Assembly: GCA_002067895.1 (NCBI GenBank)
Contig: MVRE01000006.1
Span: forward strand, 124,001-188,000
Length of the DNA stretch: 64,000 bases
Direction of reading: 5' to 3'
Source of the DNA: Methanoregula sp. PtaU1.Bin051
Lineage (GTDB): Archaea > Halobacteriota > Methanomicrobia > Methanomicrobiales > Methanospirillaceae
Each line of letters begins with the position of its first letter. Position 1 is the first letter of the stretch. The notes beneath the pieces are model-generated. The model was not told the origin of the DNA, made no database searches, and saw only the letters and a program-made list of their open reading frames with translations. Made by a program: the position numbers and the translations under genes. Below, piece by piece: positions 1 to 64,000 of the stretch.

Positions 1-435
1 CTCTTTCAGGATTTTCATGAGCAGGGGAAGCTCGACATGTTCTTTACCGGCAACTGCCACACTCGCTCCCTTCGCCCGGATTGCAGCAACTTTCTCATCA
101 GGGGCCTTTTCCGAGACAGCAATCAGGGTCGGGGCATCCGGCCCGAGAACATTCGAGGAGAGGGGGATATCAGCCAAGCTGCAGGGAATCACCCGCAGAG
201 GGCTTTTACCTGGAACAAGCCGTACTGTCAGGAAAGAGTTATCAATTCGGATTGTGTTTGCCCCCACCATGATCGCATCATATGCTGCACGAGTCTTATG
301 GAGCAGGATCTCTGTCTCATGCGCCATGTACTTCATCAGGATCTTGGACGATGCGCCTTTCCGGAGCGTAAGCTTGCCGTCAGCGGTGATCTCTGACATC
401 ATGAGCACATGCGGCCTTTCTGTCCTGTCAGCCAT
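1..435 (-). CDS. RibD-like pyrimidine reductase, riboflavin/F420 pathway (3' end cut)
   Basis: The visible 145 codons match the archaeal 2,5-diamino-6-ribosylamino-4(3H)-pyrimidinone 5'-phosphate reductase family (RibD C-terminal, MJ0671 type). This enzyme uses NAD(P)H to reduce the GTP-derived intermediate leading to riboflavin, FAD and, in methanogens, F420. Seen: an N-terminal strand followed by SEITADGKLTL, and the family segment VGANTIRIDNSFLTVR at about residues 50-65, which binds the phosphoribosyl substrate and cofactor. The start ATG at 433-435 follows a plausible leader. The gene runs off the left edge, so about 70 C-terminal residues are missing. It is divergent from the lipid synthase at 582. 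The family assignment is firm; the exact substrate form is from family knowledge. Confidence 0.85.
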   Translation of the reverse strand, partial: MADRTERPHVLMMSEITADGKLTLRKGASSKILMKYMAHETEILLHKTRAAYDAIMVGANTIRIDNSFLTVRLVPGKSPLRVIPCSLADIPLSSNVLGPDAPTLIAVSEKAPDEKVAAIRAKGASVAVAGKEHVELPLLMKILKE

Positions 436-581
436 TTCTGCTCCTATTGCTGTGTATTATTTGGTCAGGTGATATAAAGAAGATGACGCTGGAGGAAAAG
501 CAGGACGTCCAGCAACCGCATACGGTTCATCCATCCTGCCGGCAGCAATTATTAATGGGCGAAACTTCCATGAACTGAGCT

Positions 582-1214
582 ATGAATATTACTGCATACC
601 GGTCAAGGTTTATTGCATACCTTGAACCGGTTGCAGACCTGTTTGTCCGTGTCGGGATCACTCCCAACCAGATCTCGATCCTCGCGCTTGCCGCCGGGGT
701 CCTGTGCGCCGTTTTATTAGCCCAGCGCGAGTTCCTGCTCGGAAGCCTTGCGCTTTTTACGTCAGCGATTTTTGATCTTGTTGACGGGAGCGTCGCAAGG
801 AAGACGGGCGCTCATACGAATTTCGGAGCGGTGTTTGACTGGATCGTGGACAAGTATGTTGATGCCCTCGCCCTACTCGGTGTCGGCCTCTCCGGGGTGG
901 CGATCATTACACCTTGGGTTGCTTTGTCTCCTGTAGCTGATTTTACGGTCGTTGCCTTTGCCATCATCGGCTCCCTGATGAACACGTTCATCAAACCGGT
1001 CGTCTATGCCGAGATCGGGTACCTCAAGAAGGTTGAGGGTAAGATCGATGACCCGTTGGAAGGAGTTGGTTTCTTCGGCCGGCCCGAGACCGTGCTTTTC
1101 CTGATTCTCGGCGGTGTCACCGGGTTCATCGGGATTGCAGTTATAATCATCGCGATCTGCACAAACCTCTCTGCTGTCCAGCGGATTATTTACCTCTATA
1201 AAACATTGCCCTGA
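582..1214 (+). CDS. CDP-alcohol phosphatidyltransferase, probably archaetidylinositol phosphate synthase
   Basis: A 210-residue integral membrane protein of the CDP-alcohol phosphatidyltransferase family, which joins a polar alcohol to CDP-archaeol. The full catalytic signature is present: D65-x2-D68-G69-x2-A72-R73-x8-G82-x3-D86-x3-D90. Five to six hydrophobic segments follow the usual plan. The N-terminal form (short amphipathic helix, then GITPNQISIL) resembles archaetidylinositol phosphate synthases more than archaetidylserine synthases, so myo-inositol phosphate is the likely acceptor; this is inference. The last 29 bases overlap the end of the convergent archaeosortase gene. In haloarchaea, archaeosortase A works with lipid synthases to place C-terminal lipid anchors, so the pairing may be functional. 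Confidence 0.88.
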   Translation: MNITAYRSRFIAYLEPVADLFVRVGITPNQISILALAAGVLCAVLLAQREFLLGSLALFTSAIFDLVDGSVARKTGAHTNFGAVFDWIVDKYVDALALLGVGLSGVAIITPWVALSPVADFTVVAFAIIGSLMNTFIKPVVYAEIGYLKKVEGKIDDPLEGVGFFGRPETVLFLILGGVTGFIGIAVIIIAICTNLSAVQRIIYLYKTLP

Positions 1215-1995
1215 CTTCGCAGGAATAAAGCTGGTATAGGTCGTCGGCAAAGTCACCCAGCTTCGGGATGATCTTAAAGAGACCGTATGCAATTGCGACT
1301 AACAGCACGAGTGCCAGCAGCTCGGCGATCACATTGTGCGCCCAGAAGAAGCTTTCGTACCCGAACTCCCCGTTACTCGCAATCTCGGGAAAGTACGGGA
1401 ACCACTGTTCCGTATATGCCATGATGACAAAAGCATTCCTGAGCAGGTTGAGGATATAGATGACGGGAGCTATAAGTACAAAAGCTGCCACTTTCTGCCG
1501 AGAGGTTGTCGGGACGGCAGCAGCAACGCCCAGCATGATCGCGATACTCTGGATGCCGGTGCAGGCAAGGATGATCTCCACTCGCAGGCTGTTGCGGGCA
1601 ATGATGTTCCATTCTGTCAGGGTTGCAGTATAACCGAGGGTATTAAGGATAAAGACAACCTGACCGACGACAACCCCGATCAGCCAGTCGCCAAAGACAG
1701 GGATGTACTCGAATGGTGCGTAAATGAGAAATGCAACTGCCGCAGCCCGCGAGAGGTTTATGACCCGGGGGTCATCCCGGAGCAGATATTTTACCGTAAT
1801 GTACAGAAATGGCACCGAGAGGAAGGCCATCAGAGGGTAGACGAAATTATTAAGGGAGAAATAGTACGGCAGCTCGGCGAACAGGAAAAGGACGATGAAC
1901 ACCCAACCGACGATTGCCGGGTATTTTCTGGAGCGACCGGGTATCAGGAATGCTAAAAAACCGATACAGGAAACGAGCACCAGATACTCGATCAT
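1186..1995 (-). CDS. artA: Archaeosortase A
   Basis: A polytopic membrane protein of 269 residues from the exosortase/archaeosortase family, a transpeptidase-like enzyme that removes a C-terminal sorting signal (PGF-CTERM in the type case) and is linked to lipid attachment of S-layer and other surface proteins. The three conserved active-site residues are all present: C145 in ACTGIQS, R186 in LLRNAF, and H220 in FFWAHN. About eight hydrophobic helices are visible. It starts at an ATG close to an AT-rich leader and converges on the lipid synthase, overlapping it tail to tail. None of the secreted proteins in this window ends in a clear PGF motif, so its substrates lie elsewhere or carry a variant signal. 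Confidence 0.9.
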   Translation of the reverse strand: MIEYLVLVSCIGFLAFLIPGRSRKYPAIVGWVFIVLFLFAELPYYFSLNNFVYPLMAFLSVPFLYITVKYLLRDDPRVINLSRAAAVAFLIYAPFEYIPVFGDWLIGVVVGQVVFILNTLGYTATLTEWNIIARNSLRVEIILACTGIQSIAIMLGVAAAVPTTSRQKVAAFVLIAPVIYILNLLRNAFVIMAYTEQWFPYFPEIASNGEFGYESFFWAHNVIAELLALVLLVAIAYGLFKIIPKLGDFADDLYQLYSCEVRAMFYRGK

Positions 1996-2116
1996 TAAAG
2001 AAATATTCCCTTAATACCAAAAAAGGATTCTCCCGTAGCAACCGGCACGGGTTACGCCACTGTCCTGCCGGTTCCCTTAAACCGCCTATCCACAGGTTAA
2101 TCTCCTTGGCTTGCCC

Positions 2117-2443
2117 ATGTATATTCCGATGTTCTGTCCTGAATGCAAGAGCATGCTCATCTCATCGGGCGGCCAGCTCAAGTGCAAAAAATGCGGGTAT
2201 ATCCGGAAGATCGGTGGCGATGACCAGTTAAAGGTAAAAAAGCCCCGGAAAGAGAAGGAGATAACCATTGTCGATGACGAGGGAGAGAAGGTAAAGACCC
2301 TTCCAACGATCCAGATCCGGTGCCCCAAGTGTGACAACAACCTGGCCTTCTGGTGGCTCCGGCAGCTACGTGCCGCCGATGAGAGCGAGGTCCGGTTCTT
2401 CAGGTGCACCAAGTGCTCTCACACGTGGCGCCAGTACGACTGA
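2117..2443 (+). CDS. tfs: Transcription factor S (TFIIS-like, RpoM family)
   Basis: A protein of 106-110 residues that stimulates RNA cleavage by stalled archaeal RNA polymerase. It has two zinc ribbons: N-terminal CPECKS...CKKC and C-terminal CPKCDN...CTKCSH. The acidic catalytic loop RAADESE sits between the C-terminal cysteine pairs, so this copy should be active. I chose the ATG at 2117. A TTG at 2111 and an ATG at 2129, which would give the classic MFCPEC start, are also possible, and no strong ribosome site decides between them. Assignment from motif and length is secure. Confidence 0.93.
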   Translation: MYIPMFCPECKSMLISSGGQLKCKKCGYIRKIGGDDQLKVKKPRKEKEITIVDDEGEKVKTLPTIQIRCPKCDNNLAFWWLRQLRAADESEVRFFRCTKCSHTWRQYD

Positions 2444-2460
2444 AAAATCTCTGCATTTTT

Positions 2461-2649
2461 TCAGGATCCTGTTTCAGGAAAACGCTCCAGATAATACTCG
2501 GCAGCGATCACCTTTTCCCCGGGTTTTAATCCCAGGAGCATGGTGTCGGCATGGTCTTTGCATACGTACTCGGCACAGCAGCCGAACCCCTGATACCCGA
2601 TCGCCGAATTCCCGCAGTGCTCGCATTTCTTTTTTTCAGTTTCTTCCAT
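2461..2649 (-). CDS. Small zinc-binding protein, unknown function
   Basis: A 62-residue protein with CEHCGN near the N-terminus and a second cluster GCCAEYVCKDHAD, spaced as two halves of a treble-clef or B-box-like zinc site. It has no signal peptide or membrane segment and is presumably cytosolic. It converges on tfs with only a 17-base gap that contains a T-run. I do not recognise a named family. Four cysteines and a histidine in this arrangement make it very unlikely to be a chance reading frame. Confidence 0.7.
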   Translation of the reverse strand: MEETEKKKCEHCGNSAIGYQGFGCCAEYVCKDHADTMLLGLKPGEKVIAAEYYLERFPETGS

Positions 2650-2814
2650 ACCTGATCATCACCTGCTGACATGTAAATATGTAGCACGGGTGTATACCTT
2701 CATGAGGGGTTTTCAGACAAAACCCGTTTCAATATTCAGATCTGTATTGGTTGCAACCATCTTATTTTATAGTGGAATGCCCATATCCCTCTGTGTATAG
2801 GAGTGGATCTGTCC

Positions 2815-3270
2815 ATGAGAGCAGACGAGTACAAGAAGATCATAACTCTTGCGATAGACCGCGAAGTGGAAGCCTACACCTTCTACAAGAGCGTTGCCGA
2901 CCGGGTAAAGGATGCGAACCTCAAGAAACTATTTGCCGAGCTTGCCGGTGAGGAAAAGAAGCACCGCGAATTCCTTCAGGATTTCCTTGCAAAGGGCGAA
3001 AAGGCGATGAAATTCGAAGCCGCAATGGATTATAAGGTCTATGCGACTCTTGAGACCCCTCAGATCACTGCTGACTTAAAGCCCCTTGAAGGCCTGACGC
3101 TTGCAATTAAGAAGGAGCTCGAGGCTATGCAGATGTACACAAGGCTTGCGGCTGCGAGTGCAGATGCCCAGCAGCAGATGCTCTTTAGGGGTCTCGCCAA
3201 CATGGAAAGTACGCACAAGGCCAGGCTCGAGGATATCTACGTCAACATGGCCTTCCCGGAAAAGTGGTAG
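2815..3270 (+). CDS. Rubrerythrin/ferritin-like diiron protein
   Basis: An all-helical protein of 151 residues from the rubrerythrin-like ferritin superfamily. The first half carries REVEAYTFY and the paired ExxH element EEKKHREF; the second half repeats the pattern with KKELEAMQMY and an E-S-T-H pair near residue 135. This gives the ligands for one diiron centre. No C-terminal rubredoxin domain is present. Related proteins act in peroxide reduction or iron handling in anaerobes. I chose ATG 2815 because a GGAG at 2800-2803 lies about 11 bases upstream; a GTG at 2803 would overlap that ribosome site. Confidence 0.88.
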   Translation: MRADEYKKIITLAIDREVEAYTFYKSVADRVKDANLKKLFAELAGEEKKHREFLQDFLAKGEKAMKFEAAMDYKVYATLETPQITADLKPLEGLTLAIKKELEAMQMYTRLAAASADAQQQMLFRGLANMESTHKARLEDIYVNMAFPEKW

Positions 3271-3498
3271 CTCCGGCCGTCGCCCCATAACCTAGTGAAT
3301 GCACCCTGCCTTAATTTCCTCTTCTTTTTTACAGTTTACAGTATTATTCCCCATGGCACTCAGTTTTGTCCATGATTTAACAGACAATGAGCCCGGGAGC
3401 GGGACGGATATGCAGAATATCTTCGACAGAACTGCAAATGAAATGGCCGTGGCAGGCTTTCTGCACCGGAAGGCCGAATGCCCGTTGAACCACCCAAC

Positions 3499-3508
3499 TT
3501 TTTAAATA
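3499..3508 (+). promoter_or_regulatory. TATA box of the tbp gene, probably leaderless transcript
   Basis: The sequence TTTTTAAATA lies 22-31 bases before the ATG at 3531. The archaeal TATA box is centred about 26-27 bases before transcription start, so transcription should begin at or within a few bases of the start codon. No ribosome-binding sequence is present between the two. This placement also supports ATG 3531 over an upstream GTG at 3516. Confidence 0.6.
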
Positions 3509-3530
3509 CTGCCCTGTGGCATTTATAAAC

Positions 3531-4091
3531 ATGAAGGTCAGGCCAGAGGATTCCCTGAAAATCGAGAACATCGTTGCGTCAGCAAAGGTGACCGATTACC
3601 TGGATCTGCCGGCACTCGCGGCGCAGATCAAGGATGCGGAATACAACAAGAAACGGTTCCCCGGTGTTGTGCTGCGTATGCAGAACCCCAAGATCGCTGC
3701 CCTTGTCTTCGGGTCCGGCAAAGTCGTGCTGACAGGTGCAAAAAGTATCGACAGCTTGAGTAAAGGTCTGGACATCCTTGGAAAACAGCTGCGGGACTTA
3801 AAGATTGACATTCCCAAGAAACTAACGTACAAGATCCAGAACATCGTTACTTCTGCCGACCTTGCAACGGCGATCAATCTCAACAAGATTGCGGTCGGGT
3901 TTAACCTTGACCGGATTGAATATGAACCTGAACAGTTTCCTGGACTCGTATACCGGCTCGAGAATCCCAAGGTGGTCGTCCTCCTCTTCGGATCTGGCAA
4001 GCTGATTATTACCGGGGGCAAGGAACCGGAGGATGCGAAAAAAGCGGTAGTGAAAATTCTCTCAGACCTGCGCAGTCTCGGCCTGATGTGA
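3531..4091 (+). CDS. tbp: TATA-box-binding protein
   Basis: A general transcription factor of 186 residues that bends promoter DNA and recruits TFB and RNA polymerase. It is two direct imperfect repeats of about 90 residues, each with the pattern (V/I)xNIVxSAxL, FPGLVYRLxNPK and FGSGKxxxTG (FPGVVLRMQNPK in the first repeat and FPGLVYRLENPK in the second). The usual acidic C-terminal tail is absent; the protein ends in SDLRSLGLM. The start was chosen from the promoter position. A winged-helix gene lies 180 bases downstream on the same strand. Confidence 0.97.
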   Translation: MKVRPEDSLKIENIVASAKVTDYLDLPALAAQIKDAEYNKKRFPGVVLRMQNPKIAALVFGSGKVVLTGAKSIDSLSKGLDILGKQLRDLKIDIPKKLTYKIQNIVTSADLATAINLNKIAVGFNLDRIEYEPEQFPGLVYRLENPKVVVLLFGSGKLIITGGKEPEDAKKAVVKILSDLRSLGLM

Positions 4092-4124
4092 GGATCACCG
4101 GCACGTATCGCCATACATACCAGC

Positions 4125-4219
4125 AAATATATATAATACCTCATCTCTTCAGACGTTGAATTCGATTTTAGTATTTAAATCATCTTGCTATTGCTGCACG
4201 ATACCAGAAAATATATACC
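4125..4219 (+). promoter_or_regulatory. Tandem TATA-like elements upstream of winged-helix gene
   Basis: Two AT-rich candidates lie in the tbp/winged-helix gap: AAATATATATAATACC at about 4125-4140 and AAATATATACC at about 4209-4219. The second lies about 54-64 bases before the ATG at 4273 and would give a short leader containing the GGAAGTGAT ribosome site. Which of them is used cannot be told from sequence. Confidence 0.4.
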
Positions 4220-4272
4220 ATTATTTAGATAATGCATATCGGGTACTTCGAAATAAACAAGGGAAGTGATGT

Positions 4273-4647
4273 ATGAGACAGGAAAATGTGATGTTTTTCA
4301 CGGAAAAGGAAGAGGAATTTGCTAACCTCCTTATCGAGATTGGTACCAAGAGAAATGTCGCAAAGGTTCTGGTATTTCTTGCAAATACTCCGGAAGCCAC
4401 TTCAAGGGCAATCGAGCGCGGCACTGATCTCCGCCAGCCCGAAGTCAGCATTGCAATGCGGTACTTAATGGAGCAGGGCTGGATCCGGAGCCGTGAGAGC
4501 AAGGCCGAAAGCAAGGGCCGGCCGGTCAAGATCTACGAGCTGGCAAAACCGATCACCGATATCATGGATTCCATCGAGAAGGAGAAGAAGAAGGAAGCCA
4601 ACCACCAGCTCCAGCTGATCCAGAAGTTACGGAACTATATCCGATGA
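4273..4647 (+). CDS. Winged-helix transcriptional regulator
   Basis: A 124-residue DNA-binding protein. Residues 15-85 form a winged helix: RNVAKVLVFLANTPEATS, then a recognition-helix region RQPEVSIAMRYLMEQGW, then a wing with KGRPVKIYEL. The C-terminal 35 residues are a charged helix (EKEKKKEANHQLQLIQKL) that probably dimerises. It resembles the small ArsR/TrmB-like regulators common in methanogens. The target is unknown; the adjacent tbp is a candidate. A GGAAGTGAT sequence precedes the start. Its last 21 bases overlap the convergent rpiA. Confidence 0.82.
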   Translation: MRQENVMFFTEKEEEFANLLIEIGTKRNVAKVLVFLANTPEATSRAIERGTDLRQPEVSIAMRYLMEQGWIRSRESKAESKGRPVKIYELAKPITDIMDSIEKEKKKEANHQLQLIQKLRNYIR

Positions 4648-5334
4648 AGGCAGGATCCGACACCCTTTTCCGGATCCGGCGATTATTACCGTCTTTTTTG
4701 TATACCTGGCAAAGATCCCGTTCTCGATAACCCCTGGGATACAGGAGATTAACCTTTCGAACTCTTCAGGGTTGTCGATTCGGTAAAAACTGCAGTCAAT
4801 GATGAAATTGCCGTTGTCCGTGATGACCGGCCCGTCTTTTTTCTGCCCCTCACGGATAACCGGCTCACCCCCCATGGCCTTCAGCCGGAGGAGTACGGGA
4901 GTCGCAGCAAACGGCAGAACTTCGACAGGAATCGGTGCGTTAAGGAACGGCACCATCTTCGATTCATCGACAACGATAACGAAAGTTTTTGCCGCCTCCG
5001 CAACAATCTTCTCCCGTGTCTGGGCTGCCCCGCGTCCTTTGATGAGCCGGAGTTCTGGGTCTACTTGGTCGGCGCCATCAATAGCGAGATCGATCTCGGG
5101 ATACTCATCTAGCGTTGATAATGGGATTCCGTATTCCCGCGCACGCAGCGCGGTCTGAAACGAGGTGGGAATTCCCTCACAAGCCAAGCCCTGCGCAATC
5201 CTTTCACGGAGCCGTTCCATGGCATAGTATACCGTGGAACCGGTACCGAGGCCGATGACCATGCCCGGTCGTACCATATCGGCAGCCCGGTATCCTGCTG
5301 TTTTCTTCGCGGAATCCTGCGATGCTTTCTCCAT
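4627..5334 (-). CDS. rpiA: Ribose-5-phosphate isomerase A
   Basis: Interconverts ribose 5-phosphate and ribulose 5-phosphate, supplying nucleotide sugar in an organism that usually makes pentoses by the ribulose monophosphate route. At 235 residues it is the normal length. Seen: phosphate-binding GLGTGSTVYYAM near residue 28, the catalytic loop DGADQVDPELRLIKGRGAA (Asp and Lys/Glu active-site residues), and ITDNGNFIIDC. The start ATG is 5332-5334. The downstream end overlaps the winged-helix gene on the other strand. SurE follows upstream on the same strand at a distance of about 90 bases. Confidence 0.96.
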   Translation of the reverse strand: MEKASQDSAKKTAGYRAADMVRPGMVIGLGTGSTVYYAMERLRERIAQGLACEGIPTSFQTALRAREYGIPLSTLDEYPEIDLAIDGADQVDPELRLIKGRGAAQTREKIVAEAAKTFVIVVDESKMVPFLNAPIPVEVLPFAATPVLLRLKAMGGEPVIREGQKKDGPVITDNGNFIIDCSFYRIDNPEEFERLISCIPGVIENGIFARYTKKTVIIAGSGKGCRILPSSDIVP

Positions 5335-5423
5335 GGGAGAAGAGATAGCACCGCCGCGGTATTAAGGGTGAGGATGCAGGGGCGAAAAGGTGAAAATCCG
5401 AATGGGAAAACCAAAAAAGCCGG

Positions 5424-6221
5424 TCAGAACGGGCCGGGATCTTTTTTCAGCAAAACCCGGATCTCTTCGGCAGCGGAAAACGCCGTACAGTCCAGCGTGA
5501 TCGGGGTCACCGATATGTTCCCTTTCCGGATCGCATGAACATCGGTGCTTTCTTCTGCGTCCTCGATGAGCGGGCCGTTGATCCAGTAGTACGGACGCCC
5601 GCGGGGATCGAGGCGCTGCTCGACACCGGTCGTGAAGAGTTTACGGGCGAGCCGTGTCACCTCATATCCCCCGTTAATCTTCGAAGGTATATTAACGTTG
5701 ATCACATCGGCGTTCTTGCAAAACCCGTGCCTGAGCACACGCTCCGTTAGATCGCGCACGACTCTTTTTGGGTTCTCGAAACTCTGGCCGTGGGTGCGGG
5801 GGTCGTCGAACTTGTCCCCCTGGTCCTCGACCTGCAGCGAGAACGCGATCGCCTTGGTCTTCTGGTTCGAGGCCTCGAGCGCCGCGCCGACCGTGCCTGA
5901 GGTCATGATCGATTCGTAGGAGAGGTTCTCCCCGATGTTTATCCCGCTGACCACGAGGTCCGGGTTGAGATCCAGCGCGTACAATCCGATGATGACGGCA
6001 TCGGTCGGCTTACCGGCAACGGCGTAGACCGGGATGCCGTTGATTGTAACCGTATTCATGCGGAGGGGCTCGAAGATGGATATTGACCTGCCGACCGCGC
6101 TCTGCTGCGATGCCGGAGCAACGATGGTGACATCTGCGATCGGGGCGAGCGCCTCGTAAGCCGCCCAGATCCCGACCGAACTGACTCCGTCGTCGTTTGT
6201 CAGCAGGATCGATGGTCTCAT
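5424..6221 (-). CDS. surE: 5'/3'-nucleotidase SurE
   Basis: A metal-dependent nucleoside monophosphatase of the SurE family, 265 residues. The metal site NDDG lies in ILLTNDDGV at the N-terminus, followed by the Ser-rich loop APASQQSAVGRS, the Asn of VSGINIGENL, and MTSGTVGAALEA. Each is a family signature. I placed the start at ATG 6221, immediately before the first beta strand MRPSILLTNDDG, rather than at an upstream ATG at 6248 that would add nine residues not seen in the family. It is divergent from mfnD, whose ATG is 85 bases away. Confidence 0.95.
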   Translation of the reverse strand: MRPSILLTNDDGVSSVGIWAAYEALAPIADVTIVAPASQQSAVGRSISIFEPLRMNTVTINGIPVYAVAGKPTDAVIIGLYALDLNPDLVVSGINIGENLSYESIMTSGTVGAALEASNQKTKAIAFSLQVEDQGDKFDDPRTHGQSFENPKRVVRDLTERVLRHGFCKNADVINVNIPSKINGGYEVTRLARKLFTTGVEQRLDPRGRPYYWINGPLIEDAEESTDVHAIRKGNISVTPITLDCTAFSAAEEIRVLLKKDPGPF

Positions 6222-6306
6222 GCTATGACTTGTTGATACTCCCCCCACAAATAACTGACCGATCCAAAGGAAGTGTAATTAGGGTTTCGCCGCCAACAGA
6301 TCTCCA

Positions 6307-7194
6307 ATGAAGGTACTGCTTGCCGAATACACGGTCGCGCACGATCCCGCCCTTGCACCGGAGGGTGCGGCGATGCTTGCGGTTCTGCATACAAGCTTTG
6401 AACGCTGCGGACATGAGGTCGTAATCCCCGGTACCGGGGATTTTGGCGCGGAGATCTCCCGGTTAGCCCCGGCATGTGACTGCGGCCTTGTGATCGCCCC
6501 TGACCATCTCCTTGCAAAGTATACGATGGTCCTCGAACAGTATACGGACAATATCGGGTGCGGCAGCATGAGCGCTGCAATATGCGCGAATAAGATCAAA
6601 ACGGCAGGCGTCCTGCGCCGGCACGATATCCCTGTTCCCGGCGATGCAGCTGCCGGCCTACGGGTCGTAAAACCGATCGCGGGGTGCGGGGCACTGGGTG
6701 TCCGGCTCACTGATGAGCCGGCGGGGAACGATGAGTTTTCCCAGCAGTATATCGAGGGCGAGCACCTGTCGGTTTCCCTCATTTGCAACCGGATCGTCGG
6801 CGAGGCCTGCCTCAATTTCTCTGGAAAGCCGCCGGTTGTCCTTGCCCTCAACCGCCAGTTCCTCAGCAGGGACAATGACGGGAAGTTCCGGTACGAGGGC
6901 GGTGAGACGCCGATCGATCACCCGCGGGAACGCGAGATTAAAAAGGTCGCAACGAATACCGTGAATGTGCTCGGCTGCCAGGGGTACTGTGGCGTGGATG
7001 TCGTTGTGGGTGACAGGATTTATGTTGTCGACGTCAACCCCCGGATCACGACGAGTATTGTCGGGATTGCAGCCTGCATGCAGGAGGAGATTGCCGACAT
7101 TCTCATTGCCGCATCGCATGGCGATGCTCCTGCCGCCGTGCACCTGTCCGGCCGGGTAAGATTCAATGCGAAGGGGAAGGTGTCGCGTTTGTGA
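6307..7194 (+). CDS. mfnD: Tyramine--L-glutamate ligase, methanofuran biosynthesis
   Basis: An ATP-grasp enzyme of 295 residues. It matches MfnD, which attaches glutamate to tyramine to begin the side chain of methanofuran, the C1 carrier of the first step of methanogenesis. Seen: KIKTAGVLRRHDIPVP and VVKPIAGCGALGVRL as the ATP-binding lobe, and the metal-binding VVDVNPRITTS at the end of the grasp fold. The product assignment rests on the fold and on the downstream mfnF partner. Its stop is shared with the next gene in a GTGA overlap, so the two are translationally coupled. Confidence 0.88.
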   Translation: MKVLLAEYTVAHDPALAPEGAAMLAVLHTSFERCGHEVVIPGTGDFGAEISRLAPACDCGLVIAPDHLLAKYTMVLEQYTDNIGCGSMSAAICANKIKTAGVLRRHDIPVPGDAAAGLRVVKPIAGCGALGVRLTDEPAGNDEFSQQYIEGEHLSVSLICNRIVGEACLNFSGKPPVVLALNRQFLSRDNDGKFRYEGGETPIDHPREREIKKVATNTVNVLGCQGYCGVDVVVGDRIYVVDVNPRITTSIVGIAACMQEEIADILIAASHGDAPAAVHLSGRVRFNAKGKVSRL

Positions 7195-8153
7195 TCGGGA
7201 TTGACGTGGGCGGTGCAAACCTCAAGGTCGTAGACGATGACGGGGCCCGCATCCACTACTGCCCGCTCTATGAAGAAGCTCCGCTGACAGACCTTCTTGA
7301 ACCGTATGCCAAAGACGGGTCATTTCAGGCAGCGGTTGTGATGAGCGGCGAGCTGGCCGATTGTTTTTCCGATAAAATGCAGGGTATCCGGTTCATCGTG
7401 GACGCGGTACGGGAGGTATTCCCCGGCGCCATGTTTTACGGGACCGATGCGATATTCCATACCGGCGCCGTGCAGCAGCTTGCCGCGGCAAACTGGCTCG
7501 CATCAGCAGATTTCCTCCGCGAGCGGTATCCCGATGCTGTCCTCGTGGACATGGGGAGCACGACAACGGACATCATCCCTCTCTCAATGTTCGACCGCCT
7601 CAAAGGGCTCACCGACCTGCTCCGGCTCCAGCGGGGATACCTGGTCTATACCGGCATGCTCCGGACAACGATCCCGGCAGTCCTGCGCACAGTTAAGATC
7701 GATAGTATTGAAACACCGGTCAGTTCCGAGTACTTTGCAACAAGCGCGGATGCCCACCTCGTGCTCGGGCATATCGGCGCAAATGAGTACAGCTGCGAAA
7801 CGCCGGATAAGAAGGGGAAGACGAAAGAAGCGGCGCTTTGCCGGCTCGCCCGGGTTGTCTGCTCGGATCTTGCTGAGATCGGGAAGAAGAACGCGACAGG
7901 AATCGCAGCGCAGTTCTGGGAGACGCAGAGAACGCTTATCTGTAACCATGTCGAATCCGTGGCCGGAGCGGCAGGAGCATCATCAGTCATTACTGCCGGG
8001 ATCGGATCGGCGCTTGTTGCCCGTGAACTCGGCGGGACCGATCTTGCCCGGGAACTGGGTCCGGTCTCCGATGCACTTCCCGCGTATGCCGTACGGGAGG
8101 TGGCGCTGCGCAGAAACCGTCCTGTAAAACATTACGGGTCAAAGAAGGGATAA
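7191..8153 (+). CDS. mfnF: Methanofuran synthase MfnF (hydantoinase/oxoprolinase-like)
   Basis: A 320-residue ASKHA-fold enzyme that condenses gamma-glutamyltyramine with the phosphorylated aminomethyl-furan, forming the aminoarylether core of methanofuran. The first phosphate loop is IGIDVGGANLKVV at the start; a second, VLVDMGSTTTDIIPL, lies near residue 120. Both are typical of the hydantoinase/oxoprolinase fold. It begins at GTG 7191, overlapping the mfnD stop by four bases. A membrane zinc-ribbon gene starts four bases after its stop. Assignment to MfnF is from family plus operon context. Confidence 0.88.
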   Translation: MIGIDVGGANLKVVDDDGARIHYCPLYEEAPLTDLLEPYAKDGSFQAAVVMSGELADCFSDKMQGIRFIVDAVREVFPGAMFYGTDAIFHTGAVQQLAAANWLASADFLRERYPDAVLVDMGSTTTDIIPLSMFDRLKGLTDLLRLQRGYLVYTGMLRTTIPAVLRTVKIDSIETPVSSEYFATSADAHLVLGHIGANEYSCETPDKKGKTKEAALCRLARVVCSDLAEIGKKNATGIAAQFWETQRTLICNHVESVAGAAGASSVITAGIGSALVARELGGTDLARELGPVSDALPAYAVREVALRRNRPVKHYGSKKG

Positions 8154-8157
8154 ACAG

Positions 8158-8403
8158 ATGAATCGCTCATGGAGTATCGCGATTACCCTGCTCGCCGGGT
8201 CTCTTCTGGTGAGTGCCGTATTCTGGCTCCTTCACATCCCGTTCTTCATCGCGTTCCTGTTCATCCCGTTCATCCCGTTCCTTTCGCGGGGGCGGCGGGT
8301 GAAGCGCTGCCCGGTGTGCGGATGGGAAACCGCAGGCAGCGAGCGCTTCTGCCCCTTTGACGCGGCCCCCCTCCGCGAAATTGGTAACGAGCCCCGAGAG
8401 TGA
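8158..8403 (+). CDS. Small membrane protein with zinc ribbon
   Basis: An 81-residue protein. Residues 5-45 form two hydrophobic helices (LLAGSLLVSAVFW, FFIAFLFIPFIPFL), followed by a cytosolic zinc ribbon CPVCGWETAGSERFCPFDAAPL. Placed four bases after mfnF, it is probably co-transcribed. Its role is unknown. The whole gene lies opposite the 3' part of the zinc-ribbon gene on the other strand, an unusual antisense arrangement. Confidence 0.68.
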   Translation: MNRSWSIAITLLAGSLLVSAVFWLLHIPFFIAFLFIPFIPFLSRGRRVKRCPVCGWETAGSERFCPFDAAPLREIGNEPRE

Positions 8404-8868
8404 GAGGATCGATTGCGGGACGGGAAACCCGTACATGTTCAGTGAGGGGACAGGTCCGACCGGTATTTGTGCGTAGTGGCGGCACCGCATCCGGTCGATC
8501 TCCATACCCATAACCGAGAGATTCCGTGCCCCCCTCCCGTACCCGAACGCTTGAGAGAAGACGATGCACAGGTCGATGACCGGTGCCCCGATCCGGGTAG
8601 CCGGGTAGAACGGCTCATCTGCGTTGCAGATTGTCCCGCAGGAGAGGCACCTGAACCGTTTGACAAGAACCGTAATCGTCTGGACGCCTTCAATTCCGGT
8701 AAGCCGGGCGAACCGCCTCTGCCGCATGTCATATCCCGATACCGGCCCCCCGCATTGCGGACAACGGCCGAGTGAATCGAAGACTGCGCCGTTCAGTACG
8801 CTGAGCGCTTCCGTGACAAGCAGCGCGAGCATCGGGGGGACTTTCGGGGATCTCATTGATTTTTTCAC
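8167..8868 (-). CDS. Zinc-ribbon protein (transposase-type ribbon), 3' end antisense to neighbour
   Basis: The first 180 or so residues look genuine: CPQCGGP near residue 36, then VKRFRCLSCGTICNADEPFYPATRIG near residue 70, resembling the zinc ribbon of ISL3-type transposases, and then a helical region ending near ALAACGFPSAHR. No DDE catalytic core is visible, so it is not an active transposase. The last 45 residues are runs of Arg, Asp and Glu, exactly what results from reading the other strand of a membrane helix, and are probably not conserved. The true product may end earlier through a lost stop codon, or the full reading frame may be used. Confidence 0.6.
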   Translation of the reverse strand: MKKSMRSPKVPPMLALLVTEALSVLNGAVFDSLGRCPQCGGPVSGYDMRQRRFARLTGIEGVQTITVLVKRFRCLSCGTICNADEPFYPATRIGAPVIDLCIVFSQAFGYGRGARNLSVMGMEIDRMRCRHYAQIPVGPVPSLNMYGFPVPQSILSLSGLVTNFAEGGRVKGAEALAACGFPSAHRAALHPPPPRKERDERDEQERDEERDVKEPEYGTHQKRPGEQGNRDTP

Positions 8869-9337
8869 CTGCTTTCAGACACATTTTCTTTTTTTTGGAT
8901 ATATGACCAGACATTATTGCCGGCTGTCCATGAAAGGTGGTTTACCTGATCAGATAAGAATTCGTGGTTCGCGAACTGATTTACCGGTTTTCGTAACCTC
9001 ATTCGTGCTATTTGGATCGACGGCGGAAATTGTCCGGCACTGGAGATTTTATACGATGCGCGATCACTGCTTCCAGTACATTGATACAGGATAATGCATG
9101 CCGGATAAGTTGTTTTCCCTGCTGAAAATAATGAAAAACGATTAACTTTTTTTTAAAAACTGTGAAAAATGCATCAGGCGGGTTTTGTTCCATTCCCAAA
9201 AAACTGCAATAATCGTCTCATTCGCAGAAACAATTCGATATGTTTTAATAATCCCCGGAAAAATTACCTTTTGGCCTATATCGAACTCATTTAATATGTT
9301 GCTGGTATAGGTGGACGTTTCAGAGGTGTGTGAAAAA
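8869..9337. other. Intergenic region before fdhC
   Basis: About 470 bases with no convincing gene. It contains a palindrome GTTCGCGAAC at about 8967-8976, a T-rich run near 9148 and AT-rich stretches near 9236-9300 that could hold the fdhC promoter. Short reading frames here have no recognisable composition. Confidence 0.4.
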
Positions 9338-10216
9338 ATGGTGTTTCATCCTCCGGTAGCAATTGTTGCAAAGGCAGGAGATGCCGGCAAGTACAAGGTC
9401 GGTCTGCCCTGGTGGAACATGATCATGAGAGGATTCATGTCCGGCGCATATATCGCCATGGGTGGCGGTCTTGCAACAGTTTGTAGTACCGGAATTGTCG
9501 CAACTGATGCTGCACTGAAGTTCGGCACGGCAAGTGCCGGTTTCGGACAGCTCATTACGGGAGCGGTATTCCCGGTTGGGCTTATCATCACGGTTCTTAC
9601 CGGTGCTGAACTCTTTACCGGTGACGCGATGCTTGCCCCGATGGCTGCCTTCATCCACAAGATCACATGGATGCAGGTCCTGAACCTGTGGGTATGGGTT
9701 TACATTGGTAACCTGATCGGTTCCATTGTCTATGCCTATATCATGGCCAACGGGCCATTCGTATCATTTGATGCAGCGGGAGCTGCAACGGTAACGGCAT
9801 TCGGTTCACGGGCGATAGCGATAGCGAGCGCGAAAGTGAGTTATGTCGGAATGATGGGCATGTGGTCCGCGTTCCTGAAAGCAATCGGTTGTAACTGGCT
9901 CGTCAACCTCGCCATCCTGCTCGGCATATGCGCCGATGACGCAGTTGGCAAGTTCTTCGGCATCTGGTTCCCGATCATGGCCTTCGTCTCGACCGGGTTC
10001 GAGCACTCGATCGCCAACCAGTACTTCATCTCTGCTGGTATCCTGACACAGAACTTCATCACCGATCCAGCCAAGATCAATGCCGGCCTGAACTGGGTGA
10101 CGTTCTGGACCAACAACATGATCATCGTGACAATCGGAAATATCGTCGGAGGCATGATCTTCGTCGGTGTTCTCTACTGGGTCGCGTTCCGGAAAGAGAT
10201 CGCAGCACTGAAGTAG
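9338..10216 (+). CDS. fdhC: Formate transporter FdhC (FNT family)
   Basis: A channel/transporter of the formate-nitrite family, 292 residues with six hydrophobic helices in the repeated FNT plan. Seen: GFMSGAYIAMGGGLA (first half-helix), LTGAELFTGDAML, and IGCNWLVNLAILLGICADDAVGKF with the FNT loop. Import of formate fits a hydrogenotrophic methanogen able to use formate. I chose ATG 9338 because GAGGTGTG lies just before it. No formate dehydrogenase subunits are in the window, so fdhC stands apart from fdhAB here. Confidence 0.92.
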   Translation: MVFHPPVAIVAKAGDAGKYKVGLPWWNMIMRGFMSGAYIAMGGGLATVCSTGIVATDAALKFGTASAGFGQLITGAVFPVGLIITVLTGAELFTGDAMLAPMAAFIHKITWMQVLNLWVWVYIGNLIGSIVYAYIMANGPFVSFDAAGAATVTAFGSRAIAIASAKVSYVGMMGMWSAFLKAIGCNWLVNLAILLGICADDAVGKFFGIWFPIMAFVSTGFEHSIANQYFISAGILTQNFITDPAKINAGLNWVTFWTNNMIIVTIGNIVGGMIFVGVLYWVAFRKEIAALK

Positions 10217-10240
10217 ATATACCGCAAACGATCTTCTTCC

Positions 10241-10762
10241 ATGAAGATCGGAAGCATCGATGTGAAGATCTCAATCATCGCGGTTGCGGTGTTTGTCCTC
10301 TTCACCCTCCTTTTATTATTCACCTATTTCCTGACCGGTGAGCGGTTCCTGCTCATCTGGGGGATCCCCTCGCTCGTCCTTCTCTTAATCATCCCGTCTG
10401 CGCTCAACTACATGAGCCAGAAGGAGTACGCCGAGCTGGAACCGGTATACCGGCAGCAGGCGAAGAACATCCGTATACGGATGATCAACGAGAGCATGGT
10501 CGGGCAGATCGTCAGGCTTGAAGGTGTCGTAGAGCGCGTCTATTTCCAGTTCTTAAACCGCCCGCAGTATCTTGTCGCCGACCGTACCGGAGAGATCTCG
10601 GTCAAGATGTTTACGAGCCCGCAGGAAAAGGTGAATAAAGGCGACGTCGTCGAAGTACTCGGGATGGTAATTAAAAGGTACATCGCGACAGGCGAGGCTG
10701 TTGTCAACTGCGTCTCGATAAAAAAGATCGATAAGAAGATTGAAGCGAAGAAAAAGGAGTGA
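10241..10762 (+). CDS. Membrane-anchored OB-fold nucleotide-binding protein
   Basis: A 173-residue protein. Two hydrophobic helices lie at residues 9-30 and 38-54, followed by a cytosolic domain with an OB-fold pattern (GQIVRLEGVVERVYFQF, LVADRTGEISVKMF, KGDVVEVLGMVIKRY). This resembles the nucleic-acid-binding OB domains of tRNA synthetase or helicase type. The tail is Lys-rich. Function unknown; it could tether RNA or DNA at the membrane. It starts 24 bases after fdhC and converges on herA. Confidence 0.75.
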   Translation: MKIGSIDVKISIIAVAVFVLFTLLLLFTYFLTGERFLLIWGIPSLVLLLIIPSALNYMSQKEYAELEPVYRQQAKNIRIRMINESMVGQIVRLEGVVERVYFQFLNRPQYLVADRTGEISVKMFTSPQEKVNKGDVVEVLGMVIKRYIATGEAVVNCVSIKKIDKKIEAKKKE

Positions 10763-10764
10763 AT

Positions 10765-12384
10765 TCAAAAACCGGTGGAAAGGCCATCGGTGATATTCCG
10801 TTTTTTTTCCTTATTCAGGGTGCCGATATAGTCCTCGAACCTGTGGATCCGGGTGCTGACGGGAAACGGGATCCCGATCGTCGAGATGATCGCCTCGCCA
10901 CGGTCGAGGGTCTGGATCTCGATCTCCATCTTTGAGAGGTCCTGCTTGGCGCTGCCCATGATGATCTCCCGGTCGCCACGGTCCCCCAGCCCCATGACAA
11001 CGAACGTGTTGATCTGGGCGAGCACTTTCGCGTCCACGTTCTTCGGCTGCTGGGTGATGACGCAGAGCCCGACCCCGAATTTCCGCCCTTCCATCGCACA
11101 CTCGCGGAATACCTGCGTCGCGGAGCCGCCGCTCGCAAGCACCCGCTGGGCTTCCTCGATAGTTATGAGAACCTGATGGCCGGCTTCCTGCTTCTCGTCG
11201 ATCCCGTAGCCACGGGCTTCGGAGCGGTGTTTCTCCATGATCATCCGGGTTATGATAGAGAGGACGAAGAGCTCGCTCCTCTCCCCCATGTCGGGGATGT
11301 CAATCAGCACGACGCGGTTGTCGTGGAGGTTGTTGATAATCTCCGGAACCGACGAGCCGTGCGGGCGGAAGAAGGCCGAGTTGCCCTTAACAAGGTTCTC
11401 GATCTGCCTCTTTATCACCCTGACCGGCCCTCCCATCGAGTTCCGAATCTGCCATGCGAGGCCCCCTTCCCGTACCCCCGCGGCGGCCGGGTCCTTTACC
11501 GGGAAGATCTCGGGATCGACAGACGCGAAGAACTCGATCACCTCCCGGCCACCGGCGCGGGAGAGCGCTTCCACGATGTCGTACTGGGGGGCGGAAAGGT
11601 CGTGGAGAATTGCGAGGTCGCTGATCCTGAAATCGTCGTGCTCGAGATACAGCCGGTTCATGCCGTACTTCTTCCGGTCCGTCTCGCTCCGGATCGTGAA
11701 GATGGCAAGGCCGCCCCTGCCGTTCGTGTAGTGGACGAGCCCTTTTGTGGGTTCCCCGGTCGAGGATTTCCCGCCACTCACGTATTCCCCGTGCGGGTCG
11801 ACAATCAAAAGCCCGAACTTCTGCTCCTGCATGCACGAGGCGCAGAAGGTCTTCATGAAGTTGGACTTGCCCATGCCGGTCGTAGCGAAGACTCCCATGT
11901 GCTGGGGAAGGACACTGGCAGGGATTCGGACGGCGACGTCTCTGATCACGTCCTGCCCGCTGCGCATGAGGCCGACCTCGATCTCCCCCATCTGCTCGGT
12001 GAGGAAGCGGAAGTCCTCTGCTGTCGGATTTTCTACTTTGGAGAACTTGGAGGGGATGGTGCGCGGCTTCCGGAATTTCCCGGTCCTGTCAACGAACCCC
12101 AGCGGGACGGCGTCGACCGTTATGAACACGTCCTCGCCAAGGCCGTAGAACTCCTCTGCGTATGCCCGCGTGTCCCACTTCGGATCGGCAAAGTTGGAAT
12201 CGTGCGAGAGGTCGGTAACCTTTGCAAAGAAGGTTGCCTTCTTTACGGGATCGGTTATCTTTCTGATATCCCCGATGTAGATGGTCTCGTCATGCGGTGC
12301 GATGAAACGGTACGAGAGCACGCTCCTTCCGATCAGCCTGTATTTTGTGTGGTCTGCCGTTTCAGTATCGCGCAAATTCATCAT
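10765..12384 (-). CDS. herA: DNA-end-processing helicase HerA
   Basis: A 539-residue hexameric bipolar DNA translocase of the HerA/FtsK class, partner of NurA in resection of double-strand breaks. Walker A is TTGMGKSN at about 169-175; Walker B is VLITIEEAQ, followed by VITQQPKNVDAK and the arginine-bearing MGLGDRGDREI. An N-terminal HAS-barrel-like domain precedes them. I chose the first of the two adjacent ATGs (12384 and 12381), both inside the end of nurA. A longer upstream extension is Arg/Pro-rich and is the nurA gene in another frame. Confidence 0.94.
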   Translation of the reverse strand: MMNLRDTETADHTKYRLIGRSVLSYRFIAPHDETIYIGDIRKITDPVKKATFFAKVTDLSHDSNFADPKWDTRAYAEEFYGLGEDVFITVDAVPLGFVDRTGKFRKPRTIPSKFSKVENPTAEDFRFLTEQMGEIEVGLMRSGQDVIRDVAVRIPASVLPQHMGVFATTGMGKSNFMKTFCASCMQEQKFGLLIVDPHGEYVSGGKSSTGEPTKGLVHYTNGRGGLAIFTIRSETDRKKYGMNRLYLEHDDFRISDLAILHDLSAPQYDIVEALSRAGGREVIEFFASVDPEIFPVKDPAAAGVREGGLAWQIRNSMGGPVRVIKRQIENLVKGNSAFFRPHGSSVPEIINNLHDNRVVLIDIPDMGERSELFVLSIITRMIMEKHRSEARGYGIDEKQEAGHQVLITIEEAQRVLASGGSATQVFRECAMEGRKFGVGLCVITQQPKNVDAKVLAQINTFVVMGLGDRGDREIIMGSAKQDLSKMEIEIQTLDRGEAIISTIGIPFPVSTRIHRFEDYIGTLNKEKKRNITDGLSTGF

Positions 12385-13393
12385 GGTAATTTCCGAACAG
12401 GATCTCATAGGTCTGCCGATCGATCCCTGCGCGGGCGAGGCCGGCAATGAGGTCGCTCTTTGCCTTCTCCGCGGTCTCCTCCGATATGACGACCGTCCTG
12501 TGGGCATCGAAGAGTGGGTAGGGATAGCCCGGCAGCCTGCCGTCGCGGGAACAGGACGCGAGCCTGTCCATGATCTCCCCGGCCCTGTCAGATGAAAGGC
12601 CTGTCGGGAGTTCTATCTTGAGCGGGCTTTTAGCCCGCGGGTGGAGGCAGGCGATGTACATGTCCCCATGTTGCCACTGCGGGAACTGGGCGTGATCGAG
12701 GATTCCGGTATCGACCTTCATCCAATAAGGGGCGCCGATGGAAAGCGAGCGGGCAAGGGCGTAGACTGACGGGAGGAGCGGGTGGCCCCCACCCCAAGTT
12801 GCCGCTGTCCGCTTGCTGATGCCGGCGATCCCGATCCCGTTGCCTTTGCACGCAGCGAGGATCCGGCCGAGGACTGAATCGTGGCTCGCATGGGAGACCC
12901 GCAGCGGTCCGTCGCGGAGGAGGAGGGCGCCTTCCGGAAGTTCCCGCGCCATCGTCTCCGTCACCCAGAACTCCAGCGTGTCCCTGAGCACGCCGGCAGC
13001 TTTTGAGCGATCCTCATTTGAGAGGGTCGTTCCCGGTGGCTGGCCGAAACAGTTTGTGTACAGGACAGGGAAGTCCAGGTTGTTGTCTTCCGGCCCGATC
13101 AGAGCAAATTCCAACGGGGTTACCGACCTCCTGCTCCGTTCCATCTCAATAAATGTCGTCTGTGCTGCCCTAAGAAGCGCAAGTGCCATGCTTCCGGATT
13201 CGAGAAGGATGACATTGCTCCCGTCGACCGCGCAGATCTCCCCGCAGCGCGTAATGTTGCATGGGATAAAATTCTCTTTTTTAATCCCGCTGCGTCCTGC
13301 AAATTTTTCGACGAGGTTTTCCGGAACAGTAGCCCGGATACGGCCGGCGGCTTCATTCACCGCGCCATCATAACCGGAATCGCGGGCCATCAC
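12362..13393 (-). CDS. nurA: 5'-3' nuclease NurA
   Basis: A nuclease of 343 residues that works with HerA, Mre11 and Rad50 to generate 3' single-stranded ends for RadA. The NurA fold is marked by AVDGSNVILLESG (catalytic Asp at about 57), LLLRDGPLRV, and ISKRTAATWGGG. It starts in an ATGA overlap with the rad50 stop and its own end overlaps the herA start, so translation of the operon is tightly coupled. Confidence 0.93.
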   Translation of the reverse strand: MMARDSGYDGAVNEAAGRIRATVPENLVEKFAGRSGIKKENFIPCNITRCGEICAVDGSNVILLESGSMALALLRAAQTTFIEMERSRRSVTPLEFALIGPEDNNLDFPVLYTNCFGQPPGTTLSNEDRSKAAGVLRDTLEFWVTETMARELPEGALLLRDGPLRVSHASHDSVLGRILAACKGNGIGIAGISKRTAATWGGGHPLLPSVYALARSLSIGAPYWMKVDTGILDHAQFPQWQHGDMYIACLHPRAKSPLKIELPTGLSSDRAGEIMDRLASCSRDGRLPGYPYPLFDAHRTVVISEETAEKAKSDLIAGLARAGIDRQTYEILFGNYHDEFARY

Positions 13394-15828
13394 TCCACCT
13401 CGTTCACCCTGCTCGCCATGTCCGGGCCCATCTCGACAAGAAGCGTGTGTGCAAATTCCCCCTGAACTTCCGCGATGTGGGTGATTAAGAGGATCTGCGG
13501 GAACCGGGACTCCTGTGTCCGGAGCGCGGTCATCAGGTTATTCCTCCGTTCCTCGTCCTGGCTCCCGAAGATCTCATCGAAGATCAAGACCGTGCTCTCC
13601 TGAACGTTGTGGAGCTCGGCAAGGTAGCGCGAGAGGGCGATCCTTAAGGCCACTGCGATGTCGTCCTGCTCGCCGCCGCTGAACCGCTCGACCGGGTAGT
13701 CCGCGTCCACGTCCCGGATCGCGAGGTTGAAGTCTTTATCGAGCAGCACCTGCTCATACCGCCCGCCTGTGATCTCGCCGATAATCCGCCCGACCTCTCC
13801 TTCGAGCCGGCTCCGCACGACCTGCATAATATAGTTGACGAACTCTGCGATGATCTTCCTCGTCTTGTTCACAAGTTCGATCTCCTCCTTAAGATTTCCG
13901 GCCTGTTTCTTCAGATCGCCGATCTGCTCTTCCGTCCGCTTGTACCCGGCGATCTTTTCCTCCGCAAACGCCATGTCTTTTTGAGCGTTTGCGATCAGGA
14001 TCTCCTCGGTGCGGAGGGCAGCATCGTTCCCTGCAATGGCGGATTCGACCTTTGTAATTTCCTGCGGGTCGATCGCAGCTTTCGCAATCTCCTGCCCGAG
14101 CTGGGTAATCTCGCCGTTCCTTCTGGTAATACGCGAGGCGAGATCAGCAAGCTGCTGTTTCATGCCAGCGGCCTGCCCGATCTTCTTCCCTAGCTCTGTG
14201 AACCTGGCCTGCACCTTCTGCACGGTTGCAGCCTCCTGTTCGGCGGCGATATACACCGCTTCGTCATATGCGAGATCCGATATCTTTTTGCCAATCTCCT
14301 CCTGTTCCTGCATTTTTATGCCATACGCTTTTCTGAGATCTGATAGATCCGTGTCGTATTGCCCCCGCATCTTCAGCCTTCCGGCAATGGTACGGACGGA
14401 ATCGAGCGCAGGCCTTAAGGACTCGATCCGCGACCTCTCTCTCCCGAGCTGCTCCTGTCTTTCAAGATCCGCAACCGCTTTTTCTGCAAGATCTTCCAGC
14501 CTTGCGGAGAATTCCGCATCGAGGCTCTGGAAGTGGGCACCGAGCTTCTGGCGGCAGAGCGGGCAGACCCCTTCCGGCCCGGCTTTTTCTATCGTTTCCC
14601 TGTCGGCCGAGAGTTTCTCACGCTCCTCCTTGTACCGCTCCAGCTGTGCGGTAAGGGTTCCGGCCCTCTTTATGACCTCAGCGAGCCGGTAACTGACCGC
14701 CCCTTCGAGCCGGTCGTCTGTTATCTCAGGCCCTGCACCGATTCCGGCACGGATGCCGGCAACAAGCCGGCTCATCTCCGCTGCGTCCCCGTCGAGACCG
14801 GCGATAAGGGACTCCTGTTTTTTTATCCGGGCCGCAAGATCATTGATTTCTCTCTGTACAAATCCCAGTTCCCTGGTGAGGCGTGCATGTTCCGCCATTT
14901 GCTTCTGGAGGTCATCCAGCCTGGCCCGGACTTCCGCGTAGGTCGTTGCGGTCTTTTCGATCCTGTGATATTCGGCCTCCTCGTCCGCCATGAGCTTAAG
15001 GTCTGTTTTCAGTTTCTGTTCCAGTGTGATATCTTCAGAGAGTTCCTGCCTGACCGCATCCTGCTTCTGCAGGAGGGCAGCATACGCGGCTTTCTTTTCG
15101 GCAAGGACCTTCTGCTGCCGCTCGAGGTCCGATCGCTCTTTTTTAAGAAGGTCTCTCTTCTCCGAGTGCTCCCGGATCGCGGCCCTGTATGCATCAACCG
15201 ACTTGTGGAGCGTTTCCAGTTCCTCCGGGTCCAGCTGGCCGGTCAGGGCATCGAGCCTGCCGTTCATCAGCTGGAGGTCGGCCGTCTTCTTGTCTGCCCG
15301 CTCTTTTAAGATCCTCTGGCTCTCGGTATTAAGGTAGTCGATTCCAAGCGCTTTTAGGAACCACTCCTTCCTCTTTCCCGGCGTGTTCTCGAGCAGGGTC
15401 AACAGGTCCTTCTGGACCGCGTAGATTGTGTTCCGGAAATCGACCGGCCCCATGCCGAGCGTCCGCCTCACCTCCTCCTCTACGGCGCTGACGCCGTTTG
15501 CCCTCTCCTTCCCGTCCTTGTAGAAGCTCGCGTCGTGCTGTACCGTCTTTCCCTTTTTAAAAGTCCTGTGGACGGAGTAATGGTCTCCGCCGATCCTGAA
15601 ATCGAGCCGTATCTCGCACTTCTCCCTTGGCGATGCGAACGAGGAGACGATGTAGTCCGGGGCAATGCCGGTTGCCTGGACTCCGTACAGGGCAAAGAAG
15701 ATCGCCTGGACGAGACTCGACTTGCCGGTACCGTTGTTGCCGAGGATCCCGGTGATACCGTCTTTGAACCGGATCTCCTCGTTTCTGAACCGCTTGAAGT
15801 TCTTCAGTACCAGCCGGTCAATGATCAT
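13390..15828 (-). CDS. rad50: DNA double-strand break repair ATPase Rad50
   Basis: An SMC-like ATPase of 812 residues. Walker A GNNGTGKSS is at 30-38, followed by a Q-loop region, long coiled coils at about 180-400 and 440-650, and the zinc hook CPLC at 422-425. The ABC signature RFSGGEQDD and Walker B STVLIFDEIFGSQDEER come near the C-terminus. It tethers DNA ends and controls Mre11. It starts at an ATG directly abutting the mre11 stop. All catalytic elements are intact. Confidence 0.97.
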   Translation of the reverse strand: MIIDRLVLKNFKRFRNEEIRFKDGITGILGNNGTGKSSLVQAIFFALYGVQATGIAPDYIVSSFASPREKCEIRLDFRIGGDHYSVHRTFKKGKTVQHDASFYKDGKERANGVSAVEEEVRRTLGMGPVDFRNTIYAVQKDLLTLLENTPGKRKEWFLKALGIDYLNTESQRILKERADKKTADLQLMNGRLDALTGQLDPEELETLHKSVDAYRAAIREHSEKRDLLKKERSDLERQQKVLAEKKAAYAALLQKQDAVRQELSEDITLEQKLKTDLKLMADEEAEYHRIEKTATTYAEVRARLDDLQKQMAEHARLTRELGFVQREINDLAARIKKQESLIAGLDGDAAEMSRLVAGIRAGIGAGPEITDDRLEGAVSYRLAEVIKRAGTLTAQLERYKEEREKLSADRETIEKAGPEGVCPLCRQKLGAHFQSLDAEFSARLEDLAEKAVADLERQEQLGRERSRIESLRPALDSVRTIAGRLKMRGQYDTDLSDLRKAYGIKMQEQEEIGKKISDLAYDEAVYIAAEQEAATVQKVQARFTELGKKIGQAAGMKQQLADLASRITRRNGEITQLGQEIAKAAIDPQEITKVESAIAGNDAALRTEEILIANAQKDMAFAEEKIAGYKRTEEQIGDLKKQAGNLKEEIELVNKTRKIIAEFVNYIMQVVRSRLEGEVGRIIGEITGGRYEQVLLDKDFNLAIRDVDADYPVERFSGGEQDDIAVALRIALSRYLAELHNVQESTVLIFDEIFGSQDEERRNNLMTALRTQESRFPQILLITHIAEVQGEFAHTLLVEMGPDMASRVNEVE

Positions 15829-16968
15829 CTACGTCTCCTCCCTGTGCTGCTCCATCACGGTTTTCAAGACCTCAAGCCCGCACCGCCCGACAAACTTCTT
15901 CTGTTCTGGTGCAAGCTGCTGCTTTTTAATGAACGAGGAGAACTCCTGCAGGTAGTCGATCATCCTGAGGTCCTGCTGGAGGGGGACGGGGCGTTCCTCC
16001 TCGATGGCCCGCACCCGGATCTTGAGATCGAGGAGCTGCTCGCGGATGCCTGAGAGGGCTTTTGTGTCGATCCGTCTCCTCTCCTCGTGCGAGAGGCCCT
16101 CGAGCGTAACCTGCGCCATGCTTCCTTCAGGGAGGTCCTGCGCCCCGACCCGCGCGACGATCTCGCCGGTGATGGCACCGTGCGGCATCCCGGCGCAGTC
16201 GATCGTGCCGAGGTCGATCATCGGGGTCTTCGGGAGGTCAAGGTGCGTAACCGTGTGCCTTTCCGGATCAACCAGCAGCCCGCCCTTTTCATCCGCAATC
16301 TCGCCGTACGTGAGATACTCGAGCGAGCCCGAGTACCACGCGTTGTCCGTGATCTGCACCTGCCTGTGGTAGTGGCCGAGCGCGATATAGTCGAACCGGT
16401 CGGAAAGGATCGTGTTGTCCAGCTCGTGCTCCGCAACTGTTGCGAGCCGCTTATCCCTAATCGCTGTGGCAAGCCCGTGGGTCACGAGCACGTTGTTGCG
16501 ATCCTTCGCTAGTTCAATCTCGTCAAAGGCCGTACGGTAATCCTCCGGCCGGAGCATGTTGGGGATTAAATGGAAGACCGTGTCGCCGATCTCCGCCTTC
16601 TCGTACCGGAACCTGTAGGCCGCTGTGATGCGGGACGGGTGGTAAGTCAGGACCTCGTACGGCGAGGTTGTGTACCGGGTCTTGATCATGGAATGGTTGC
16701 CCGCGATAATCACAAACGGGATGCCGGCCGCATGGAGCCGGTCCAGCGCTTCGAGCACGGTCGTGTATGCCTTCGTCTTGGGCTTGACCTGTTCGAAGAG
16801 GTCGCCCGCGTGGACGAGGACATCTGGTTTCTGCCGGATAATCTCATCGATCGCTGACAGGAAGTTATCGTAGATCTGTTTTTCCCGCAGGTTCATCCCG
16901 CTCTCGGGGTCGAGACGGTTGAAGGCGGTAAGCCCGAGATGGGTGTCGGCAATATGAACTATCTTCAT
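15829..16968 (-). CDS. mre11: DNA double-strand break repair nuclease Mre11
   Basis: The Mn-dependent exo/endonuclease of the Rad50 complex, 379 residues. All five phosphoesterase motifs are visible: D8-x-H10 in IADTHLG, HAGD at 53-56, GNH at 90-92, VTHG, and LGHYHRQ. It heads a four-gene minus-strand operon mre11-rad50-nurA-herA, the classic archaeal order. The region just upstream holds three perfect hairpins, described separately. Confidence 0.97.
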   Translation of the reverse strand: MKIVHIADTHLGLTAFNRLDPESGMNLREKQIYDNFLSAIDEIIRQKPDVLVHAGDLFEQVKPKTKAYTTVLEALDRLHAAGIPFVIIAGNHSMIKTRYTTSPYEVLTYHPSRITAAYRFRYEKAEIGDTVFHLIPNMLRPEDYRTAFDEIELAKDRNNVLVTHGLATAIRDKRLATVAEHELDNTILSDRFDYIALGHYHRQVQITDNAWYSGSLEYLTYGEIADEKGGLLVDPERHTVTHLDLPKTPMIDLGTIDCAGMPHGAITGEIVARVGAQDLPEGSMAQVTLEGLSHEERRRIDTKALSGIREQLLDLKIRVRAIEEERPVPLQQDLRMIDYLQEFSSFIKKQQLAPEQKKFVGRCGLEVLKTVMEQHREET

Positions 16969-16982
16969 TAATTGCCTCCTTC

Positions 16983-17058
16983 GAAGAACTCTTGCGAGTT
17001 CTTCTCATTGTCGAGGTTTTGAGAAACCTCTCCAACGGCGATGTGGATGATAGACATC
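16983..17058. repeat. Hairpin cassette array 1
   Basis: Three consecutive hairpins lie before mre11: GAAGAACTC-TTGC-GAGTTCTTC at 16983-17004 (9-bp stem, 4-base loop), GAGGTTT-TGAG-AAACCTC at 17013-17030 (7-bp stem) and GATGT...ACATC at 17040-17058. Each is preceded by TCGA or a similar spacer. The first is nearly the same as hairpins at 33590 and 35232, so this is a dispersed repeat family rather than a local terminator. Confidence 0.75.
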
Positions 17059-17181
17059 TTCAAAGCTCTAATTGGATGCTGGGTTTTGTATAATTACCGG
17101 TATGCGTGGTGAAAGTGTATAACACATATTTTCACCCCGCACACAACTCCCTTCTATACCCAAACAATCCAAAATTCGGTC

Positions 17182-17661
17182 ATGCCAATCGATGTCATCC
17201 TCCTTGCCCTCGCCTTCCTCCTTGGCCTCGTCGTCGCCTACCTCATCTTCCGCGCACGGGTCAGCGTATACGAAGAGCGGGCGCGAAACGATCTCGAACG
17301 CTGGAAGCTCGAATGCACGGACGCGATCCGGAAGGATTCCGTCAGCCGCTCGCGCTCAACGCTGAAGGGAAAGATCTCCGAACAGATGGCCCCGTACCTC
17401 CCGGAGTTCCCGTTCGCCCCGTCCGATGCCCGGTTCATAGGAAGCCCGATCGACTTCGTGGTCTTCGATGGTTATACGAAGGCAAAGGACGAGATGGGCG
17501 AGTCGATCGGTATCGTGCTCGTTGAAGTAAAGAAGGGGAAGGGGAAGTTAACAAGGGAGGAGTCACTGATCAAGAAGGGGGTGGAGGAAGGCCGGGTGTC
17601 GTGGCGGACGATTGTTCTTGCGGATGAAGCCGGCGGTGTTCCAGAAGCCGGCGGACAATAA
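17182..17661 (+). CDS. Membrane-anchored Holliday-junction-resolvase-like endonuclease
   Basis: A protein of 159 residues with one N-terminal membrane helix (VILLALAFLLGLVVAYLIF), a charged linker, and a domain of the predicted endonuclease family related to archaeal Holliday junction resolvases (COG4741 type). Signature pieces: MAPYLPEFPFAPSDARFIGSP, then IDFVVFDG and IVLVEVKKGKGKL, giving the D...ExK pattern of PD-(D/E)xK nucleases, then EESLIKKGVEEGRVSW. It is divergent from mre11, and a role in DNA repair is suggested only by that proximity. Confidence 0.82.
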   Translation: MPIDVILLALAFLLGLVVAYLIFRARVSVYEERARNDLERWKLECTDAIRKDSVSRSRSTLKGKISEQMAPYLPEFPFAPSDARFIGSPIDFVVFDGYTKAKDEMGESIGIVLVEVKKGKGKLTREESLIKKGVEEGRVSWRTIVLADEAGGVPEAGGQ

Positions 17662-18575
17662 AATTTCTACGGGAGAGGCGGAGGTGAAGTCGAAAATATT
17701 TTTCGCGCTGAAAACTTCCTGCAGAAAATTTTTCAAAATTTTTTCGGAAAAAAATTTCCGGCAAAAAATCCAATCTCAAATCCCACCCGCTAACCCCGAA
17801 ATCTCTCTAATCCCCTCCTCAAAAACCCTCCTTTTCCCTGACCTCACAACCCCCCGAATCCGGGCCCGATACGGCCTCCGTTTCCAAACGGGGCTCAATA
17901 CGGGCTCCGTTTGACATCCGACAACCCCCTGTTTGGGTCGTTCCACCAGGAGTTTTTACTCAAGTGAGGGTCCATCAGGATCCCGAACTTTTAGGAAAAC
18001 AACAGTTTTCCGTGAAAACACCGTCGGAAATGAGCCGAAATTCACGTCTGCATTTATCGAAAAAAATCCGGGATCCTTGGTATGACGGATGTCAAATCTC
18101 TCCCCCCCCAAAACAGGGGTTCTTTTCCTTTTCACCTATCACAGTATGATCCAGCCTGAGATTGTGGCTCCAAAAGCGTTTAAAGACGTTTTTTGAAAAG
18201 GCAGATTTCATCCGAAATACGGCAATCGGACAGCGTATTGAGCGTTTTCAATTGGCGGTGTACCGGAATTCATGGTTTTGTGCAACCTGAAGGGGAAAAA
18301 TGGCTCCTTTTTCCGGCCGGTGGACAACGGCCACCGTCGGAGAACTGAGATTTCGGGTGCCGGAGACACTGCCCCGTCTCACGGGTTTTCTGCCACTCCA
18401 TGTGAAACCGTGGTCAGCCATTCGGTTGCCGGAGGAACCCTTCCGGAGAGGTCGTCCTGAAGAAAACGGGTTTTTTCTGGAAAATTTCCGGCTGGATTTT
18501 TTGCTTTGCAAAAAAATTCGAAAAAAGTCCGGCAAAAAATTTTCCGGAATTTTTCAGTCCGGAAATTATCCGGCC
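17662..18575. repeat. Repeated non-coding element, copy 1
   Basis: A gene-free stretch of about 0.9 kb. It is bounded on the left (17690-17775) and right (18460-18573) by arrays of AAAATTTTCCGG-like palindromic pieces. Inside, 17848-17957 is a GC-rich core that matches 41242-41351 over 110 bases with five differences by eye, and 18022-18066 matches 41364-41408. A further shared stretch is TATGATCCAG(C/T)CTGAGAT near 18145. The core holds CCGTTT-CC-AAACGG and ACCC...GGGT stems. It contains no open frame shared intact by both copies and no transposase. Function unknown. Confidence 0.75.
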
Positions 18576-18648
18576 CATACTAAGCCTGTCGCTCCTGCAT
18601 CACCGTTGCCTGCTCCGGGCAGGTTGACACGCAGAGCCCGGAGCCGGG

Positions 18649-18762
18649 GCACGAATCACCGCACATGTAATTATTATTCGGGATAGGGGCGCGGCTTACT
18701 GTTTCAAGATAGATCAAAATTTTACATTTACGTTTGTCATAGCATTCTGGCTTGTCATATAT
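18649..18762 (-). pseudogene. Fragment of the G1-like peptidase gene
   Basis: About 110 bases are closely similar to part of the 3' region of the peptidase gene at 24417-25643 (matching roughly 24565-24680). The encoded piece IYLETVSRAPIPNNNYMCGD is recognisable, but the parent reading frame upstream of it is broken by a TGA after N-V-K-F, and similarity stops abruptly at the CGGTGATTC junction. It sits between the repeated element and the secreted-protein block, so it looks like a leftover of a duplication or deletion. Confidence 0.75.
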
Positions 18763-18779
18763 GGGCAGAGAGATCGCTT

Positions 18780-19829
18780 TCATCTCCGGCGAAATGCTGC
18801 GAATACCAACCCGATGCCCAATGCTGTGACAGGGAGGATTAACGGAAGCACTGCGGGGACAGTCGTGGGTTGTTGGGAAACCTGACCGATTGGCGAAGAT
18901 GGAACTGTCCCGGTCGGACTCTCATTAGTATCCGTGGGTCTGTTTACGAGCGTGAACGAATAGAGATATGGATACCGATCATCATCAGACCGGACTATGG
19001 AGAGACTGTAATCCCCGGCTACTGCATCCTGTCGTATTACCGTATTATTTTCCAGCCGTTTATACCATTGAGTCGTATTCAGTACAAATGACCACGTATG
19101 GTTTACTCCCTTTCCTGTCGTGACGAGAGTTGATCCGGTATACAAAGGAGGCGCGAGGTTTGGACGAAGCGTCATGAACGTGGATATATACGCTGCGTAC
19201 TCGAGTTCCTCCCCAACGGGAAGATCTGTCTCTCCAGAAACAGTGAATGAATCGCCGGTATAATAAGTGCCGATAGGTAGATTATCGACCGTGATCCAGT
19301 AGCCCCGGTAAGGATTGGCCGAAGATGGGATCGTTGAACTATCCTTCGTTGAAATTTCTGCACATGCAGGTTTTTCATAAATGGTGAATATTGTCTCATC
19401 CCCTGCATCGGACTGATACGATGAAACAACAACCCTGTATTCACCCGGATGAAAATCCGAAGGATCGACCGGGTAAGACCAGGTATTTTTCCCATCAGAT
19501 CCCCCGTTGATATTAATCCTTGCTGCTGACCCGCTGGATATAACACCCTTGATACTCCGTGTACGATTCAACGGATATATTTCAATGAGGAGCTCGCTAC
19601 CCGGCGAGATATTCGTTGTTCCTGTAATGATGAATGGTTCATTCACAAAATGATCGTCCATAGGTTCAATGGAAATCTCTTCTGCGGCGGGGTTATTTTT
19701 AACAGCAGTGGCAGGTTGAAGAACCAGAATTAAAAAAACTGCCGTTACGAGAAGCAACATGATTTTTTTAATAGGATAATCGTGTCTTTTTTGTGATTTC
19801 ATTAACTCTCCACTCGGGGTAATTGACAA
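18780..19829 (-). CDS. Secreted/membrane-anchored Ig-like beta protein
   Basis: A 349-residue surface protein. It has an N-terminal signal helix (IMLLLVTAVFLILVLQPATA), two beta-rich domains of about 100-110 residues, and a C-terminal membrane helix followed by RRR. Both domains share the pattern F-x-(I/V)-x-G-x-T-(N/D)-(I/L)-P/S-x-G (FIITGTTNISPGSEL, FTVSGETDLPVGEEL) and end in a segment like HTWSFVLNTT. The neighbours at 19857 and 23744 have the same domain. Many N-x-T/S sites suggest glycosylation. The C-terminal VPAVLPLILPVTALGI resembles the tail of the 23744 protein. The function is not known. Confidence 0.75.
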   Translation of the reverse strand: MSITPSGELMKSQKRHDYPIKKIMLLLVTAVFLILVLQPATAVKNNPAAEEISIEPMDDHFVNEPFIITGTTNISPGSELLIEIYPLNRTRSIKGVISSGSAARININGGSDGKNTWSYPVDPSDFHPGEYRVVVSSYQSDAGDETIFTIYEKPACAEISTKDSSTIPSSANPYRGYWITVDNLPIGTYYTGDSFTVSGETDLPVGEELEYAAYISTFMTLRPNLAPPLYTGSTLVTTGKGVNHTWSFVLNTTQWYKRLENNTVIRQDAVAGDYSLSIVRSDDDRYPYLYSFTLVNRPTDTNESPTGTVPSSPIGQVSQQPTTVPAVLPLILPVTALGIGLVFAAFRRR

Positions 19830-19856
19830 GATTTTTTTGTTTATGGTTGGCAGTTC

Positions 19857-20498
19857 TTATAAGTTAACGGTTGATCTTCGATAGATTTCTATTAAAATCA
19901 TCATCGCTACAGCTGTAATCGGGATTCCAATTGTCAACGGAGCAGGATGAGTTTCCGGAATCGTTTTTACAGGAGGCGGAGTTGAATCTGTTACGTCCTG
20001 AGAAGGTGTTTCATTTTCTCGTTCAGATGACGGGTTCCGAACCCCTCCGGGTATGAGATTAAATAAAGCAGTATCAGTAACGCTATGAATTCCATCCCCG
20101 TATCGTAAAGAATATACTCTTATCAGGTATTCGTCAGGTTTGAGGGCGGTTGTATTGATATCGAACGACCAGACATGATCGCCGTTTGCATCAGTAATAA
20201 TCCTGGTTCTTCCTTCATAAGGAGTGGACTCTATCAACTCCGGGCCACCCGGGTTGGCGTGGCGGAAAGCAATTGAGTATATCTCAATCTGGATAGTATC
20301 GCCTAATGGAAGATTAGTTGCGCCGCGAATAGTAAAAAATTCACCAGCAACAGGGTCCTGTGGTGGTTCGATCGATATCGTGAACGGGGTATTGTTGCCC
20401 ATTTCCGAAATTGCATCTTGATTCCCGTTTGCGTGGCACGTTGGTACCAGCAGCAGTCCTGAAAGTAAAAGCATAGTCAGGATGGAATAATATCTCAT
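19857..20498 (-). CDS. Secreted one-domain Ig-like beta protein
   Basis: 213 residues: an N-terminal signal peptide (ILTMLLLSGLLLVPTCHA), one domain of the type repeated in its neighbour (FFTIRGATNLPLGDTIQIEIYS... HVWSFDINTTALKPDEYLIRVYS), a Thr/Pro-rich linker, and a C-terminal helix (LTIGIPITAVAMMILIEIY). It is the same protein plan as the 18780 gene with one domain fewer. The gap to that gene is about 30 bases, and both are on the minus strand, so an operon is likely. Unknown function. Confidence 0.75.
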   Translation of the reverse strand: MRYYSILTMLLLSGLLLVPTCHANGNQDAISEMGNNTPFTISIEPPQDPVAGEFFTIRGATNLPLGDTIQIEIYSIAFRHANPGGPELIESTPYEGRTRIITDANGDHVWSFDINTTALKPDEYLIRVYSLRYGDGIHSVTDTALFNLIPGGVRNPSSERENETPSQDVTDSTPPPVKTIPETHPAPLTIGIPITAVAMMILIEIYRRSTVNL

Positions 20499-20623
20499 TT
20501 TGGTCTTCTCTTGTCATTCCTCTGCGGAACTACGTTGTCAACAACAATCCATTTGCCACCGGCTTATAAACGGTTTGTCGGACGGATGTTTACATGTCCG
20601 GGTTTTGACAAACGCAACAACAT

Positions 20624-21919
20624 TTATTTTTTCCATTGCCTTACTTGCCTGAAGATACAGAGGCATCCAATCGTCAGGATTGGAATTACAGCCGGGAGCG
20701 ATGCGAGTTGGGTCGCAGGGGTTGTATCCCGTTGATTCCTTGTGGGTTCGGTTCTGGAAACTTCGGCATCAGCATTTTTCGGTTCTTCAATAATCGTTGT
20801 ATTTCCCCATCGGTTGAAGAAATACACATGATCTTTCGTCCCTGCTGCGAAATAATTCCCATCTCTCGAAGATATAACGCTCATTACATCGGATGGAGTG
20901 GGATATTGCCAGAGAAGTTCTCCTGTTTTTTTGAACAGTAATAATTTATTCGAAGAGCCTGCTAACACAAAGTTACCATCTCCGGAGATAGAGATCGCAT
21001 TTACCCAGCCTTTATCGTCATAGTAATCCCAGAGAAGTGCCCCAGTCCTGTTAAAAAACCGGACATAATATTGAGAGCCTGCAGAGATGTATTCTCCATC
21101 CGATGAAATTGCGACCGATCTGAACCACGGACTGCTGGAATAATTCCACAACAATGTGCCGTTTTTATCAAACACATAAAGCTTGTTCTCATCAATTCCG
21201 GCAATAGTTTCACCGTTACCCGACATCCCGATATCAATAAATGACAAATCTATAGGATAAATGAACGAAACCTTTCCATTTGAATCCACAACCGAAATAG
21301 TCCCTGATGCGCCCCGCCAGGGACAGCAGGAATGAGATGCAACTGCACTGGCAGTTCCATCATCTGAAATCGCAATCCGGCAGATATCTTCTGGCATCGC
21401 AGTACTGGATATTATTCCCCTGCTTGAATTAAGCCGGTTGAGCGTTTTATCGATGGATACTGCGACAATTGATCCATCATCTGACATCGCAATATTGTTT
21501 CGTAATTGTGAAATCTGGGAGAGTTTCCAGAATGCTGTTCCATTCCGGTTGAAATAGACTGTTTCTCCAATATCTGGATACGGGTGGTAGAATACAGCAG
21601 CAGCATATTCACCTGTACCGGCAATTGAAACCGATGTGACGGATGTACTTGAATTTCTATACGTCCAGAGTATTTCCCCCGTCCGTTTATACATCCGGAA
21701 AAAACCGTTATTCGATCCCGCGACAACATACTGGCCATCGTGTGAACAGGAAACTAGGACGTTTTCAGTCCCGATCAGATCTGACCAGACCGGTGTCGGT
21801 GAAATTCTGGAATCCGATATAGTGTCAGATCCAGTCGTGGTTTCATTTATACCCGATACCGGTAATACTACGACGAATAAAATCAATACTATGACGGGTA
21901 TTTTTTTCATTTGGTTCAT
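20624..21919 (-). CDS. Secreted beta-propeller (PQQ/WD40-like) membrane-anchored protein
   Basis: 431 residues with a signal peptide, about seven to eight propeller repeats of roughly 40 residues, each with a (S/G)xDGxYxxAGS pattern and a closing (R/K)TG(E/A)(I/L)LW(T/D/Q)Y, and a C-terminal membrane helix (LASLPAVIPILTIGCLCIF) preceded by a Thr/Pro linker. Such repeats resemble PQQ-type quinoprotein propellers, but no cofactor residues can be assigned; in archaea these often serve as surface binding scaffolds. Asn-x-Thr/Ser sites are frequent. Two candidate ATGs, 21919 and 21910, are both acceptable. Confidence 0.82.
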   Translation of the reverse strand: MNQMKKIPVIVLILFVVVLPVSGINETTTGSDTISDSRISPTPVWSDLIGTENVLVSCSHDGQYVVAGSNNGFFRMYKRTGEILWTYRNSSTSVTSVSIAGTGEYAAAVFYHPYPDIGETVYFNRNGTAFWKLSQISQLRNNIAMSDDGSIVAVSIDKTLNRLNSSRGIISSTAMPEDICRIAISDDGTASAVASHSCCPWRGASGTISVVDSNGKVSFIYPIDLSFIDIGMSGNGETIAGIDENKLYVFDKNGTLLWNYSSSPWFRSVAISSDGEYISAGSQYYVRFFNRTGALLWDYYDDKGWVNAISISGDGNFVLAGSSNKLLLFKKTGELLWQYPTPSDVMSVISSRDGNYFAAGTKDHVYFFNRWGNTTIIEEPKNADAEVSRTEPTRNQRDTTPATQLASLPAVIPILTIGCLCIFRQVRQWKK

Positions 21920-21962
21920 GATATTGTCACTTTTTTGTTATTAACATGATTAAAAAATTGGT

Positions 21963-23336
21963 TTAATATCGATAAATGAAACTTAAAGATGGCTGATAGT
22001 CTTCAACATACATATCTCCTACAGGAGGGTTCATTGAATCAGAGTAATATACTCTTTTTGTTGTATACCGGTCATCATAACCATAAGCAGCTCTTGCATG
22101 ACCATTGGGGAGATTTGGATTGACATGTCCTGAAGCGGTAACTGTTTTCATAGGATTATTCGCATTAATTGAATTCATTATCTCATAGAAATAGGGATCT
22201 CTCTGTTGCCGTCCCCATGACATCCCGAGACCGCCTTGGTTCCAAGAATCTATGTAATAATGATATTCGTCATCAGATGTTGGGCCGTGTGTTGTTCCAT
22301 AGACATTCATTTTCGTAGCAATTTGATCTAGTGATCTCGAGGATTGGATCTGTCCTTGCATTCTATAATAATCTGTGATCGCCCATGCTGCCCCGACCGC
22401 GCACCAATCTCTATATCCTTGAAAAGTGCTGCTGAAGGGACTCAATATCTTGACTCCTGCAGGAAATCTTAATCCTGAGAGAATAACAGATTTAAGCACG
22501 TCATCTGTTTTTTGTGTCCTCGCATTATCCACTTGTATATGTTGAGAGCTGGTTTTTTCAGTGATTCCAAGAGAGTTGGCCTGATCTAAAATCTTTTGAA
22601 TGCGTGCATTCTCTTTCTCCCAGATAGCGATATTTTGTTGAATTTGTGATCGGGGGATACTATTATAATATGATCCCATTACTGCGCTCTCACTCAATTG
22701 TCTCTCATTTTGGGGCACAGTCAGATAATCGTTAAAACCTGCATCGACAATAATACGCTTTACATCATGTGTCTGTGAATTATGCAGTTCTGCAAGTAAA
22801 CCGATAGAAGGATTATCATAGCATACAGTTTTCACAGAGGCTATTTCATAACCCTTAAAATCGGCCGCCAATATCTTATTTACTTTCGCATCTAAATTGC
22901 GTTGATCAAATTCTTCTGGTGATGCGGTTCCAATCAGTTTAATCGGTGAACCTAATACCTTACTCGCAGCAATTCTGATTTTTCCAATTCGAATTCCATC
23001 TTTCTCGACCCAGAATTGGTAGAAGAGTTGTTCACCGTTTAAATCGTAGATAACGATTGGATCAGGATTTAAATTAGCTTCAGACCAATCAACTGAATCG
23101 CCCAATGTTTTTATAAAAATGCATTCTGTAAAAGCATCAATTGCATATTCTCGTGCTTTTTCAATTGGAATATAATTAGTTATAATATCATCTTTTGAGA
23201 TGAAGGTATTAGTTGGGGCACTCGAATCTTTCTGAACTCCAATAGCTACATTTTCCGCCGCGCTCACGCACGGTACCATCGCCATCCCAGCCAATAGCAG
23301 TGCCAGCAGGACGATACCAATTCTCAGTGTTTTCAT
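21963..23336 (-). CDS. Secreted papain/C39-like cysteine peptidase
   Basis: 457 residues. The signal peptide (IGIVLLALLLAGMAMVPCVSA) is nearly the same as that of the G1-like peptidase at 24417. The N-terminal 280 residues resemble a propeptide-like domain; the C-terminal 170 carry a papain-fold active site, YRDWCAVGAAWAITDYY (Cys nucleophile) and NGHARAAYGYDD (His). The substrate is unknown. The gene has a strong AAAGGAGG ribosome site eight bases before the ATG. Upstream is a duplicated promoter segment shared with the 24417 gene, so both are probably regulated alike. Codon use is more AT-rich than in the housekeeping genes. Confidence 0.8.
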   Translation of the reverse strand: MKTLRIGIVLLALLLAGMAMVPCVSAAENVAIGVQKDSSAPTNTFISKDDIITNYIPIEKAREYAIDAFTECIFIKTLGDSVDWSEANLNPDPIVIYDLNGEQLFYQFWVEKDGIRIGKIRIAASKVLGSPIKLIGTASPEEFDQRNLDAKVNKILAADFKGYEIASVKTVCYDNPSIGLLAELHNSQTHDVKRIIVDAGFNDYLTVPQNERQLSESAVMGSYYNSIPRSQIQQNIAIWEKENARIQKILDQANSLGITEKTSSQHIQVDNARTQKTDDVLKSVILSGLRFPAGVKILSPFSSTFQGYRDWCAVGAAWAITDYYRMQGQIQSSRSLDQIATKMNVYGTTHGPTSDDEYHYYIDSWNQGGLGMSWGRQQRDPYFYEIMNSINANNPMKTVTASGHVNPNLPNGHARAAYGYDDRYTTKRVYYSDSMNPPVGDMYVEDYQPSLSFIYRY

Positions 23337-23531
23337 GTTTCATTCCTCCTTTCATCACTTTACGCGGAGGCATGATCCAAAACTTCTTGACTTGAGAAGC
23401 TGATTGTTACATGCCTGCGGGCGGGACCGGGTTCAACCGCAATACGATCTGAGGTGAACCCGTCCTTTCTTTTCGGGACAACCTACGGTCGTCCACAAGA
23501 GGCAATCCGTAATTTAATAATAAACCTGTTA
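23337..23531 (-). promoter_or_regulatory. Duplicated promoter region of the cysteine peptidase gene
   Basis: This segment is about 90% identical by eye to 25644-25840, the region before the G1-like peptidase gene. Both contain the AAGGAGGAATGA ribosome site, an inverted repeat around AAGAAGTTTTGGATC, a GGGTTCACC/GGGTCCACC element and an AT-rich TTATTATTAAATTACGG stretch near 23510 that is the best TATA candidate. Conservation of non-coding sequence at this level suggests a shared operator or recent duplication. Confidence 0.6.
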
Positions 23532-23632
23532 TCACCGAGTACCTTCCGTTTCCGGAAGTGAATCAAACCCGGGCAGGTATTTTTCTAAATAGGATATTAC
23601 TTCATTATTAATCTCATACCGTGCGTTCGCCT
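23532..23632 (-). pseudogene. Remnant of the winged-helix regulator 3' end
   Basis: The last 33 codons of the regulator at 25841-26629 recur here with the frame intact: NARYEINNE...YLEKYLPGFDSLPETEGTR then a stop. No upstream part of the gene is present, so it cannot be expressed as a regulator. With the adjacent promoter it forms a duplicated module placed in front of the cysteine peptidase. Confidence 0.75.
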
Positions 23633-23743
23633 TCATATATGATTTCTGTCAAAATCATCAACTGATAAAAAAAATCAAACTCTGGAGAGCGTTTGTGATT
23701 CCACGATCCTCCCGGATCTGCGGGTATCCTTGCGATGACAGTG

Positions 23744-24406
23744 TTAACCGTCTCTTTTCCCGAGCAATAGCATTCCCGTAATTCCTAGGGCTGCAACCGG
23801 AACAATAACAGGTACCGGTGCGGATTTTCCTGCATGGGCACCCGTTGGGCCGGTTGTTAGAGATGATGACTGCGGCAAGCCCGAAGCACCGGGGGTATTC
23901 AAGCCTGTATCTTCCAGGGTAGGAACAGATTCGGATTGGTTGAACAGGTAAATAGTCTCATGATCGCCAACCGTAACAAATTGATCATCCCAGACACTAA
24001 TATCATATGCCCAACGGTCTCCGTCGTAATCAATTGTCCAGAAACCGGTGGTATTCAATTGATAACTCCAAGTATTCATACCCGGGCTCCCGTTAACTAC
24101 GACTGTGTAGCCATAATGTTCAGACCTGATACAGTAACCCACCCTGCAGCCCCCCAGGTGCATATGAACCGCAAGTTTTCGCCCGGCAGGAAGTGATGTA
24201 GTCCCGTGGATCAGAAAAACATCTCCCGCAGTGTGATTCCCCACATGATTAAGCGTGATCGCCCTGTCAGACAGGTCTTCATCGTACGGAGTATCCGGCA
24301 GGGTATTTGCTGCCAGTGCAACAGCAGGAATGAAAAGGGACAGACAGATAAGACCCGTGACTGCAAAGAAACCAAACCGGTTCTTTATTGGGAAAAAAAA
24401 GGACAT
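23744..24406 (-). CDS. Secreted Ig-like beta protein, C-terminally anchored
   Basis: 220 residues. It has a signal helix (FFAVTGLICLSLFIPAVALA), one beta domain of the local type (VFLIHGTTSLPAGRKLAVHMHL, then NTWSYQLNTTGFW), a Ser/Thr/Pro linker and a C-terminal helix (VPVIVPVAALGITGMLLLG). The domain carries two extra Cys (GGCRVGYC). The start was chosen at ATG 24406; an upstream ATG would overlap the peptidase gene. The gap to that gene is ten bases, suggesting co-transcription with it and a role alongside the secreted peptidase. Confidence 0.75.
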   Translation of the reverse strand: MSFFFPIKNRFGFFAVTGLICLSLFIPAVALAANTLPDTPYDEDLSDRAITLNHVGNHTAGDVFLIHGTTSLPAGRKLAVHMHLGGCRVGYCIRSEHYGYTVVVNGSPGMNTWSYQLNTTGFWTIDYDGDRWAYDISVWDDQFVTVGDHETIYLFNQSESVPTLEDTGLNTPGASGLPQSSSLTTGPTGAHAGKSAPVPVIVPVAALGITGMLLLGKRDG

Positions 24407-24416
24407 AGGGTTTCCA

Positions 24417-25643
24417 TCAATTGGCGGTATCCAGGATGATCCGGCTTGGCCATGAGTTGCCGACACTCAGTCCTGGGAGATCAGTCCATACCGAATTCAC
24501 TCCGCTCCCGATTGTGCCGGGCATCACATTCTGTCCGTTGGTGTTCACCAGATAGAAGTTCGTGAACGTGGAATCACCGCACATGTAATTATTGTTCGGG
24601 ATCGAGGCGCGGCTTACCGTTTCAAGATAGATCTGGATTTTTACATTTGTGTTTGGCATAGCATTCTGGCTCGTCATATAGGTAGTCTGGATGTTCCGGG
24701 TCGTGTCCCTGAATGTAATCGTCCAGTAGTTATTGAAGTGATTGAACAGCATATCTCCTTCGATGTTATCTCCCGGGTATATCCCGCTAATCCGGGTTGA
24801 GTGAAGTGTTGATGATGACCCGGGATATGCAAACCAGGAAGCTCCGGTCCAGACCTGTCCGGGTTCCGGACTGCTTGCCCTGTCTTTCCATGCCCATTCG
24901 AGAACAGGCTGGATAAGATAGGATTCATCATTTGTAGTAATACCATTCCAGATCGCAAGCTGGGACCGTCTGGTTGGATTTGATGGATCGACATACAGGT
25001 ATCTCGGGCTTGCCGGGACATTCCAGTTCGCGGTAAACTGGCCGATATTGCTCAATGCAGCGCTCTGTGCGCCTTCGATGTATTCTTCCCGCCAGGTCGG
25101 GTTATAGGCAAGGGTGCCGGACTTTGTCGTTGTGCTCTTGTTTTTGTTATTGTCGATAATGGTCAGTATGAGTTTTCCATTGTAAGATATATATATGGTG
25201 CTCTCCTTGGCATCCACGAACGATCCGCTGGGGATTTCACAGACAAATGTCGCGGGTTTGTATCCCCTGGGCGTAAATACTATTCCCGCGTCAGCATCGT
25301 TTGCTGCGAACAACTGTTTCCCTTCGGAATCGAATACCGTTGTCACACTCTTGTCTGAATGGTGAATAATCGCACCCGCGGGGATTTTTACGGATTTTCC
25401 ATCTTTTGCAGATATGAAGGATTGTTTTATCTGTGAAGTCTCGATCGGGTCCATGAGTATTAACTCATCATTGAGGATTATTTCCTGCTGCGATGCATCA
25501 AACTGTAGTTGCGGCAGGGTTACATGATCTACATCAAGTATTTTTACTTTTTCCGTGTCACTTGCCGCGCTCACGCATGGCACCATCGCCATCCCTGCCA
25601 GTAGCAGTGTCAGCAGGATGACGCCAAGTTTCAGTGTTTTCAT
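24417..25643 (-). CDS. Secreted G1-like (glutamic) peptidase-fold protein
   Basis: 408 residues with signal peptide LGVILLTLLLAGMAMVPCVSA. The N-terminal 180 residues are probably a propeptide. The C-terminal 220 resemble the eqolisin (G1) concanavalin-like fold: FTANWNVPASP, a Gln in YLIQPVLEWAW, Trp-rich GQVWTGASWFAYPGS, GDNIEGDMLF, and a Glu in IYLETVSRASIP at the place of the catalytic Glu. I infer a glutamic peptidase; catalytic activity is not shown. Start chosen by homology with the cysteine peptidase: AAGGAGG lies about ten bases before ATG 25643. A piece of this gene is duplicated at 18649. Confidence 0.7.
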   Translation of the reverse strand: MKTLKLGVILLTLLLAGMAMVPCVSAASDTEKVKILDVDHVTLPQLQFDASQQEIILNDELILMDPIETSQIKQSFISAKDGKSVKIPAGAIIHHSDKSVTTVFDSEGKQLFAANDADAGIVFTPRGYKPATFVCEIPSGSFVDAKESTIYISYNGKLILTIIDNNKNKSTTTKSGTLAYNPTWREEYIEGAQSAALSNIGQFTANWNVPASPRYLYVDPSNPTRRSQLAIWNGITTNDESYLIQPVLEWAWKDRASSPEPGQVWTGASWFAYPGSSSTLHSTRISGIYPGDNIEGDMLFNHFNNYWTITFRDTTRNIQTTYMTSQNAMPNTNVKIQIYLETVSRASIPNNNYMCGDSTFTNFYLVNTNGQNVMPGTIGSGVNSVWTDLPGLSVGNSWPSRIILDTAN

Positions 25644-25840
25644 TTGTTTCATTCCTCCTTTCTTCACTATGCTCGGAGGCACGATCCAAAACTTCTTGAC
25701 TTGACAAGCTGATTGTTTCATGCCTACGGGCGGGACCGGGTTCAACCGCAATTCGACCTGAGGTGGACCCGTCCTTTCTTTTCGGGACAACCTACAGTTG
25801 TCCACAAGAGGCAATCCGTAATTTAATAATAAACCTGTTA

Positions 25841-26629
25841 TCACCGAGTACCTTCCGTTTCCGGAAGTGAATCAAATCGTGGCAGGTATTTTTCCAGGTA
25901 GGGCATTGCTTCATTATTTATTTCATACCGTGCGTTCCTGCCTTCCTTTCTGATGGCGAGAATCCCGTCATCGGACAACCGGTGCATGTGCCAGTTAATT
26001 CCTGCTCCGGATACTCCGAGGGCGATTTCGAGTTGAAGGCGGGAGAGATTGGGATTCTCCTTTATCAGTTTAAGAAGTGTCCTCGTTGGTTTGCTGTGGA
26101 GATATCTGAGGACTTTCTGTTCTATCGGCGGGTAACTGCCTGAGTTTTCATAATACCGGGTATTTCGGGAAGTCTCGAGCATGGACACTTTGTTCATCTG
26201 TTTCAGGACTGCAAGATGGTACCGGAGAGAATTAGGGGATACCCCGGTTTCCCTGGAGATTTCGGTGAAATCTGTCCCCGGAGAATTCTGGATATAATGA
26301 AAAATCCTGCTCCTTGAGAGATTATCGAGAACATTAGTCTTCCTGATTCTCCGGAAACCCAGAGCGGCCAGGAGTTTGAGGATGAATAACAATTCTAACG
26401 GACACAACAGGAATGGTGAGGCCGAGATTGCAAGGATCACGGCCACATCTTGGGGAGAATATTCCCAGACCGGCACTTTCACCGTCTCAAGCGGAGTGCC
26501 TGTATCCGTACCGGGGGGAGCGGGTTCCACATCGTAGCCCCCCATATTGGCTCCGCCCGGGCAGATCGTCAGGGAAAAACAACAAAGCGCAAGGAGAAGC
26601 GTGAGATGGTAACTCCTGCACGTTATCAT
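25841..26629 (-). CDS. Membrane-anchored tandem winged-helix regulator
   Basis: 262 residues. It has a hydrophobic N-terminus that could be a signal peptide (LTLLLALCCFSLTICP), a short extracellular linker, a membrane helix (VAVILAISASPFLLCPLELLFILKLLAALGF), and then two winged helices on the cytosolic side: FTEISRETGVSPNSLRYHLAVLKQMN and LSRLQLEIALGVSGAGINWHMHRLSDDG. This plan is seen in membrane-bound one-component regulators of methanogens. It lies directly upstream of, and on the same strand as, the secreted peptidase gene, so it is the likely regulator of this locus. Its 3' end occurs again as remnants at 23532 and 27169. Confidence 0.8.
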   Translation of the reverse strand: MITCRSYHLTLLLALCCFSLTICPGGANMGGYDVEPAPPGTDTGTPLETVKVPVWEYSPQDVAVILAISASPFLLCPLELLFILKLLAALGFRRIRKTNVLDNLSRSRIFHYIQNSPGTDFTEISRETGVSPNSLRYHLAVLKQMNKVSMLETSRNTRYYENSGSYPPIEQKVLRYLHSKPTRTLLKLIKENPNLSRLQLEIALGVSGAGINWHMHRLSDDGILAIRKEGRNARYEINNEAMPYLEKYLPRFDSLPETEGTR

Positions 26630-26675
26630 TAATCCTCATTTTTTCTTGGAGTTTTTAAATTTTTGTTTTTTTATA

Positions 26676-27125
26676 CTAACTTGCAGTAGCCGAATAGGAA
26701 TAACTCTGGGATCCGGTTACCTGGTACCCGTACACATATGATTTCCATGTACCTTGGGCAAGACCGCTCGATCTTGTGATCCTCAGGCTGATACGACCGT
26801 CCACGATCCCGTCAGAGGAATCATAGTATGGGCCCAGTTGGGAATCCGGAGCCCTAATCGTAAGCGACAGGGAGTTCGGGAGTGATCCCCAATAGAGGTA
26901 GGGAAAGAATGCAGTCTTTCCCGAAGGGACGTACGTGGTGTAAATATCGGTCTGTCCCTGGATGATGGTGGATGAACTTAACAGGGATATGTCCGACAGG
27001 AAGAGGTAATCATTAGTCGTAGTAATGACGTACCCGTCTTTTTCTTCGATAACCTTTGCCGATACTGCCGGTACGATGAGTGCCGCACCGATCACGATCA
27101 ATAGTGCAATCCAGTGAACCTTCAT
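26676..27125 (-). CDS. Small secreted beta protein
   Basis: 149 residues starting at ATG 27125, with a clear signal peptide (IALLIVIGAALIVPAVSA) and a beta-rich body with many Ser, Tyr and Thr: a TTNDYLFLSDI stretch, a possible ligand loop TSYVYGYQVTGSQ-like near the end, and no C-terminal anchor, so it should be released. It has no recognised family. It comes before the regulator on the same strand with a gap of about 46 bases. Upstream at 27157-27196 is an AGCGGAA...TTCCGCT stem followed by a T-run. Confidence 0.65.
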   Translation of the reverse strand: MKVHWIALLIVIGAALIVPAVSAKVIEEKDGYVITTTNDYLFLSDISLLSSSTIIQGQTDIYTTYVPSGKTAFFPYLYWGSLPNSLSLTIRAPDSQLGPYYDSSDGIVDGRISLRITRSSGLAQGTWKSYVYGYQVTGSQSYSYSATAS

Positions 27126-27156
27126 GGTATCACAGGAGACCCTTCGGTACAAGCGG

Positions 27157-27196
27157 AAATACCTTTTATCACCGAGTACCTTCCGCTTTTTTTTAA
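27157..27196 (+). repeat. Short copy of regulator 3'-end motif with stem and T-run
   Basis: The 19-base string TATCACCGAGTACCTTCCG, found at the end of the regulator gene (25840) and in the remnant at 23531, occurs a third time at 27167-27185. Here it is framed by AGCGGAA...TTCCGCT and eight T, which would make a terminator-like hairpin on the plus strand. It could be the smallest remnant of the same duplication. Confidence 0.5.
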
Positions 27197-27345
27197 CCGT
27201 TACGAAAGGTACCGGGTAAGAGAAATTTTATTTGACAACAGGAAAAACAGAGAGGCAGATATCCTCATGGAGTCTGCACGACCGGGAAGATCATGGTATC
27301 ACGCCAACAAAACACTTCCCGGCCGGTTTCTGACAGGATACCGAT

Positions 27346-27591
27346 CTACCGCCGGACGCAGAAGAACCCGCCGCGGAGGTGGCTTTTCGTGAAAAGCTCG
27401 CAGGCCGGGCAGAAGCAGCCGATGATCTTCATGTTCGTGGCTGTGGACTTCCCGCGTGCACAGAAGAGTTCCGTGGGCTGGAAATTGTCAAGGGCATGGC
27501 GCTTGTAGTTCTGGCAGTTGGGGCAATACTTCCTGCAGATCTGCCGGTTCTCTTCCGTATCCTCGACAATATCCTTGTTCGGACTCAGCAT
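27346..27591 (-). CDS. DUF2769-type cysteine-rich protein, copy A
   Basis: 81 residues. Ten Cys/His in three groups: ICRKYCPNC, ELFCARGKS, and GCFCPACELF, ending FFCVRR. This is the DUF2769 pattern, a small protein seen mainly in methanogens with no known function. It probably binds zinc or an iron-sulphur centre; the sequence does not distinguish these. Two more copies are at 57722 and 62409. Start ATG 27591 gives the normal length. Confidence 0.85.
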   Translation of the reverse strand: MLSPNKDIVEDTEENRQICRKYCPNCQNYKRHALDNFQPTELFCARGKSTATNMKIIGCFCPACELFTKSHLRGGFFCVRR

Positions 27592-27707
27592 GTTCAGAAT
27601 TTTAAGCGGCGATGGGTAATAGATCTTTTCCTGCGAGTGTTCCGGTTATTACGATACGATGTCAGGGCAGCTCGTCATCCGCCCGGCCAGACCCCTCCTG
27701 TACTCGC

Positions 27708-28124
27708 TCAGCAGAGCGATTTGCCAGTGCCCGCGATTGTCCCCGTGATATTATTCGTCGTGCTCAGGGCCGAGTGGGCGAAGAGGTAGATGTGGTAGTA
27801 CCCAAGCACGGCCGCGACATTGTTGATCGCGTCAAGGGCCGTGTAGGCAACGATGAGGGAGAGAACGATCACCGGTGCGATGTGCAGCTGCTCGTTCCTG
27901 CGGAAGAGGTACGGGATTGCGACCATGACCGGGATGAGCGAGAGAATCCCCAGCACCATGCATGGCACCATCCCGAGCACGGAGAAGCAGGCGGCGGACG
28001 TGGAGTTGCACTCCATGAACTGTTCCCTCTGCAGGTACGACAGGTAGAGCGTGCACGCTGATGCGACCGTAGAACAGGAGACCGCTGCCGCAATGAAGGT
28101 CCAGTATCTTTTATCGAACTTCAC
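27708..28124 (-). CDS. Four-helix membrane protein, unknown
   Basis: 138 residues with four hydrophobic helices (FIAAAVSCSTVASACTLYLSYL, FSVLGMVPCMVLGILSLIPVMVAIPY, IAPVIVLSLIVAYTALDAI, and a weaker one). The C-terminal tail TNNITGTIAGTGKSLC belongs to a short repeated segment also found at 36450 and 37234, where it is not attached to an intact gene. No family is recognised. Confidence 0.55.
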   Translation of the reverse strand: MKFDKRYWTFIAAAVSCSTVASACTLYLSYLQREQFMECNSTSAACFSVLGMVPCMVLGILSLIPVMVAIPYLFRRNEQLHIAPVIVLSLIVAYTALDAINNVAAVLGYYHIYLFAHSALSTTNNITGTIAGTGKSLC

Positions 28125-28188
28125 ACTGTGGAATTATTACCGGATCGGTATTGAAGGGAATGGTTGCGGCGGTATTGAAATGCCGTTT

Positions 28189-29336
28189 CTAAATCACCCG
28201 GTCCACGCCCGGCACCGCACGGATCAGGTGGGCGAGGATGAACGAGATCGCGATTGCGAGCGGGAGGACGATTGCGAATTTTGTAAGCTGCGGGAGGGCA
28301 ATGCCTGCGAACACAAGAGTGGGGGGTATGAGAACGACCGGGTGGAACACGTCGACCGTGTATGAGTCAGCGGCCATGGCGCAGGTAACCGGCCCCTGCG
28401 CATTGAGCCGGCGGGAAAAGACCCGGGCAAGTGCGGTGATGATCATGACGCACGCCATCTGCTCCCAGAGTGCATAGAGCAGAGACTGCCAGTGGAATCC
28501 TCCCGTGATCAGCGAGATCCCTTCCGGAGAGTTCAGGACGGCGTGGATAAAGAACGGCTCGATTACGATGAGAGCGAGGGCTGCAAGCGTGCAGGCTTTC
28601 CCCACACGGTCGGGGATGGCGTCGAACCACCGGTTCTGCGCCGCGTAGATGCCGGCGATGAAGAGCGCGATATACTGCGGGAGGAACGGGAGCTGGAAAT
28701 TGAACAGCCACGTCGACCCGATTTGCGTGAAGATGCGGACGAGCCCGGTTATAATCCCGAGCAGGAACCCGAACCCCGCGATGGCGGCAAGACCCGGAAC
28801 GGCTGCGGCTGCATGCTTCCGGGCTCTGCGGGCGGGCGGTATGCGGTCCATACCAAATAGGCACCGGTTGCAAGGAGGAGGAACCAGACAAACCACATCG
28901 GCCCGAACGCGGGACCGGTGACCGGGTTCAGGATGGTTGCTACGGGCAGGGGAAGCGGTGCGCCTGCTGCCTGGAGGAGGAAGAAGAGAAAGGGGTTGAT
29001 GACGAGGACATGGAACAGGAGCGGGATGCCGAGCCGGATGAGCCGGTCGTGCGTAAACTTTTTGCGGCCCTTCCGGAGGAGCGGGGGCAGGACGAAATAT
29101 GCTGAGATGAGGGTGAAAAAGCCCAAAAAGAACGACTGGTTTATCGTATCGATCACAGCAAGGACAAACGGTGTGCCGGGGGCATTTGACGGGTCGATGA
29201 AGTACCAGCCGCCGGGACCCCCGCAGGTGATCGAGCAGTGCGATACGATGACGAGGCTTATTACCAGGATCCGGAGTTTGTCGATATCGAGGAGCCGCGG
29301 GCGACGTTTCGTTCCTGTACTGCCGTCATCTGCCAT
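28189..29336 (-). pseudogene. Acyltransferase-3 family membrane protein, frameshifted
   Basis: Two overlapping frames make one protein of about 380 residues. The N-terminal part (from ATG 29336) has the acyltransferase-3 start IDKLRILVISLVIVSHCS with the conserved His and FLLLATGAYLVW; the C-terminal part (from about 28840 down to 28189) continues with eight or so membrane helices. The frame changes inside three GCGG repeats at 28828-28839. A fourth 4-base unit would restore a continuous frame exactly (...Y-R-P-P-A-R-R-A-R...). Either a slipped-strand mutation, a phase-variable site or an assembly error. The family modifies lipids or glycans at the membrane. Confidence 0.8.
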
Positions 29337-29462
29337 GGTAAAAAAAACAGATGGCCATGTTATTTATTCCTGACCGGGACGGATCTGCACGCAGCGTTAC
29401 GTCAGGGCCCGGGACGATCGCCACCCTTTTTAGGGTGCGGGGGAGAACGTAGAGCAGAAACG

Positions 29463-30758
29463 ATGACGCAGCACGTTCCGGACGTTCCATTAAGAAGGGT
29501 TCTGGGCCTGTTCGAGGTCACCGTATCGGGCGTCGGCATCATCCTCGGTGCCGGCATCTATGTCCTTATCGGGCAGGCGGCGGGGCTGTGCGGCAACGCG
29601 GTCTGGCTCGCGTTTGCCGTCTCGGCGGTCATGGCGCTCTTAACCGGGCTCAGCTACGCAGAGCTCTCTTCCCTGTTCCCCCGGGCCGGTGCGGAATACG
29701 ACTACGTGAAGAACGCGTTCAACGCCCATGCGGCGTTTGTTATCGGCTGGCTGGTCTTTCTTTCCGGCATTCTTGCAGCGGCCACGGTCGCGCTCGGTTT
29801 CGGCGGCTACTTCCGCGCCCTGACCGGTGTACCGGTGCTTGTCTCCGCTGCCCTCCTCCTATTTGCTCTTACGATCGTCCTTGCATGGGGCATCCGCGAG
29901 ACTGTCCGGGTCGCGGTGGTCTCGGCGATCATCGAGGCGGCGGGGCTTGTCATTATCATTGTAATCGGCCTGCCCCGGCTGGGTAGCGTGAGCTACTGGG
30001 AGCTGCCGCAGGGGGTTTCCGGCCTCTTTGCGGCAGCGGCCCTGATCTTTTTTGCTTACCAGGGTTTCGAGTCCATGGTCAAGTTCTCGGAGGAGACGAG
30101 GGCCCCTGCGTCCACGATTCCCAGGGCGCTCATCCTCGCGCTTGGCATCAGTACGGTCCTGTATATCCTTGTCGCTATCTCCGCTGTTTCTGTTACAGGC
30201 TGGCAGCAGCTCGCGGCCTCCGGTGCACCGTTTGCCGACATCGTGTCCGGTACAATGGGCCCGGACGGCGTTGCGGTCATTGTCGTCATCGCCCTCTTTG
30301 CAACCGCAAACACGGTGCTGATGTCTCTCTACGCCTCGTCCCGCCTCCTGTACGGGATGGCCGGGTCATCGTTCCTCACGGCCGGTCTCGCCAAGGTCCA
30401 TGCAGGCCGGCAGACCCCGTGGAACGCGATCTTTGTCTGCGGGGTGCTGGCAGTCGTCCTGCTGTTTGTCGGCGATATCGCGTTTGTTGCGAACGTGACC
30501 AATTTTACCCTCTTTATAACCTTCATCATGATCAACGCGGCGGTCATCGTCCTGCGGTACCATTCCCCCCGTGCAGCCCGGGCGTTCCGGGTCCCCGGCT
30601 CCGTGGGCCGGCTGCCGGTGTTTCCGGTTATGGGGATCTTCTTCTGTACCCTCCTCCTCGCTGCGCAGGAACCGGCGGTGCTCCTGTTCGGGACGGTGCT
30701 TACTGCGGTCGGCGTCGCGCTCATGCTGGTCGTGAAATACCTGCAGGCTGCAGCCTGA
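29463..30758 (+). CDS. APC-family amino acid permease
   Basis: 431 residues, about 12 hydrophobic helices. The first helix GVGIILGAGIYVLIGQAAG holds the substrate-binding unwound segment typical of APC transporters (G-A-G-I-Y). AELSSLFPRAGAEYDYVKNAF follows as in the family, and later FFAYQGFESMVKFSEE. Likely an amino acid:cation or antiport carrier; the substrate cannot be inferred. I chose ATG 29463, directly before the hydrophobic core; earlier in-frame codons lack a plausible N-terminus. A GGGAGAACG lies about 23 bases before. Confidence 0.9.
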   Translation: MTQHVPDVPLRRVLGLFEVTVSGVGIILGAGIYVLIGQAAGLCGNAVWLAFAVSAVMALLTGLSYAELSSLFPRAGAEYDYVKNAFNAHAAFVIGWLVFLSGILAAATVALGFGGYFRALTGVPVLVSAALLLFALTIVLAWGIRETVRVAVVSAIIEAAGLVIIIVIGLPRLGSVSYWELPQGVSGLFAAAALIFFAYQGFESMVKFSEETRAPASTIPRALILALGISTVLYILVAISAVSVTGWQQLAASGAPFADIVSGTMGPDGVAVIVVIALFATANTVLMSLYASSRLLYGMAGSSFLTAGLAKVHAGRQTPWNAIFVCGVLAVVLLFVGDIAFVANVTNFTLFITFIMINAAVIVLRYHSPRAARAFRVPGSVGRLPVFPVMGIFFCTLLLAAQEPAVLLFGTVLTAVGVALMLVVKYLQAAA

Positions 30759-30885
30759 ACCGGCACGGCCGTGAGGCTGGCAGCCGGAACGTCCCTGGCC
30801 GTTCCCTTGCTGCCGGCACCTGCCTTCTGCAGGACCGGCCGTACTTGGCAAGGTATAACTCCCTGATCCACGCAGATAACCGGTT

Positions 30886-32310
30886 ATGCAGGCTCTCCAC
30901 AACCCGACCAGCCAGAAGATCATCCTTGCCTTAATCTCGCTTGCCGCGTTCATGGCGACGCTCGATACGTCGATCGTCAACATCTCGCTCCCCACGATCG
31001 CCGATTCTTTTCATGTCGACATGGGGCTTGTCTCGTGGGTCGTCCTTGCGTACCTCCTCGTGCTTGCCGGCCTCATGCTCGCCTGCGGGAAACTGGGGGA
31101 CCTTGCCGGGTTCCGCAGGGTCTTCATCGCCGGGTTCGCCGTGTTTACCCTCGGCTCGCTGCTCTGCGGGCTTGCGGCGAGCATCGGCCTTCTCGTCGCC
31201 TTCCGCGTGGTGCAGGGGATCGGCGCCGCCGCGATCGAGGCGATTGCGCCGGCCATGATCGCTCTCTACCTCCCCGCGGAGAAGCGGGGCTGGGCGCTCG
31301 GGATCATGATGACGATCGTCTCGCTTGCTATCGCGGCCGGCCCGGTGCTCGGCGGGTACATCACGGAGTTTGTCAGCTGGCACTGGATCTTCTTCATCAA
31401 CGTCCCGATCGGGATCGTTGCGGTCATCCTTGCGATCCGGTACCTGCCGGCCGATATTGTGCCGAAGTCTGCCGGCCGGTTCGACGGCCTCGGTGCGGCG
31501 CTGATCCTCGTCGCGCTCGCAACGCTGATCTACCCGCTCAACCAGGGGCTGGACCTCGGCTGGACGTCGCCGGTAATCGTCGGCTCGTTCGTCGCGTCGC
31601 TGCTGTTCTGGGGGCTCTTTATTGTCCACGAGCGCCGGTGCGCTGCCCCCTTAATCGACATGCGCCTGTTTTTATCGGGGAACTACCTGTGGGGCAATCT
31701 CGCCGGCATGTTCATCCTCCTTTCGTTTGCCGGCACCGAGTTCCTCCTGCCGTTCTACTTCGAGCTGGTCCGCGGCTACTCAACCGAGATCACGGGGATC
31801 TTCCTTGCGATCCCCGCCGTAACCCTGATGCTCTCCGGCCCGGTCGCGGGCAGGATCACGGATAAATTCGGTTCGCGGGGGCTGATGATCGGCGCTGCGC
31901 TCGTTGCCGGGGCAACGATGTACCTGTATTCTCTCTTCGATGCAACGACCGGCACGCCGTTCCTCGTCCTGGCGCTGGCGGTCGCGGGTTTTGCCATCGG
32001 GCTTTTCATGCCGCCCAACATGAGCCTCATCCTCGGGTCCGGCCGGCACGAGGAGGGGGGCGTTGCCTCGAGCGTGATGATGACGATCCGGAACGTGGGG
32101 GCGGTCCTTGGCGTCGCGATCCTCGGCACGGTCGCAGTGACAGTCATCCTCGCGACGGTGGGGGGGCAGTATGTCGTGGATGCGGCGCCGCCCCTGCTCG
32201 TCCCGGGGTTCCGTGCGGCGTTTCTGGTAGGGATGGCTGCGTGCCTGATCACGGCGGCGATCTCGTTTTTCATTAAAGAACAGCGGGCCGGTGCCGGCGC
32301 GGCGAAGTGA
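30886..32310 (+). CDS. MFS drug/solute efflux transporter, 14 helices (DHA2 type)
   Basis: 474 residues with 14 hydrophobic helices. The helix-1 motif LAAFMATLDTSIVNISLPTIA and the loop GKLGDLAGFRRVF are signature elements of the EmrB/QacA branch of the major facilitator superfamily. GPVLGGYITEFVSWHWIFFINVPIG is the antiporter motif C. A proton-coupled export pump, substrate unknown. Start ATG at 30886 follows an AT-poor leader with no strong ribosome site. It is transcribed in the same direction as the permease, with a 130-base gap. Confidence 0.92.
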   Translation: MQALHNPTSQKIILALISLAAFMATLDTSIVNISLPTIADSFHVDMGLVSWVVLAYLLVLAGLMLACGKLGDLAGFRRVFIAGFAVFTLGSLLCGLAASIGLLVAFRVVQGIGAAAIEAIAPAMIALYLPAEKRGWALGIMMTIVSLAIAAGPVLGGYITEFVSWHWIFFINVPIGIVAVILAIRYLPADIVPKSAGRFDGLGAALILVALATLIYPLNQGLDLGWTSPVIVGSFVASLLFWGLFIVHERRCAAPLIDMRLFLSGNYLWGNLAGMFILLSFAGTEFLLPFYFELVRGYSTEITGIFLAIPAVTLMLSGPVAGRITDKFGSRGLMIGAALVAGATMYLYSLFDATTGTPFLVLALAVAGFAIGLFMPPNMSLILGSGRHEEGGVASSVMMTIRNVGAVLGVAILGTVAVTVILATVGGQYVVDAAPPLLVPGFRAAFLVGMAACLITAAISFFIKEQRAGAGAAK

Positions 32311-32462
32311 GAGGCGGGAAGCACTACCGGCCCGTCACCATTTTTTGCGATTTCTCTCAACACCGGACGGGCACGAAAAGACGTGCTCAACAAGGCAGGA
32401 TCCCGGTGGAAAATCCCAACCTTTTTACCGCCCATCCCTGCAACACTATTCCGGACACAGCG

Positions 32463-32777
32463 ATGGTAAACCTCAACGTACCTCCGGATGAGGCGATCCG
32501 TCTCCTGAACGAACGGATCGAAGCTATCGGGACGATTAAGAGAACCCCGGCCGGTCTGGACTATTACGACTTTGTCGGCTGGTGCTCGAGGACCTATGCG
32601 GCAGTCGACCGGATCTACGGGGTAGGCGACTTCCGGCCCGAAGAGATCCGGATGATCGGGCTCTTCAACTGTTCCTGCGATGCGCACACCAGGGCTGTAA
32701 TCGTCGCAGATGCATATTATGCTAAGCTGCAGGAATATATCGGGCAGATTGAGGAGGCGGGGAAGGGCTCAGAATAA
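32463..32777 (+). CDS. Small conserved-looking hypothetical protein
   Basis: 104 residues, predicted helical: LNVPPDEAIRLLNERIEAIGTIKR, YYDFVGWCSRTYAAVDRIYG, then EEIRMIGLFNCSCDAHTRAVIVADAYYAKLQEYIGQIEEAG. Two Cys near residue 75 and no membrane helices. I do not recognise it. Composition and codon use match the neighbourhood, and a CTTTTTACCG TATA-like box lies about 40 bases before ATG 32463. Confidence 0.6.
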   Translation: MVNLNVPPDEAIRLLNERIEAIGTIKRTPAGLDYYDFVGWCSRTYAAVDRIYGVGDFRPEEIRMIGLFNCSCDAHTRAVIVADAYYAKLQEYIGQIEEAGKGSE

Positions 32778-32789
32778 GAGATAGTATTA

Positions 32790-32817
32790 GCCTGTTTTCT
32801 AAACCCCTCGAATTCGA
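32790..32817. repeat. Direct repeat, left flank of mntA-hepT module
   Basis: The 28 bases beginning GCCTGTTTTCTAAACCCC (32790-32817) recur exactly at 33564-33591. Between them lies the mntA-hepT operon. The right copy runs into hairpin cassette array 2; the left runs into CGGATTAAAACCG, a related small stem. Confidence 0.8.
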
Positions 32818-32864
32818 CGGATTAAAACCGAGATACGATCCCGGGAAAAAGGCCGGGAATTCCT

Positions 32865-33218
32865 TTACGCGTTCTTCTCTTTCTCGTACGCGATGATTAC
32901 TGCTATCTCTTTTTCCAGCGGTGGGATCTTGTGGATTACGATATCCCAGAGGATTTCCATATCAATCCCGAAATAGCCGTGGATCAGGGTGTCGCGGAAT
33001 CCGGCTACGGCTTTCCAGTCAGTCGATGAAAAACGGGTCTTTAGATCATCGCTCAGGTTTTTCACCGCTTCGCCGATGATCTCGAAATTCCGTACAACTG
33101 CATCGACCCGCATCCTGTCATTCTTAAACTCCTCGTATGTACGGCTGCCGACATAGGAACGGATATTTCCGGCTGCTTCTGCAATATCATTGAGATACAG
33201 CAGCTGGGATCTAGGCAT
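32865..33218 (-). CDS. hepT: HepT-like HEPN toxin
   Basis: 117 residues of the DUF86/HEPN family. The active-site motif is RDTLIHGYF (R-x4-H-x-Y) after a helical domain with FEIIGEAVKNLSDDL. HEPN toxins of this group are ribonucleases silenced when the partner nucleotidyltransferase AMPylates the Tyr of the motif. The start chosen is ATG 33218, which overlaps the mntA stop by eight bases; TTG 33224 is possible. It pairs with the preceding mntA. Confidence 0.93.
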   Translation of the reverse strand: MPRSQLLYLNDIAEAAGNIRSYVGSRTYEEFKNDRMRVDAVVRNFEIIGEAVKNLSDDLKTRFSSTDWKAVAGFRDTLIHGYFGIDMEILWDIVIHKIPPLEKEIAVIIAYEKEKNA

Positions 33219-33495
33219 AGACAACGTCCTTCAGAATGGGTTTGCGGAGAAGCGGCTTTAAGGCAGCATCCGTGACGAGATCGACTTTACGCCCGAAGAG
33301 ATCTTCGAGGTAAAATTTCGTTCCCATGAAGTTATCGAACGTTTTTTTGCCTTTCTGGAACGCAACAAGGATGTCGATGTCGCTGTCCGGCCGCTCCTCT
33401 CCGCGTGCGAACGAGCCGAAGATACCGATCTTCGATACGCCGAACCGCTGCTTCAGCACCGGTTCGTGCTGCCGGAGGATGGCGAGGGCGTCCAT
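33211..33495 (-). CDS. mntA: MntA-like nucleotidyltransferase antitoxin
   Basis: 94 residues of the minimal nucleotidyltransferase family. The catalytic signature is GSFARGEERPDSDIDILV: the G-S loop followed by the two metal-binding aspartates. It modifies and neutralises HepT. Start at ATG 33495, with a GTG at 33504 as an alternative; no strong ribosome site. The pair lies between direct repeats and beside hairpin arrays, typical of a mobile toxin-antitoxin module. Confidence 0.92.
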   Translation of the reverse strand: MDALAILRQHEPVLKQRFGVSKIGIFGSFARGEERPDSDIDILVAFQKGKKTFDNFMGTKFYLEDLFGRKVDLVTDAALKPLLRKPILKDVVYA

Positions 33496-33563
33496 ACTCT
33501 TCACGTATATGTGTGGTTGGCAGGGTCTTGTAATTAATGCATTGCCGGGATCTGTGATGCCCC

Positions 33564-33670
33564 GCCTGTTTTCTAAACCCCTCGAATTCGAAGAACTCTG
33601 ATGAATTCTTCTCGTTATCGAGGCTCTGATGAGCCTCTCTGCATTCGAAGGGTTTTGATTAATCCCTCTC
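33564..33670. repeat. Right direct repeat and hairpin cassette array 2
   Basis: 33564-33591 repeats 32790-32817 exactly. It is followed by GAAGAACTC-TGAT-GAATTCTTC (one mismatch in the stem), GAGGCTC-TGAT-GAGCCTC at 33620-33637 (perfect 7-bp stem) and GAAGGGTTTTGATTAATCCCTCTC at 33647-33670. A further GGATTAAAATCC stem follows near 33707. The order and spacer (TCGA before, TCTC after) match array 1 at 16983. Confidence 0.75.
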
Positions 33671-33804
33671 TTCTGCCGGGGTCTGATGTCCTCTCAGATT
33701 TCGAAGGGATTAAAATCCGGGTTGTTGAGCCGCTCCCAGATGCCGGGGAATTCGATGGTGTTCCTGTTCCGGCAGTCCGCTCTTTCGTATCCCGGGGATG
33801 ATGG

Positions 33805-34323
33805 TCAGGCAGCCGCCCGGGCCTGCCAGCTCCGGTATTCCGGTGTAGCGTCCTTCATATCCTCCCAGAGCCAGACCATCCGGTCGAGGAACCAGAGCTT
33901 ACCGCAGTACACGAATGCCATGCCGAGAATGGCCGGCCAGGGATCGAGGACGAGAACGCCCCAGAGCGTGAGTAACATCCCGGCCCCGGCGAGCGCCGAG
34001 AGGATGTTCGGCGCGGTCCGGTGGCGGGCCGGCACGGGCACGGCGTCGCGGTTCAGCCAGACGCGTTCGCCCAGCACCGCCTTCGATGCCCAGTGGTCGA
34101 GGGATGCCGGGGCCGGAAAGATCCGCGGGTTTACGTATGCCCAGAGGAGGGCGAGGGCTGCCGGGACGAGGGCGTACCACCCCAGAAAGATCCGGCTCCA
34201 GAGTGCGAGGACGAGGAACGGCAGTACGGTGTTCCGGAGGAGCACGCTCCACGGGTTGGCATGGCGCAGCCACGCCCTGTCGTCCAGCGCGAAAAATCCC
34301 GCGATCCTCCGCTCAAGCGTCAT
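33805..34323 (-). CDS. Small membrane protein (DUF6653-like)
   Basis: 172 residues with an N-terminal amphipathic segment (RIAGFFALDDRAWLRHANPWSV), then three or four hydrophobic helices, and a C-terminal soluble tail (WEDMKDATPEYRSWQ). The pattern of LDDRAWxRHANPWSV fits a family of small membrane proteins of unknown role, which I recall as DUF6653; that number should be verified. It has no catalytic motif. Confidence 0.65.
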   Translation of the reverse strand: MTLERRIAGFFALDDRAWLRHANPWSVLLRNTVLPFLVLALWSRIFLGWYALVPAALALLWAYVNPRIFPAPASLDHWASKAVLGERVWLNRDAVPVPARHRTAPNILSALAGAGMLLTLWGVLVLDPWPAILGMAFVYCGKLWFLDRMVWLWEDMKDATPEYRSWQARAAA

Positions 34324-34531
34324 TAGGTACCGGTGCAGCCTGTTTGTTTAATATCCTCATGGCACACGGAAAGGACGAACCGGTAACCGGGATGGTTGGC
34401 CGCCTGATCGTTGTCATGATCCCGGTGTTTCGGAAGCAGCATCAGGCCGGTGCGGAGCGAAAAAAAAGCCTGCCAACGCAGGGGGTGGGAAACCCGGATC
34501 TTCCGGGTACAACCGGTCTTTTATTTCCCCG

Positions 34532-35125
34532 TCACTTCGCCGCCGTCGCGAACCAGCGGTCCCATTCCCGGCCGTACACAAACCTGCCTTTCACGGCCGG
34601 CGCAAAGATCAGCGCGAGCAGGACCGGCCCGACGATCATCGCCCAGAAGATGTTGTTGCCGAAATAGCTGATGAACTTGCTTGTAAACGGGCGGGCAAAG
34701 AAGATCGTCCCGGATGCAGCGAGGAGCAGCATGCAGATGAGGGTTGCCGCAAATGTCACGGCCCAGAAACAGCCAAGGCCATAGAGATCGAAGCGCATCG
34801 CCCGGCCTCTCATCATCCGGTGCCAGAGCCGGTACGCGAGGTACGGGTACAGGAAGTTTACGAAAAACCCGAAGATGCTCATTAACGACCACGAGCCGCC
34901 GAAATAATCGCCGGCGATATTGCCGATCCCAAGCCCCCATGCCGCTGCAGGCCCCCACAGGATCCCGAACACGACGGGCACGACCGCTGCCGGGCGCACC
35001 GCGATGCCGAAGACCTCGAGGTGGTACTGGTTGAACGGGACCAGCACCAGCACATAGAGGAACGCTGTTGCCGCGATCCAGGCCAGTCCCTTCCGGTCGG
35101 TCAGCACCTCTGCCAGCTCATGCAT
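34532..35125 (-). CDS. QueT-like / ECF S-component-like membrane protein
   Basis: 197 residues, about six hydrophobic helices. RPAAVVPVVFGILWGPAAAWGLGIGNIAGDYFGG resembles the substrate-binding subunits of energy-coupling factor transporters (QueT and related), suggesting uptake of a vitamin or precursor; the substrate is not determinable. No ECF ATPase or T component is in the window. Its first 80 codons are duplicated at 37340-37578. Start at ATG 35125 with a short leader. Confidence 0.7.
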   Translation of the reverse strand: MHELAEVLTDRKGLAWIAATAFLYVLVLVPFNQYHLEVFGIAVRPAAVVPVVFGILWGPAAAWGLGIGNIAGDYFGGSWSLMSIFGFFVNFLYPYLAYRLWHRMMRGRAMRFDLYGLGCFWAVTFAATLICMLLLAASGTIFFARPFTSKFISYFGNNIFWAMIVGPVLLALIFAPAVKGRFVYGREWDRWFATAAK

Positions 35126-35194
35126 GGTATCGTTTTGGTGCGTGCAGGTGAAAAAACCGGGGGATGTGGCCGGGGGCGTGGTGATGATCTGCTC

Positions 35195-35330
35195 GCGTCC
35201 TCACATTTCGCTTCGCTCAATTTTTCGGAAATCACAGAACTCTAATGAGTTCTTCTCGTCCTCGAATCTCGCTTCGCTCAATTTTTCGGAACCCGGAGAA
35301 CTCTAAAGAGTTCCTCCTCTCCCAAAATTT
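35195..35330. repeat. Hairpin cassette array 3, two 61-base tandem units
   Basis: Two imperfect tandem units begin TCCTC...TCGCTTCGCTCAATTTTTCGG and end in hairpins AGAACTC-TAAT-GAGTTCT (about 35231-35248) and AGAACTC-TAAA-GAGTTCC (about 35299-35316). The hairpin sequence is the same family as at 16983 and 33590. No gene lies in the surrounding 380 bases between the QueT-like gene and vapB. Confidence 0.75.
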
Positions 35331-35509
35331 CCCCTTTACCTGATTCTTCAAAAACCAGACGGTCCGGAGAAACGCCATGCATGCGACCGTGCCGGGCGGG
35401 AAAATATGGTTTCGGACGTCGGGTTGCACTCCGTGAACCGCTCCTGTATCCGACAGGAGAGAAGCAGATATAATCAAGCAGTACTAAATGGAATATAACA
35501 GGAGCAACC

Positions 35510-35692
35510 ATGCCGTTTACTGTCGCAGGAAAAATGGTTGACGGGCGCACGATCGTACTCGATCATCCGCTGGAAAACGGTCAGAACGAAGTCCTTGTCC
35601 GGCTGAAAAAGAAGACCGGCCGGACCAAGATTGCTGTCCCGGAACAATTTGTCATGAAGATCGCAGAAACCGATCTTGAAGAGATCTCGTAA
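35510..35692 (+). CDS. VapB-like antitoxin
   Basis: 60 residues, basic middle (VRLKKKTGRTKIAV) and acidic tail (AETDLEEIS). Its sequence is not strongly diagnostic, but its length, charge layout and TAATG overlap with the downstream PIN-domain gene make it the cognate antitoxin. Such proteins bind the VapC active site and repress the operon. An ACAGGAGCA lies before the ATG. Confidence 0.7.
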   Translation: MPFTVAGKMVDGRTIVLDHPLENGQNEVLVRLKKKTGRTKIAVPEQFVMKIAETDLEEIS

Positions 35693-36183
35693 TGGACATC
35701 TCCGGCCTTAAGGACTGTTCGGTATTTCTCGACACCAACATCCTTATTTACGCATTTACCACGACCCGGCTGACTCCTGCCTGTGAAGCGCTGCTTGAAA
35801 AAGTACGGAATGGTGTAGTGAAGGGCCATGTCAACAGCACGGTCATCGATGAGTTCTTCCACAAAGTCCTGCTCATGCAGGTCTATGCAGAAAAAGGGTT
35901 GCAGCCATCCGATGCGATTGGATTTTTGAAACAGAATCCCGAACGGGTTGCGGATTTTTCCCTGCCGTTCGACGCAACCCGGGAAGTGCTCCATGATTAC
36001 GGGATCATCGTCCTTGATACCGCGCCTCTCCTTGATGAAACCCTCGCATTCTCACAGAAGTACGGTCTTCTCTTTTCCGATGCTCTCCATGCAGCCAGCT
36101 GCACGCATTACGCTCTGGATCACCTCATCACGAATGACCGCGATTTTTCCCGGGTCGATCGCCTCTCGGTGATTGCACCATAG
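35692..36183 (+). CDS. vapC: VapC-type PIN-domain toxin ribonuclease
   Basis: 163 residues of the PIN family. Acidic catalytic residues are in place: Asp in VFLDTNILIYAF (residues 12-23), Glu in VIDEFFHKVL, Asp in FSDALHAA, and the ND in ITNDRDF. Probable Mg-dependent RNase cutting tRNA or rRNA, silenced by the upstream antitoxin. The start overlaps the antitoxin stop by one base (TAATG). Confidence 0.93.
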   Translation: MDISGLKDCSVFLDTNILIYAFTTTRLTPACEALLEKVRNGVVKGHVNSTVIDEFFHKVLLMQVYAEKGLQPSDAIGFLKQNPERVADFSLPFDATREVLHDYGIIVLDTAPLLDETLAFSQKYGLLFSDALHAASCTHYALDHLITNDRDFSRVDRLSVIAP

Positions 36184-36546
36184 AGGCCGGCCGGTATCCC
36201 CGTTCCGGACAATCGTTAGCCGGGAAGGAAACGAGCAGAGGGGTTGACAGCAATCCCCCGTACATAAATGTCCGTAAGAATCCCTCTTTTCGATTACGAT
36301 GGGTTTGGGTACCCTCCCGCAATCCTTCCGGGGGCAGAGTCCCGCACCGGCCCATGTGCTGTACTACCGGGCCGGGCAGCCCGTAAGGCAACGCCGGTCC
36401 CCGGGCTGGCAACGGCAGAGGCGGGCTCTCCCCCATTCCCCCGTCAGTGGAGCGACTCCCCGGTCCCCGCGATCATCCCCGTCACGTTGTTCGTAGTATC
36501 ACAAAGCGGAAGCTTTGCATGGAACCGGTGCACAGATCAGGATACC
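36184..36546. other. Gene-free gap with repeat remnants
   Basis: About 360 bases without a supported gene. It contains a GGGTTTGGGTACCCTCCCGCA stretch and, at 36450-36497, a segment that reads on the minus strand as a tail of the NVTGxIAGTGxSL type found in the 27708 protein. No gene reading into that tail is intact. Confidence 0.5.
36450..36497 (-). repeat. Dispersed 48-base tail repeat (copy 2 of 3)
   Basis: Matches 27714-27763 and 37234-37283 at roughly 75-80% by eye: GAGCGA(T/C)...CCGGTCCCCGCGAT...CCCCGT(C/G)A..TTGTTCGTAGT. On the minus strand it codes for TTNNVTGMIAGTGESL. The copy at 27714 is the end of a membrane-protein gene. Confidence 0.6.
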
Positions 36547-36915
36547 ATGTCCGATCTCACCGTTGAAAAGATCATTGAGATTCACGATGAGATCATCCGC
36601 AGATTTGACGGGGCTCACGGTATACTGTCAGAGTCAACGCTCCATTTCATGGTCTTCCGTGTCAACAGGATCAGGGATATTTTCAAAAGGGCTGCATTTG
36701 TCCTTCACGCGATTGGTTCCCAACACCCGTTCGTGGATGGCAACAAACGGACTGCACTTGTCGTTGCGGAAAATGTCTTAGGCCACCGGGGATATTACAT
36801 TGCTGCTGATGAGGACGTCATCGTTGAGTTCATGCTGGCTGTAGCATCATACAAATGCGAACCCGACGACATTGAAGAGTGGCTGAAGGATCACGTAAAA
36901 ACAATGGAAAATTAG
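36547..36915 (+). CDS. doc: Fic/Doc-family toxin
   Basis: 122 residues, all helical. The Fic motif is complete: HPFVDGNKRTALVVAENVL (H-P-F-x-D-G-N-K-R), as in Doc-type kinases and Fic AMP-transferases. Size and lack of an inhibitory S/TxxxE helix at either end fit the Doc class, which phosphorylates EF-Tu/EF1A, but the GN (rather than AN) is closer to Fic. No cognate antitoxin is visible directly upstream; the region before the ATG holds only repeat remnants. The last four bases overlap a small convergent gene. Confidence 0.88.
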   Translation: MSDLTVEKIIEIHDEIIRRFDGAHGILSESTLHFMVFRVNRIRDIFKRAAFVLHAIGSQHPFVDGNKRTALVVAENVLGHRGYYIAADEDVIVEFMLAVASYKCEPDDIEEWLKDHVKTMEN

Positions 36916-37049
36916 AGCTTGCTGAGAATCCGGAGTGCCTTGTCATGGCGCTCGGTTGATTTCCGGAGAAGACCCCGCTCTGTCTGGTCGAGGCCCTTCT
37001 CCGTTCCTGCGGGCGCCTTTTTCTCCGGACCGGCTTTTTCCTTCTTCAT
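36912..37049 (-). CDS. Small basic helical protein, paralogue 1
   Basis: 45 residues: a Lys/Pro-rich N-terminus followed by a helix GLLRKSTERHDKALRILSKL. The C-terminal half resembles the 43-residue protein at 42264 (ENLEKTKMEYRPALQKLSRL), including the final (A)L-x-x-L-S-x-L. Two copies with the same ending suggest a genuine small protein family. Start at ATG 37049. Function unknown. Confidence 0.45.
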   Translation of the reverse strand: MKKEKAGPEKKAPAGTEKGLDQTERGLLRKSTERHDKALRILSKL

Positions 37050-37233
37050 CGCATGACCTGGATTTTCTGCAGTTAACTGTACGGTACGGGAGATTATTAG
37101 TGTTCTGTTCCGGATACTGTAATTCCGGGCTGACAGGTTATCCGGAGATCGGTCCCTACCACTCTGAAGGCCAGGCACTGGCCCGCTTTTGCCACAATCC
37201 TTTCGCATCAGTTCCCTTTCTCATCCGCCCGGC

Positions 37234-37283
37234 AGAGCGATCCGCCGGTCCCCGCGATCTTCCCCGTTACGTTGCTAGTGACG
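37234..37283 (-). repeat. Dispersed 48-base tail repeat (copy 3 of 3)
   Basis: On the minus strand this reads TSNVTGKIAGTGGSLC and is joined to the truncated duplicate of the QueT-like gene. Similar to 27714 and 36450. Together the three suggest a mobile or recombination-prone 3' end. Confidence 0.6.
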
Positions 37284-37339
37284 CCCGGGGCCGGGTGCGC
37301 AAAGGAACAGATGCAGTCGTACCTAAAGATGCCCTGAGG

Positions 37340-37578
37340 GACCACGAGCCGCCGAAATAATCGCCCGGGATGTTGCCGATCCCAAGGCTCCATGCCGCTG
37401 CAGGCCCCCAGAGGATCCCGAACGATATCGGCACGACCGCTGCCGGGCGCACCGCGATGCCGAAGACCTCGAGGTGGTACTGGTTGAACGGGACAAGCAC
37501 CAGCACATAGAAGAACGCCGTCACCGCGATCCAGGCCAGCCCCTTCCGGTCGGTTAGCACCTCTGCCAGCTCATGCAT
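37340..37578 (-). pseudogene. Truncated duplicate of the QueT-like gene
   Basis: The first 80 codons are nearly identical to the gene at 34532-35125 (start MHELAEVLTDRKGLAWIA...), and the leader before the ATG is also conserved (GGTGCGTGC). The match ends abruptly after GGSWSL near 37340, where the frame continues into unrelated sequence and then the tail repeat. The protein lacks its last four membrane helices, so it is a broken segmental duplication, about 2.4 kb from its source. Confidence 0.85.
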
Positions 37579-37715
37579 GCTATCCTGTTGGTGCGTGCGG
37601 GTAAAAAAGACTGGTTGTTTGAATTGTGATTATAGGTCTTAAATTGAGAATAGATTCGTTGTTCGATAGCTTGAATATACGTTATTATATATGATTGATT
37701 AAAGAAGGAGTCGCA

Positions 37716-38924
37716 TTGAGATCCCAAGAAATATCTAAGGGTAAAAGAAAACATGAGGAACAAATTGAACATTCGAAATTCATCGATTTTATTAAGAATC
37801 CTTCAATGGTTTATTTTATAGAATATCTTCCTCTCTTTAGTTTCCTAATCGCAAATTATTTTATACTAACTGTATTTGATCATTTTTTAGAACTAAATAG
37901 AATTTCTGTATTCATTCTACCCTCTTGGTTAACATTTTGGATTTATTACATAATTGGGCTTTTTTTGTCGTTGTTGGTAATTAAAACAAACTTCATGTTG
38001 AGATTGAAAGGATTATCTTTTGATTTGATTAATTTTTTCAGATTATTATTCTCTCATATTGACAATCTAGTGAAAAAGAAATCAAAATTACCGAAGTGGG
38101 ACTTTCGTAAAGTCATATTGATGGCAAGTAGGAACCTTTTTTTTAATGTTTTGAATGACGTTTTTATTCTAACAATATTTTGGTCGTCTTTATTCTTTCT
38201 GATATTTTTTTTAAATTTGATCTCAATACCAAATGATTTTAATTTTACATCTTTTGGTACAGCAATTGGATTAATCGGTATTTTATCGGGTTTTTTCCAA
38301 TTTTATACAACAATTTATCGAGAACAAACAAAGGATTTGATTTCTTCAATTACTAAATATCAATTAAAAATTGTTCAAGAAATCTCGATGGATGATTTTT
38401 TAGAATTTTTAATTCGAATTAATGAGCGGGCATTTGTCGATGAAATAGCAAATAGAATTTTCAATACTGATAGGGTAGTTGACGGATTGTTGAAATATCC
38501 TGGATTTAGAGATTCTCATATAACTGTTTATAGCTTACCTTCGCAAGGATATACCAATTCTCTATCGATGTTTCAATATCTTGATGCATATTCTGTTGCA
38601 TTCCCACAAAGGATCAACAAAAATCAATTAAATAATCTTTATAAACGTTATTTTGAAGAGAAAATCGCTCAATTTAAAGAAAAAAGTAACGAACCTGAAA
38701 TCTCAGAAATTAGAAAATTAATATTATCAACGATAGTCTTTTCAGATGAAATACTGTCATCTCTAACAAGAGTAAATATAGATTTTCCAGATCAAAGTGT
38801 TGAACCTGAAAATTTTATAGATTACTATCATCTCTTCGCTTTTAATTGTGTAAATATTCTGCTTGATAAAATTATGAATTATGAAGAGGCAGCTTCTCGA
38901 AAAACAAACATCACACCTCTATGA
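37716..38924 (+). CDS. AT-rich multi-helix membrane protein, unknown
   Basis: 402 residues from TTG 37716, supported by GAAGGAG five bases upstream; an upstream TTG at 37695 is less likely. Five or so membrane helices in the first 215 residues, then a soluble helical domain of about 190 residues (FLEFLIRINERAFVDEIANRIF, RINKNQLNNLYKRYFEEKIAQF). Base composition is strongly AT-rich and codon use (TTA, AAA, ATT) differs sharply from neighbours, a sign of transfer. Not recognised. The next gene begins seven bases after its stop, so it heads the three-gene island. Confidence 0.75.
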   Translation: MRSQEISKGKRKHEEQIEHSKFIDFIKNPSMVYFIEYLPLFSFLIANYFILTVFDHFLELNRISVFILPSWLTFWIYYIIGLFLSLLVIKTNFMLRLKGLSFDLINFFRLLFSHIDNLVKKKSKLPKWDFRKVILMASRNLFFNVLNDVFILTIFWSSLFFLIFFLNLISIPNDFNFTSFGTAIGLIGILSGFFQFYTTIYREQTKDLISSITKYQLKIVQEISMDDFLEFLIRINERAFVDEIANRIFNTDRVVDGLLKYPGFRDSHITVYSLPSQGYTNSLSMFQYLDAYSVAFPQRINKNQLNNLYKRYFEEKIAQFKEKSNEPEISEIRKLILSTIVFSDEILSSLTRVNIDFPDQSVEPENFIDYYHLFAFNCVNILLDKIMNYEEAASRKTNITPL

Positions 38925-38931
38925 AAATCCT

Positions 38932-39945
38932 ATGGCCCATATCCACGGCAAATCCGGCAGCACGAAATACCTGCTGAACGGAATCAGGCCGATAAACGGG
39001 AAGAAGCTCGCGAGCCTTGAAGAGATCCAGCATTTGTATTCCCATTATGAGGAGATCCTTGCCGAGACCGAATCCATCGTTGCCCGACAGCATGAAGGAA
39101 AAATCCTCGCTCTGGGTAACGAGGAATCACGGCTGGCCAAAGAATTACAGGATCGGATTGCCTGGCGCACGATTGAAGTGGATACAGAGATCGACAATCT
39201 GAACCAGAAAATTACAACTGCCGATGGTTTTTTCGCAAAGACCGGTTGCCGGGTTCGTTACTGGGTTGCGGTAGCCTTAAGGAACCATCATATTCACGGC
39301 CAGTTCAGGAACATCTCTATAGACCTGAAAAATGTACAGCACGAGAAGGCACAACGTATCAGGAAGAAACAAGATGTCATACAATGGGAGCGAAACAATG
39401 TCGCCCAGTCGTATAAGTTCCTGAAATCGAACGAGACTTTTCTTATCAGGGCGAATGGGGAAGAGGACGTAATCAACGCTCTCTCATGGTTGCCCGATGA
39501 TTACAATGTCATTAATGACGTAAATTTTAAGTTTCATCCTCCGATTTACTGGAAGAAAATGAACGAATACATCATAACCAGCCAGATCGATCATATTGTC
39601 GCAGGCCCGACCGGGATTTTTCTGCTGGAGACGAAGAACTGGAAACTTGTGGATATCATACAAAAATCCGACGATTTGGTCTATCAGGTAAAACGCGCAA
39701 ATCATGCTTTATGGCATCACATCAAAGGTCATTATGCTTGGAAAAAAAGCCCGACAATCCGGAACGTGATCGTATCAATTCAAGGATCGTCATCAGAAAT
39801 GAAACCGGATAAATATATCGATATTGTGAACCCGGGCCGGTTGTGTGATTACATCACGAGACAGGATCCAATCTTGTCAGACGAAGCCGTGAAGAAATTT
39901 GTGGATATCGTGACAGGAAAAAGACTGGATTTTCCAAGATTGTGA
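38932..39945 (+). CDS. NERD-domain nuclease-like protein
   Basis: 337 residues. An N-terminal coiled helical region (residues 20-170) is followed by a NERD domain near residues 190-310: ANGEEDVINALSWLPDDYNVINDVNF, then SQIDHIVAGPTGIFLLETKNW, giving the E...D...ExK nuclease-like pattern. NERD domains are related to restriction endonucleases and occur in defence and DNA-processing contexts. The last part has VKRANHALWHHIKGHY. I chose ATG 38932, seven bases after the upstream stop; an ATG at 38881 would overlap that gene by 44 bases. Confidence 0.82.
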   Translation: MAHIHGKSGSTKYLLNGIRPINGKKLASLEEIQHLYSHYEEILAETESIVARQHEGKILALGNEESRLAKELQDRIAWRTIEVDTEIDNLNQKITTADGFFAKTGCRVRYWVAVALRNHHIHGQFRNISIDLKNVQHEKAQRIRKKQDVIQWERNNVAQSYKFLKSNETFLIRANGEEDVINALSWLPDDYNVINDVNFKFHPPIYWKKMNEYIITSQIDHIVAGPTGIFLLETKNWKLVDIIQKSDDLVYQVKRANHALWHHIKGHYAWKKSPTIRNVIVSIQGSSSEMKPDKYIDIVNPGRLCDYITRQDPILSDEAVKKFVDIVTGKRLDFPRL

Positions 39946-39992
39946 TCCGGGGATAATTACTTAAATCGATAAATAAAGAAAAATAAAAATTA

Positions 39993-40988
39993 ATGGCACG
40001 AAGGAACCGGATCAATCATCTACAAGAAGATGAATTTGATGATTCCTTCATTGTCGAAGGGGAAGAGACGTTTTTTATCGGTAATGAAGAGTTTGTCGTT
40101 GAGAATACATTACACGTTATTAAAGATGGTCAGGAGTACGTTTTCATCGATGATCAGTTGTTTCCTGTTGACAGGCATAATGAAAAACAATACGATGCGA
40201 ACTATCCTCAGTCTTATAGCGATCAGCCGGAAGTCCCCTCCTCTTCTTCTTTGATCTTCAACTTGTTGATAATCGGAGCGATCATTGGAATGATTGTTTA
40301 TTTTGGAGCGCCGCTGGCAATAGGATATTTCAGCGGCAATGGCGATTCCAGAATTGATCCTCAAATTCCTGATACAATGACTTCTGTCACGAAGCTTCCG
40401 ACAACTGTTCCAACACCTGTTGAATACATCAAACGCAATTATCAGTGGACATATGAAAAAGTCCGATACACGTATAGCATAAGCATTCCAGAACCGCTTT
40501 ATGAATATTTCAAAAAACAACCTCATGATAGGAATTATCGGAAATATGCAATCTCTGAAATAGACAGGAATGCATTAGGCCATATCGCATCAACATTTGA
40601 AAAAAATACTCGTGTAAATTCTCCCCATGACAGTGCGTATAATGTTATAGCATTTGTCCAGTCGCTTCCCTATTTTACTGACAAATTATCAACCGGATAC
40701 GATGAATATCCAAGATATCCGATCGAAACACTTGTCAATAACGGCGGGGATTGCGAAGATACCGCTATCCTGACTGCAGCATTATTAAAAGAGATGAATT
40801 ACGATGTTGTTCTTCTCCGTCTTCCAAAACATATGGCGATAGGTGTAACATGCAATGGTTGTCAGGGGGTATCGTATACATATAATGGTAAAAAATACTT
40901 TTATCTTGAAACGACTTCAGGAGGTTGGAAAGTAGGTCAGGTTCCCCCTGATTTACGAGGCCAGAAGGCAATTGTTTTTCCGATATAA
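39993..40988 (+). CDS. Membrane-anchored transglutaminase-like protein
   Basis: 331 residues. Residues 1-80 are acidic and predicted beta (EGEETFFIGNEEFVVENTLHVI), then one membrane helix (IFNLLIIGAIIGMIVYFGAPLAIGYF), then an outside domain with a transglutaminase-like core: VNNGGDCEDTAILTAALLKEMNYDV (Cys nucleophile) and RLPKHMAIGVTC (His). The third member is likely the Glu in YFYLETTSG. It is the last of the island and lies 47 bases after the NERD gene. Could act as a protease or cross-linking enzyme; unproven. Confidence 0.8.
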   Translation: MARRNRINHLQEDEFDDSFIVEGEETFFIGNEEFVVENTLHVIKDGQEYVFIDDQLFPVDRHNEKQYDANYPQSYSDQPEVPSSSSLIFNLLIIGAIIGMIVYFGAPLAIGYFSGNGDSRIDPQIPDTMTSVTKLPTTVPTPVEYIKRNYQWTYEKVRYTYSISIPEPLYEYFKKQPHDRNYRKYAISEIDRNALGHIASTFEKNTRVNSPHDSAYNVIAFVQSLPYFTDKLSTGYDEYPRYPIETLVNNGGDCEDTAILTAALLKEMNYDVVLLRLPKHMAIGVTCNGCQGVSYTYNGKKYFYLETTSGGWKVGQVPPDLRGQKAIVFPI

Positions 40989-41054
40989 CACTTTTTAAGC
41001 CTCCTGCAACCTTCCGTCGAAGTACCTTGTCTATCTGATGGCAGGCTCAGGCTC

Positions 41055-42220
41055 TGTAACAAAGCGGGGAAAAATTTCTCCGGAAAATTTTCCCGCAAAA
41101 AATCTCTGCAAAAAAAAATTCTCGCAAAAAACATTTTCCGGAAAAATTTTCTGGCAAAAAATTTCCGGCCTCACGCCACTCCCCCAACAGCCCCGAATCC
41201 CACCGGATCACCCCCAAAACCCCCCTCTTCCCGGACGTCAGAACCCCCCGAATCCGGGCCCGATACGGCCTCCGATTCCAAACGGGGCTCAATACGGGCT
41301 CCGTCTGGCCTCCGACAACCCCCTGTTTGGGTCGTTCCACCAGGACTTTTTGGTGAAAGATACCGTCGGAGATAAGCCGAAATTCACATCGGCAGTTATC
41401 GAAAAAAAGCTAAGATTGGGAGGCCCAAAAAGTGGGGGCCATTTATTTCTATCATCCACGGTATGATCCAGTCTGAGATCGCCCATCCAAACGTGGCCAA
41501 ATCTGGCTGGTCATTCTTCGACGGCAAAATGGCCCAAAAACGCTGAAACATGGCTGCATTTTGCGAAAACCTGGCCGGTTGGATGGGAAAAACAGGAGAT
41601 CGGGACCAGTTCCACCGTCGGAGAAGAAACTCCGAAAGATCTCATCTCACCTTTTGGGCTGATGGACGATGCCGAACACTAGGTATCTGACTTTACCGGC
41701 CCTCGTTTTCACGTCGGTGCCCGACGGTGGAAAAGTGTGAAGTTCGGGCAATAGTATGTTTACAGGCACTTTCAACGATCTGCACCCCGTCCGGGCTTGG
41801 GATCGCCCGTCTAAACGTTGCTAAATGTTACCTCATCTTCTCCGGCGTGAAAACCGACAATTGCGGATGAGTTATTCCGCGTTTTCACGAGTTGTTGCCT
41901 CTGCCATCTGAGGGGATGAGGGAAAAGAGGTACAACGGGGCGTAATACAGGCCCGGATTTTTTCAGGGCTTACAAGCTCTCTCCTGGCCGGGCTCCCGCC
42001 GGTGGCAACCGGCGACCCCTTCCGGGGCCGTTCCGTGTTCACGATCTGTAAACATTTTGTTCATGGAACGTAAACCACAGATATATTCCCATCCCGGTAA
42101 TCAGGCAATGGCCGGATGATTCTTAAAAAAAATTTCCGGTTTTTTTACGTGCAAAATTTTTTCCATCGGATTTTCCGGTCGGGATATTTTCTTCTGAAAA
42201 ATATTTTCGGGCCAGGTGTG
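41055..42220. repeat. Repeated non-coding element, copy 2
   Basis: Gene-free, about 1.2 kb. Left boundary array 41070-41170 and right boundary array 42118-42218 consist of ATTTTCCGGAAAA-like pieces, as in copy 1 at 17662. The core 41242-41351 matches 17848-17957 with five differences in 110 bases. Inside, GATCGCCCATCCAAACGTGG (41476) is repeated loosely as GATCGCCCGTCTAAACGTTG (41804). No transposase gene and no long conserved frame. Confidence 0.75.
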
Positions 42221-42263
42221 CATCATGGAAAACACTATTGCCTCACAGCTTGAATGAATAGTA

Positions 42264-42395
42264 ATGGTAAAAAGCGCAGAAAAGCAGGGATACGTGAAGA
42301 AGCCGGCCGAGCCACTCACGAAGCTGCAGCGGGAAAACCTTGAAAAGACCAAGATGGAGTACCGGCCGGCACTGCAAAAGCTCAGCCGGCTCTGA
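42264..42395 (+). CDS. Small basic helical protein, paralogue 2
   Basis: 43 residues, basic, helical: VKKPAEPLTKLQRENLEKTKMEYRPALQKLSRL is the visible body. The C-terminal half resembles the small protein at 36912-37049. It follows the right end of repeat-element copy 2 and precedes mntA copy 2. No function is known; two related copies in one window argue that both are real. Confidence 0.5.
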   Translation: MVKSAEKQGYVKKPAEPLTKLQRENLEKTKMEYRPALQKLSRL

Positions 42396-42510
42396 TCATC
42401 GACTCCGAATTCTCTTTTATCCAGAATTGAACTGAAGCAAGGCCCCCATACCTGACCATATGCTTATTTCCCGCCATCGCCTACCACCATACAGGAGGAA
42501 ACGGACGAAC

Positions 42511-42834
42511 ATGCCGGGACAGGCCGCCGCACAGCGGAAGAAGAGTGCCGTTGTAAAGAAGCTGGAAGCAGCAGCCCCGGCCATCCGCTCGCAGTTTGGT
42601 GTTGCGCGGATCGGCATCTACGGTTCGTTCGCACGGGGCGAACAGACAAAAAAGAGCGACGTGGACGTGATCGTGGATTTCAGGGAAGGGTACGCGACGC
42701 TGAAAAATTTCGTCAGGCTTGCCGACCCGCTCGAAGCGCTCTTCAAACGTAACGTCGATCTCATAACCGTCGAAGGGATCGACAAGTACATCCGGCCACG
42801 GGTCGAGGCCGAGGTGATCTGGGTTGAAGGATGA
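42511..42834 (+). CDS. mntA: MntA-like nucleotidyltransferase antitoxin, copy 2
   Basis: 107 residues: a short basic N-terminus followed by the minimal nucleotidyltransferase core GSFARGEQTKKSDVDVIVDF (G-S...D-x-D). An AGGAGG sequence lies 13 bases before ATG 42511. It pairs with the downstream hepT-like frame, whose TTG start overlaps its end, but that toxin is interrupted. Only moderately similar to the mntA at 33211. Confidence 0.9.
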   Translation: MPGQAAAQRKKSAVVKKLEAAAPAIRSQFGVARIGIYGSFARGEQTKKSDVDVIVDFREGYATLKNFVRLADPLEALFKRNVDLITVEGIDKYIRPRVEAEVIWVEG

Positions 42835-43174
42835 CCGGGTCTACCTTCTGCATATCCTTGATGAGAGAAGGTTTTTACGAAGAATCTCAGAGGGCCGGAC
42901 TCTCTAGGATCTTATCGATGACGACTATTTCGGCCACGCTGTGAGAAGCGCGATCGAAGTCATTGGCGAAGCGAGTAAAAATGTGCCGGATCCGGTCAAG
43001 AAGAAAAGCCCGGACATTCCATGGCGGGAGATGGCAGCACTCCGCGACCGGATCATCCACGGGTACTTCAGGATCGATTACTCGGTCGTTTGGAACGTCA
43101 TCAAGGAGGATCTTCCGGAGATCGAGCCGAAGATCTCAGCGCTTCTCGAAACGATGGATACCAGAACACGATGA
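42824..43174 (+). pseudogene. HepT-like toxin with in-frame amber codon
   Basis: A continuous frame from TTG 42824 gives the usual HepT start KDDRVYLLHILDE, then GRTL, a TAG at 42905-42907, and then DLIDDDYFGHAVRSAIEVIGEASKNV, ending with the HEPN motif RDRIIHGYF. Everything except the stop matches an intact 116-residue toxin; the family often has Glu in place of the stop (GAG to TAG). Either the toxin has been inactivated while its antitoxin remains, or the codon is misassembled. Restart at ATG 42941 would lack the first helices. Confidence 0.85.
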
Positions 43175-43329
43175 TTCCGATCGCAGTGCGTGGCAGGATC
43201 ATGATCTAAAGGTCCACGATATTCTCACCATCGGGCAGGCCCATAAAAAGTACGGCCGGCTTTAATCATCTTTTTTTATCGGGATGAACTTTTACGTACC
43301 CGCATCGCGGGCCGGGATTGCACGCCGGA

Positions 43330-43608
43330 TCAGCTGGCTTTTGGAGGCTGGAGCAGGATCCTGCCGCGGGACGTGAGCCGGAGGACAATTTCACTGGTGG
43401 CTTTTCCGGCATCGAGGCAGCCCTTTGCGAGCAGGGTATGGACACCGGACCGGACACTGCTCTCGCTGCGGGTGCCCTGCAGCATCTGCACGACATCGCG
43501 GATATGACAGCTCCTCAGGCCGGCAACAGCGCGGAGGATATCGATCTGGATCTCGGTAGGTTCAAAGACTTCGGGGGGTTCAAAGCGGATTTTTTCCATA
43601 GTATCCAT
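43330..43608 (-). CDS. Small winged-helix DNA-binding protein
   Basis: 92 residues from ATG 43608: EPTEIQIDILRAVAGLRSCHIRDVVQMLQGTRSESSVRSGVHTLLAKGCL is a winged helix with clear recognition helix, followed by a beta wing (IVLRLTSRGRILL). No ligand or dimer domain. Related small regulators exist in methanogens. It ends near a C-rich sequence and converges on the HepT pseudogene; nothing in the sequence names its target. Confidence 0.65.
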   Translation of the reverse strand: MDTMEKIRFEPPEVFEPTEIQIDILRAVAGLRSCHIRDVVQMLQGTRSESSVRSGVHTLLAKGCLDAGKATSEIVLRLTSRGRILLQPPKAS

Positions 43609-43877
43609 AGATGGTCCTGGTGATGGGTGTTGTTCAAAACGCAAAAAGGGCGGGAACCGGATCCACGCCCTGGAGGATCACCAGTATCCTGTTGGACGGC
43701 TGACATGATGTAACCATGCACCGGCCTGTAGGCTGTGCCGGGAACGGTGAACCCGTGGCACCGGGTACGCAAGACCGCCGCACGGCCGGCGCGGGACGCG
43801 CCCTCTCCGCCGGCGGGACAACACAGCGGGGCCGATCAAAAAATACGTGCCGGGTACAGCGCCCGGATAAAAAAAGT

Positions 43878-44057
43878 TCAGAACCGGGGTTTCCGGTGTT
43901 TCGGCAGGCAGTCCCGGCAATATACCGGTCTGCCTTCTGTGGGCTTGAATGGGACTTCGCATTCCTTTCCACAGTCCGAACAGGTCACTTTCGTCATCTC
44001 ACGGGGGCCAAAATTCCGTGGTCCCCTGCTGCCACCAAAATTATTTGATCCAAACAT
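43878..44057 (-). CDS. CxxC zinc-ribbon protein (CPxCGKECEVPFKPTEGRPVYC type)
   Basis: 59 residues: a Gly/Asn/Arg-rich tail (GSNNFGGSRGPRNFGPREM) followed by VTCSDCGKECEVPFKP and RPVYCRDCLPKH, forming one zinc site. This short family is widespread in bacteria and archaea, often fused to RNA-associated Gly-Arg regions, and is thought to bind RNA or zinc; the role is unresolved. Start ATG 44057, stop TGA at 43878-43880. It is divergent from the S17e gene. Confidence 0.85.
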   Translation of the reverse strand: MFGSNNFGGSRGPRNFGPREMTKVTCSDCGKECEVPFKPTEGRPVYCRDCLPKHRKPRF

Positions 44058-44217
44058 AGGGTGTTACTCAAACAGTCTCAATTTTGAAAACTGTGCACCA
44101 TCATACGGTCGCAAGCTATAAAAAATGGCGCTCCGGACTCCGGCCCATCCGGCCGTCCGGCAACCATAGCCTTATCCCTCCGGACAGCATGTAAACCGTA
44201 GAATCGCCGGAGCTACC

Positions 44218-44409
44218 ATGGGAATCAAACCGTCCTATATAAAGACCATCGGCACCGAACTCTTGAAAACGCAGCCGGAGAACTTCTCGAAAAATTTCGA
44301 GGAGAACAAGCAGCAGCCGGGACTCTCGGCAAAGATCGGAAGCAAGCGCGTCCGGAACCGGATCGCCGGCTTCATCACGAGAAAAGTCAATACCAAGAAA
44401 CACTCGTAA
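44218..44409 (+). CDS. rps17e: Ribosomal protein S17e, paralogue 1
   Basis: A 63-residue protein of the archaeal small ribosomal subunit: IKPSYIKTIGTELLKTQPENF, then SKRVRNRIAGFITRKVNTKK. It is full length for archaeal S17e. A second gene at 47051 encodes a copy that differs at about ten positions. The start ATG 44218 follows a GAGCTACC leader. Which copy is in the ribosome, or whether both are, cannot be told from sequence. Confidence 0.95.
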   Translation: MGIKPSYIKTIGTELLKTQPENFSKNFEENKQQPGLSAKIGSKRVRNRIAGFITRKVNTKKHS

Positions 44410-44510
44410 TCCCTTTTTTTACCAGGGAATGCATTCCCTGCAGGCCCCCTTCATTTCGCCCGGCCAGCCGATACCAAATACTATTATCCCGCTACCGTCA
44501 ACCTTCTGCC

Positions 44511-44948
44511 ATGTCACTGACAGAATCCCGGAAAAAAGAAGTCATCAGCACGATGGACGCGTATGCCACGGCATACCGGAAAAAGGATATCAGGACATTA
44601 TCGGAGATCTTCTCTTCCGACATCACCGGGTACGGCAGCGGGCCCGACGAGATCATCGGCAACCATGCCGACTTCCTCCGGCAGACAAGGCGCGACATGA
44701 GCCAGGCGGACATTTTTGCCGTAGAATTTACGGAACGGAAAATCTTCGGCGAGGGCCGGGTCGCGTGGGCGACGTCAAAGACCGAGATTGCGTTCACGGT
44801 TGACGGGGGAAAAACGAAGCAGACGCTTCACGGCAGGTCGACGATGGTGCTCAGAAACACCGGCAGCCGGTGGTTAATTGAGCAGCTCCACTTCTCCATG
44901 CCGTACGGCGGACAGGCCGCGGGCCAGTCGTTTCCCGGCGCCAAGTAA
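44511..44948 (+). CDS. NTF2-like/SnoaL-like protein
   Basis: 145 residues: a cone-shaped alpha+beta fold with the usual order of a helix (VISTMDAYATAYRKKDIRTLSEIFSSD), then ITGYGSGPDEIIGNHADF and three beta strands (GRVAWATSKTEIAF, HGRSTMVLRNTGSRWLIEQLHFSM). It resembles the SnoaL_3/DUF4440-like families; related proteins are polyketide cyclases, ketosteroid isomerases or scaffolds, so no reaction can be assigned. It is on the same strand as rps17e. Confidence 0.82.
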   Translation: MSLTESRKKEVISTMDAYATAYRKKDIRTLSEIFSSDITGYGSGPDEIIGNHADFLRQTRRDMSQADIFAVEFTERKIFGEGRVAWATSKTEIAFTVDGGKTKQTLHGRSTMVLRNTGSRWLIEQLHFSMPYGGQAAGQSFPGAK

Positions 44949-45189
44949 CTATCCTGTTTCTTTGCCGACCTTCAGGCAGACCAAGCAGTCAGGCTGTAAC
45001 TCACGTTCTTGCGGATGGCAGGCAATGACCTCATCGCGGATATCGTAATCCCTGCCTGATCCCCATCCTTTTTTTGCGGGATTAAAAAAAAGACCATCAG
45101 ACCGGTACCGGCAACAACGGCACCTGCCACGTTCTCAAGGTTTTTTTGCCAGCAGTGCAAGAAAGGGGTGTAAAGGAGCGCATGACAGC

Positions 45190-45666
45190 ATGGACCCGTT
45201 TAAAATCCCGAAGATGAAAAAGGCAGAGTACGACTCCCTGATTAAGCGCCAGTACGTCTCCCGCATCGCCTTTATTGGTGGCGGCGAGCCCTACATCGCA
45301 CCATTCCTCTACGTCTTTGACGGTAAGCACATGTATTTCCTCTCAACGAACTACGGCAGGAAGATCGAATATTTCAGGTCGGACCCGAAGGTCTGCGTCG
45401 AGGTCGAGGAGTACGTGCCCGACCTCTCCTCCTTCATGTTCGTAAGCCTGCAGGGATCGCTTGAGGAAGTCACCGGGCCGCAGGAGAAGAAGAAGATCCG
45501 GGAGCAGTTCGTCCGGATGATCGCAAAGAACCTCCTCTCGGGACATGTTCTCACCGCACTCGGCCACCCGCAGCAGGATCCCCCGGAGGCAATCGCACGG
45601 GAAGATCGCTCTCTGGTCTGGAAGCTTACCGCGGTGAAGGATATTGTTGCCCTTAAAAACGGGTGA
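45190..45666 (+). CDS. Pyridoxamine 5'-phosphate oxidase-like flavin/F420-binding protein
   Basis: 158 residues of the split-barrel family: IKRQYVSRIAFIGGGEPYIAPFLYVF, then YFLSTNYGRKIEYFRSDPKVCVEVEEY, a standard start for FMN- or F420-binding members, and a C-terminal helix. Similar small proteins in methanogens include F420-dependent and heme-related oxidoreductases and nitroimidazole-reductase-like forms; the substrate is open. The ATG at 45190 is close to an AGGAGCGCATGAC leader. Confidence 0.85.
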   Translation: MDPFKIPKMKKAEYDSLIKRQYVSRIAFIGGGEPYIAPFLYVFDGKHMYFLSTNYGRKIEYFRSDPKVCVEVEEYVPDLSSFMFVSLQGSLEEVTGPQEKKKIREQFVRMIAKNLLSGHVLTALGHPQQDPPEAIAREDRSLVWKLTAVKDIVALKNG

Positions 45667-45792
45667 CTTCTCTTCTCTTTTGCATAGAGCGGCAGGATAC
45701 CGGTCTGAGAGCAAGGACCATCTCTCCGGTCGTTGCAGGCAACGATTGTAAATAACCCATCTTTTATCAACTGCGCAACAGAAGATACGGGT

Positions 45793-46386
45793 ATGCGCCC
45801 CGTTCTTCTCCTGATTACGGCCATTGCAGTCCTCCTCATTCTTGTCCTGCTCCTCGTCCTCTCCTCTGCAGAATCCGTTCCCTACACGGTCCGGATGAAT
45901 GCCGGGGAGATAGAGATCCGGCACTACCCGGCGCTCGTTATCGCCACAGTCGACAGCGATTCGGACGAATCCGGGTTCAACATGCTCTTATCCTACATCT
46001 CCGGCAACAATGCGGTCCGCAGCAAAATCCCGATGACCGCTCCCGTCATAACATCACAGAAAATACCGATGACCGCACCGGTCATCTCCGATGCGAACAT
46101 GATGGCATTCGTGTTGCCGGCCGGCATGTCGCGGGAGGAAACGCCCGACCCGCTCGATCCCCGTGTGCGGATCGAGACGATCCCGGAGCGGGACGTTGCG
46201 GTCATCCGTTTTGCAGGGTATGCGCAGAAGCAGGAAGCCGATGCCGCAACGGCACGGCTTATTCAGGGACTGGAGCAGGCCGGAATCAAGACAGCAGGAA
46301 GCGCATTCCTGATGCGTTACGATGCGCCGTGGACGCCCGGGTTTCTCCGCAGGAACGAGGTGGGAATAGAGGTCCGGCGCCCGTGA
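45793..46386 (+). CDS. SOUL-family heme-binding protein, membrane-anchored
   Basis: 197 residues with an N-terminal membrane helix (LLLITAIAVLLILVLLLVLS), then a SOUL/HBP domain: YTVRMNAGEIEIRHYPALVIATV at its start, SKIPMTAPVITSQKIPMTAPVI (the characteristic double IPMTAPVI, here as two tandem repeats), and ERDVAVIRFAGYAQKQ. Binds heme or tetrapyrrole in known cases. The start at ATG 45793 gives a direct anchor. Confidence 0.9.
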   Translation: MRPVLLLITAIAVLLILVLLLVLSSAESVPYTVRMNAGEIEIRHYPALVIATVDSDSDESGFNMLLSYISGNNAVRSKIPMTAPVITSQKIPMTAPVISDANMMAFVLPAGMSREETPDPLDPRVRIETIPERDVAVIRFAGYAQKQEADAATARLIQGLEQAGIKTAGSAFLMRYDAPWTPGFLRRNEVGIEVRRP

Positions 46387-46470
46387 TCGCCGGATCCCCC
46401 CGCAGTCTGAAAAATGCCCCCCCGCGGTCCTGCAAACAATTGATACAGGGCAGAACAGATCCTTATCCAG

Positions 46471-46968
46471 ATGATTGAGTTCTCCCCGGTTGAGGAACAG
46501 GATCTCGGGACGATCAAGGACATCTACGACCACTACATCCTCAACTCGACCGCAACCTTCCATGACGGGAAGATCACGACAGACGAACTGAAGGAGTTCC
46601 TGTTCATCGACAACCCGAAGTACCCTTCGTTCCTCATCCGTAAGAACGGCGAAACGATCGGGTACTGTTTCCTGACCCGGTACAAAAAAAGGCAGGCCTA
46701 TGACCGGACGGCGGAGCTGAGTATCTACTTAAAACCCGCCCACACCGGCAGGGGCACCGGGACAATCGCCATGAAGTTCCTCGAGGATGCCGCACGAAAA
46801 GCCGGCATCCGTGTGCTGATCGCGACCCTGTCGGCCGACAACCGCGAGAGCATCCGGCTTTTAGAGAAGGCAAATTTCACAAAATGCGCTCACTTAAAAA
46901 ACGTCGGCGAGAAGTTCGGGAAAGTGCTGGACGTTGTCATGTACGAAAAAGAGCTCAAAGTCTCCTGA
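46471..46968 (+). CDS. GNAT-family N-acetyltransferase (phosphinothricin-acetyltransferase-like)
   Basis: 165 residues. Seen: IYDHYILNSTATF at the N-terminus, the acceptor segment YCFLTRYKKRQAYDRTAELSIYL, and the acetyl-CoA loop HTGRGTGTIAMKFL (Q/R-x-x-G-x-G/A), then ATLSADNRESIRLLEKANF. This combination is typical of the phosphinothricin/methionine-sulfoximine branch, which acetylates toxic amino-acid analogues. Real substrate unknown. Confidence 0.9.
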   Translation: MIEFSPVEEQDLGTIKDIYDHYILNSTATFHDGKITTDELKEFLFIDNPKYPSFLIRKNGETIGYCFLTRYKKRQAYDRTAELSIYLKPAHTGRGTGTIAMKFLEDAARKAGIRVLIATLSADNRESIRLLEKANFTKCAHLKNVGEKFGKVLDVVMYEKELKVS

Positions 46969-47050
46969 CGGGCCGGCCATCGCTTACGACCAATACATAC
47001 CCTTATGTGTTCTCACCGCCTTTAAAACACAGCACTTTGAGGAATTATTC

Positions 47051-47242
47051 ATGGGAATCAAGCCTTCATACATAAAAACCATCGGTAACGAACTTTTAAA
47101 AACCCAGCCGGAGAACTTTACGAAAAACTTCGACGAGAACAAGCAGCAGCTGTCATTATCGGCAAAGATCCCGAGCAAGGGTGTCCGGAACCGGATCGCC
47201 GGCTACATCACAAGAAAGATCAATACGAAAAAACGCTCGTAA
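47051..47242 (+). CDS. rps17e: Ribosomal protein S17e, paralogue 2
   Basis: 63 residues: IKPSYIKTIGNELLKTQPENF and SKGVRNRIAGYITRKINTKK. Compared with the copy at 44218 it has conservative changes such as S/T, E/D and R/G, and all core residues are kept in both. The gene is 2.8 kb from the first copy on the same strand and has its own leader containing a TTTAAAAC TATA-like string about 30 bases before ATG 47051. Confidence 0.95.
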   Translation: MGIKPSYIKTIGNELLKTQPENFTKNFDENKQQLSLSAKIPSKGVRNRIAGYITRKINTKKRS

Positions 47243-47383
47243 TCTTTTTTCTTGATATTTTCTTTCGTCCGGACCTTCAGGAAACACAGGGTTTTACCGT
47301 TTATGGTGAGCAGGGACGGGCCTGAGAACAGGCGTCTGTCTGTAAAGCACAACTGCCAAGAATGCCGGAAAAAATAAATCCGA

Positions 47384-48286
47384 TTATACCTTTGCAAGCA
47401 CCGAAGCCATCAGCTTGTCGTATGATCCCCTGAGCATGTCGGTTGCGGCCTCGAACGCGGTGAACATCTGAGGGGAGATCTCCTTGTTTTTCCCGTATTC
47501 GGACAAGAGCTTGTCGCCCGCCACCTGGAATGCGACAGATGCGGTCATCATCTCCTGGTACTGCTGTGAAATAACCTCGTTCTTTCTGGCGCTCAGATAC
47601 GGCGAAGTCTTGAACGCCTCTGCCTGGGTGTTGAACCGGGCCATCGCCGCATCGAATTCCGCCATTTCCTCGGGTTCATTAATGACAACATGCTCGAGCA
47701 ACTCGCTGACGGATATCAGCAGGTCCGCCTGCATCTTCCGGAGGCTGATCGCTGCGCCGGTCGCTGTGGAAGGGTCGAGGGTTTTTGCGGGCAGCGAGGC
47801 GTAATATGTATCCGCATACTTTGTGTAAGCAGCCCGCATCGCCTCGAAATCATCCTCGAACTTCTGGATGTTTTCAGGTTTTACCGTTTTCTTTGCGTCA
47901 TACTCGCGGATGATCGCAAGGGCGGAGACGGTCGCCGCTGTCCTCGTTTCATCGAGCCTGCCGTAATCGTAGCGGACCTGCTGGACCGGCTGCGCCGGCC
48001 CGAACTTGTACCAGAATTTGTCGGCAGCGATACCCGACTCGACAAAGTTCTCGAGCGCTTCCGTCTTCTCGGCCTCCTGCCCCGAGGCAACATACTCCAG
48101 CACCTCGTTTATACCGTCCAGCGTTTTTACATAGGTCTCGCCGAACAGGAGTGCGGTCTCGGTAGTAGCGGCCGGTGATGCCGGGGCGGTAGTTGTTGCT
48201 GAAGGGCCGGGAGCGGTGCACCCTGCTGCAGTGATCATTGCTGCAACAAGGAACGTAAGAATCGTACCAATAGCCAGTCTTTTCAT
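47384..48286 (-). CDS. Secreted lipoprotein, helical, unknown
   Basis: 300 residues. N-terminus MKRLAIGTILTFLVAAMITAAGC is a lipoprotein signal with a lipobox cysteine at 23, then a Thr/Ala/Pro-rich linker, then a long alpha-helical domain (about 240 residues) with repeated motifs such as FEDDFEAMRAAYTKYADTYYA. It looks like a four-helix-bundle sensor or scaffold domain but has no recognisable partner. The start and lipobox are clear. Confidence 0.75.
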   Translation of the reverse strand: MKRLAIGTILTFLVAAMITAAGCTAPGPSATTTAPASPAATTETALLFGETYVKTLDGINEVLEYVASGQEAEKTEALENFVESGIAADKFWYKFGPAQPVQQVRYDYGRLDETRTAATVSALAIIREYDAKKTVKPENIQKFEDDFEAMRAAYTKYADTYYASLPAKTLDPSTATGAAISLRKMQADLLISVSELLEHVVINEPEEMAEFDAAMARFNTQAEAFKTSPYLSARKNEVISQQYQEMMTASVAFQVAGDKLLSEYGKNKEISPQMFTAFEAATDMLRGSYDKLMASVLAKV

Positions 48287-48521
48287 GATTGAGTGATCAC
48301 CCGAGGGGATAATAAGTCCATTGATCTTTCAACCGATGTCCGTCATCCAGCCCTGAATTCAGCCGGTTATGCAAAGTTTTTTGTATCGTGATACCTACCA
48401 TCTCATATCCAAATCTTTGTATAATACAGAAGCAATCCTCCTGCCGGAAGATTGAATGCCGGTACTTCCTGCAGCGGGTAGGTGCGGGCAACCCGGGAGA
48501 AAACCCCCCTGAAGGAAAAAT

Positions 48522-49055
48522 GTGATGGAGATGGAGAAAAAAGAGATCGCACTCATCGCAGTCCTGCTTGCCGCAGGCACGGTCCTGCAGTACTTCCTCT
48601 CGATGCTGCATACCCTGCTCATACCGGACGTGATCACGGCATTTTACTGCCTTGCAGTCATCCGCTTCAGGCCAGCGATAAACGAGGCGTTCGGTATCGG
48701 CATTGCCGGCGGATTCCTCTCGATGCTGATCCCGGGCTCCATCCTTGCCCCGGCAAACCTTGTCAGCGGACCGGCAGGAGCATACGGGTGTTACTATTTT
48801 TACGAACTCTTCAGGGACAACACGGACTTATCCCCGATGATTGCGACATTTGTAGCAACGCTTGTTTCCGGTTTCACCTTCGTTCTGGTCGCAACTGTCT
48901 TTGTTTTCGGAACAATCCTTGCCACGTTTAAAAATTTCGGGGATTTCATGGGGGTATACATTCCCATCATTGTCCTGACCGCTGTGCTCAACGGGGTCAT
49001 CGTGCAGGTCCTCGCCATGTATCCGCGCCGGGTAGCTGACGGAAGATCAGGTTAA
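48522..49055 (+). CDS. TrpP-like / ECF S-component membrane protein
   Basis: 177 residues, five to six membrane helices. Seen: LIAVLLAAGTVLQYFLSML, LAVIRFRPAINEAFGIGIAGGFLSMLIPGS and LVSGPAGAYGCYYFYELF. The FRPAxNEAFGIGxxGGFLSM pattern fits tryptophan-uptake TrpP and related ECF substrate-binding proteins. Tryptophan is a possible substrate; no ATPase partner is nearby. ATG 48522 with a GAAAAATGTG leader; a second ATG at 48525 could be used. Confidence 0.7.
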   Translation: MMEMEKKEIALIAVLLAAGTVLQYFLSMLHTLLIPDVITAFYCLAVIRFRPAINEAFGIGIAGGFLSMLIPGSILAPANLVSGPAGAYGCYYFYELFRDNTDLSPMIATFVATLVSGFTFVLVATVFVFGTILATFKNFGDFMGVYIPIIVLTAVLNGVIVQVLAMYPRRVADGRSG

Positions 49056-49058
49056 ATA

Positions 49059-49080
49059 CAACCGCACCTTTTTTTTTAAG
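49059..49080. terminator. Poly-T terminator between convergent genes
   Basis: CCTTTTTTTTTTAAG lies between the ends of the TrpP-like gene and the flavin reductase gene, a U-tract on the plus-strand transcript. Archaeal termination often uses such U-runs. No stem is needed; none strong is seen. Confidence 0.5.
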
Positions 49081-49109
49081 CCCGTCCTTTCTGCGTTAGA
49101 AGAAAGCAC

Positions 49110-49670
49110 TCATTTTTTCCGGTACTTCTTCCCTGCAGAGAACGCCTTCTCCACTTCTTTCCCCACGCCGAAATAGGCAGAATTGTAGTACATGATCGGG
49201 TCGACCTTTGAAATATCCGGTTTCCCGTTGACGACACACGCCTTATCAGCATGAATCTCGACGACCTCGCCGATGTGCAGCTGGTGGCTCCCGCAGTCAA
49301 CGGACGTAAACAGCCGGCACTCGATGCCTACCGGGCACTCCTCCGCAAGCGGGGCGGTCTTCAGCTTCCCGTAGAACGAGGCAAAGACCTTTGACTTGTC
49401 CTCCCGCGAACCGGAGACAATCCCGCAGAAATCGGTCTTAACAACCTGTTTTACCGAAGGCACGTTCAGGCTGAACGTTTTGTTCTCAAGGATCCCTTTC
49501 GCGGTGTATCGTTCCTTGTTGATCGCAACGCAGACCATCGGCGGCACAAGGCAGGCGACCGTGGCCCACGCGGCGGTCATGTAGTTCGGCTTTCCGTTCA
49601 CGTTTGCACCAACAAGCACGGTTGGCATGACACTCATGTACGGCATCGGGCCGACTGCTACCTTCTCCAT
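49110..49670 (-). CDS. Flavin reductase-like FMN-binding protein
   Basis: 186 residues of the flavin-reductase-like family (flavoredoxin type). Seen: PTVLVGANVNGKPNYMTAAWATVACLVPPMVCVAIN near the N-terminus for flavin binding, ENKTFSLNVPS, and HQLHIGEVVEIHADK. Reduces or binds FMN with NAD(P)H or F420 in an anaerobe; the electron donor is unknown. It converges on the TrpP-like gene. Confidence 0.9.
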   Translation of the reverse strand: MEKVAVGPMPYMSVMPTVLVGANVNGKPNYMTAAWATVACLVPPMVCVAINKERYTAKGILENKTFSLNVPSVKQVVKTDFCGIVSGSREDKSKVFASFYGKLKTAPLAEECPVGIECRLFTSVDCGSHQLHIGEVVEIHADKACVVNGKPDISKVDPIMYYNSAYFGVGKEVEKAFSAGKKYRKK

Positions 49671-49742
49671 GTTTTCACCGTGGTAATGTTGCAGGCAAAA
49701 AATAACAAGATTTTCATACCCGGTCAGGAAAAAGATCCGTCC

Positions 49743-50045
49743 ATGACAGTCTCAACATACACCATCAGGCAGTTCGGTATTGTCAGTGTCGGAAAATTCT
49801 TCGCGGTCTTCGGGTTGGTCGGGGGTTTCTTTGCAGGGATCCTTCTTGCTGTCGGCGTAGGTGCGATGACATCGGTAATGGGCGCTCCCGGCGTCGGGAT
49901 CGGTGCAGGGATCATGACATTCGTCATCGTAATCATCGCCGGAGGAGTCCTCGGGTTCATCAGCGGTGCAATCGTGGCCGTTATCTACAACATCGTTCTC
50001 GGCGCCTCGGGCGGGATCGAGATAGACCTTGAGGTAAAGGCGTGA
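49743..50045 (+). CDS. Small two-helix membrane protein
   Basis: 100 residues from ATG 49743: TIRQFGIVSVGKFFAVFGLVGGFFAGILLAV and IMTFVIVIIAGGVLGFISGAIVAVIYNIVL, ending IDLEVKA. A Gly-rich hydrophobic protein of the DUF3566-like layout (RQFxxxSVxKxxxxFGLVxG). Unknown role. The chosen ATG gives the usual family start; upstream in-frame Met codons add a non-hydrophobic leader that is not conserved in form. Confidence 0.7.
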   Translation: MTVSTYTIRQFGIVSVGKFFAVFGLVGGFFAGILLAVGVGAMTSVMGAPGVGIGAGIMTFVIVIIAGGVLGFISGAIVAVIYNIVLGASGGIEIDLEVKA

Positions 50046-50070
50046 TCCTGTAAAACAACATCCCCGTGTG

Positions 50071-50083
50071 AAAATTTTTATCG
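50071..50083 (+). promoter_or_regulatory. TATA-like box of the 50107 gene
   Basis: AAAATTTTTATCG lies 24-36 bases before ATG 50107, at the spacing expected for a transcript that starts at or near the ATG. No ribosome site lies between, so the message may be leaderless. Confidence 0.45.
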
Positions 50084-50106
50084 AATCAAAAATTGCAGGT
50101 TTCATC

Positions 50107-50619
50107 ATGCAGGAACCGGTATGCTATGAAAATTATCCCGTCAGTATCGTGATCGCATCAAACCTCCTCTCGCTCCTGATGTATGTCATCGGCGTATACC
50201 TCGTGTACCAGCTCTGGCAGGTTCTCGTCATCCCGTATCTCCTCTTTATCCTCCTTCTTGAATACCGGCTCCTCTCGAAGCACTGCGTGGACTGCTACTA
50301 TTACGGGAAAACATGTGCGTTCGGCAAGGGAAAACTCTCCGGTAAGATCTTTCCGAAAGGATCCCCGGAACGGTTCTGCAGTATGAAGGTTACGTGGAAG
50401 GACATCCTGCCGGATTTCCTCGTTTTCCTCATACCGGTCATCGCCGGCATCGTAATCCTGCCGGGCACGTTCAGCGTCGTCATCCTCGCTCTCGTAATCA
50501 TCCTGCTTGTACTCGGTTTTGCCGGTAACGCGCTCGTGCGGGGGCGGCTTGCCTGCAGGTACTGTAAGCAAAAGGAGACCGGGTGCCCGGCGCTTGCCAT
50601 GTTTGAGAAGAAGGCCTGA
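50107..50619 (+). CDS. Cys-rich membrane protein, unknown
   Basis: 170 residues from ATG 50107. Two hydrophobic regions (SIVIASNLLSLLMYVIGVYLVYQLW...LLFILLLEYRLL) and a second pair near the end (FLVFLIPVIAGIVILPGTFSVVILALVIILLVLGF). Between and after them lie cysteine groups: HCVDCYYYGKTCAFGKG, RFCSM and CRYCKQKETGC. Such Cys sets may bind metal. Not recognised, but composition and repeated CxxC pattern make it credible. Confidence 0.7.
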   Translation: MQEPVCYENYPVSIVIASNLLSLLMYVIGVYLVYQLWQVLVIPYLLFILLLEYRLLSKHCVDCYYYGKTCAFGKGKLSGKIFPKGSPERFCSMKVTWKDILPDFLVFLIPVIAGIVILPGTFSVVILALVIILLVLGFAGNALVRGRLACRYCKQKETGCPALAMFEKKA

Positions 50620-50718
50620 CAGATTGTTTACCGGAGATTTTCATGTGATGGGAAGATGCCCTGCCGGATTGACCGGGTGCCGGGTAAATTATTTTAACAA
50701 TCCGAAAAGACGCGTTTC

Positions 50719-51596
50719 ATGAGCGTGCATACAACGGAACTCTTCCCGCAAAACATGCCGGTCCGGAACAGGACAATAATTTCGGTCTGCGTCATCTCCA
50801 TTTCGATCTTTGTCTATATCATGGTAAGCGCCGATCTCCTCCCGTTGCTGGGCGTGCACCTCCCTCTCCTGCCCTTCATGGCGTACATGAAGATCGGGTC
50901 GGCGACCCTTGCAGCTTTTACCTGCTTCTGGTACTTCCGGGGCCTGCAGAAATGCCCTCATTGGGCTCATCGGGATCAGCGCAGTCCTCTGGCTTCTCGG
51001 GTTTTTTAAGCGGCCACCTCGGCCTGTTCGGCGGGACGTATTCCTATACCCCTGCCTTCCCGGGCCCCCCGATCGGCGGGACGCCGGTCTTCCTTGGTCT
51101 CGAACATTATGCCTATTACCTCTTCATATCCTATTTCATCGCGAACCTTCTTACAGACGGCGTTATCCTCTCATCGCAGGAGAGCTGGTGGAAGCGGGCA
51201 CTCTTCGTCTCGTTCATATCCAGCGCTGTCGTCATGGGGATCGACATGATGGCCGACCCGGTGCAGGTGAATGCGTTCCAGCAGTGGCACTGGACGGGCG
51301 GTTCGCCGTATTTCGGGATGCCGTACGGCAATTATTTCGTGTATATCCTCATCTATACCGTCATCCTCTTCGTCTTCAAGTTCCTGGAGGTCAGGCTCCA
51401 TGCCCGGGAGATCGGGACGCCCCTTCTGGCTGTCGCGTGCGTGCCGCTGATCATGCATCTCTCCCGTTTCATCGAGTACGGGTCTACGGAACTGCCGGGC
51501 CTGACGATTGTCGGGTGCTTCACCATGCTGCTGCCCTGCATCCTGGCATGCGACCGGCTGCTCTGTTATCTCAGAAAAAACCCTGAGACACTATGA
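50719..51596 (+). pseudogene. DUF422/carotenoid-hydratase-like (CruF) membrane protein, two frameshifts
   Basis: Three frames carry one protein. Frame A (50719 onward) gives the first helices through TCFWYFRGL; frame B (near 50950-51010) gives RNALIGLIGISAVLWLLGFF; frame C (about 51010 to 51596) gives GGTYSYTPAFPGPPIGG...MGIDMMADPVQVNAFQQW and the rest. The second change sits in a TTTTTT run at 51002-51007 and the first in or near GCAGAAATGCCC. The C-terminal half fits bisanhydrobacterioruberin hydratase/CruF. Two independent lesions suggest decay or poor homopolymer reads. Confidence 0.8.
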
Positions 51597-51752
51597 GCCG
51601 CCGGATAACTTTCCTGAACTAAATCCCTGACGTATGAAATGTAAGGAAAAAAATGAGATGAGCGGGTCAGGGGACCTTCTGAACATCCCGTGATCCGCTT
51701 CGGATGCCGTGGCAAACCTCCCCGGCGATTCTGCAACCCTGTGCGTTTACCA

Positions 51753-52238
51753 CTAATTTGCGGGCGGTCCGACGTTAATATCGCCCTTGGCAACGGGCCC
51801 GGTGCCGTACGCGACGCGGCTCCCGTTCCGGTCGAAGACGACAAACCCGACGATATCGGGAGTCTCCGTTACCTTCGATTTCGGCGGCCGGTTGTTCACC
51901 AGCATCACCCAGTACCGGCACCCGTGGATTTTTTTCCCCTCTTCAAACTCGTGCTTGCACCGCCCGGTGATGAAGAGTGTTGGGTTGTGCTTGCCATGGG
52001 AATTCACCTGCTCGATCGTATCCGTCCAGATCTTCCCCCGCGCGGAATCGGAGAGATCGATCGAGATCTCAAGGTTCCCGACCGGGTAATCGTCCGCTGC
52101 CGGATCAAATGTCATATTCACTTTAATCCTGAACTCACCGGAATGGACCGCATCCTTCCGGCTGGCAATGGCGACAATCGCATCGCCTTTCGCCCTGCTC
52201 AAAGTTGATACATGAATATCCGGAATCTGAACTGCCAT
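51753..52238 (-). CDS. Hypothetical protein, cytosolic beta-type
   Basis: 161 residues, no signal or membrane segment. Contains FRIKVNMTFDPAADDYPVGNLEISIDLSDSARGKIWTDTIEQVNSHGKH and WVMLVNNRPPKSKVTETPDIVGFVVFDRNG. A GAGGTGAAAC lies before ATG 52238. I do not recognise it, but the length, ribosome site and codon use support a real gene. A TTATTATACTATAT element near 52320 could be its TATA box. Confidence 0.6.
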   Translation of the reverse strand: MAVQIPDIHVSTLSRAKGDAIVAIASRKDAVHSGEFRIKVNMTFDPAADDYPVGNLEISIDLSDSARGKIWTDTIEQVNSHGKHNPTLFITGRCKHEFEEGKKIHGCRYWVMLVNNRPPKSKVTETPDIVGFVVFDRNGSRVAYGTGPVAKGDINVGPPAN

Positions 52239-52548
52239 GATGTTTCACCTCTGCCTCCTCTCCCTTCCTGTACCGGTCCGAACTGTATGGAACCATGACC
52301 AGTACAGCAGATGGGAATGATATAGTATAATAATAATCAATATAAAACAATTTTGTTGAAAATTCCTTCACTGCCGTTTTAGGTCATGTAAAATTCCACA
52401 CAATCAGACGGAGCGATTCCAAAACCCGGCGCCGGAATTCGTTGAGGTAAAAAAAAAGCGGAACGCCCTATGCCTGTCCGGCGCAATGGTCCGGTCGGCA
52501 TCCGCGCTCTATAATCCATACTGAAAGTTACGGCATCTGGCTGAACAT
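52239..52548. other. Gene-free gap
   Basis: About 310 bases with no supported gene. The left part carries AT-rich sequence (a TATTATACTATAT element on the minus strand at about 52320, probably the promoter of the 51753 gene); the rest shows nothing recognisable. Confidence 0.5.
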
Positions 52549-52782
52549 TCAGGGCTGGACGATGACCGTGCCCTTCATCGAGGGGTGGATCGAGCAGTGA
52601 TAGGTGTAGGTGCCTGCGGTACTGAACGTGAACCGGAAGGAAGGGCCGGTCCCAAGGATATCTGAAGCAAATGCGCCGGAGTCCGCAACTATCGTGTGAA
52701 TCGCAGAGTCCTCGTTGGTCCACGTTACCGTCGTTTCCGGCTTAACCGTGATCGTAGCCGGGCTGAATGCGAAATTTTTCAT
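52549..52782 (-). CDS. Cupredoxin (plastocyanin-like) domain without signal peptide
   Basis: 77 residues from ATG 52782. FAFSPATITVKPETTVTWTNEDSAIHTIVAD gives the first copper His; TYTYHCSIHPSMKGTVIV gives Cys, His and Met, a complete type I copper site. Such domains are normally exported, yet here the in-frame upstream sequence (ETATPAAAASPDIVV) is a typical linker following a lost signal peptide, ended by a TAA that is also the stop of the Bax-inhibitor-like gene. It may therefore be truncated, or translation may start within the linker. Confidence 0.7.
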   Translation of the reverse strand: MKNFAFSPATITVKPETTVTWTNEDSAIHTIVADSGAFASDILGTGPSFRFTFSTAGTYTYHCSIHPSMKGTVIVQP

Positions 52783-52827
52783 AACGACAATGTCCGGTGA
52801 AGCCGCAGCGGCCGGTGTTGCCGTTTC

Positions 52828-53574
52828 TTACCGGCCCGGTTTTTTTACGAGCATCCGTATTTTCATAAGGAGCCTGATGATCTCCAGGTACAGCCAGACC
52901 AGCGTAACGAGCAGGGTGAACGCGGCATACCATTCATGACGTTTTGGCAGGCGGTTTTCCACGCTCTGCTCGACATAGTCGAAGTCAAGGATCAGGCTGA
53001 GCGAGGCAACGATGACCACGACGAGCGAGAAGGCGATACCTGTCCAGCCGCCCTCGTTGACGAACCCAAGCGGCATGCCAAAGAGGGAGAGGACGATATG
53101 TGCCAGATAGAATAGTGCGATCGCTCCCGTCGCACCGATCACGACGAGTCTTAATTTTTCGGTAACCCTGATGAGCCGGGCCCTGAAGATGAGCAGGAGC
53201 AGGAAGAAGACGGCAAATGTCAGTGCAACGGCCTGTGCGACGATCCTTGGATACAGGGCGTTCATCCACCCTGAGAATGCTCCGAGAAATATTCGCTCAA
53301 AGATTGCAAAGACGGGCGCGGTGAAAGGCGACCAGGTTATGTTGAAGGAGGTTACGAACCCGATGGCAAATGCCCCGACAACGGACCCGAGGATTACAGG
53401 AACTGCGTCGGCAGGGGGGTACTTCCATGCCAGTACAGCGGACACCATGGCAATGAGAAGGAGAAAGAGTGTCTTGTCAGTTATTCCATGGATGGTCATC
53501 GGTTCATACGTGCCATTACATTCACCGGCGTTAAACAGTTCGTCGCGGATTAACGGGTTGGCGGTTCGGTCCAT
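52828..53574 (-). CDS. Bax inhibitor-1/YccA-family membrane protein
   Basis: 248 residues with about seven membrane helices: ITDKTLFLLLIAMVSAVLAWKYPP, PVILGSVVGAFAIGFVTSF, YLAHIVLSLFGMPLGFV and LVVVIVASLSLILDFDYVE. LDFDYVEQSVENRLPKRHEWYAAFTLLVTLVWLYLEIIRLL is a family-like C-terminal end. Members function in ion leak or stress; the archaeal role is unknown. Its stop is directly in frame with the cupredoxin fragment that follows. Confidence 0.85.
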   Translation of the reverse strand: MDRTANPLIRDELFNAGECNGTYEPMTIHGITDKTLFLLLIAMVSAVLAWKYPPADAVPVILGSVVGAFAIGFVTSFNITWSPFTAPVFAIFERIFLGAFSGWMNALYPRIVAQAVALTFAVFFLLLLIFRARLIRVTEKLRLVVIGATGAIALFYLAHIVLSLFGMPLGFVNEGGWTGIAFSLVVVIVASLSLILDFDYVEQSVENRLPKRHEWYAAFTLLVTLVWLYLEIIRLLMKIRMLVKKPGR

Positions 53575-53710
53575 CGTAAATACTACCGGTTTTGTCCGAT
53601 CATGGCATCAACGTTACCAACCGGGGCCGGGAAAGAATCCGTCACGACCTGCGATTGTGACCTGCACCAATTGATAATCTTCATACGCAAAGACCTGCAA
53701 CAGGAAAACG

Positions 53711-54682
53711 ATGAAGGCTTTTCCCGTTATGCTGGTTCATGTAATCCTTGGGGCAGCCATGGTGCTTGCGGGATGCATATCCACGGAAACAAAAGGAACA
53801 ACCGCCGGCAGGGAAACTGTCCCGGGACAGACCGCCCTGCCCGCCACCACGGGCCCCGGTTATACCGGTGCGGGGGCGACCGATGCCCGTTACATAAACC
53901 TCTCCTGGTTTGTAGACAGAGCCGCCGCGTATGCAAAGGAGCGCGGGAAGGCGGCTGCACTTGCCGAGTTCAATAAAGTAAACGGGTCGTTCATTGAAGG
54001 CGAGCTCTACGTCTTCGCGTACGACATGGACGGAAACACGCTCGCCCTGCCATACCAGCCGGAACTTATCGGCACGAACCGGGCCGGGCTCGCGGATCCC
54101 AACGGGGTTGAATTCATCCAGGCTCTGATCGACGCTGCCCGGGACGGCGGCGGCTCGGTCTATTACATCTATGTGAACCCCGAAGACAACTTCCGGCAGG
54201 AGTTCAAGCTATCCCATGTCATGCCGGTGGACAAGGACTGGTTCGTTGGCTCGGGGATCTACCTGCCCGAAGTGCCGGCCGGGTTCAACGCGACCTCACG
54301 CGGGGAACTTGTTGCGAGGGTGAGGGAGGCACGCGCCTACGCGAAACAGTATGGCGCAGAAAAAGCAATCGCCAGCTTCAATGACAAAAACAGTACGTTT
54401 GCGGACGGGAGCCGGTACATCTTTGCATATGGATATAACGGGACAACGCTCGCGCTCCCGCTCCAGCCGGAGCTTATCGGCACGAACCGGCTGGATTATT
54501 CCGACAGCTACGGGGTGAAAATTTTAACGTGGGAGATTGCCGAGGCAAAGCGCGGTGGTGGGTTCGTTTACGTTGACTACCTCAACCCGGATACTGGAAA
54601 AGCCGAACTGAAACTCTGCTACGTGGAACCGGCGGGCAGCGACTGGTTCGTCGGGTCCGGCATCTACACCGAAGGGCTGTGA
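53711..54682 (+). CDS. Lipoprotein with two Cache-type sensor domains
   Basis: 323 residues. N-terminal lipobox (GAAMVLAGC, Cys at about 21) anchors it; a Thr/Gly linker follows, then two similar single-Cache domains, each with a helix AxAYAKxxGxxxAxxxFN, a G(E/S)xY(V/I)FAYxxxGxTLALPxQPELIGTNR block and a closing DWFVGSGIY. Each binds small ligands in sensor proteins. A histidine kinase gene starts 20 bases after it, so it likely feeds a ligand signal to that kinase. Duplicated domains point to internal duplication. Confidence 0.88.
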   Translation: MKAFPVMLVHVILGAAMVLAGCISTETKGTTAGRETVPGQTALPATTGPGYTGAGATDARYINLSWFVDRAAAYAKERGKAAALAEFNKVNGSFIEGELYVFAYDMDGNTLALPYQPELIGTNRAGLADPNGVEFIQALIDAARDGGGSVYYIYVNPEDNFRQEFKLSHVMPVDKDWFVGSGIYLPEVPAGFNATSRGELVARVREARAYAKQYGAEKAIASFNDKNSTFADGSRYIFAYGYNGTTLALPLQPELIGTNRLDYSDSYGVKILTWEIAEAKRGGGFVYVDYLNPDTGKAELKLCYVEPAGSDWFVGSGIYTEGL

Positions 54683-54701
54683 GCGGCGCCGGGAGGACTC
54701 A

Positions 54702-56540
54702 ATGGATCTGTCGTCAGTCATCCGGACGCGTGATGTTCTCTGGGACGCATTGATCATCGCCACGGCAGCAGCAGTTCTCCTGGTAAATTTATTCGGCCTT
54801 CTCAACGGGATTGCAATCGTCATCCCCCACCTCCTTTACATCCCGGTCGTGATTGCCGCGTACCGGTACCCGCGGTACGGGGGGGTCATCGCCGTCGGTA
54901 TCGGGGCTGCCTACCTGCTGATGATTGTCATTGTCGGGGGAAGCGTGGCGGCCCTCGTTGGGGAGGCATTCGTGCGCGCATGCGTCCTTGTCGTAATCGG
55001 GACGCTCGTCGGCTGGCTCTCCTTCCGGCTCCGTGAGCAGGAGAGCCTGTACCGGGGTCTTTTCGAGCACTCGGAATCGGGCAGCCTCCTCGTTAGGAAC
55101 ACCGGGACCGGGTGGACAATCGAGGCCGCAAACTGGAGGGCGGCAGAACTCCTCCACCGGAAAAACGGGGAGCTGAACGGCGCACCCCTCACTGGAATCT
55201 GGGATAGGGTGAAAGAGGAGGAATTTTTCGGCCGGCTCTCCCGCGATGGGGCGGTCTACGCGGCAGAGACAACGTTTACGCTGCCGGATGAAAAGTCGTT
55301 TACCGTCCTCCTTTCCGCTGCCGCCCTCCCCGGTAAAAGGGCGATCCTCACCTTCGTCGATATCACGGACCGCGTCCGTGCGGAAGAGGCGTTGAAGATC
55401 GCAAACGACAAGTTAAACCTCCTCTCCCGCATCTCGGCAGACCACATCCATTACTCGGTCGACCAGATCCTGGACGTCGCCGATGCAGCAGATGCGCAGT
55501 ATCAGGACGCCGGAATACGGGGGCATATCGACCGTATCAGGACACTCGCGTGGACGATTGCCCGCCGGCTCTTCCTTTCCGAGTCCTACAAGAACCTCGG
55601 CACGTCCCCGCCGGTCTGGATAGGTGTGCAGCGGGCGTTTGCCTCCGCCCGGCCCGTTCCGGATGCCGGTGCGGTATCCGTCAGGATCTGGGCGGAGCGT
55701 CTGGAGGTCTACGCCGACCCGCTGTTCTCCGATGTCCTTGTCCACCTGCTGGAAAATTCCCTGCGCCATGGCGGCACGGTGAAGAATATCGTTGTAACGT
55801 ATCACGAGACAGGAGACGGGCTCGACATCATGCTCACGGACGACGGCACCGGGATCCCAATAGAAAAGAAGGAACGGATCTTCGAGTACGATTCCGGGGG
55901 GCAGGCAGGTCTTGGCCTCTTCATCTGCCGGCAGATCGTCGAGGTGACCGGCATGACGATCCGGGAGACCGGGGCACCGGGGAGGGGGGCGCGTTTTATC
56001 ATCCATGTTCCTCCCGAGCGGTACCGGATCGAAGGGACGGGAGACGACGCCCCGCAATTACCCGTTCCCCCAGCGCCGGGCCGGTATACCGTCCGGCACG
56101 CCACCGGGGTGACGGTGAAGGAGCTCCTCTCTGCGGAATTCCCTCTGGCGGACGCGCTCTGGATCGACTACCACAAGACGACCGGGGACCCCCGCACGGA
56201 CCGGATCTTCGCAGCTTTCCTTGACGGGCAGGCGGTCTCGGTCGCCCGGTGCAGGCGGCATGCGGACGGGCACGAGGTCGACGGGGTCTTCACGCCGGTC
56301 GATCGCCGCGGCCACGGGTACGCCAACGCTGCCGTATGGGGGCTTGTCGAGGCGTGCGGGTGCGATGTCCTCTACATGCACTCTGTCCGGAACCTCGACA
56401 GGTTCTACGGGAACTACGGTTTTGTCCCGATTGACGAGAAGGAGCTCCCGCCCACCATCCGGGAACGGTACGCGTGGGCGCAGGGCGAGATGGAAGGCTC
56501 AAACGTACTGCCGATGAAGAGGGAACCGGAAAAGGGGTAA
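54702..56540 (+). CDS. Membrane histidine kinase fused to a GNAT acetyltransferase domain
   Basis: 612 residues. Order: two to four membrane helices (residues 15-108), PAS (about 115-225, starting SLYRGLFEHSESGSLL), a helical dimerisation region with ISADHIHYSVDQIL at 244-257 in place of the usual archaeal RHDI/NQL phospho-box, ATPase core (N-box LLENSLRHG 349-357, DDGTGIP 380-386, GLGLF 403-407), then about 30 linker residues and a GNAT domain (about 500-585) with RRGHGYA as CoA loop and DRFYGNYGF and ELPPTIRERY at its end. The fusion is unusual. The adjacent two-Cache lipoprotein is a probable input. Confidence 0.88.
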   Translation: MDLSSVIRTRDVLWDALIIATAAAVLLVNLFGLLNGIAIVIPHLLYIPVVIAAYRYPRYGGVIAVGIGAAYLLMIVIVGGSVAALVGEAFVRACVLVVIGTLVGWLSFRLREQESLYRGLFEHSESGSLLVRNTGTGWTIEAANWRAAELLHRKNGELNGAPLTGIWDRVKEEEFFGRLSRDGAVYAAETTFTLPDEKSFTVLLSAAALPGKRAILTFVDITDRVRAEEALKIANDKLNLLSRISADHIHYSVDQILDVADAADAQYQDAGIRGHIDRIRTLAWTIARRLFLSESYKNLGTSPPVWIGVQRAFASARPVPDAGAVSVRIWAERLEVYADPLFSDVLVHLLENSLRHGGTVKNIVVTYHETGDGLDIMLTDDGTGIPIEKKERIFEYDSGGQAGLGLFICRQIVEVTGMTIRETGAPGRGARFIIHVPPERYRIEGTGDDAPQLPVPPAPGRYTVRHATGVTVKELLSAEFPLADALWIDYHKTTGDPRTDRIFAAFLDGQAVSVARCRRHADGHEVDGVFTPVDRRGHGYANAAVWGLVEACGCDVLYMHSVRNLDRFYGNYGFVPIDEKELPPTIRERYAWAQGEMEGSNVLPMKREPEKG

Positions 56541-56690
56541 GAGCCTGTCCCCTGTCTCACCCGCATTGTGCATAAGGGGATCACCGGTACGCGCCCCGCA
56601 GTTCTGATCAGGCCGCGAACCATAAGCGGGAGATTGGTTTTTCCATTATACCAAAAAAATCCGGCCCGCTCAGGTATCTGCGTTCCCTGA

Positions 56691-56981
56691 TCAGATCTCT
56701 TTTGCGATTTTATAGAGCATGGATGCAGGGATGGTCTCCATTGTCTCGGTCCGGACTGTACCGAACTTCGAGACGATCGCGATGAACTTGATAAGCATCT
56801 CCTTATCCGGCATCTCGAAGATCGCGACGAAATCGTACTGGCCCAAGGTGTAATACAGGGAGAGAAGCCTTCCCCCGAGAGATTCGATTATCTCCTTTGC
56901 CTTCTTGTCCCGCTCCTCGATGCTGTCCAGCTTAGCGAACGCGGCGTGCGTCAGGTTCCCGAACATGATATAGACTGGCAT
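56691..56981 (-). CDS. GYD-domain protein
   Basis: 96 residues, ferredoxin-like alpha+beta: YIMFGNLTHAAF, then KKAKEIIESLGGRLLSLYYTLGQYDFVAIFEMPD (the G-x-Y-D segment of the family is here GQYD), and FGTVRTETMETIPA. A small protein family with no known reaction, often in monooxygenase-like form. It is normal length with a clear ATG at 56981. Confidence 0.9.
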   Translation of the reverse strand: MPVYIMFGNLTHAAFAKLDSIEERDKKAKEIIESLGGRLLSLYYTLGQYDFVAIFEMPDKEMLIKFIAIVSKFGTVRTETMETIPASMLYKIAKEI

Positions 56982-57085
56982 GCGGGAATCCTTACCTGCG
57001 GGGTTGTAATATAGTTATCGTTCGCGGCGGATTTTTCCTGGCATAAATCCACCGGCAGATCCGGCCGGGGCACCTCACCCTTGTA

Positions 57086-57526
57086 TTATCCGATATGTAC
57101 GCCGATGCCCTCGAACCACCGGGACTTGAAATTTCCCGAGTAATCGTATTCGTACCCTACTTCCCGGAAAAACGCCTCGAACTGCTCCTGCGCACTAAAG
57201 CTTTCTTTTGCAGTATCATCTGTCCGGTAGAAATGGGCGAGATGGACGAAACTTGCTCCATGCTCCGGGAAATCCTCGCGCTGTACCGAATCGATCATGG
57301 GATACTGCAACAGAATGTCCTCCCACTCCGGGCAGGAGCCCTCGCCTGCGATGATCCGGCAGAGCGGTCCGGCGACCGGCGCATGCGGCCAGGTTTTCCT
57401 GCGGGATGTTTTTGGTTTTGCCCGTTTACCTAAACGCGTTTTTCTTTTCCGGGAATTGCCGGCAGCAGGACGATCAGTTGAAGATCCATCCTTTGGTGTC
57501 ATGGATATACTGGAACTTTTGGGCAT
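57086..57526 (-). CDS. Hypothetical protein, basic N-terminus and acidic C-terminus
   Basis: 146 residues from ATG 57526 (an ATG at 57502 is also possible). Residues 10-55 are Lys/Arg/Ser-rich (GNSRKRKTRLGKRAKPKTSRRKT) and may bind nucleic acid. The C-terminal half is more ordered: EDFPEHGASFVHLAHFYRTDD, then EQFEAFFREVGYEYDYSGNF. I do not recognise it. The upstream in-frame extension has no supporting start. Confidence 0.5.
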   Translation of the reverse strand: MPKSSSISMTPKDGSSTDRPAAGNSRKRKTRLGKRAKPKTSRRKTWPHAPVAGPLCRIIAGEGSCPEWEDILLQYPMIDSVQREDFPEHGASFVHLAHFYRTDDTAKESFSAQEQFEAFFREVGYEYDYSGNFKSRWFEGIGVHIG

Positions 57527-57721
57527 CTCTGTAATTAAATTTACCAACAGGACACCGCTGGGCCGGTTTGTCCGTTCGTACCAACGGGACCTGCCCGCAA
57601 AGACTGGTAATAATACCGGTTTTGAACGGTCATTTGTCACAAGGTTCAGGATAAAACAATGACACCAGTACCGCTCTTTTACAATCTGCACCGTTTACGG
57701 AATACAGCTGGAAAAATCTCG

Positions 57722-57955
57722 TCACTTCTTTGCGCAGAAGTAGCCGATGACGAGGCTGTGCTCGGTGAAGAGCTCGCAGGCCGGGCAGAAGCACCCCATC
57801 GTCTTCACCTTCGATGTGGCCAACGATGTCCCCCGTGCGCAGAAGAGCGTGCCCGGCCCGTACCGTGCGAGAAAGTTGCGCTTGTAGGTCGGGCAGGCCC
57901 CGCAGTATTTGCCGCAGATTTCCGCGTTGACCGGGGTATCCTGTACTCCATCCAT
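57722..57955 (-). CDS. DUF2769-type cysteine-rich protein, copy B
   Basis: 77 residues: ICGKYCGACPTY, GTLFCARGTS, MGCFCPACELF and GYFCAKK. It has the same cysteine layout as the copies at 27346 and 62409 but a distinct loop composition. Possibly metal binding. ATG 57955, normal family length. Confidence 0.87.
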   Translation of the reverse strand: MDGVQDTPVNAEICGKYCGACPTYKRNFLARYGPGTLFCARGTSLATSKVKTMGCFCPACELFTEHSLVIGYFCAKK

Positions 57956-58166
57956 ACCGGTATTCTCAATGAAGGGATAGTGCGATCATGAATAATAGGC
58001 TTTTTACTGGTATACCGGGCCGGTGGGCTTTCAATGGCTGCAGAGTGGCCCGGACAGTCAGCCTGAATGATTACCGCAGACGGGGTGGATGTCAGTTTCT
58101 GCATTACTATCTTATCCGTTCAGGGAGCATAGAAACACCGTAATTACAGGATCAGGGATTTCAGGT

Positions 58167-58835
58167 ATGACCGACTATGTCCTCGTCCACGGCGGCAACA
58201 TGTCCACGGAGACGTGGAACAGGCTTACGGTAGGAAAACCCGTGCACTCGGAGGATGGCCGCATGGGCGGCATGATATGGGACGGGACTGTTGTGGTTCT
58301 GAAAGCAGCGGGCCACCGTGCCTTTGCCCCGACGCTCCATGACGAGCGGACCGGAACGCTAACCGGGCATATCGGGGAGGTCTGCACGCTGATTAAGGAC
58401 AATTACCTGCGGGACATCATCCTTACCGGGCACAGCTACGGAGGGATGGTGATCACCGGTGTCGCTGACAGGATGCCGGACCGGATCCGGCGCATGGTGT
58501 ACCTCGATGCGGCACTCCCGGAACCGGGGCAGTCTCTCTATGACATCCTCAGGCAGGGACTGTCTTTTGCTCCTGGGATGCGGGCGGTCCTTCCGGAACC
58601 GGACCCGCCGTATGTCGAACAACTGCAGTTCGATCCGGCACGGCTGCAGCCCATTTTGAAGACCTACATCCTCTGCACAAAGAGCGAGTTTTCCGCTGTC
58701 ACCCGGATTGCAAAGGAAAAAATCGCCCGCATAAAAAAAGGATGGGATTATTTCGAACTGCCCTCGTCCCATGTGCCGATGGCCGATATGCCGGACGAGT
58801 TTAACAGACTGATGCTCAACGCCGCGAAAAAATGA
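58167..58835 (+). CDS. Alpha/beta hydrolase
   Basis: 222 residues. VLVHGGNMSTETWN is the oxyanion-hole strand; GHSYGGMVITGVADRMPDRIRRMVYLDA has the nucleophile Ser in G-H-S-Y-G; HVPMADMPDEFNRLM provides the catalytic His. An esterase or dehalogenase-like enzyme; the substrate is not clear from sequence. ATG 58167 lies just after a CAGGTATG leader, and a longer upstream start would add a non-homologous tail. Confidence 0.9.
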   Translation: MTDYVLVHGGNMSTETWNRLTVGKPVHSEDGRMGGMIWDGTVVVLKAAGHRAFAPTLHDERTGTLTGHIGEVCTLIKDNYLRDIILTGHSYGGMVITGVADRMPDRIRRMVYLDAALPEPGQSLYDILRQGLSFAPGMRAVLPEPDPPYVEQLQFDPARLQPILKTYILCTKSEFSAVTRIAKEKIARIKKGWDYFELPSSHVPMADMPDEFNRLMLNAAKK

Positions 58836-58894
58836 TAGTTCGCGGGATTGTTCGTCTGCCCCGCCCGTGTTCCTGTCCGCTCTCCTTTGCCCCG

Positions 58895-61519
58895 TCAGCC
58901 CTTGTTGTACTCCGCGAGACAGAAGCGGCATCCGTCGTACCCGTGGCGCAGCGCCTGCTGGAGGTCTGAAATTGCCGCCCGGTTCTTCTTACCGATCTTT
59001 GCAGCATAGTTGCACGTATTCTCATGGATCTCCCGCGTCTTCCGGTTCCCGATATAGGGGAATTGTTTAACGGCATACATCTGGGTGACGCGCCCCATCT
59101 CCCTTCCGTCGATGATCTCGGCGACCGCAATCTGGTAGTTCCCGTCCGGTGCACCTTTCGGGATAGTGACCTGGAGCATGGCTCCGAACTTGTCGGAAGG
59201 CTTGATCTTCAGGTTGCGCAGGAATGCCTGCTTTCCTTCGGTCACCTTAAAATACCGGTAGAGATCGGTTTCCCTGATAATCTTCGCGTTTTTCAGCGAT
59301 GCGTCTTCGCTGACGCGTTTCAGGATCCGCAGCATAACGGCCATGCCGGGCGGAAGCTGGGTGAGATCGATCATCAGGTCGGCATAGAGCCGGGTTCTCG
59401 GCCACCCCTGCATCTTGAATTCCATGTCCTGCACGGAATCCGGCAGTGCATCGGTGACATTGAAGTTCTTCCATGTCGCGTTGTTGCTCTCCCGTATAAA
59501 TGAATAGTAATTATCCAGTGTGTGGATGGCCGATGGATCCGGGGCCGGATCACCGGGGGCGTCGATCAGGCCGATGAAGCAGTAGTGCCCGATCCCGGGA
59601 ATCGATGCAGAATCCCAGGTGATCGGGCCGACAATCCCCACGCCCGGCACGCCGATGACCGGGATTACAGCCGGGTTTTGCGGATCCGTTATCTCGTGCC
59701 ATGAAGCCGGCGTCGGGAGCGCGGACACCTCGGACCAGAACACCCGGGCCGTTCCCCCGCCGGGCTGGGCCCCGCGGTTCGTCACTCTCAGGTAAATATA
59801 GTTGTCCTGGCCGGCTTCGACAGGTTGTCCGAGGGCATTGTTCTGCATCGCCGCAGCGCTGCCAAGGTCCCCGACAGGATCGGCAAGCTGCTGGTTATAG
59901 ACAATGATATCGGGGCTGCAGGAGATCCCCCCGCTGGCCAGTGGTTCCGTCCCGTCATCCTGGAGGTTGTCGCGCAGGTACAGGTCACATCCCGCACCCC
60001 CGCCGCCGACGGTCAGGGTCATCGTCTGGCCCGGGACGCTGATGTTGGTTATCTCGAGGGCGGATGCCGTGCCGTCCCACCAGTTGCTGCCGGGCATCGT
60101 TGCAGCGCCGAAAGCCGTGTCCGAGGGCGCGCCGTACAGGTCGGTTGCATCGCCGGGATTGCCGTTATGCAGGGAGTCGTGCTCGAGGTTGAAGAAGCCG
60201 TCGGCCTGTTCGAGCGCACACTCGTAGTGGCTGGCAGCCGTCATCTGTTCGTTGTCATTGCTGCCGTTCTCATCGACATGCCAGATGGCAAGCCCCGCAT
60301 CGGGCAGGGCGGCGTCCCGGCCGCCCTGGATCCGGTTCTCGATAATGAAGTACTCGGTCGGGCTCTTGCTATAGGTCAGGAAATCGTTGATAGTACCATC
60401 GACTAGGTAGTTCCCGGCAACAAGCGCCGTGACCTTGTCGGCCCACCCGGCCTTGTACTTCAGGTACGCACCTACCTGTGTCGGGTTCCCGGCGACGGGT
60501 CCCCCCGATGCCATAAGGCAATAATCCCCGGCGCCGAAGGACTCGTACCCGTAATCATACAGGTCAGGAAAATCGCAGACCATATGGCCGTTCTCATGGC
60601 AGAACGTCGCTAAGGTGAGCACGTTCCCCATGTCGGTGATCTGGTAGTCCATGGCGATCCTGTTGTTGCCGCAGTTTACCTGCGGTTCAAGGTACCACGA
60701 ATGTGGCCAGAGCCCCTCACTCCAGTTGTTCACGCAGGGCCCGGCATAAAACGCGTTGACCGCATAGATGTGGTTGGTGTTGTCCGCGCTCAGCTGGGCG
60801 AAATTGAAGCCGTTTGCTATCAGATCGTTCAACGCCTCGGTGATGAGTTCCCGGGCACGGGTCCCGTACTGTATTGTCGTGTCGGTATAATACGCTCGCG
60901 GGTGCTGCGCGGTATAATACGCTGTGACGATATTGTTGTACAGGAATTTCCCCCCCGATACATCATTGAAATAGCCATAGACGGAGCCATTGTTCCCGTT
61001 CTGGTTGTATCCCTGCAGGTTGCAGAAGTCATCGACCTCTGCCTGCGTGATTGTACCGGCAACATCGGGGAACTGGATGAGCAGGCAGAGGCCGGTATAA
61101 TTACCTGTCCTCTGCTCGCCTGGAGGGGCTCGCGTCACTCCTCTTTTTTTGGGAGCGGCGAGCTTTTTAGCCCGGGCTTCTTCACGGCGCTCCTGCCACC
61201 GGGTCTTCTTTTTTTCCTGCAGGAACGGAGCAGCACGTGCCTGCCGTTTAGCCTCCTGCTTCGGGATGCGCAGGTGCATGTCCATACTCAGCTTTTTTGG
61301 ATCCGCAACACCGACAACTGCACCGGACGGCTCGAGTCGTTTCCCGTCCTTTGACAGTTTTGCGTACTGGTAAAATCCCGTTTTGGGATCCTTTACAATG
61401 GAGAACCCTTTGAGATCCTCGAATACTGCGTAGTGCTGGTTCCCCCAGCCCCGGACCTTGATCTTTTTACCGTCCGGCTGCGTGAAGGAAAACTCCTTCC
61501 CGGCAAATGGCATCGGCAT
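58895..61519 (-). CDS. M6-type metallopeptidase without signal peptide, Ada-like tail
   Basis: 874 residues. The zinc site HENGH (308-312) sits in a family stretch TFCHENGHMVCDFPDLYDYGY, typical of immune inhibitor A-like M6 peptidases; C-terminal beta domains follow. No signal peptide is visible although the family is normally secreted; residues 90-130 are Arg/Lys/Ala-rich. The end YIGNRKTREIHENTCNY...GYDGCRFCLAEYN resembles the Ada-like Cys metal-binding tail also found on secreted proteins. It starts two bases after a 31-residue peptide gene. Confidence 0.85.
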   Translation of the reverse strand: MPMPFAGKEFSFTQPDGKKIKVRGWGNQHYAVFEDLKGFSIVKDPKTGFYQYAKLSKDGKRLEPSGAVVGVADPKKLSMDMHLRIPKQEAKRQARAAPFLQEKKKTRWQERREEARAKKLAAPKKRGVTRAPPGEQRTGNYTGLCLLIQFPDVAGTITQAEVDDFCNLQGYNQNGNNGSVYGYFNDVSGGKFLYNNIVTAYYTAQHPRAYYTDTTIQYGTRARELITEALNDLIANGFNFAQLSADNTNHIYAVNAFYAGPCVNNWSEGLWPHSWYLEPQVNCGNNRIAMDYQITDMGNVLTLATFCHENGHMVCDFPDLYDYGYESFGAGDYCLMASGGPVAGNPTQVGAYLKYKAGWADKVTALVAGNYLVDGTINDFLTYSKSPTEYFIIENRIQGGRDAALPDAGLAIWHVDENGSNDNEQMTAASHYECALEQADGFFNLEHDSLHNGNPGDATDLYGAPSDTAFGAATMPGSNWWDGTASALEITNISVPGQTMTLTVGGGGAGCDLYLRDNLQDDGTEPLASGGISCSPDIIVYNQQLADPVGDLGSAAAMQNNALGQPVEAGQDNYIYLRVTNRGAQPGGGTARVFWSEVSALPTPASWHEITDPQNPAVIPVIGVPGVGIVGPITWDSASIPGIGHYCFIGLIDAPGDPAPDPSAIHTLDNYYSFIRESNNATWKNFNVTDALPDSVQDMEFKMQGWPRTRLYADLMIDLTQLPPGMAVMLRILKRVSEDASLKNAKIIRETDLYRYFKVTEGKQAFLRNLKIKPSDKFGAMLQVTIPKGAPDGNYQIAVAEIIDGREMGRVTQMYAVKQFPYIGNRKTREIHENTCNYAAKIGKKNRAAISDLQQALRHGYDGCRFCLAEYNKG

Positions 61520-61521
61520 AA

Positions 61522-61617
61522 TTACACGACTCTCCTGCCGGTAAGCCCATGAAGCTGGGGCGGAGTATCGTCTCGTTTTTTCAACGAGACTTTATTGTCC
61601 TTCCAGATATTGTCCAT
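61522..61617 (-). CDS. 31-residue peptide preceding the M6 peptidase
   Basis: A short frame from ATG 61617, with a strong GGAGGAG six bases upstream, encodes a basic peptide with DDTPPQLHGLTGRRVV at its end. It stops TAA two bases before the peptidase ATG, so the two are translationally coupled. It may be a leader peptide, a regulator of translation, or a ribosomally made precursor cut by the peptidase. The last is speculation. The strength of the ribosome site is the main evidence that it is translated. Confidence 0.5.
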   Translation of the reverse strand: MDNIWKDNKVSLKKRDDTPPQLHGLTGRRVV

Positions 61618-61996
61618 AGACTCTCCTCCGATTTTTTTTACTTTCACGAACGAAACCCGCCGGTAATACAGCGGGATGACTGAGCAGGTACCAAAAATGC
61701 CGGGGATTGCGCCGGCAATCATTACATTGCGGCGTGCGCTTTGCGGCAGGGTACCGTATCGTGCACAAGATAATACTCATTCATTTAATAAGAATATTTT
61801 CATTAATATTCCATATTATGTATTATAACTGCGGATTGCGTGGCGTAAGCCGGGTTGTATTCAGCTGGAAGGCGGAGTGATCCTTTTCCTCAACAGTTCC
61901 GGTTTACGGTTATTTCCCGGTTTTTAATCGCCTGAATTATTGTAGCGGGATTGTGCAATTCTTCATTTCGGACTGATTCTGTCCGGTATGTACGAT
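61618..61996. other. Gene-free gap
   Basis: About 380 bases with no supported gene. It contains an AT-rich block (61780-61830) with AAGAATATTTTCATTAATATTCC, a likely promoter zone for the peptide-peptidase pair on the minus strand. Confidence 0.5.
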
Positions 61997-62284
61997 TCAT
62001 GCACCTTTGTGCCTGCCCTTCTTCGCAAGCTTTCCCGGCCGGGGCCGGTCCTCATGGGTGCCGTGGTCGATGTCGAGCGTATACTCTTCCGGTGTCGTGT
62101 GGGGGTGATGCTTGGTAAGTCCCGTCGGCTTTTTCCGGATCCGGTGCGCCGGCCGCGGCCGCGTGCGGCCCTCCGGGTGGTGGCGCAGGTCTTCGCTCCG
62201 CCGGGCCTTGTCCCTGCTGGTTGCGGCTCCTCCGCGGGGCCGAGGTTTATCCGGTGGGGGTGTGGAACGACGTCTCGGTGCCAT
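61997..62284 (-). CDS. Basic, proline-rich small protein
   Basis: 95 residues, very rich in Arg, Pro, Lys and His: APRRRSTPPPDKPRPRGG at the start, then a middle HHPEGRTRPRPAHRIRKKPTGLTKHHP. ATG 62284 follows AAGGAGGAGAACTATTTTCC, a good ribosome site. The protein should be disordered and may bind DNA or RNA; no family is recognised. A longer overlapping frame in another phase was rejected. Confidence 0.5.
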   Translation of the reverse strand: MAPRRRSTPPPDKPRPRGGAATSRDKARRSEDLRHHPEGRTRPRPAHRIRKKPTGLTKHHPHTTPEEYTLDIDHGTHEDRPRPGKLAKKGRHKGA

Positions 62285-62408
62285 GGAAAATAGTTCTCCT
62301 CCTTATTAATTAAATGACGGGAACCGGCAGGAACCCATATGGTACCATCATCATTGGGGGTACCCTCCGGCGGTATCCGGGTATCCCCCCGGGTTCCGGT
62401 GAGGGATG

Positions 62409-62642
62409 TTATCTCTTGGCGCAGAAGTACCCGATCTTGAGGTGGTATTTCATAAAGACCTCGCATGCCGGGCAGTAGCAGCCGGCAGTCTTCACCGGTG
62501 ACGGTGACGACGATATCCCCCGTGCGCAGAAGAGCTCATTTGGCGGGAGATCTGCAAGCCTGTTGACCCGGAACGTCGGGCAGGACATACAGTACTTCCT
62601 GCAGATTGCACTGTTTTCCTCCGTATCATCCACATGTACCAT
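62409..62642 (-). CDS. DUF2769-type cysteine-rich protein, copy C
   Basis: 77 residues from ATG 62642: ICRKYCMSCPTF, NELFCARGIS, GCYCPACEVF and GYFCAKR. It has the same Cys pattern as copies A and B. An upstream in-frame region adds 64 residues but has no family similarity and no clear start. Confidence 0.85.
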   Translation of the reverse strand: MVHVDDTEENSAICRKYCMSCPTFRVNRLADLPPNELFCARGISSSPSPVKTAGCYCPACEVFMKYHLKIGYFCAKR

Positions 62643-62944
62643 GACGGTCTTCACCAAGAAGGGATAGCGCGAGGCAGAATAATACCCTTCTGCCCGAATC
62701 AGATCACAAATCCCTTGTTGCCGGCACTTCTGTGACGTGATTGTAGGAAAGCAGCGGAATTTGTCAATATCCTTGAAATCATCCTTTTCCGATAGTACCG
62801 GATTGGCACGGCATTCCCAAAGTGAAATAAACATAAACTTCTATCAATACCCGAGTGAGCGCAGCAGAACGCTCAGGTTTGCCGGAAATGTCTGATCAGG
62901 AAGGTTGACACTCTATGAATATTTACCGCGGGCAGGGACATGTC

Positions 62945-64000
62945 ATGTCCGATCGTACATGCAGGTTTTTTCTTATAGCAATAGCCCTGCTCTTTATCCT
63001 TGCGCTCTGCCAGCCGGCATCTGCCGCCGCCCGCGACGTAAAGATAGCCGTTCCCGAGCTCAGGCCGATGGTCTTCACCGATGAGCAGGGGAACCCTGCG
63101 GGGATGTTTGTCGACATACTCGAAGATATTGCTGTAAAGGAGGGCTGGAATATCATCTGGGTCCGTGGATCGCTTTCAGAGAGCTGGGATCGCCTGGCTT
63201 CCGGCGATATCGATCTTATCATGGGAGTTGCCGACACGCCGGAACGGCAAAAGCTCTATGATTTCAGCCATGAACCGGCACTTTCTGCATGGTCGCAGGT
63301 CTACGCACCAGGCGGGTCAGGCATCAATACAATCCTGGACCTTGACGGGAAACGGGTCGCTCTGCTCAAAGGGGATGTCAACGGGATCGAGTTCCGCAAT
63401 TACGCAAAGAAGTTCGACATCAATGTAACGTATATCGAGATGGATTCCCTTGACGGGGTCTTTTCGGCGACAGCGGCAGGGAAGGCTGATGCTGTGGTGA
63501 CGTTCAGCCTTGCCGGGGAGCAGTCCGCAAACAAGTACGGCCTTTCCGAGACTACCGTCATGTTCAATCCCTCATCACTTTTTTTTGCGGTGCCGGAAGG
63601 GAAGAACCAGGACCTTCTTACAGCCATCGACCGTTACCTTGCGGAAGGAAAGGGCAACCCCTCGTCCGCGTACAGTCAGACGATGCAGAAATGGTTTGGC
63701 ATGAAGGGCGAGAGCGGGGTGATCCCCTCGTATATCTGGTGGGGTCTTGGGGTCATTGCCGGTCTTGCCGTACTCTTCGTAACCATGAGTTTTTTACTCA
63801 GGCGCGAGGTTAAGAAAAAGACGGCCGAACTCTCCAGGCAGAACGCAGCGCTCCAGTCCGAGGTCGCCCGTCGTACGCGGGTGGAAAAAGAACTGGTCCG
63901 GAAAAATGAAGAACTCTACGCTGCGTACGAACAGCTCACGGCCACGGAAGAGGAACTGCGGGAGAACTACCAGGAACTTTCCCGGAAGGAGCAGGCTCTC
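62945..64000 (+). CDS. Sensor protein with periplasmic-binding-type domain (3' end cut)
   Basis: A signal/membrane helix (FFLIAIALLFILALCQPASA) is followed by a type-3 solute-binding-like domain: KIAVPELRPMVFTDEQGNPAGMFVDILEDIA and DIDLIMGVADTPERQKLYDF. A membrane helix (YIWWGLGVIAGLAVLFVTMSFLL) comes near residue 270, then a coiled coil (KKKTAELSRQNAALQSEVARRTRVEKELVRKNEEL) that leads out of the window, presumably to PAS and kinase domains. A ligand-sensing kinase is likely. ATG 62915 would add ten residues; 62945 is next to AGGGACATGTC. Confidence 0.85.
   Translation, partial: MSDRTCRFFLIAIALLFILALCQPASAAARDVKIAVPELRPMVFTDEQGNPAGMFVDILEDIAVKEGWNIIWVRGSLSESWDRLASGDIDLIMGVADTPERQKLYDFSHEPALSAWSQVYAPGGSGINTILDLDGKRVALLKGDVNGIEFRNYAKKFDINVTYIEMDSLDGVFSATAAGKADAVVTFSLAGEQSANKYGLSETTVMFNPSSLFFAVPEGKNQDLLTAIDRYLAEGKGNPSSAYSQTMQKWFGMKGESGVIPSYIWWGLGVIAGLAVLFVTMSFLLRREVKKKTAELSRQNAALQSEVARRTRVEKELVRKNEELYAAYEQLTATEEELRENYQELSRKEQAL

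Follow-up and report, generated by a model that had tools for sequence, protein, structure and literature searches.

The locus lies in an archaeal genome of 2.31 Mb (Methanoregula sp. PtaU1.Bin051; 23 contigs, 96% complete), from which we analysed one stretch of 64,000 nucleotides, here called the window (contig MVRE01000006.1, positions 124,001 to 188,000; G000:C6:124001-188000 in our notation). Read directly from the sequence, exactly 54702-56540 on the plus strand is an intact open reading frame with an ATG start and 612 codons for amino acids, and the earlier note's description of a histidine kinase fused to a GNAT acetyltransferase is borne out by Pfam, by alignment and by AF2 modelling. 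The gene and its parts are as follows.

54691..54696, plus strand: Shine-Dalgarno-like GGGAGG, 5 nt ahead of the ATG, read from the sequence.
54702..56540, plus strand: whole gene, a TM-PAS-pseudo-histidine-kinase-GNAT fusion of 612 aa; full-length orthologues are 51-74% identical and in one open frame.
54729..55037, plus strand: four-helix membrane region, approximately residues 10-112, DUF4118/MASE-like by weak Pfam matches and AF2 helices.
55098..55370, plus strand: PAS domain, residues 133-223 (PAS_9, Pfam E 2.8e-5).
55365..55592, plus strand: DHp-like two-helix region, residues 222-297 (AF2 helices 222-266 and 270-297; alignment with local histidine kinases).
55431..55457, plus strand: altered H-box ISADHIHYS, residues 244-252, from the gap-free alignment with local kinases.
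55440..55445, plus strand: D247-H248 dyad replacing the canonical His-Asp (orthologues: D in 45/47, H in 44/47).
55731..56018, plus strand: HATPase_c (CA) domain, residues 344-439 (Pfam E 1.2e-17; no variation at N352, D380, G382, G384, G403 or G405 among the fused proteins).
56091..56522, plus strand: GNAT acetyltransferase domain, residues 464-607, from an alignment of 39 sequences, the AF2 model and a fold search.
56307..56324, plus strand: CoA pyrophosphate loop R536-G-H-G539-Y-A541, within RRGHGYA (R536 and G539 do not vary among the 39 aligned sequences).

The full-length AF2 model, computed from an alignment of 13 fused relatives, resolves four N-terminal helices, a PAS fold, a DHp-like two-helix unit, the CA domain and the GNAT domain; the model is only moderate (mean pLDDT 75.6, pTM 0.52) and the interface between kinase-like and GNAT parts is therefore not readable from it. 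A fold search with this model returned PAS/LOV histidine kinases, ZraS and the NifL-NifA complex (9qq6). At the N-terminus, models of the MASE1/DUF4118-type membrane families gave faint Pfam matches only, and sensing is hinted at solely by the PAS and TM regions.

The surroundings of the gene offer no obvious phosphotransfer partner. The earlier note's remark that no response regulator gene is adjacent holds over a much longer range, as the nearest of the genome's 39 REC domains lie ~46 kb and ~62 kb away and none falls within ~45 kb. Neither a conserved operon partner nor a kinase neighbour was found across the fused loci; local synteny, which involves Adenosine_kin, a cation-chloride cotransporter and other genes, does not reach beyond close genera. 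A sigma-type promoter scan was uninformative, as expected for an archaeon. Directly upstream in the window, 53711-54682 (plus strand) encodes a lipoprotein-like protein with two sCache_2 domains and ends 19 nt before the fused gene; the two are possibly co-transcribed, and the product might be a periplasmic ligand binder, but an sCache gene is absent upstream of the other fused loci. Farther along, 58895-61519 (minus strand) holds a large frame of 874 aa that contains the motif CHENGH; judged by sequence alone, its product is probably a secreted metallopeptidase of the M6 type. At the window's far end (~63980-64000 and beyond; G000:C6:187980-188636, L170) lies a histidine kinase whose box reads TGQEIQN in place of TRHDILN and which groups with a degenerate histidine kinase (FRD) encoded directly upstream of a fused HK-GNAT gene at another locus (L194).

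The changed phospho-box that had been noticed in the fused protein is real and can be described more precisely as a switch from His-Asp to Asp-His. ISADHIHYS aligns without gaps to the canonical ITRHDILNQ of kinases from the same genome, with the substitutions R246A, H247D, D248H and N251Y, and the phospho-His column is therefore occupied by Asp247; by this alignment the His-Asp pair of the canonical box is exchanged for Asp-His. The hydrophobic positions -3, +2, +6 and +9 are in register with the local kinases. An alternative register, with H248 in the phospho-His column, was dropped because it breaks that hydrophobic pattern.

We compared 47 unique fused orthologues. For a few of them, truncated or frame-split, the motif itself helped in placing them in the fused class, but that class is also a clade with an SH-aLRT of 99. 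Residue 247 is Asp in 45 (96%), Glu in one, Gly in one and His in none, so that the phosphoacceptor histidine expected of a histidine kinase is missing throughout. Residue 248, in the +1 acidic column, is His in 44 (94%), Tyr in two and Arg in one, and residue 250 is His in 37, Gln in seven and Asn in three. The earlier suggestion of autophosphorylation at H248 or H250 thus fares poorly: phosphotransfer through H250 is unsupported because the residue varies, and H248 sits in the wrong column and is replaced in three relatives. The ATPase core, by contrast, is as complete as first described, with the N, G1 and G2 boxes present in the window protein (Pfam and invariant residues) and the six ATP-box residues listed above intact in 47/47. 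The +4 phosphatase residue, Asn in 76/80 unlinked histidine kinases, is Tyr251 in the window protein; across the fused proteins Arg is the usual residue there. Judged from these residue patterns, the capacity to bind ATP seems to have outlived both the phosphoacceptor and the +4 residue, and the conserved D-H dyad looks maintained rather than drifting.

Kinases that are not linked to a GNAT gave a different picture. In 74/80 unlinked histidine kinase domains from the same superfamily the site is still His, the unlinked kinases of the window's genome keep it with three exceptions (GQE, YQD and QEE), and matched TM-histidine kinase paralogues, which share the TM module and have no GNAT in the surrounding stretch examined, carry RHD in 8/8.

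The C-terminal half is a full GNAT domain, again as the earlier note had it. The Pfam signal in the window copy is weak (Acetyltransf_1 E 0.0027, under the curated cut-off), and among the 25 NCBIfam matches listed for the window protein no model passes its cut-off; none does for the Usp-GNAT and solo GNAT proteins introduced below. The isolated domain was nonetheless modelled with a pLDDT of 90.5 and a pTM of 0.85, and a Foldseek search of the PDB with this model returned 306 matches at E<=0.001, the top ones being GNATs (2r8v, E 8.8e-8), which confirms the GNAT fold at the level of the predicted structure. A sequence search of the PDB with the same part had given only marginal (2ozh, E 0.015; 1xeb, E 0.13) and spurious (ten1, insulin) matches and was replaced by the fold search. 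Across 39 aligned sequences the mean column identity is 64%, and R536-x-x-G539-x-A541 satisfies the GNAT CoA-loop consensus R/Q-x-x-G-x-G/A (PMC8556138). At the position where GNATs usually have their general acid the Tyr is retained, and the GNAT residues, this Tyr and many others beyond the CoA loop included, rank with the most constrained of the fused protein.

We searched a phylum sample of 393 genomes with a GNAT profile, counting E<=1e-20 as a strong match. Strong matches occur in 65/393 genomes, all of them in the window's own order, Methanomicrobiales; at a looser threshold other classes reach general GNAT-level scores only (best 42 bits versus ~230). The worry that the GNAT part might exist only here, or lack its CoA-binding residues in relatives, is dispelled by dozens of intact, full-length fused orthologues in Methanoregula, Methanolinea and related MAGs and by the invariance of R536 and G539. 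The loci fall into five classes. Class A is the TM-PAS-pseudoHK-GNAT fusion itself. In class B, found in Methanoculleus and a few others, a TM-PAS-HK gene is followed directly by a Usp-Usp-GNAT gene, and the phospho-His column is filled by N, S, R, D or Q, and by His in 3/33. In class C an operon runs from CheA (Hpt-HATPase-CheW-REC) through a REC-HK, whose RHD is intact almost everywhere, and a TM-PAS-HK to the GNAT as its last gene, and in some copies an MCP precedes CheA; the TM-PAS-HK has T, L, I or N in the phospho-His column and keeps His in 16/41, and the class includes several fused forms of its own. Class D comprises Usp-Usp-GNAT without a histidine kinase, and class E solo GNATs. The window's genome encodes one class A and one class C locus (G000:C4:384-6000).

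Several further observations accompany this survey. The chemosensory-like class C operon recurs across Methanomicrobiales (G000:C4:384-6000, which is L040, and L041, L065, L066, L119, L121, L124, L127 and others). Usp-Usp-GNAT proteins, with tandem universal-stress-protein domains, are encoded for instance at L031:6015-7247, L048:3820-5127 and L050:4384-5862, with or without a histidine kinase gene directly upstream, and we found no description of them in the literature; at the Methanoculleus-type loci L031 and L047 a glutamine-hydrolysing NAD synthetase lies divergently beside the HK/Usp-Usp-GNAT pair. Solo GNATs of the same subfamily occur within a few kb of HK-linked GNATs (L036:3931-4350, L045:6905-7324, L160:1499-1924), some on the opposite strand. 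Broken fused copies were seen at L005 (G019:C2), with an in-frame TAG in the GNAT, and at L064 (G015:C28), where the GNAT frame is lost by frameshift or truncation.

Phylogenies of both halves indicate a long-standing linkage between one histidine kinase clade and one GNAT subfamily. In the kinase tree all GNAT-linked histidine kinases form one clade (SH-aLRT 99) within a larger family, and in the GNAT tree the HK-linked GNATs split from the unlinked ones (SH-aLRT 95). Class A is a single kinase clade (SH-aLRT 99), and the loss of His in its 47 sequences therefore counts as one event. In other GNAT-linked sub-clades His is replaced by S, N, R, D, Q, T, I or L, and mapping a 'His lost' label onto the tree requires eight changes. 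A test of GNAT linkage against His loss found one independent pair only and so has no power; furthermore, the 16 of 41 class C sisters that retain His mean that its loss is no strict rule of GNAT linkage. The class C fusions are scattered in the GNAT tree, at least three changes being forced by its starred branches. Taken together, these sequence relationships are best explained by one old HK-GNAT partnership that was rearranged, and fused, more than once.

We propose that the fused protein works as a one-component sensor in the membrane, with a pseudokinase that binds ATP, is free of phosphotransfer and gates an acetyltransferase in cis; we regard this reading as somewhat better than an even bet. 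The TM/PAS part would perceive a signal; the HK-shaped module, with ATP bound but with neither phosphoacceptor His nor +4 phosphatase residue, would shift its conformation and thereby turn the C-terminal acetyltransferase on or off; and the GNAT would modify a cytoplasmic substrate, either a protein lysine or a small molecule. Sequence comparison establishes the domain architecture, the missing phospho-His, the retained ATP and CoA-loop residues and the lasting HK-GNAT linkage; that the protein binds ATP, that the two halves are coupled allosterically, that acetylation is the output in the cell and what its substrate would be are inferred, and each step is made plausible by analogy with NifL, DivL and type III GNATs. 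Comparative sequence data make acetylation a well-supported candidate output, because the GNAT is the constant partner of the kinase clade in three gene arrangements, was fused to it repeatedly and keeps both its CoA loop and its Tyr. The earlier note had envisaged acetylation instead of, or in addition to, phosphotransfer to a response regulator; the first half of that suggestion gains from the comparison, and the second does not, given Asp, Glu or Gly in the phospho-His column of 47/47 orthologues and the loss of the +4 Asn. Conformational control of a partner in place of phosphotransfer would be a DivL/NifL-like mode of action. As the window's genome encodes two Hist_deacetyl homologues but yields no match to SIR2, a sirtuin that could serve as the reversing enzyme, an acetylation cycle is possible. 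More tentatively, and with odds somewhat against so broad a statement, Methanomicrobiales may possess a whole class of pathways in which HK-like sensors without phosphotransfer drive a dedicated acetyltransferase subfamily, within one chain, beside Usp-Usp-GNAT or at the end of an MCP-CheA operon, acetylation taking the place of the response regulator.

The chief competitor to a phosphotransfer-free switch is a protein that still works as a kinase by an unusual route, either through autophosphorylation of H248 or in a heterodimer, where its CA domain would phosphorylate the His of a canonical partner. The intact ATP residues would suit either version, the near-constant H248 is a conceivable alternative phosphoacceptor, and a heterodimer is conceivable in class C, where the gene immediately before that of the pseudo-HK encodes a canonical REC-HK that carries RHD. 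Yet the gap-free alignment puts D247 in the phospho-His column and H248 in the +1 acidic one, a register shift breaks the hydrophobic pattern, three relatives do with Tyr or Arg at 248 while all else is intact, and the fused gene has neither a REC domain within ~45 kb nor a conserved kinase neighbour, so that we consider this route unlikely.

Less likely than a route through H248 or a heterodimer is an arrangement in which the GNAT domain is itself the sensor, binding acetyl-CoA or another acyl-CoA and reporting energy or carbon status to the HK-like module, whose output would be protein contact. The dead acyl-CoA synthetase domain of type I/II bacterial GNATs acts as an acetyl-CoA sensor (PMC8556138), which means that CoA-binding domains can be used as input, and the position of the GNAT behind the kinase would be compatible with such a role; however, the strong constraint on GNAT residues, among them the general-acid-position Tyr and many outside the CoA loop, and the occurrence of the same GNAT alone or fused to Usp without any histidine kinase fit an enzyme better than an accessory sensor. 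That a decayed histidine kinase was joined to a GNAT by chance and has no signalling meaning seems very improbable: the weak Pfam GNAT scores of the window copy and the few broken copies (the TAG in G019, the frameshift or truncation in G015) would fit decay, but dozens of intact orthologues, GNATs as similar to one another as the 39 aligned here, the conservation of D247 and H248, and the independent joining of these two partners in fusions and in operons all argue against it.

If the acetyltransferase-gating model is true, the kinase core has become an ATP-dependent switch for an acetyltransferase, and two-component-style sensing is tied directly to acetylation in methanogens. Methanogens encode many sensor kinases, and few of their outputs are known. 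One lineage would now gain a concrete, testable output for archaeal sensors, and the natural series in which His is retained or lost and the partners are fused or split is a means of tracing the change from kinase to pseudokinase. According to a 2018 census, most archaeal two-component systems lack classical output domains, and neither 'GNAT' nor 'acetyltransferase' appears in its main text (PMC5847659). We likewise found no description of an HK-GNAT fusion in open-access papers: the HK-like half and the GNAT half are each of a known kind, and it is their combination that appears to be new.

The closest parallels come from five groups of proteins. The GNAT domain shares its fold with that of N-acetylglutamate synthase and with ElaA and GCN5 (Foldseek E 8.8e-8 to ~1e-6), but with an identity of only 12-18%, which provides no evidence for a common substrate. 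Galperin et al. (2018) described 'nonenzymatic HK-like proteins' of Methanomicrobia that are unable to work as ordinary kinases (PMC5847659); these keep the His and lack the HATPase, the reverse of the fused protein. Caulobacter DivL, a repurposed histidine kinase with Tyr550 at the phospho-His site and no autokinase activity (PMC4211667), shares the replacement of the phospho-His, but it binds ATP poorly and senses DivK~P, whereas the fused protein has fully conserved ATP residues, an Asp at the site and a C-terminal enzyme domain. In Azotobacter vinelandii NifL (PAS-PAS-H-GHKL), the GHKL domain is a sensor of adenine nucleotides, ADP in particular, and exerts its effect through protein contacts (PMC12540587), so that, as proposed here, an HK-like module controls its partner by conformation and without phosphotransfer; NifL, however, is soluble and traps the transcription activator NifA, while the output of the fused protein is probably its own attached acetyltransferase. 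Finally, type III regulated GNATs join an N-terminal regulatory sensor domain to a C-terminal GNAT (PMC8556138, PMC6434083), and the fused protein has the same order in one chain as the cAMP-GNAT MtPat/Rv0998 and the ACT-GNAT AAPatA. It differs from them in a regulatory part that is membrane-bound, built as TM-PAS-DHp-HATPase and, at ~460 aa, larger than the 300-400 aa given for type III (PMC8556138), and in a GNAT subfamily of its own that is seen in one archaeal order only.
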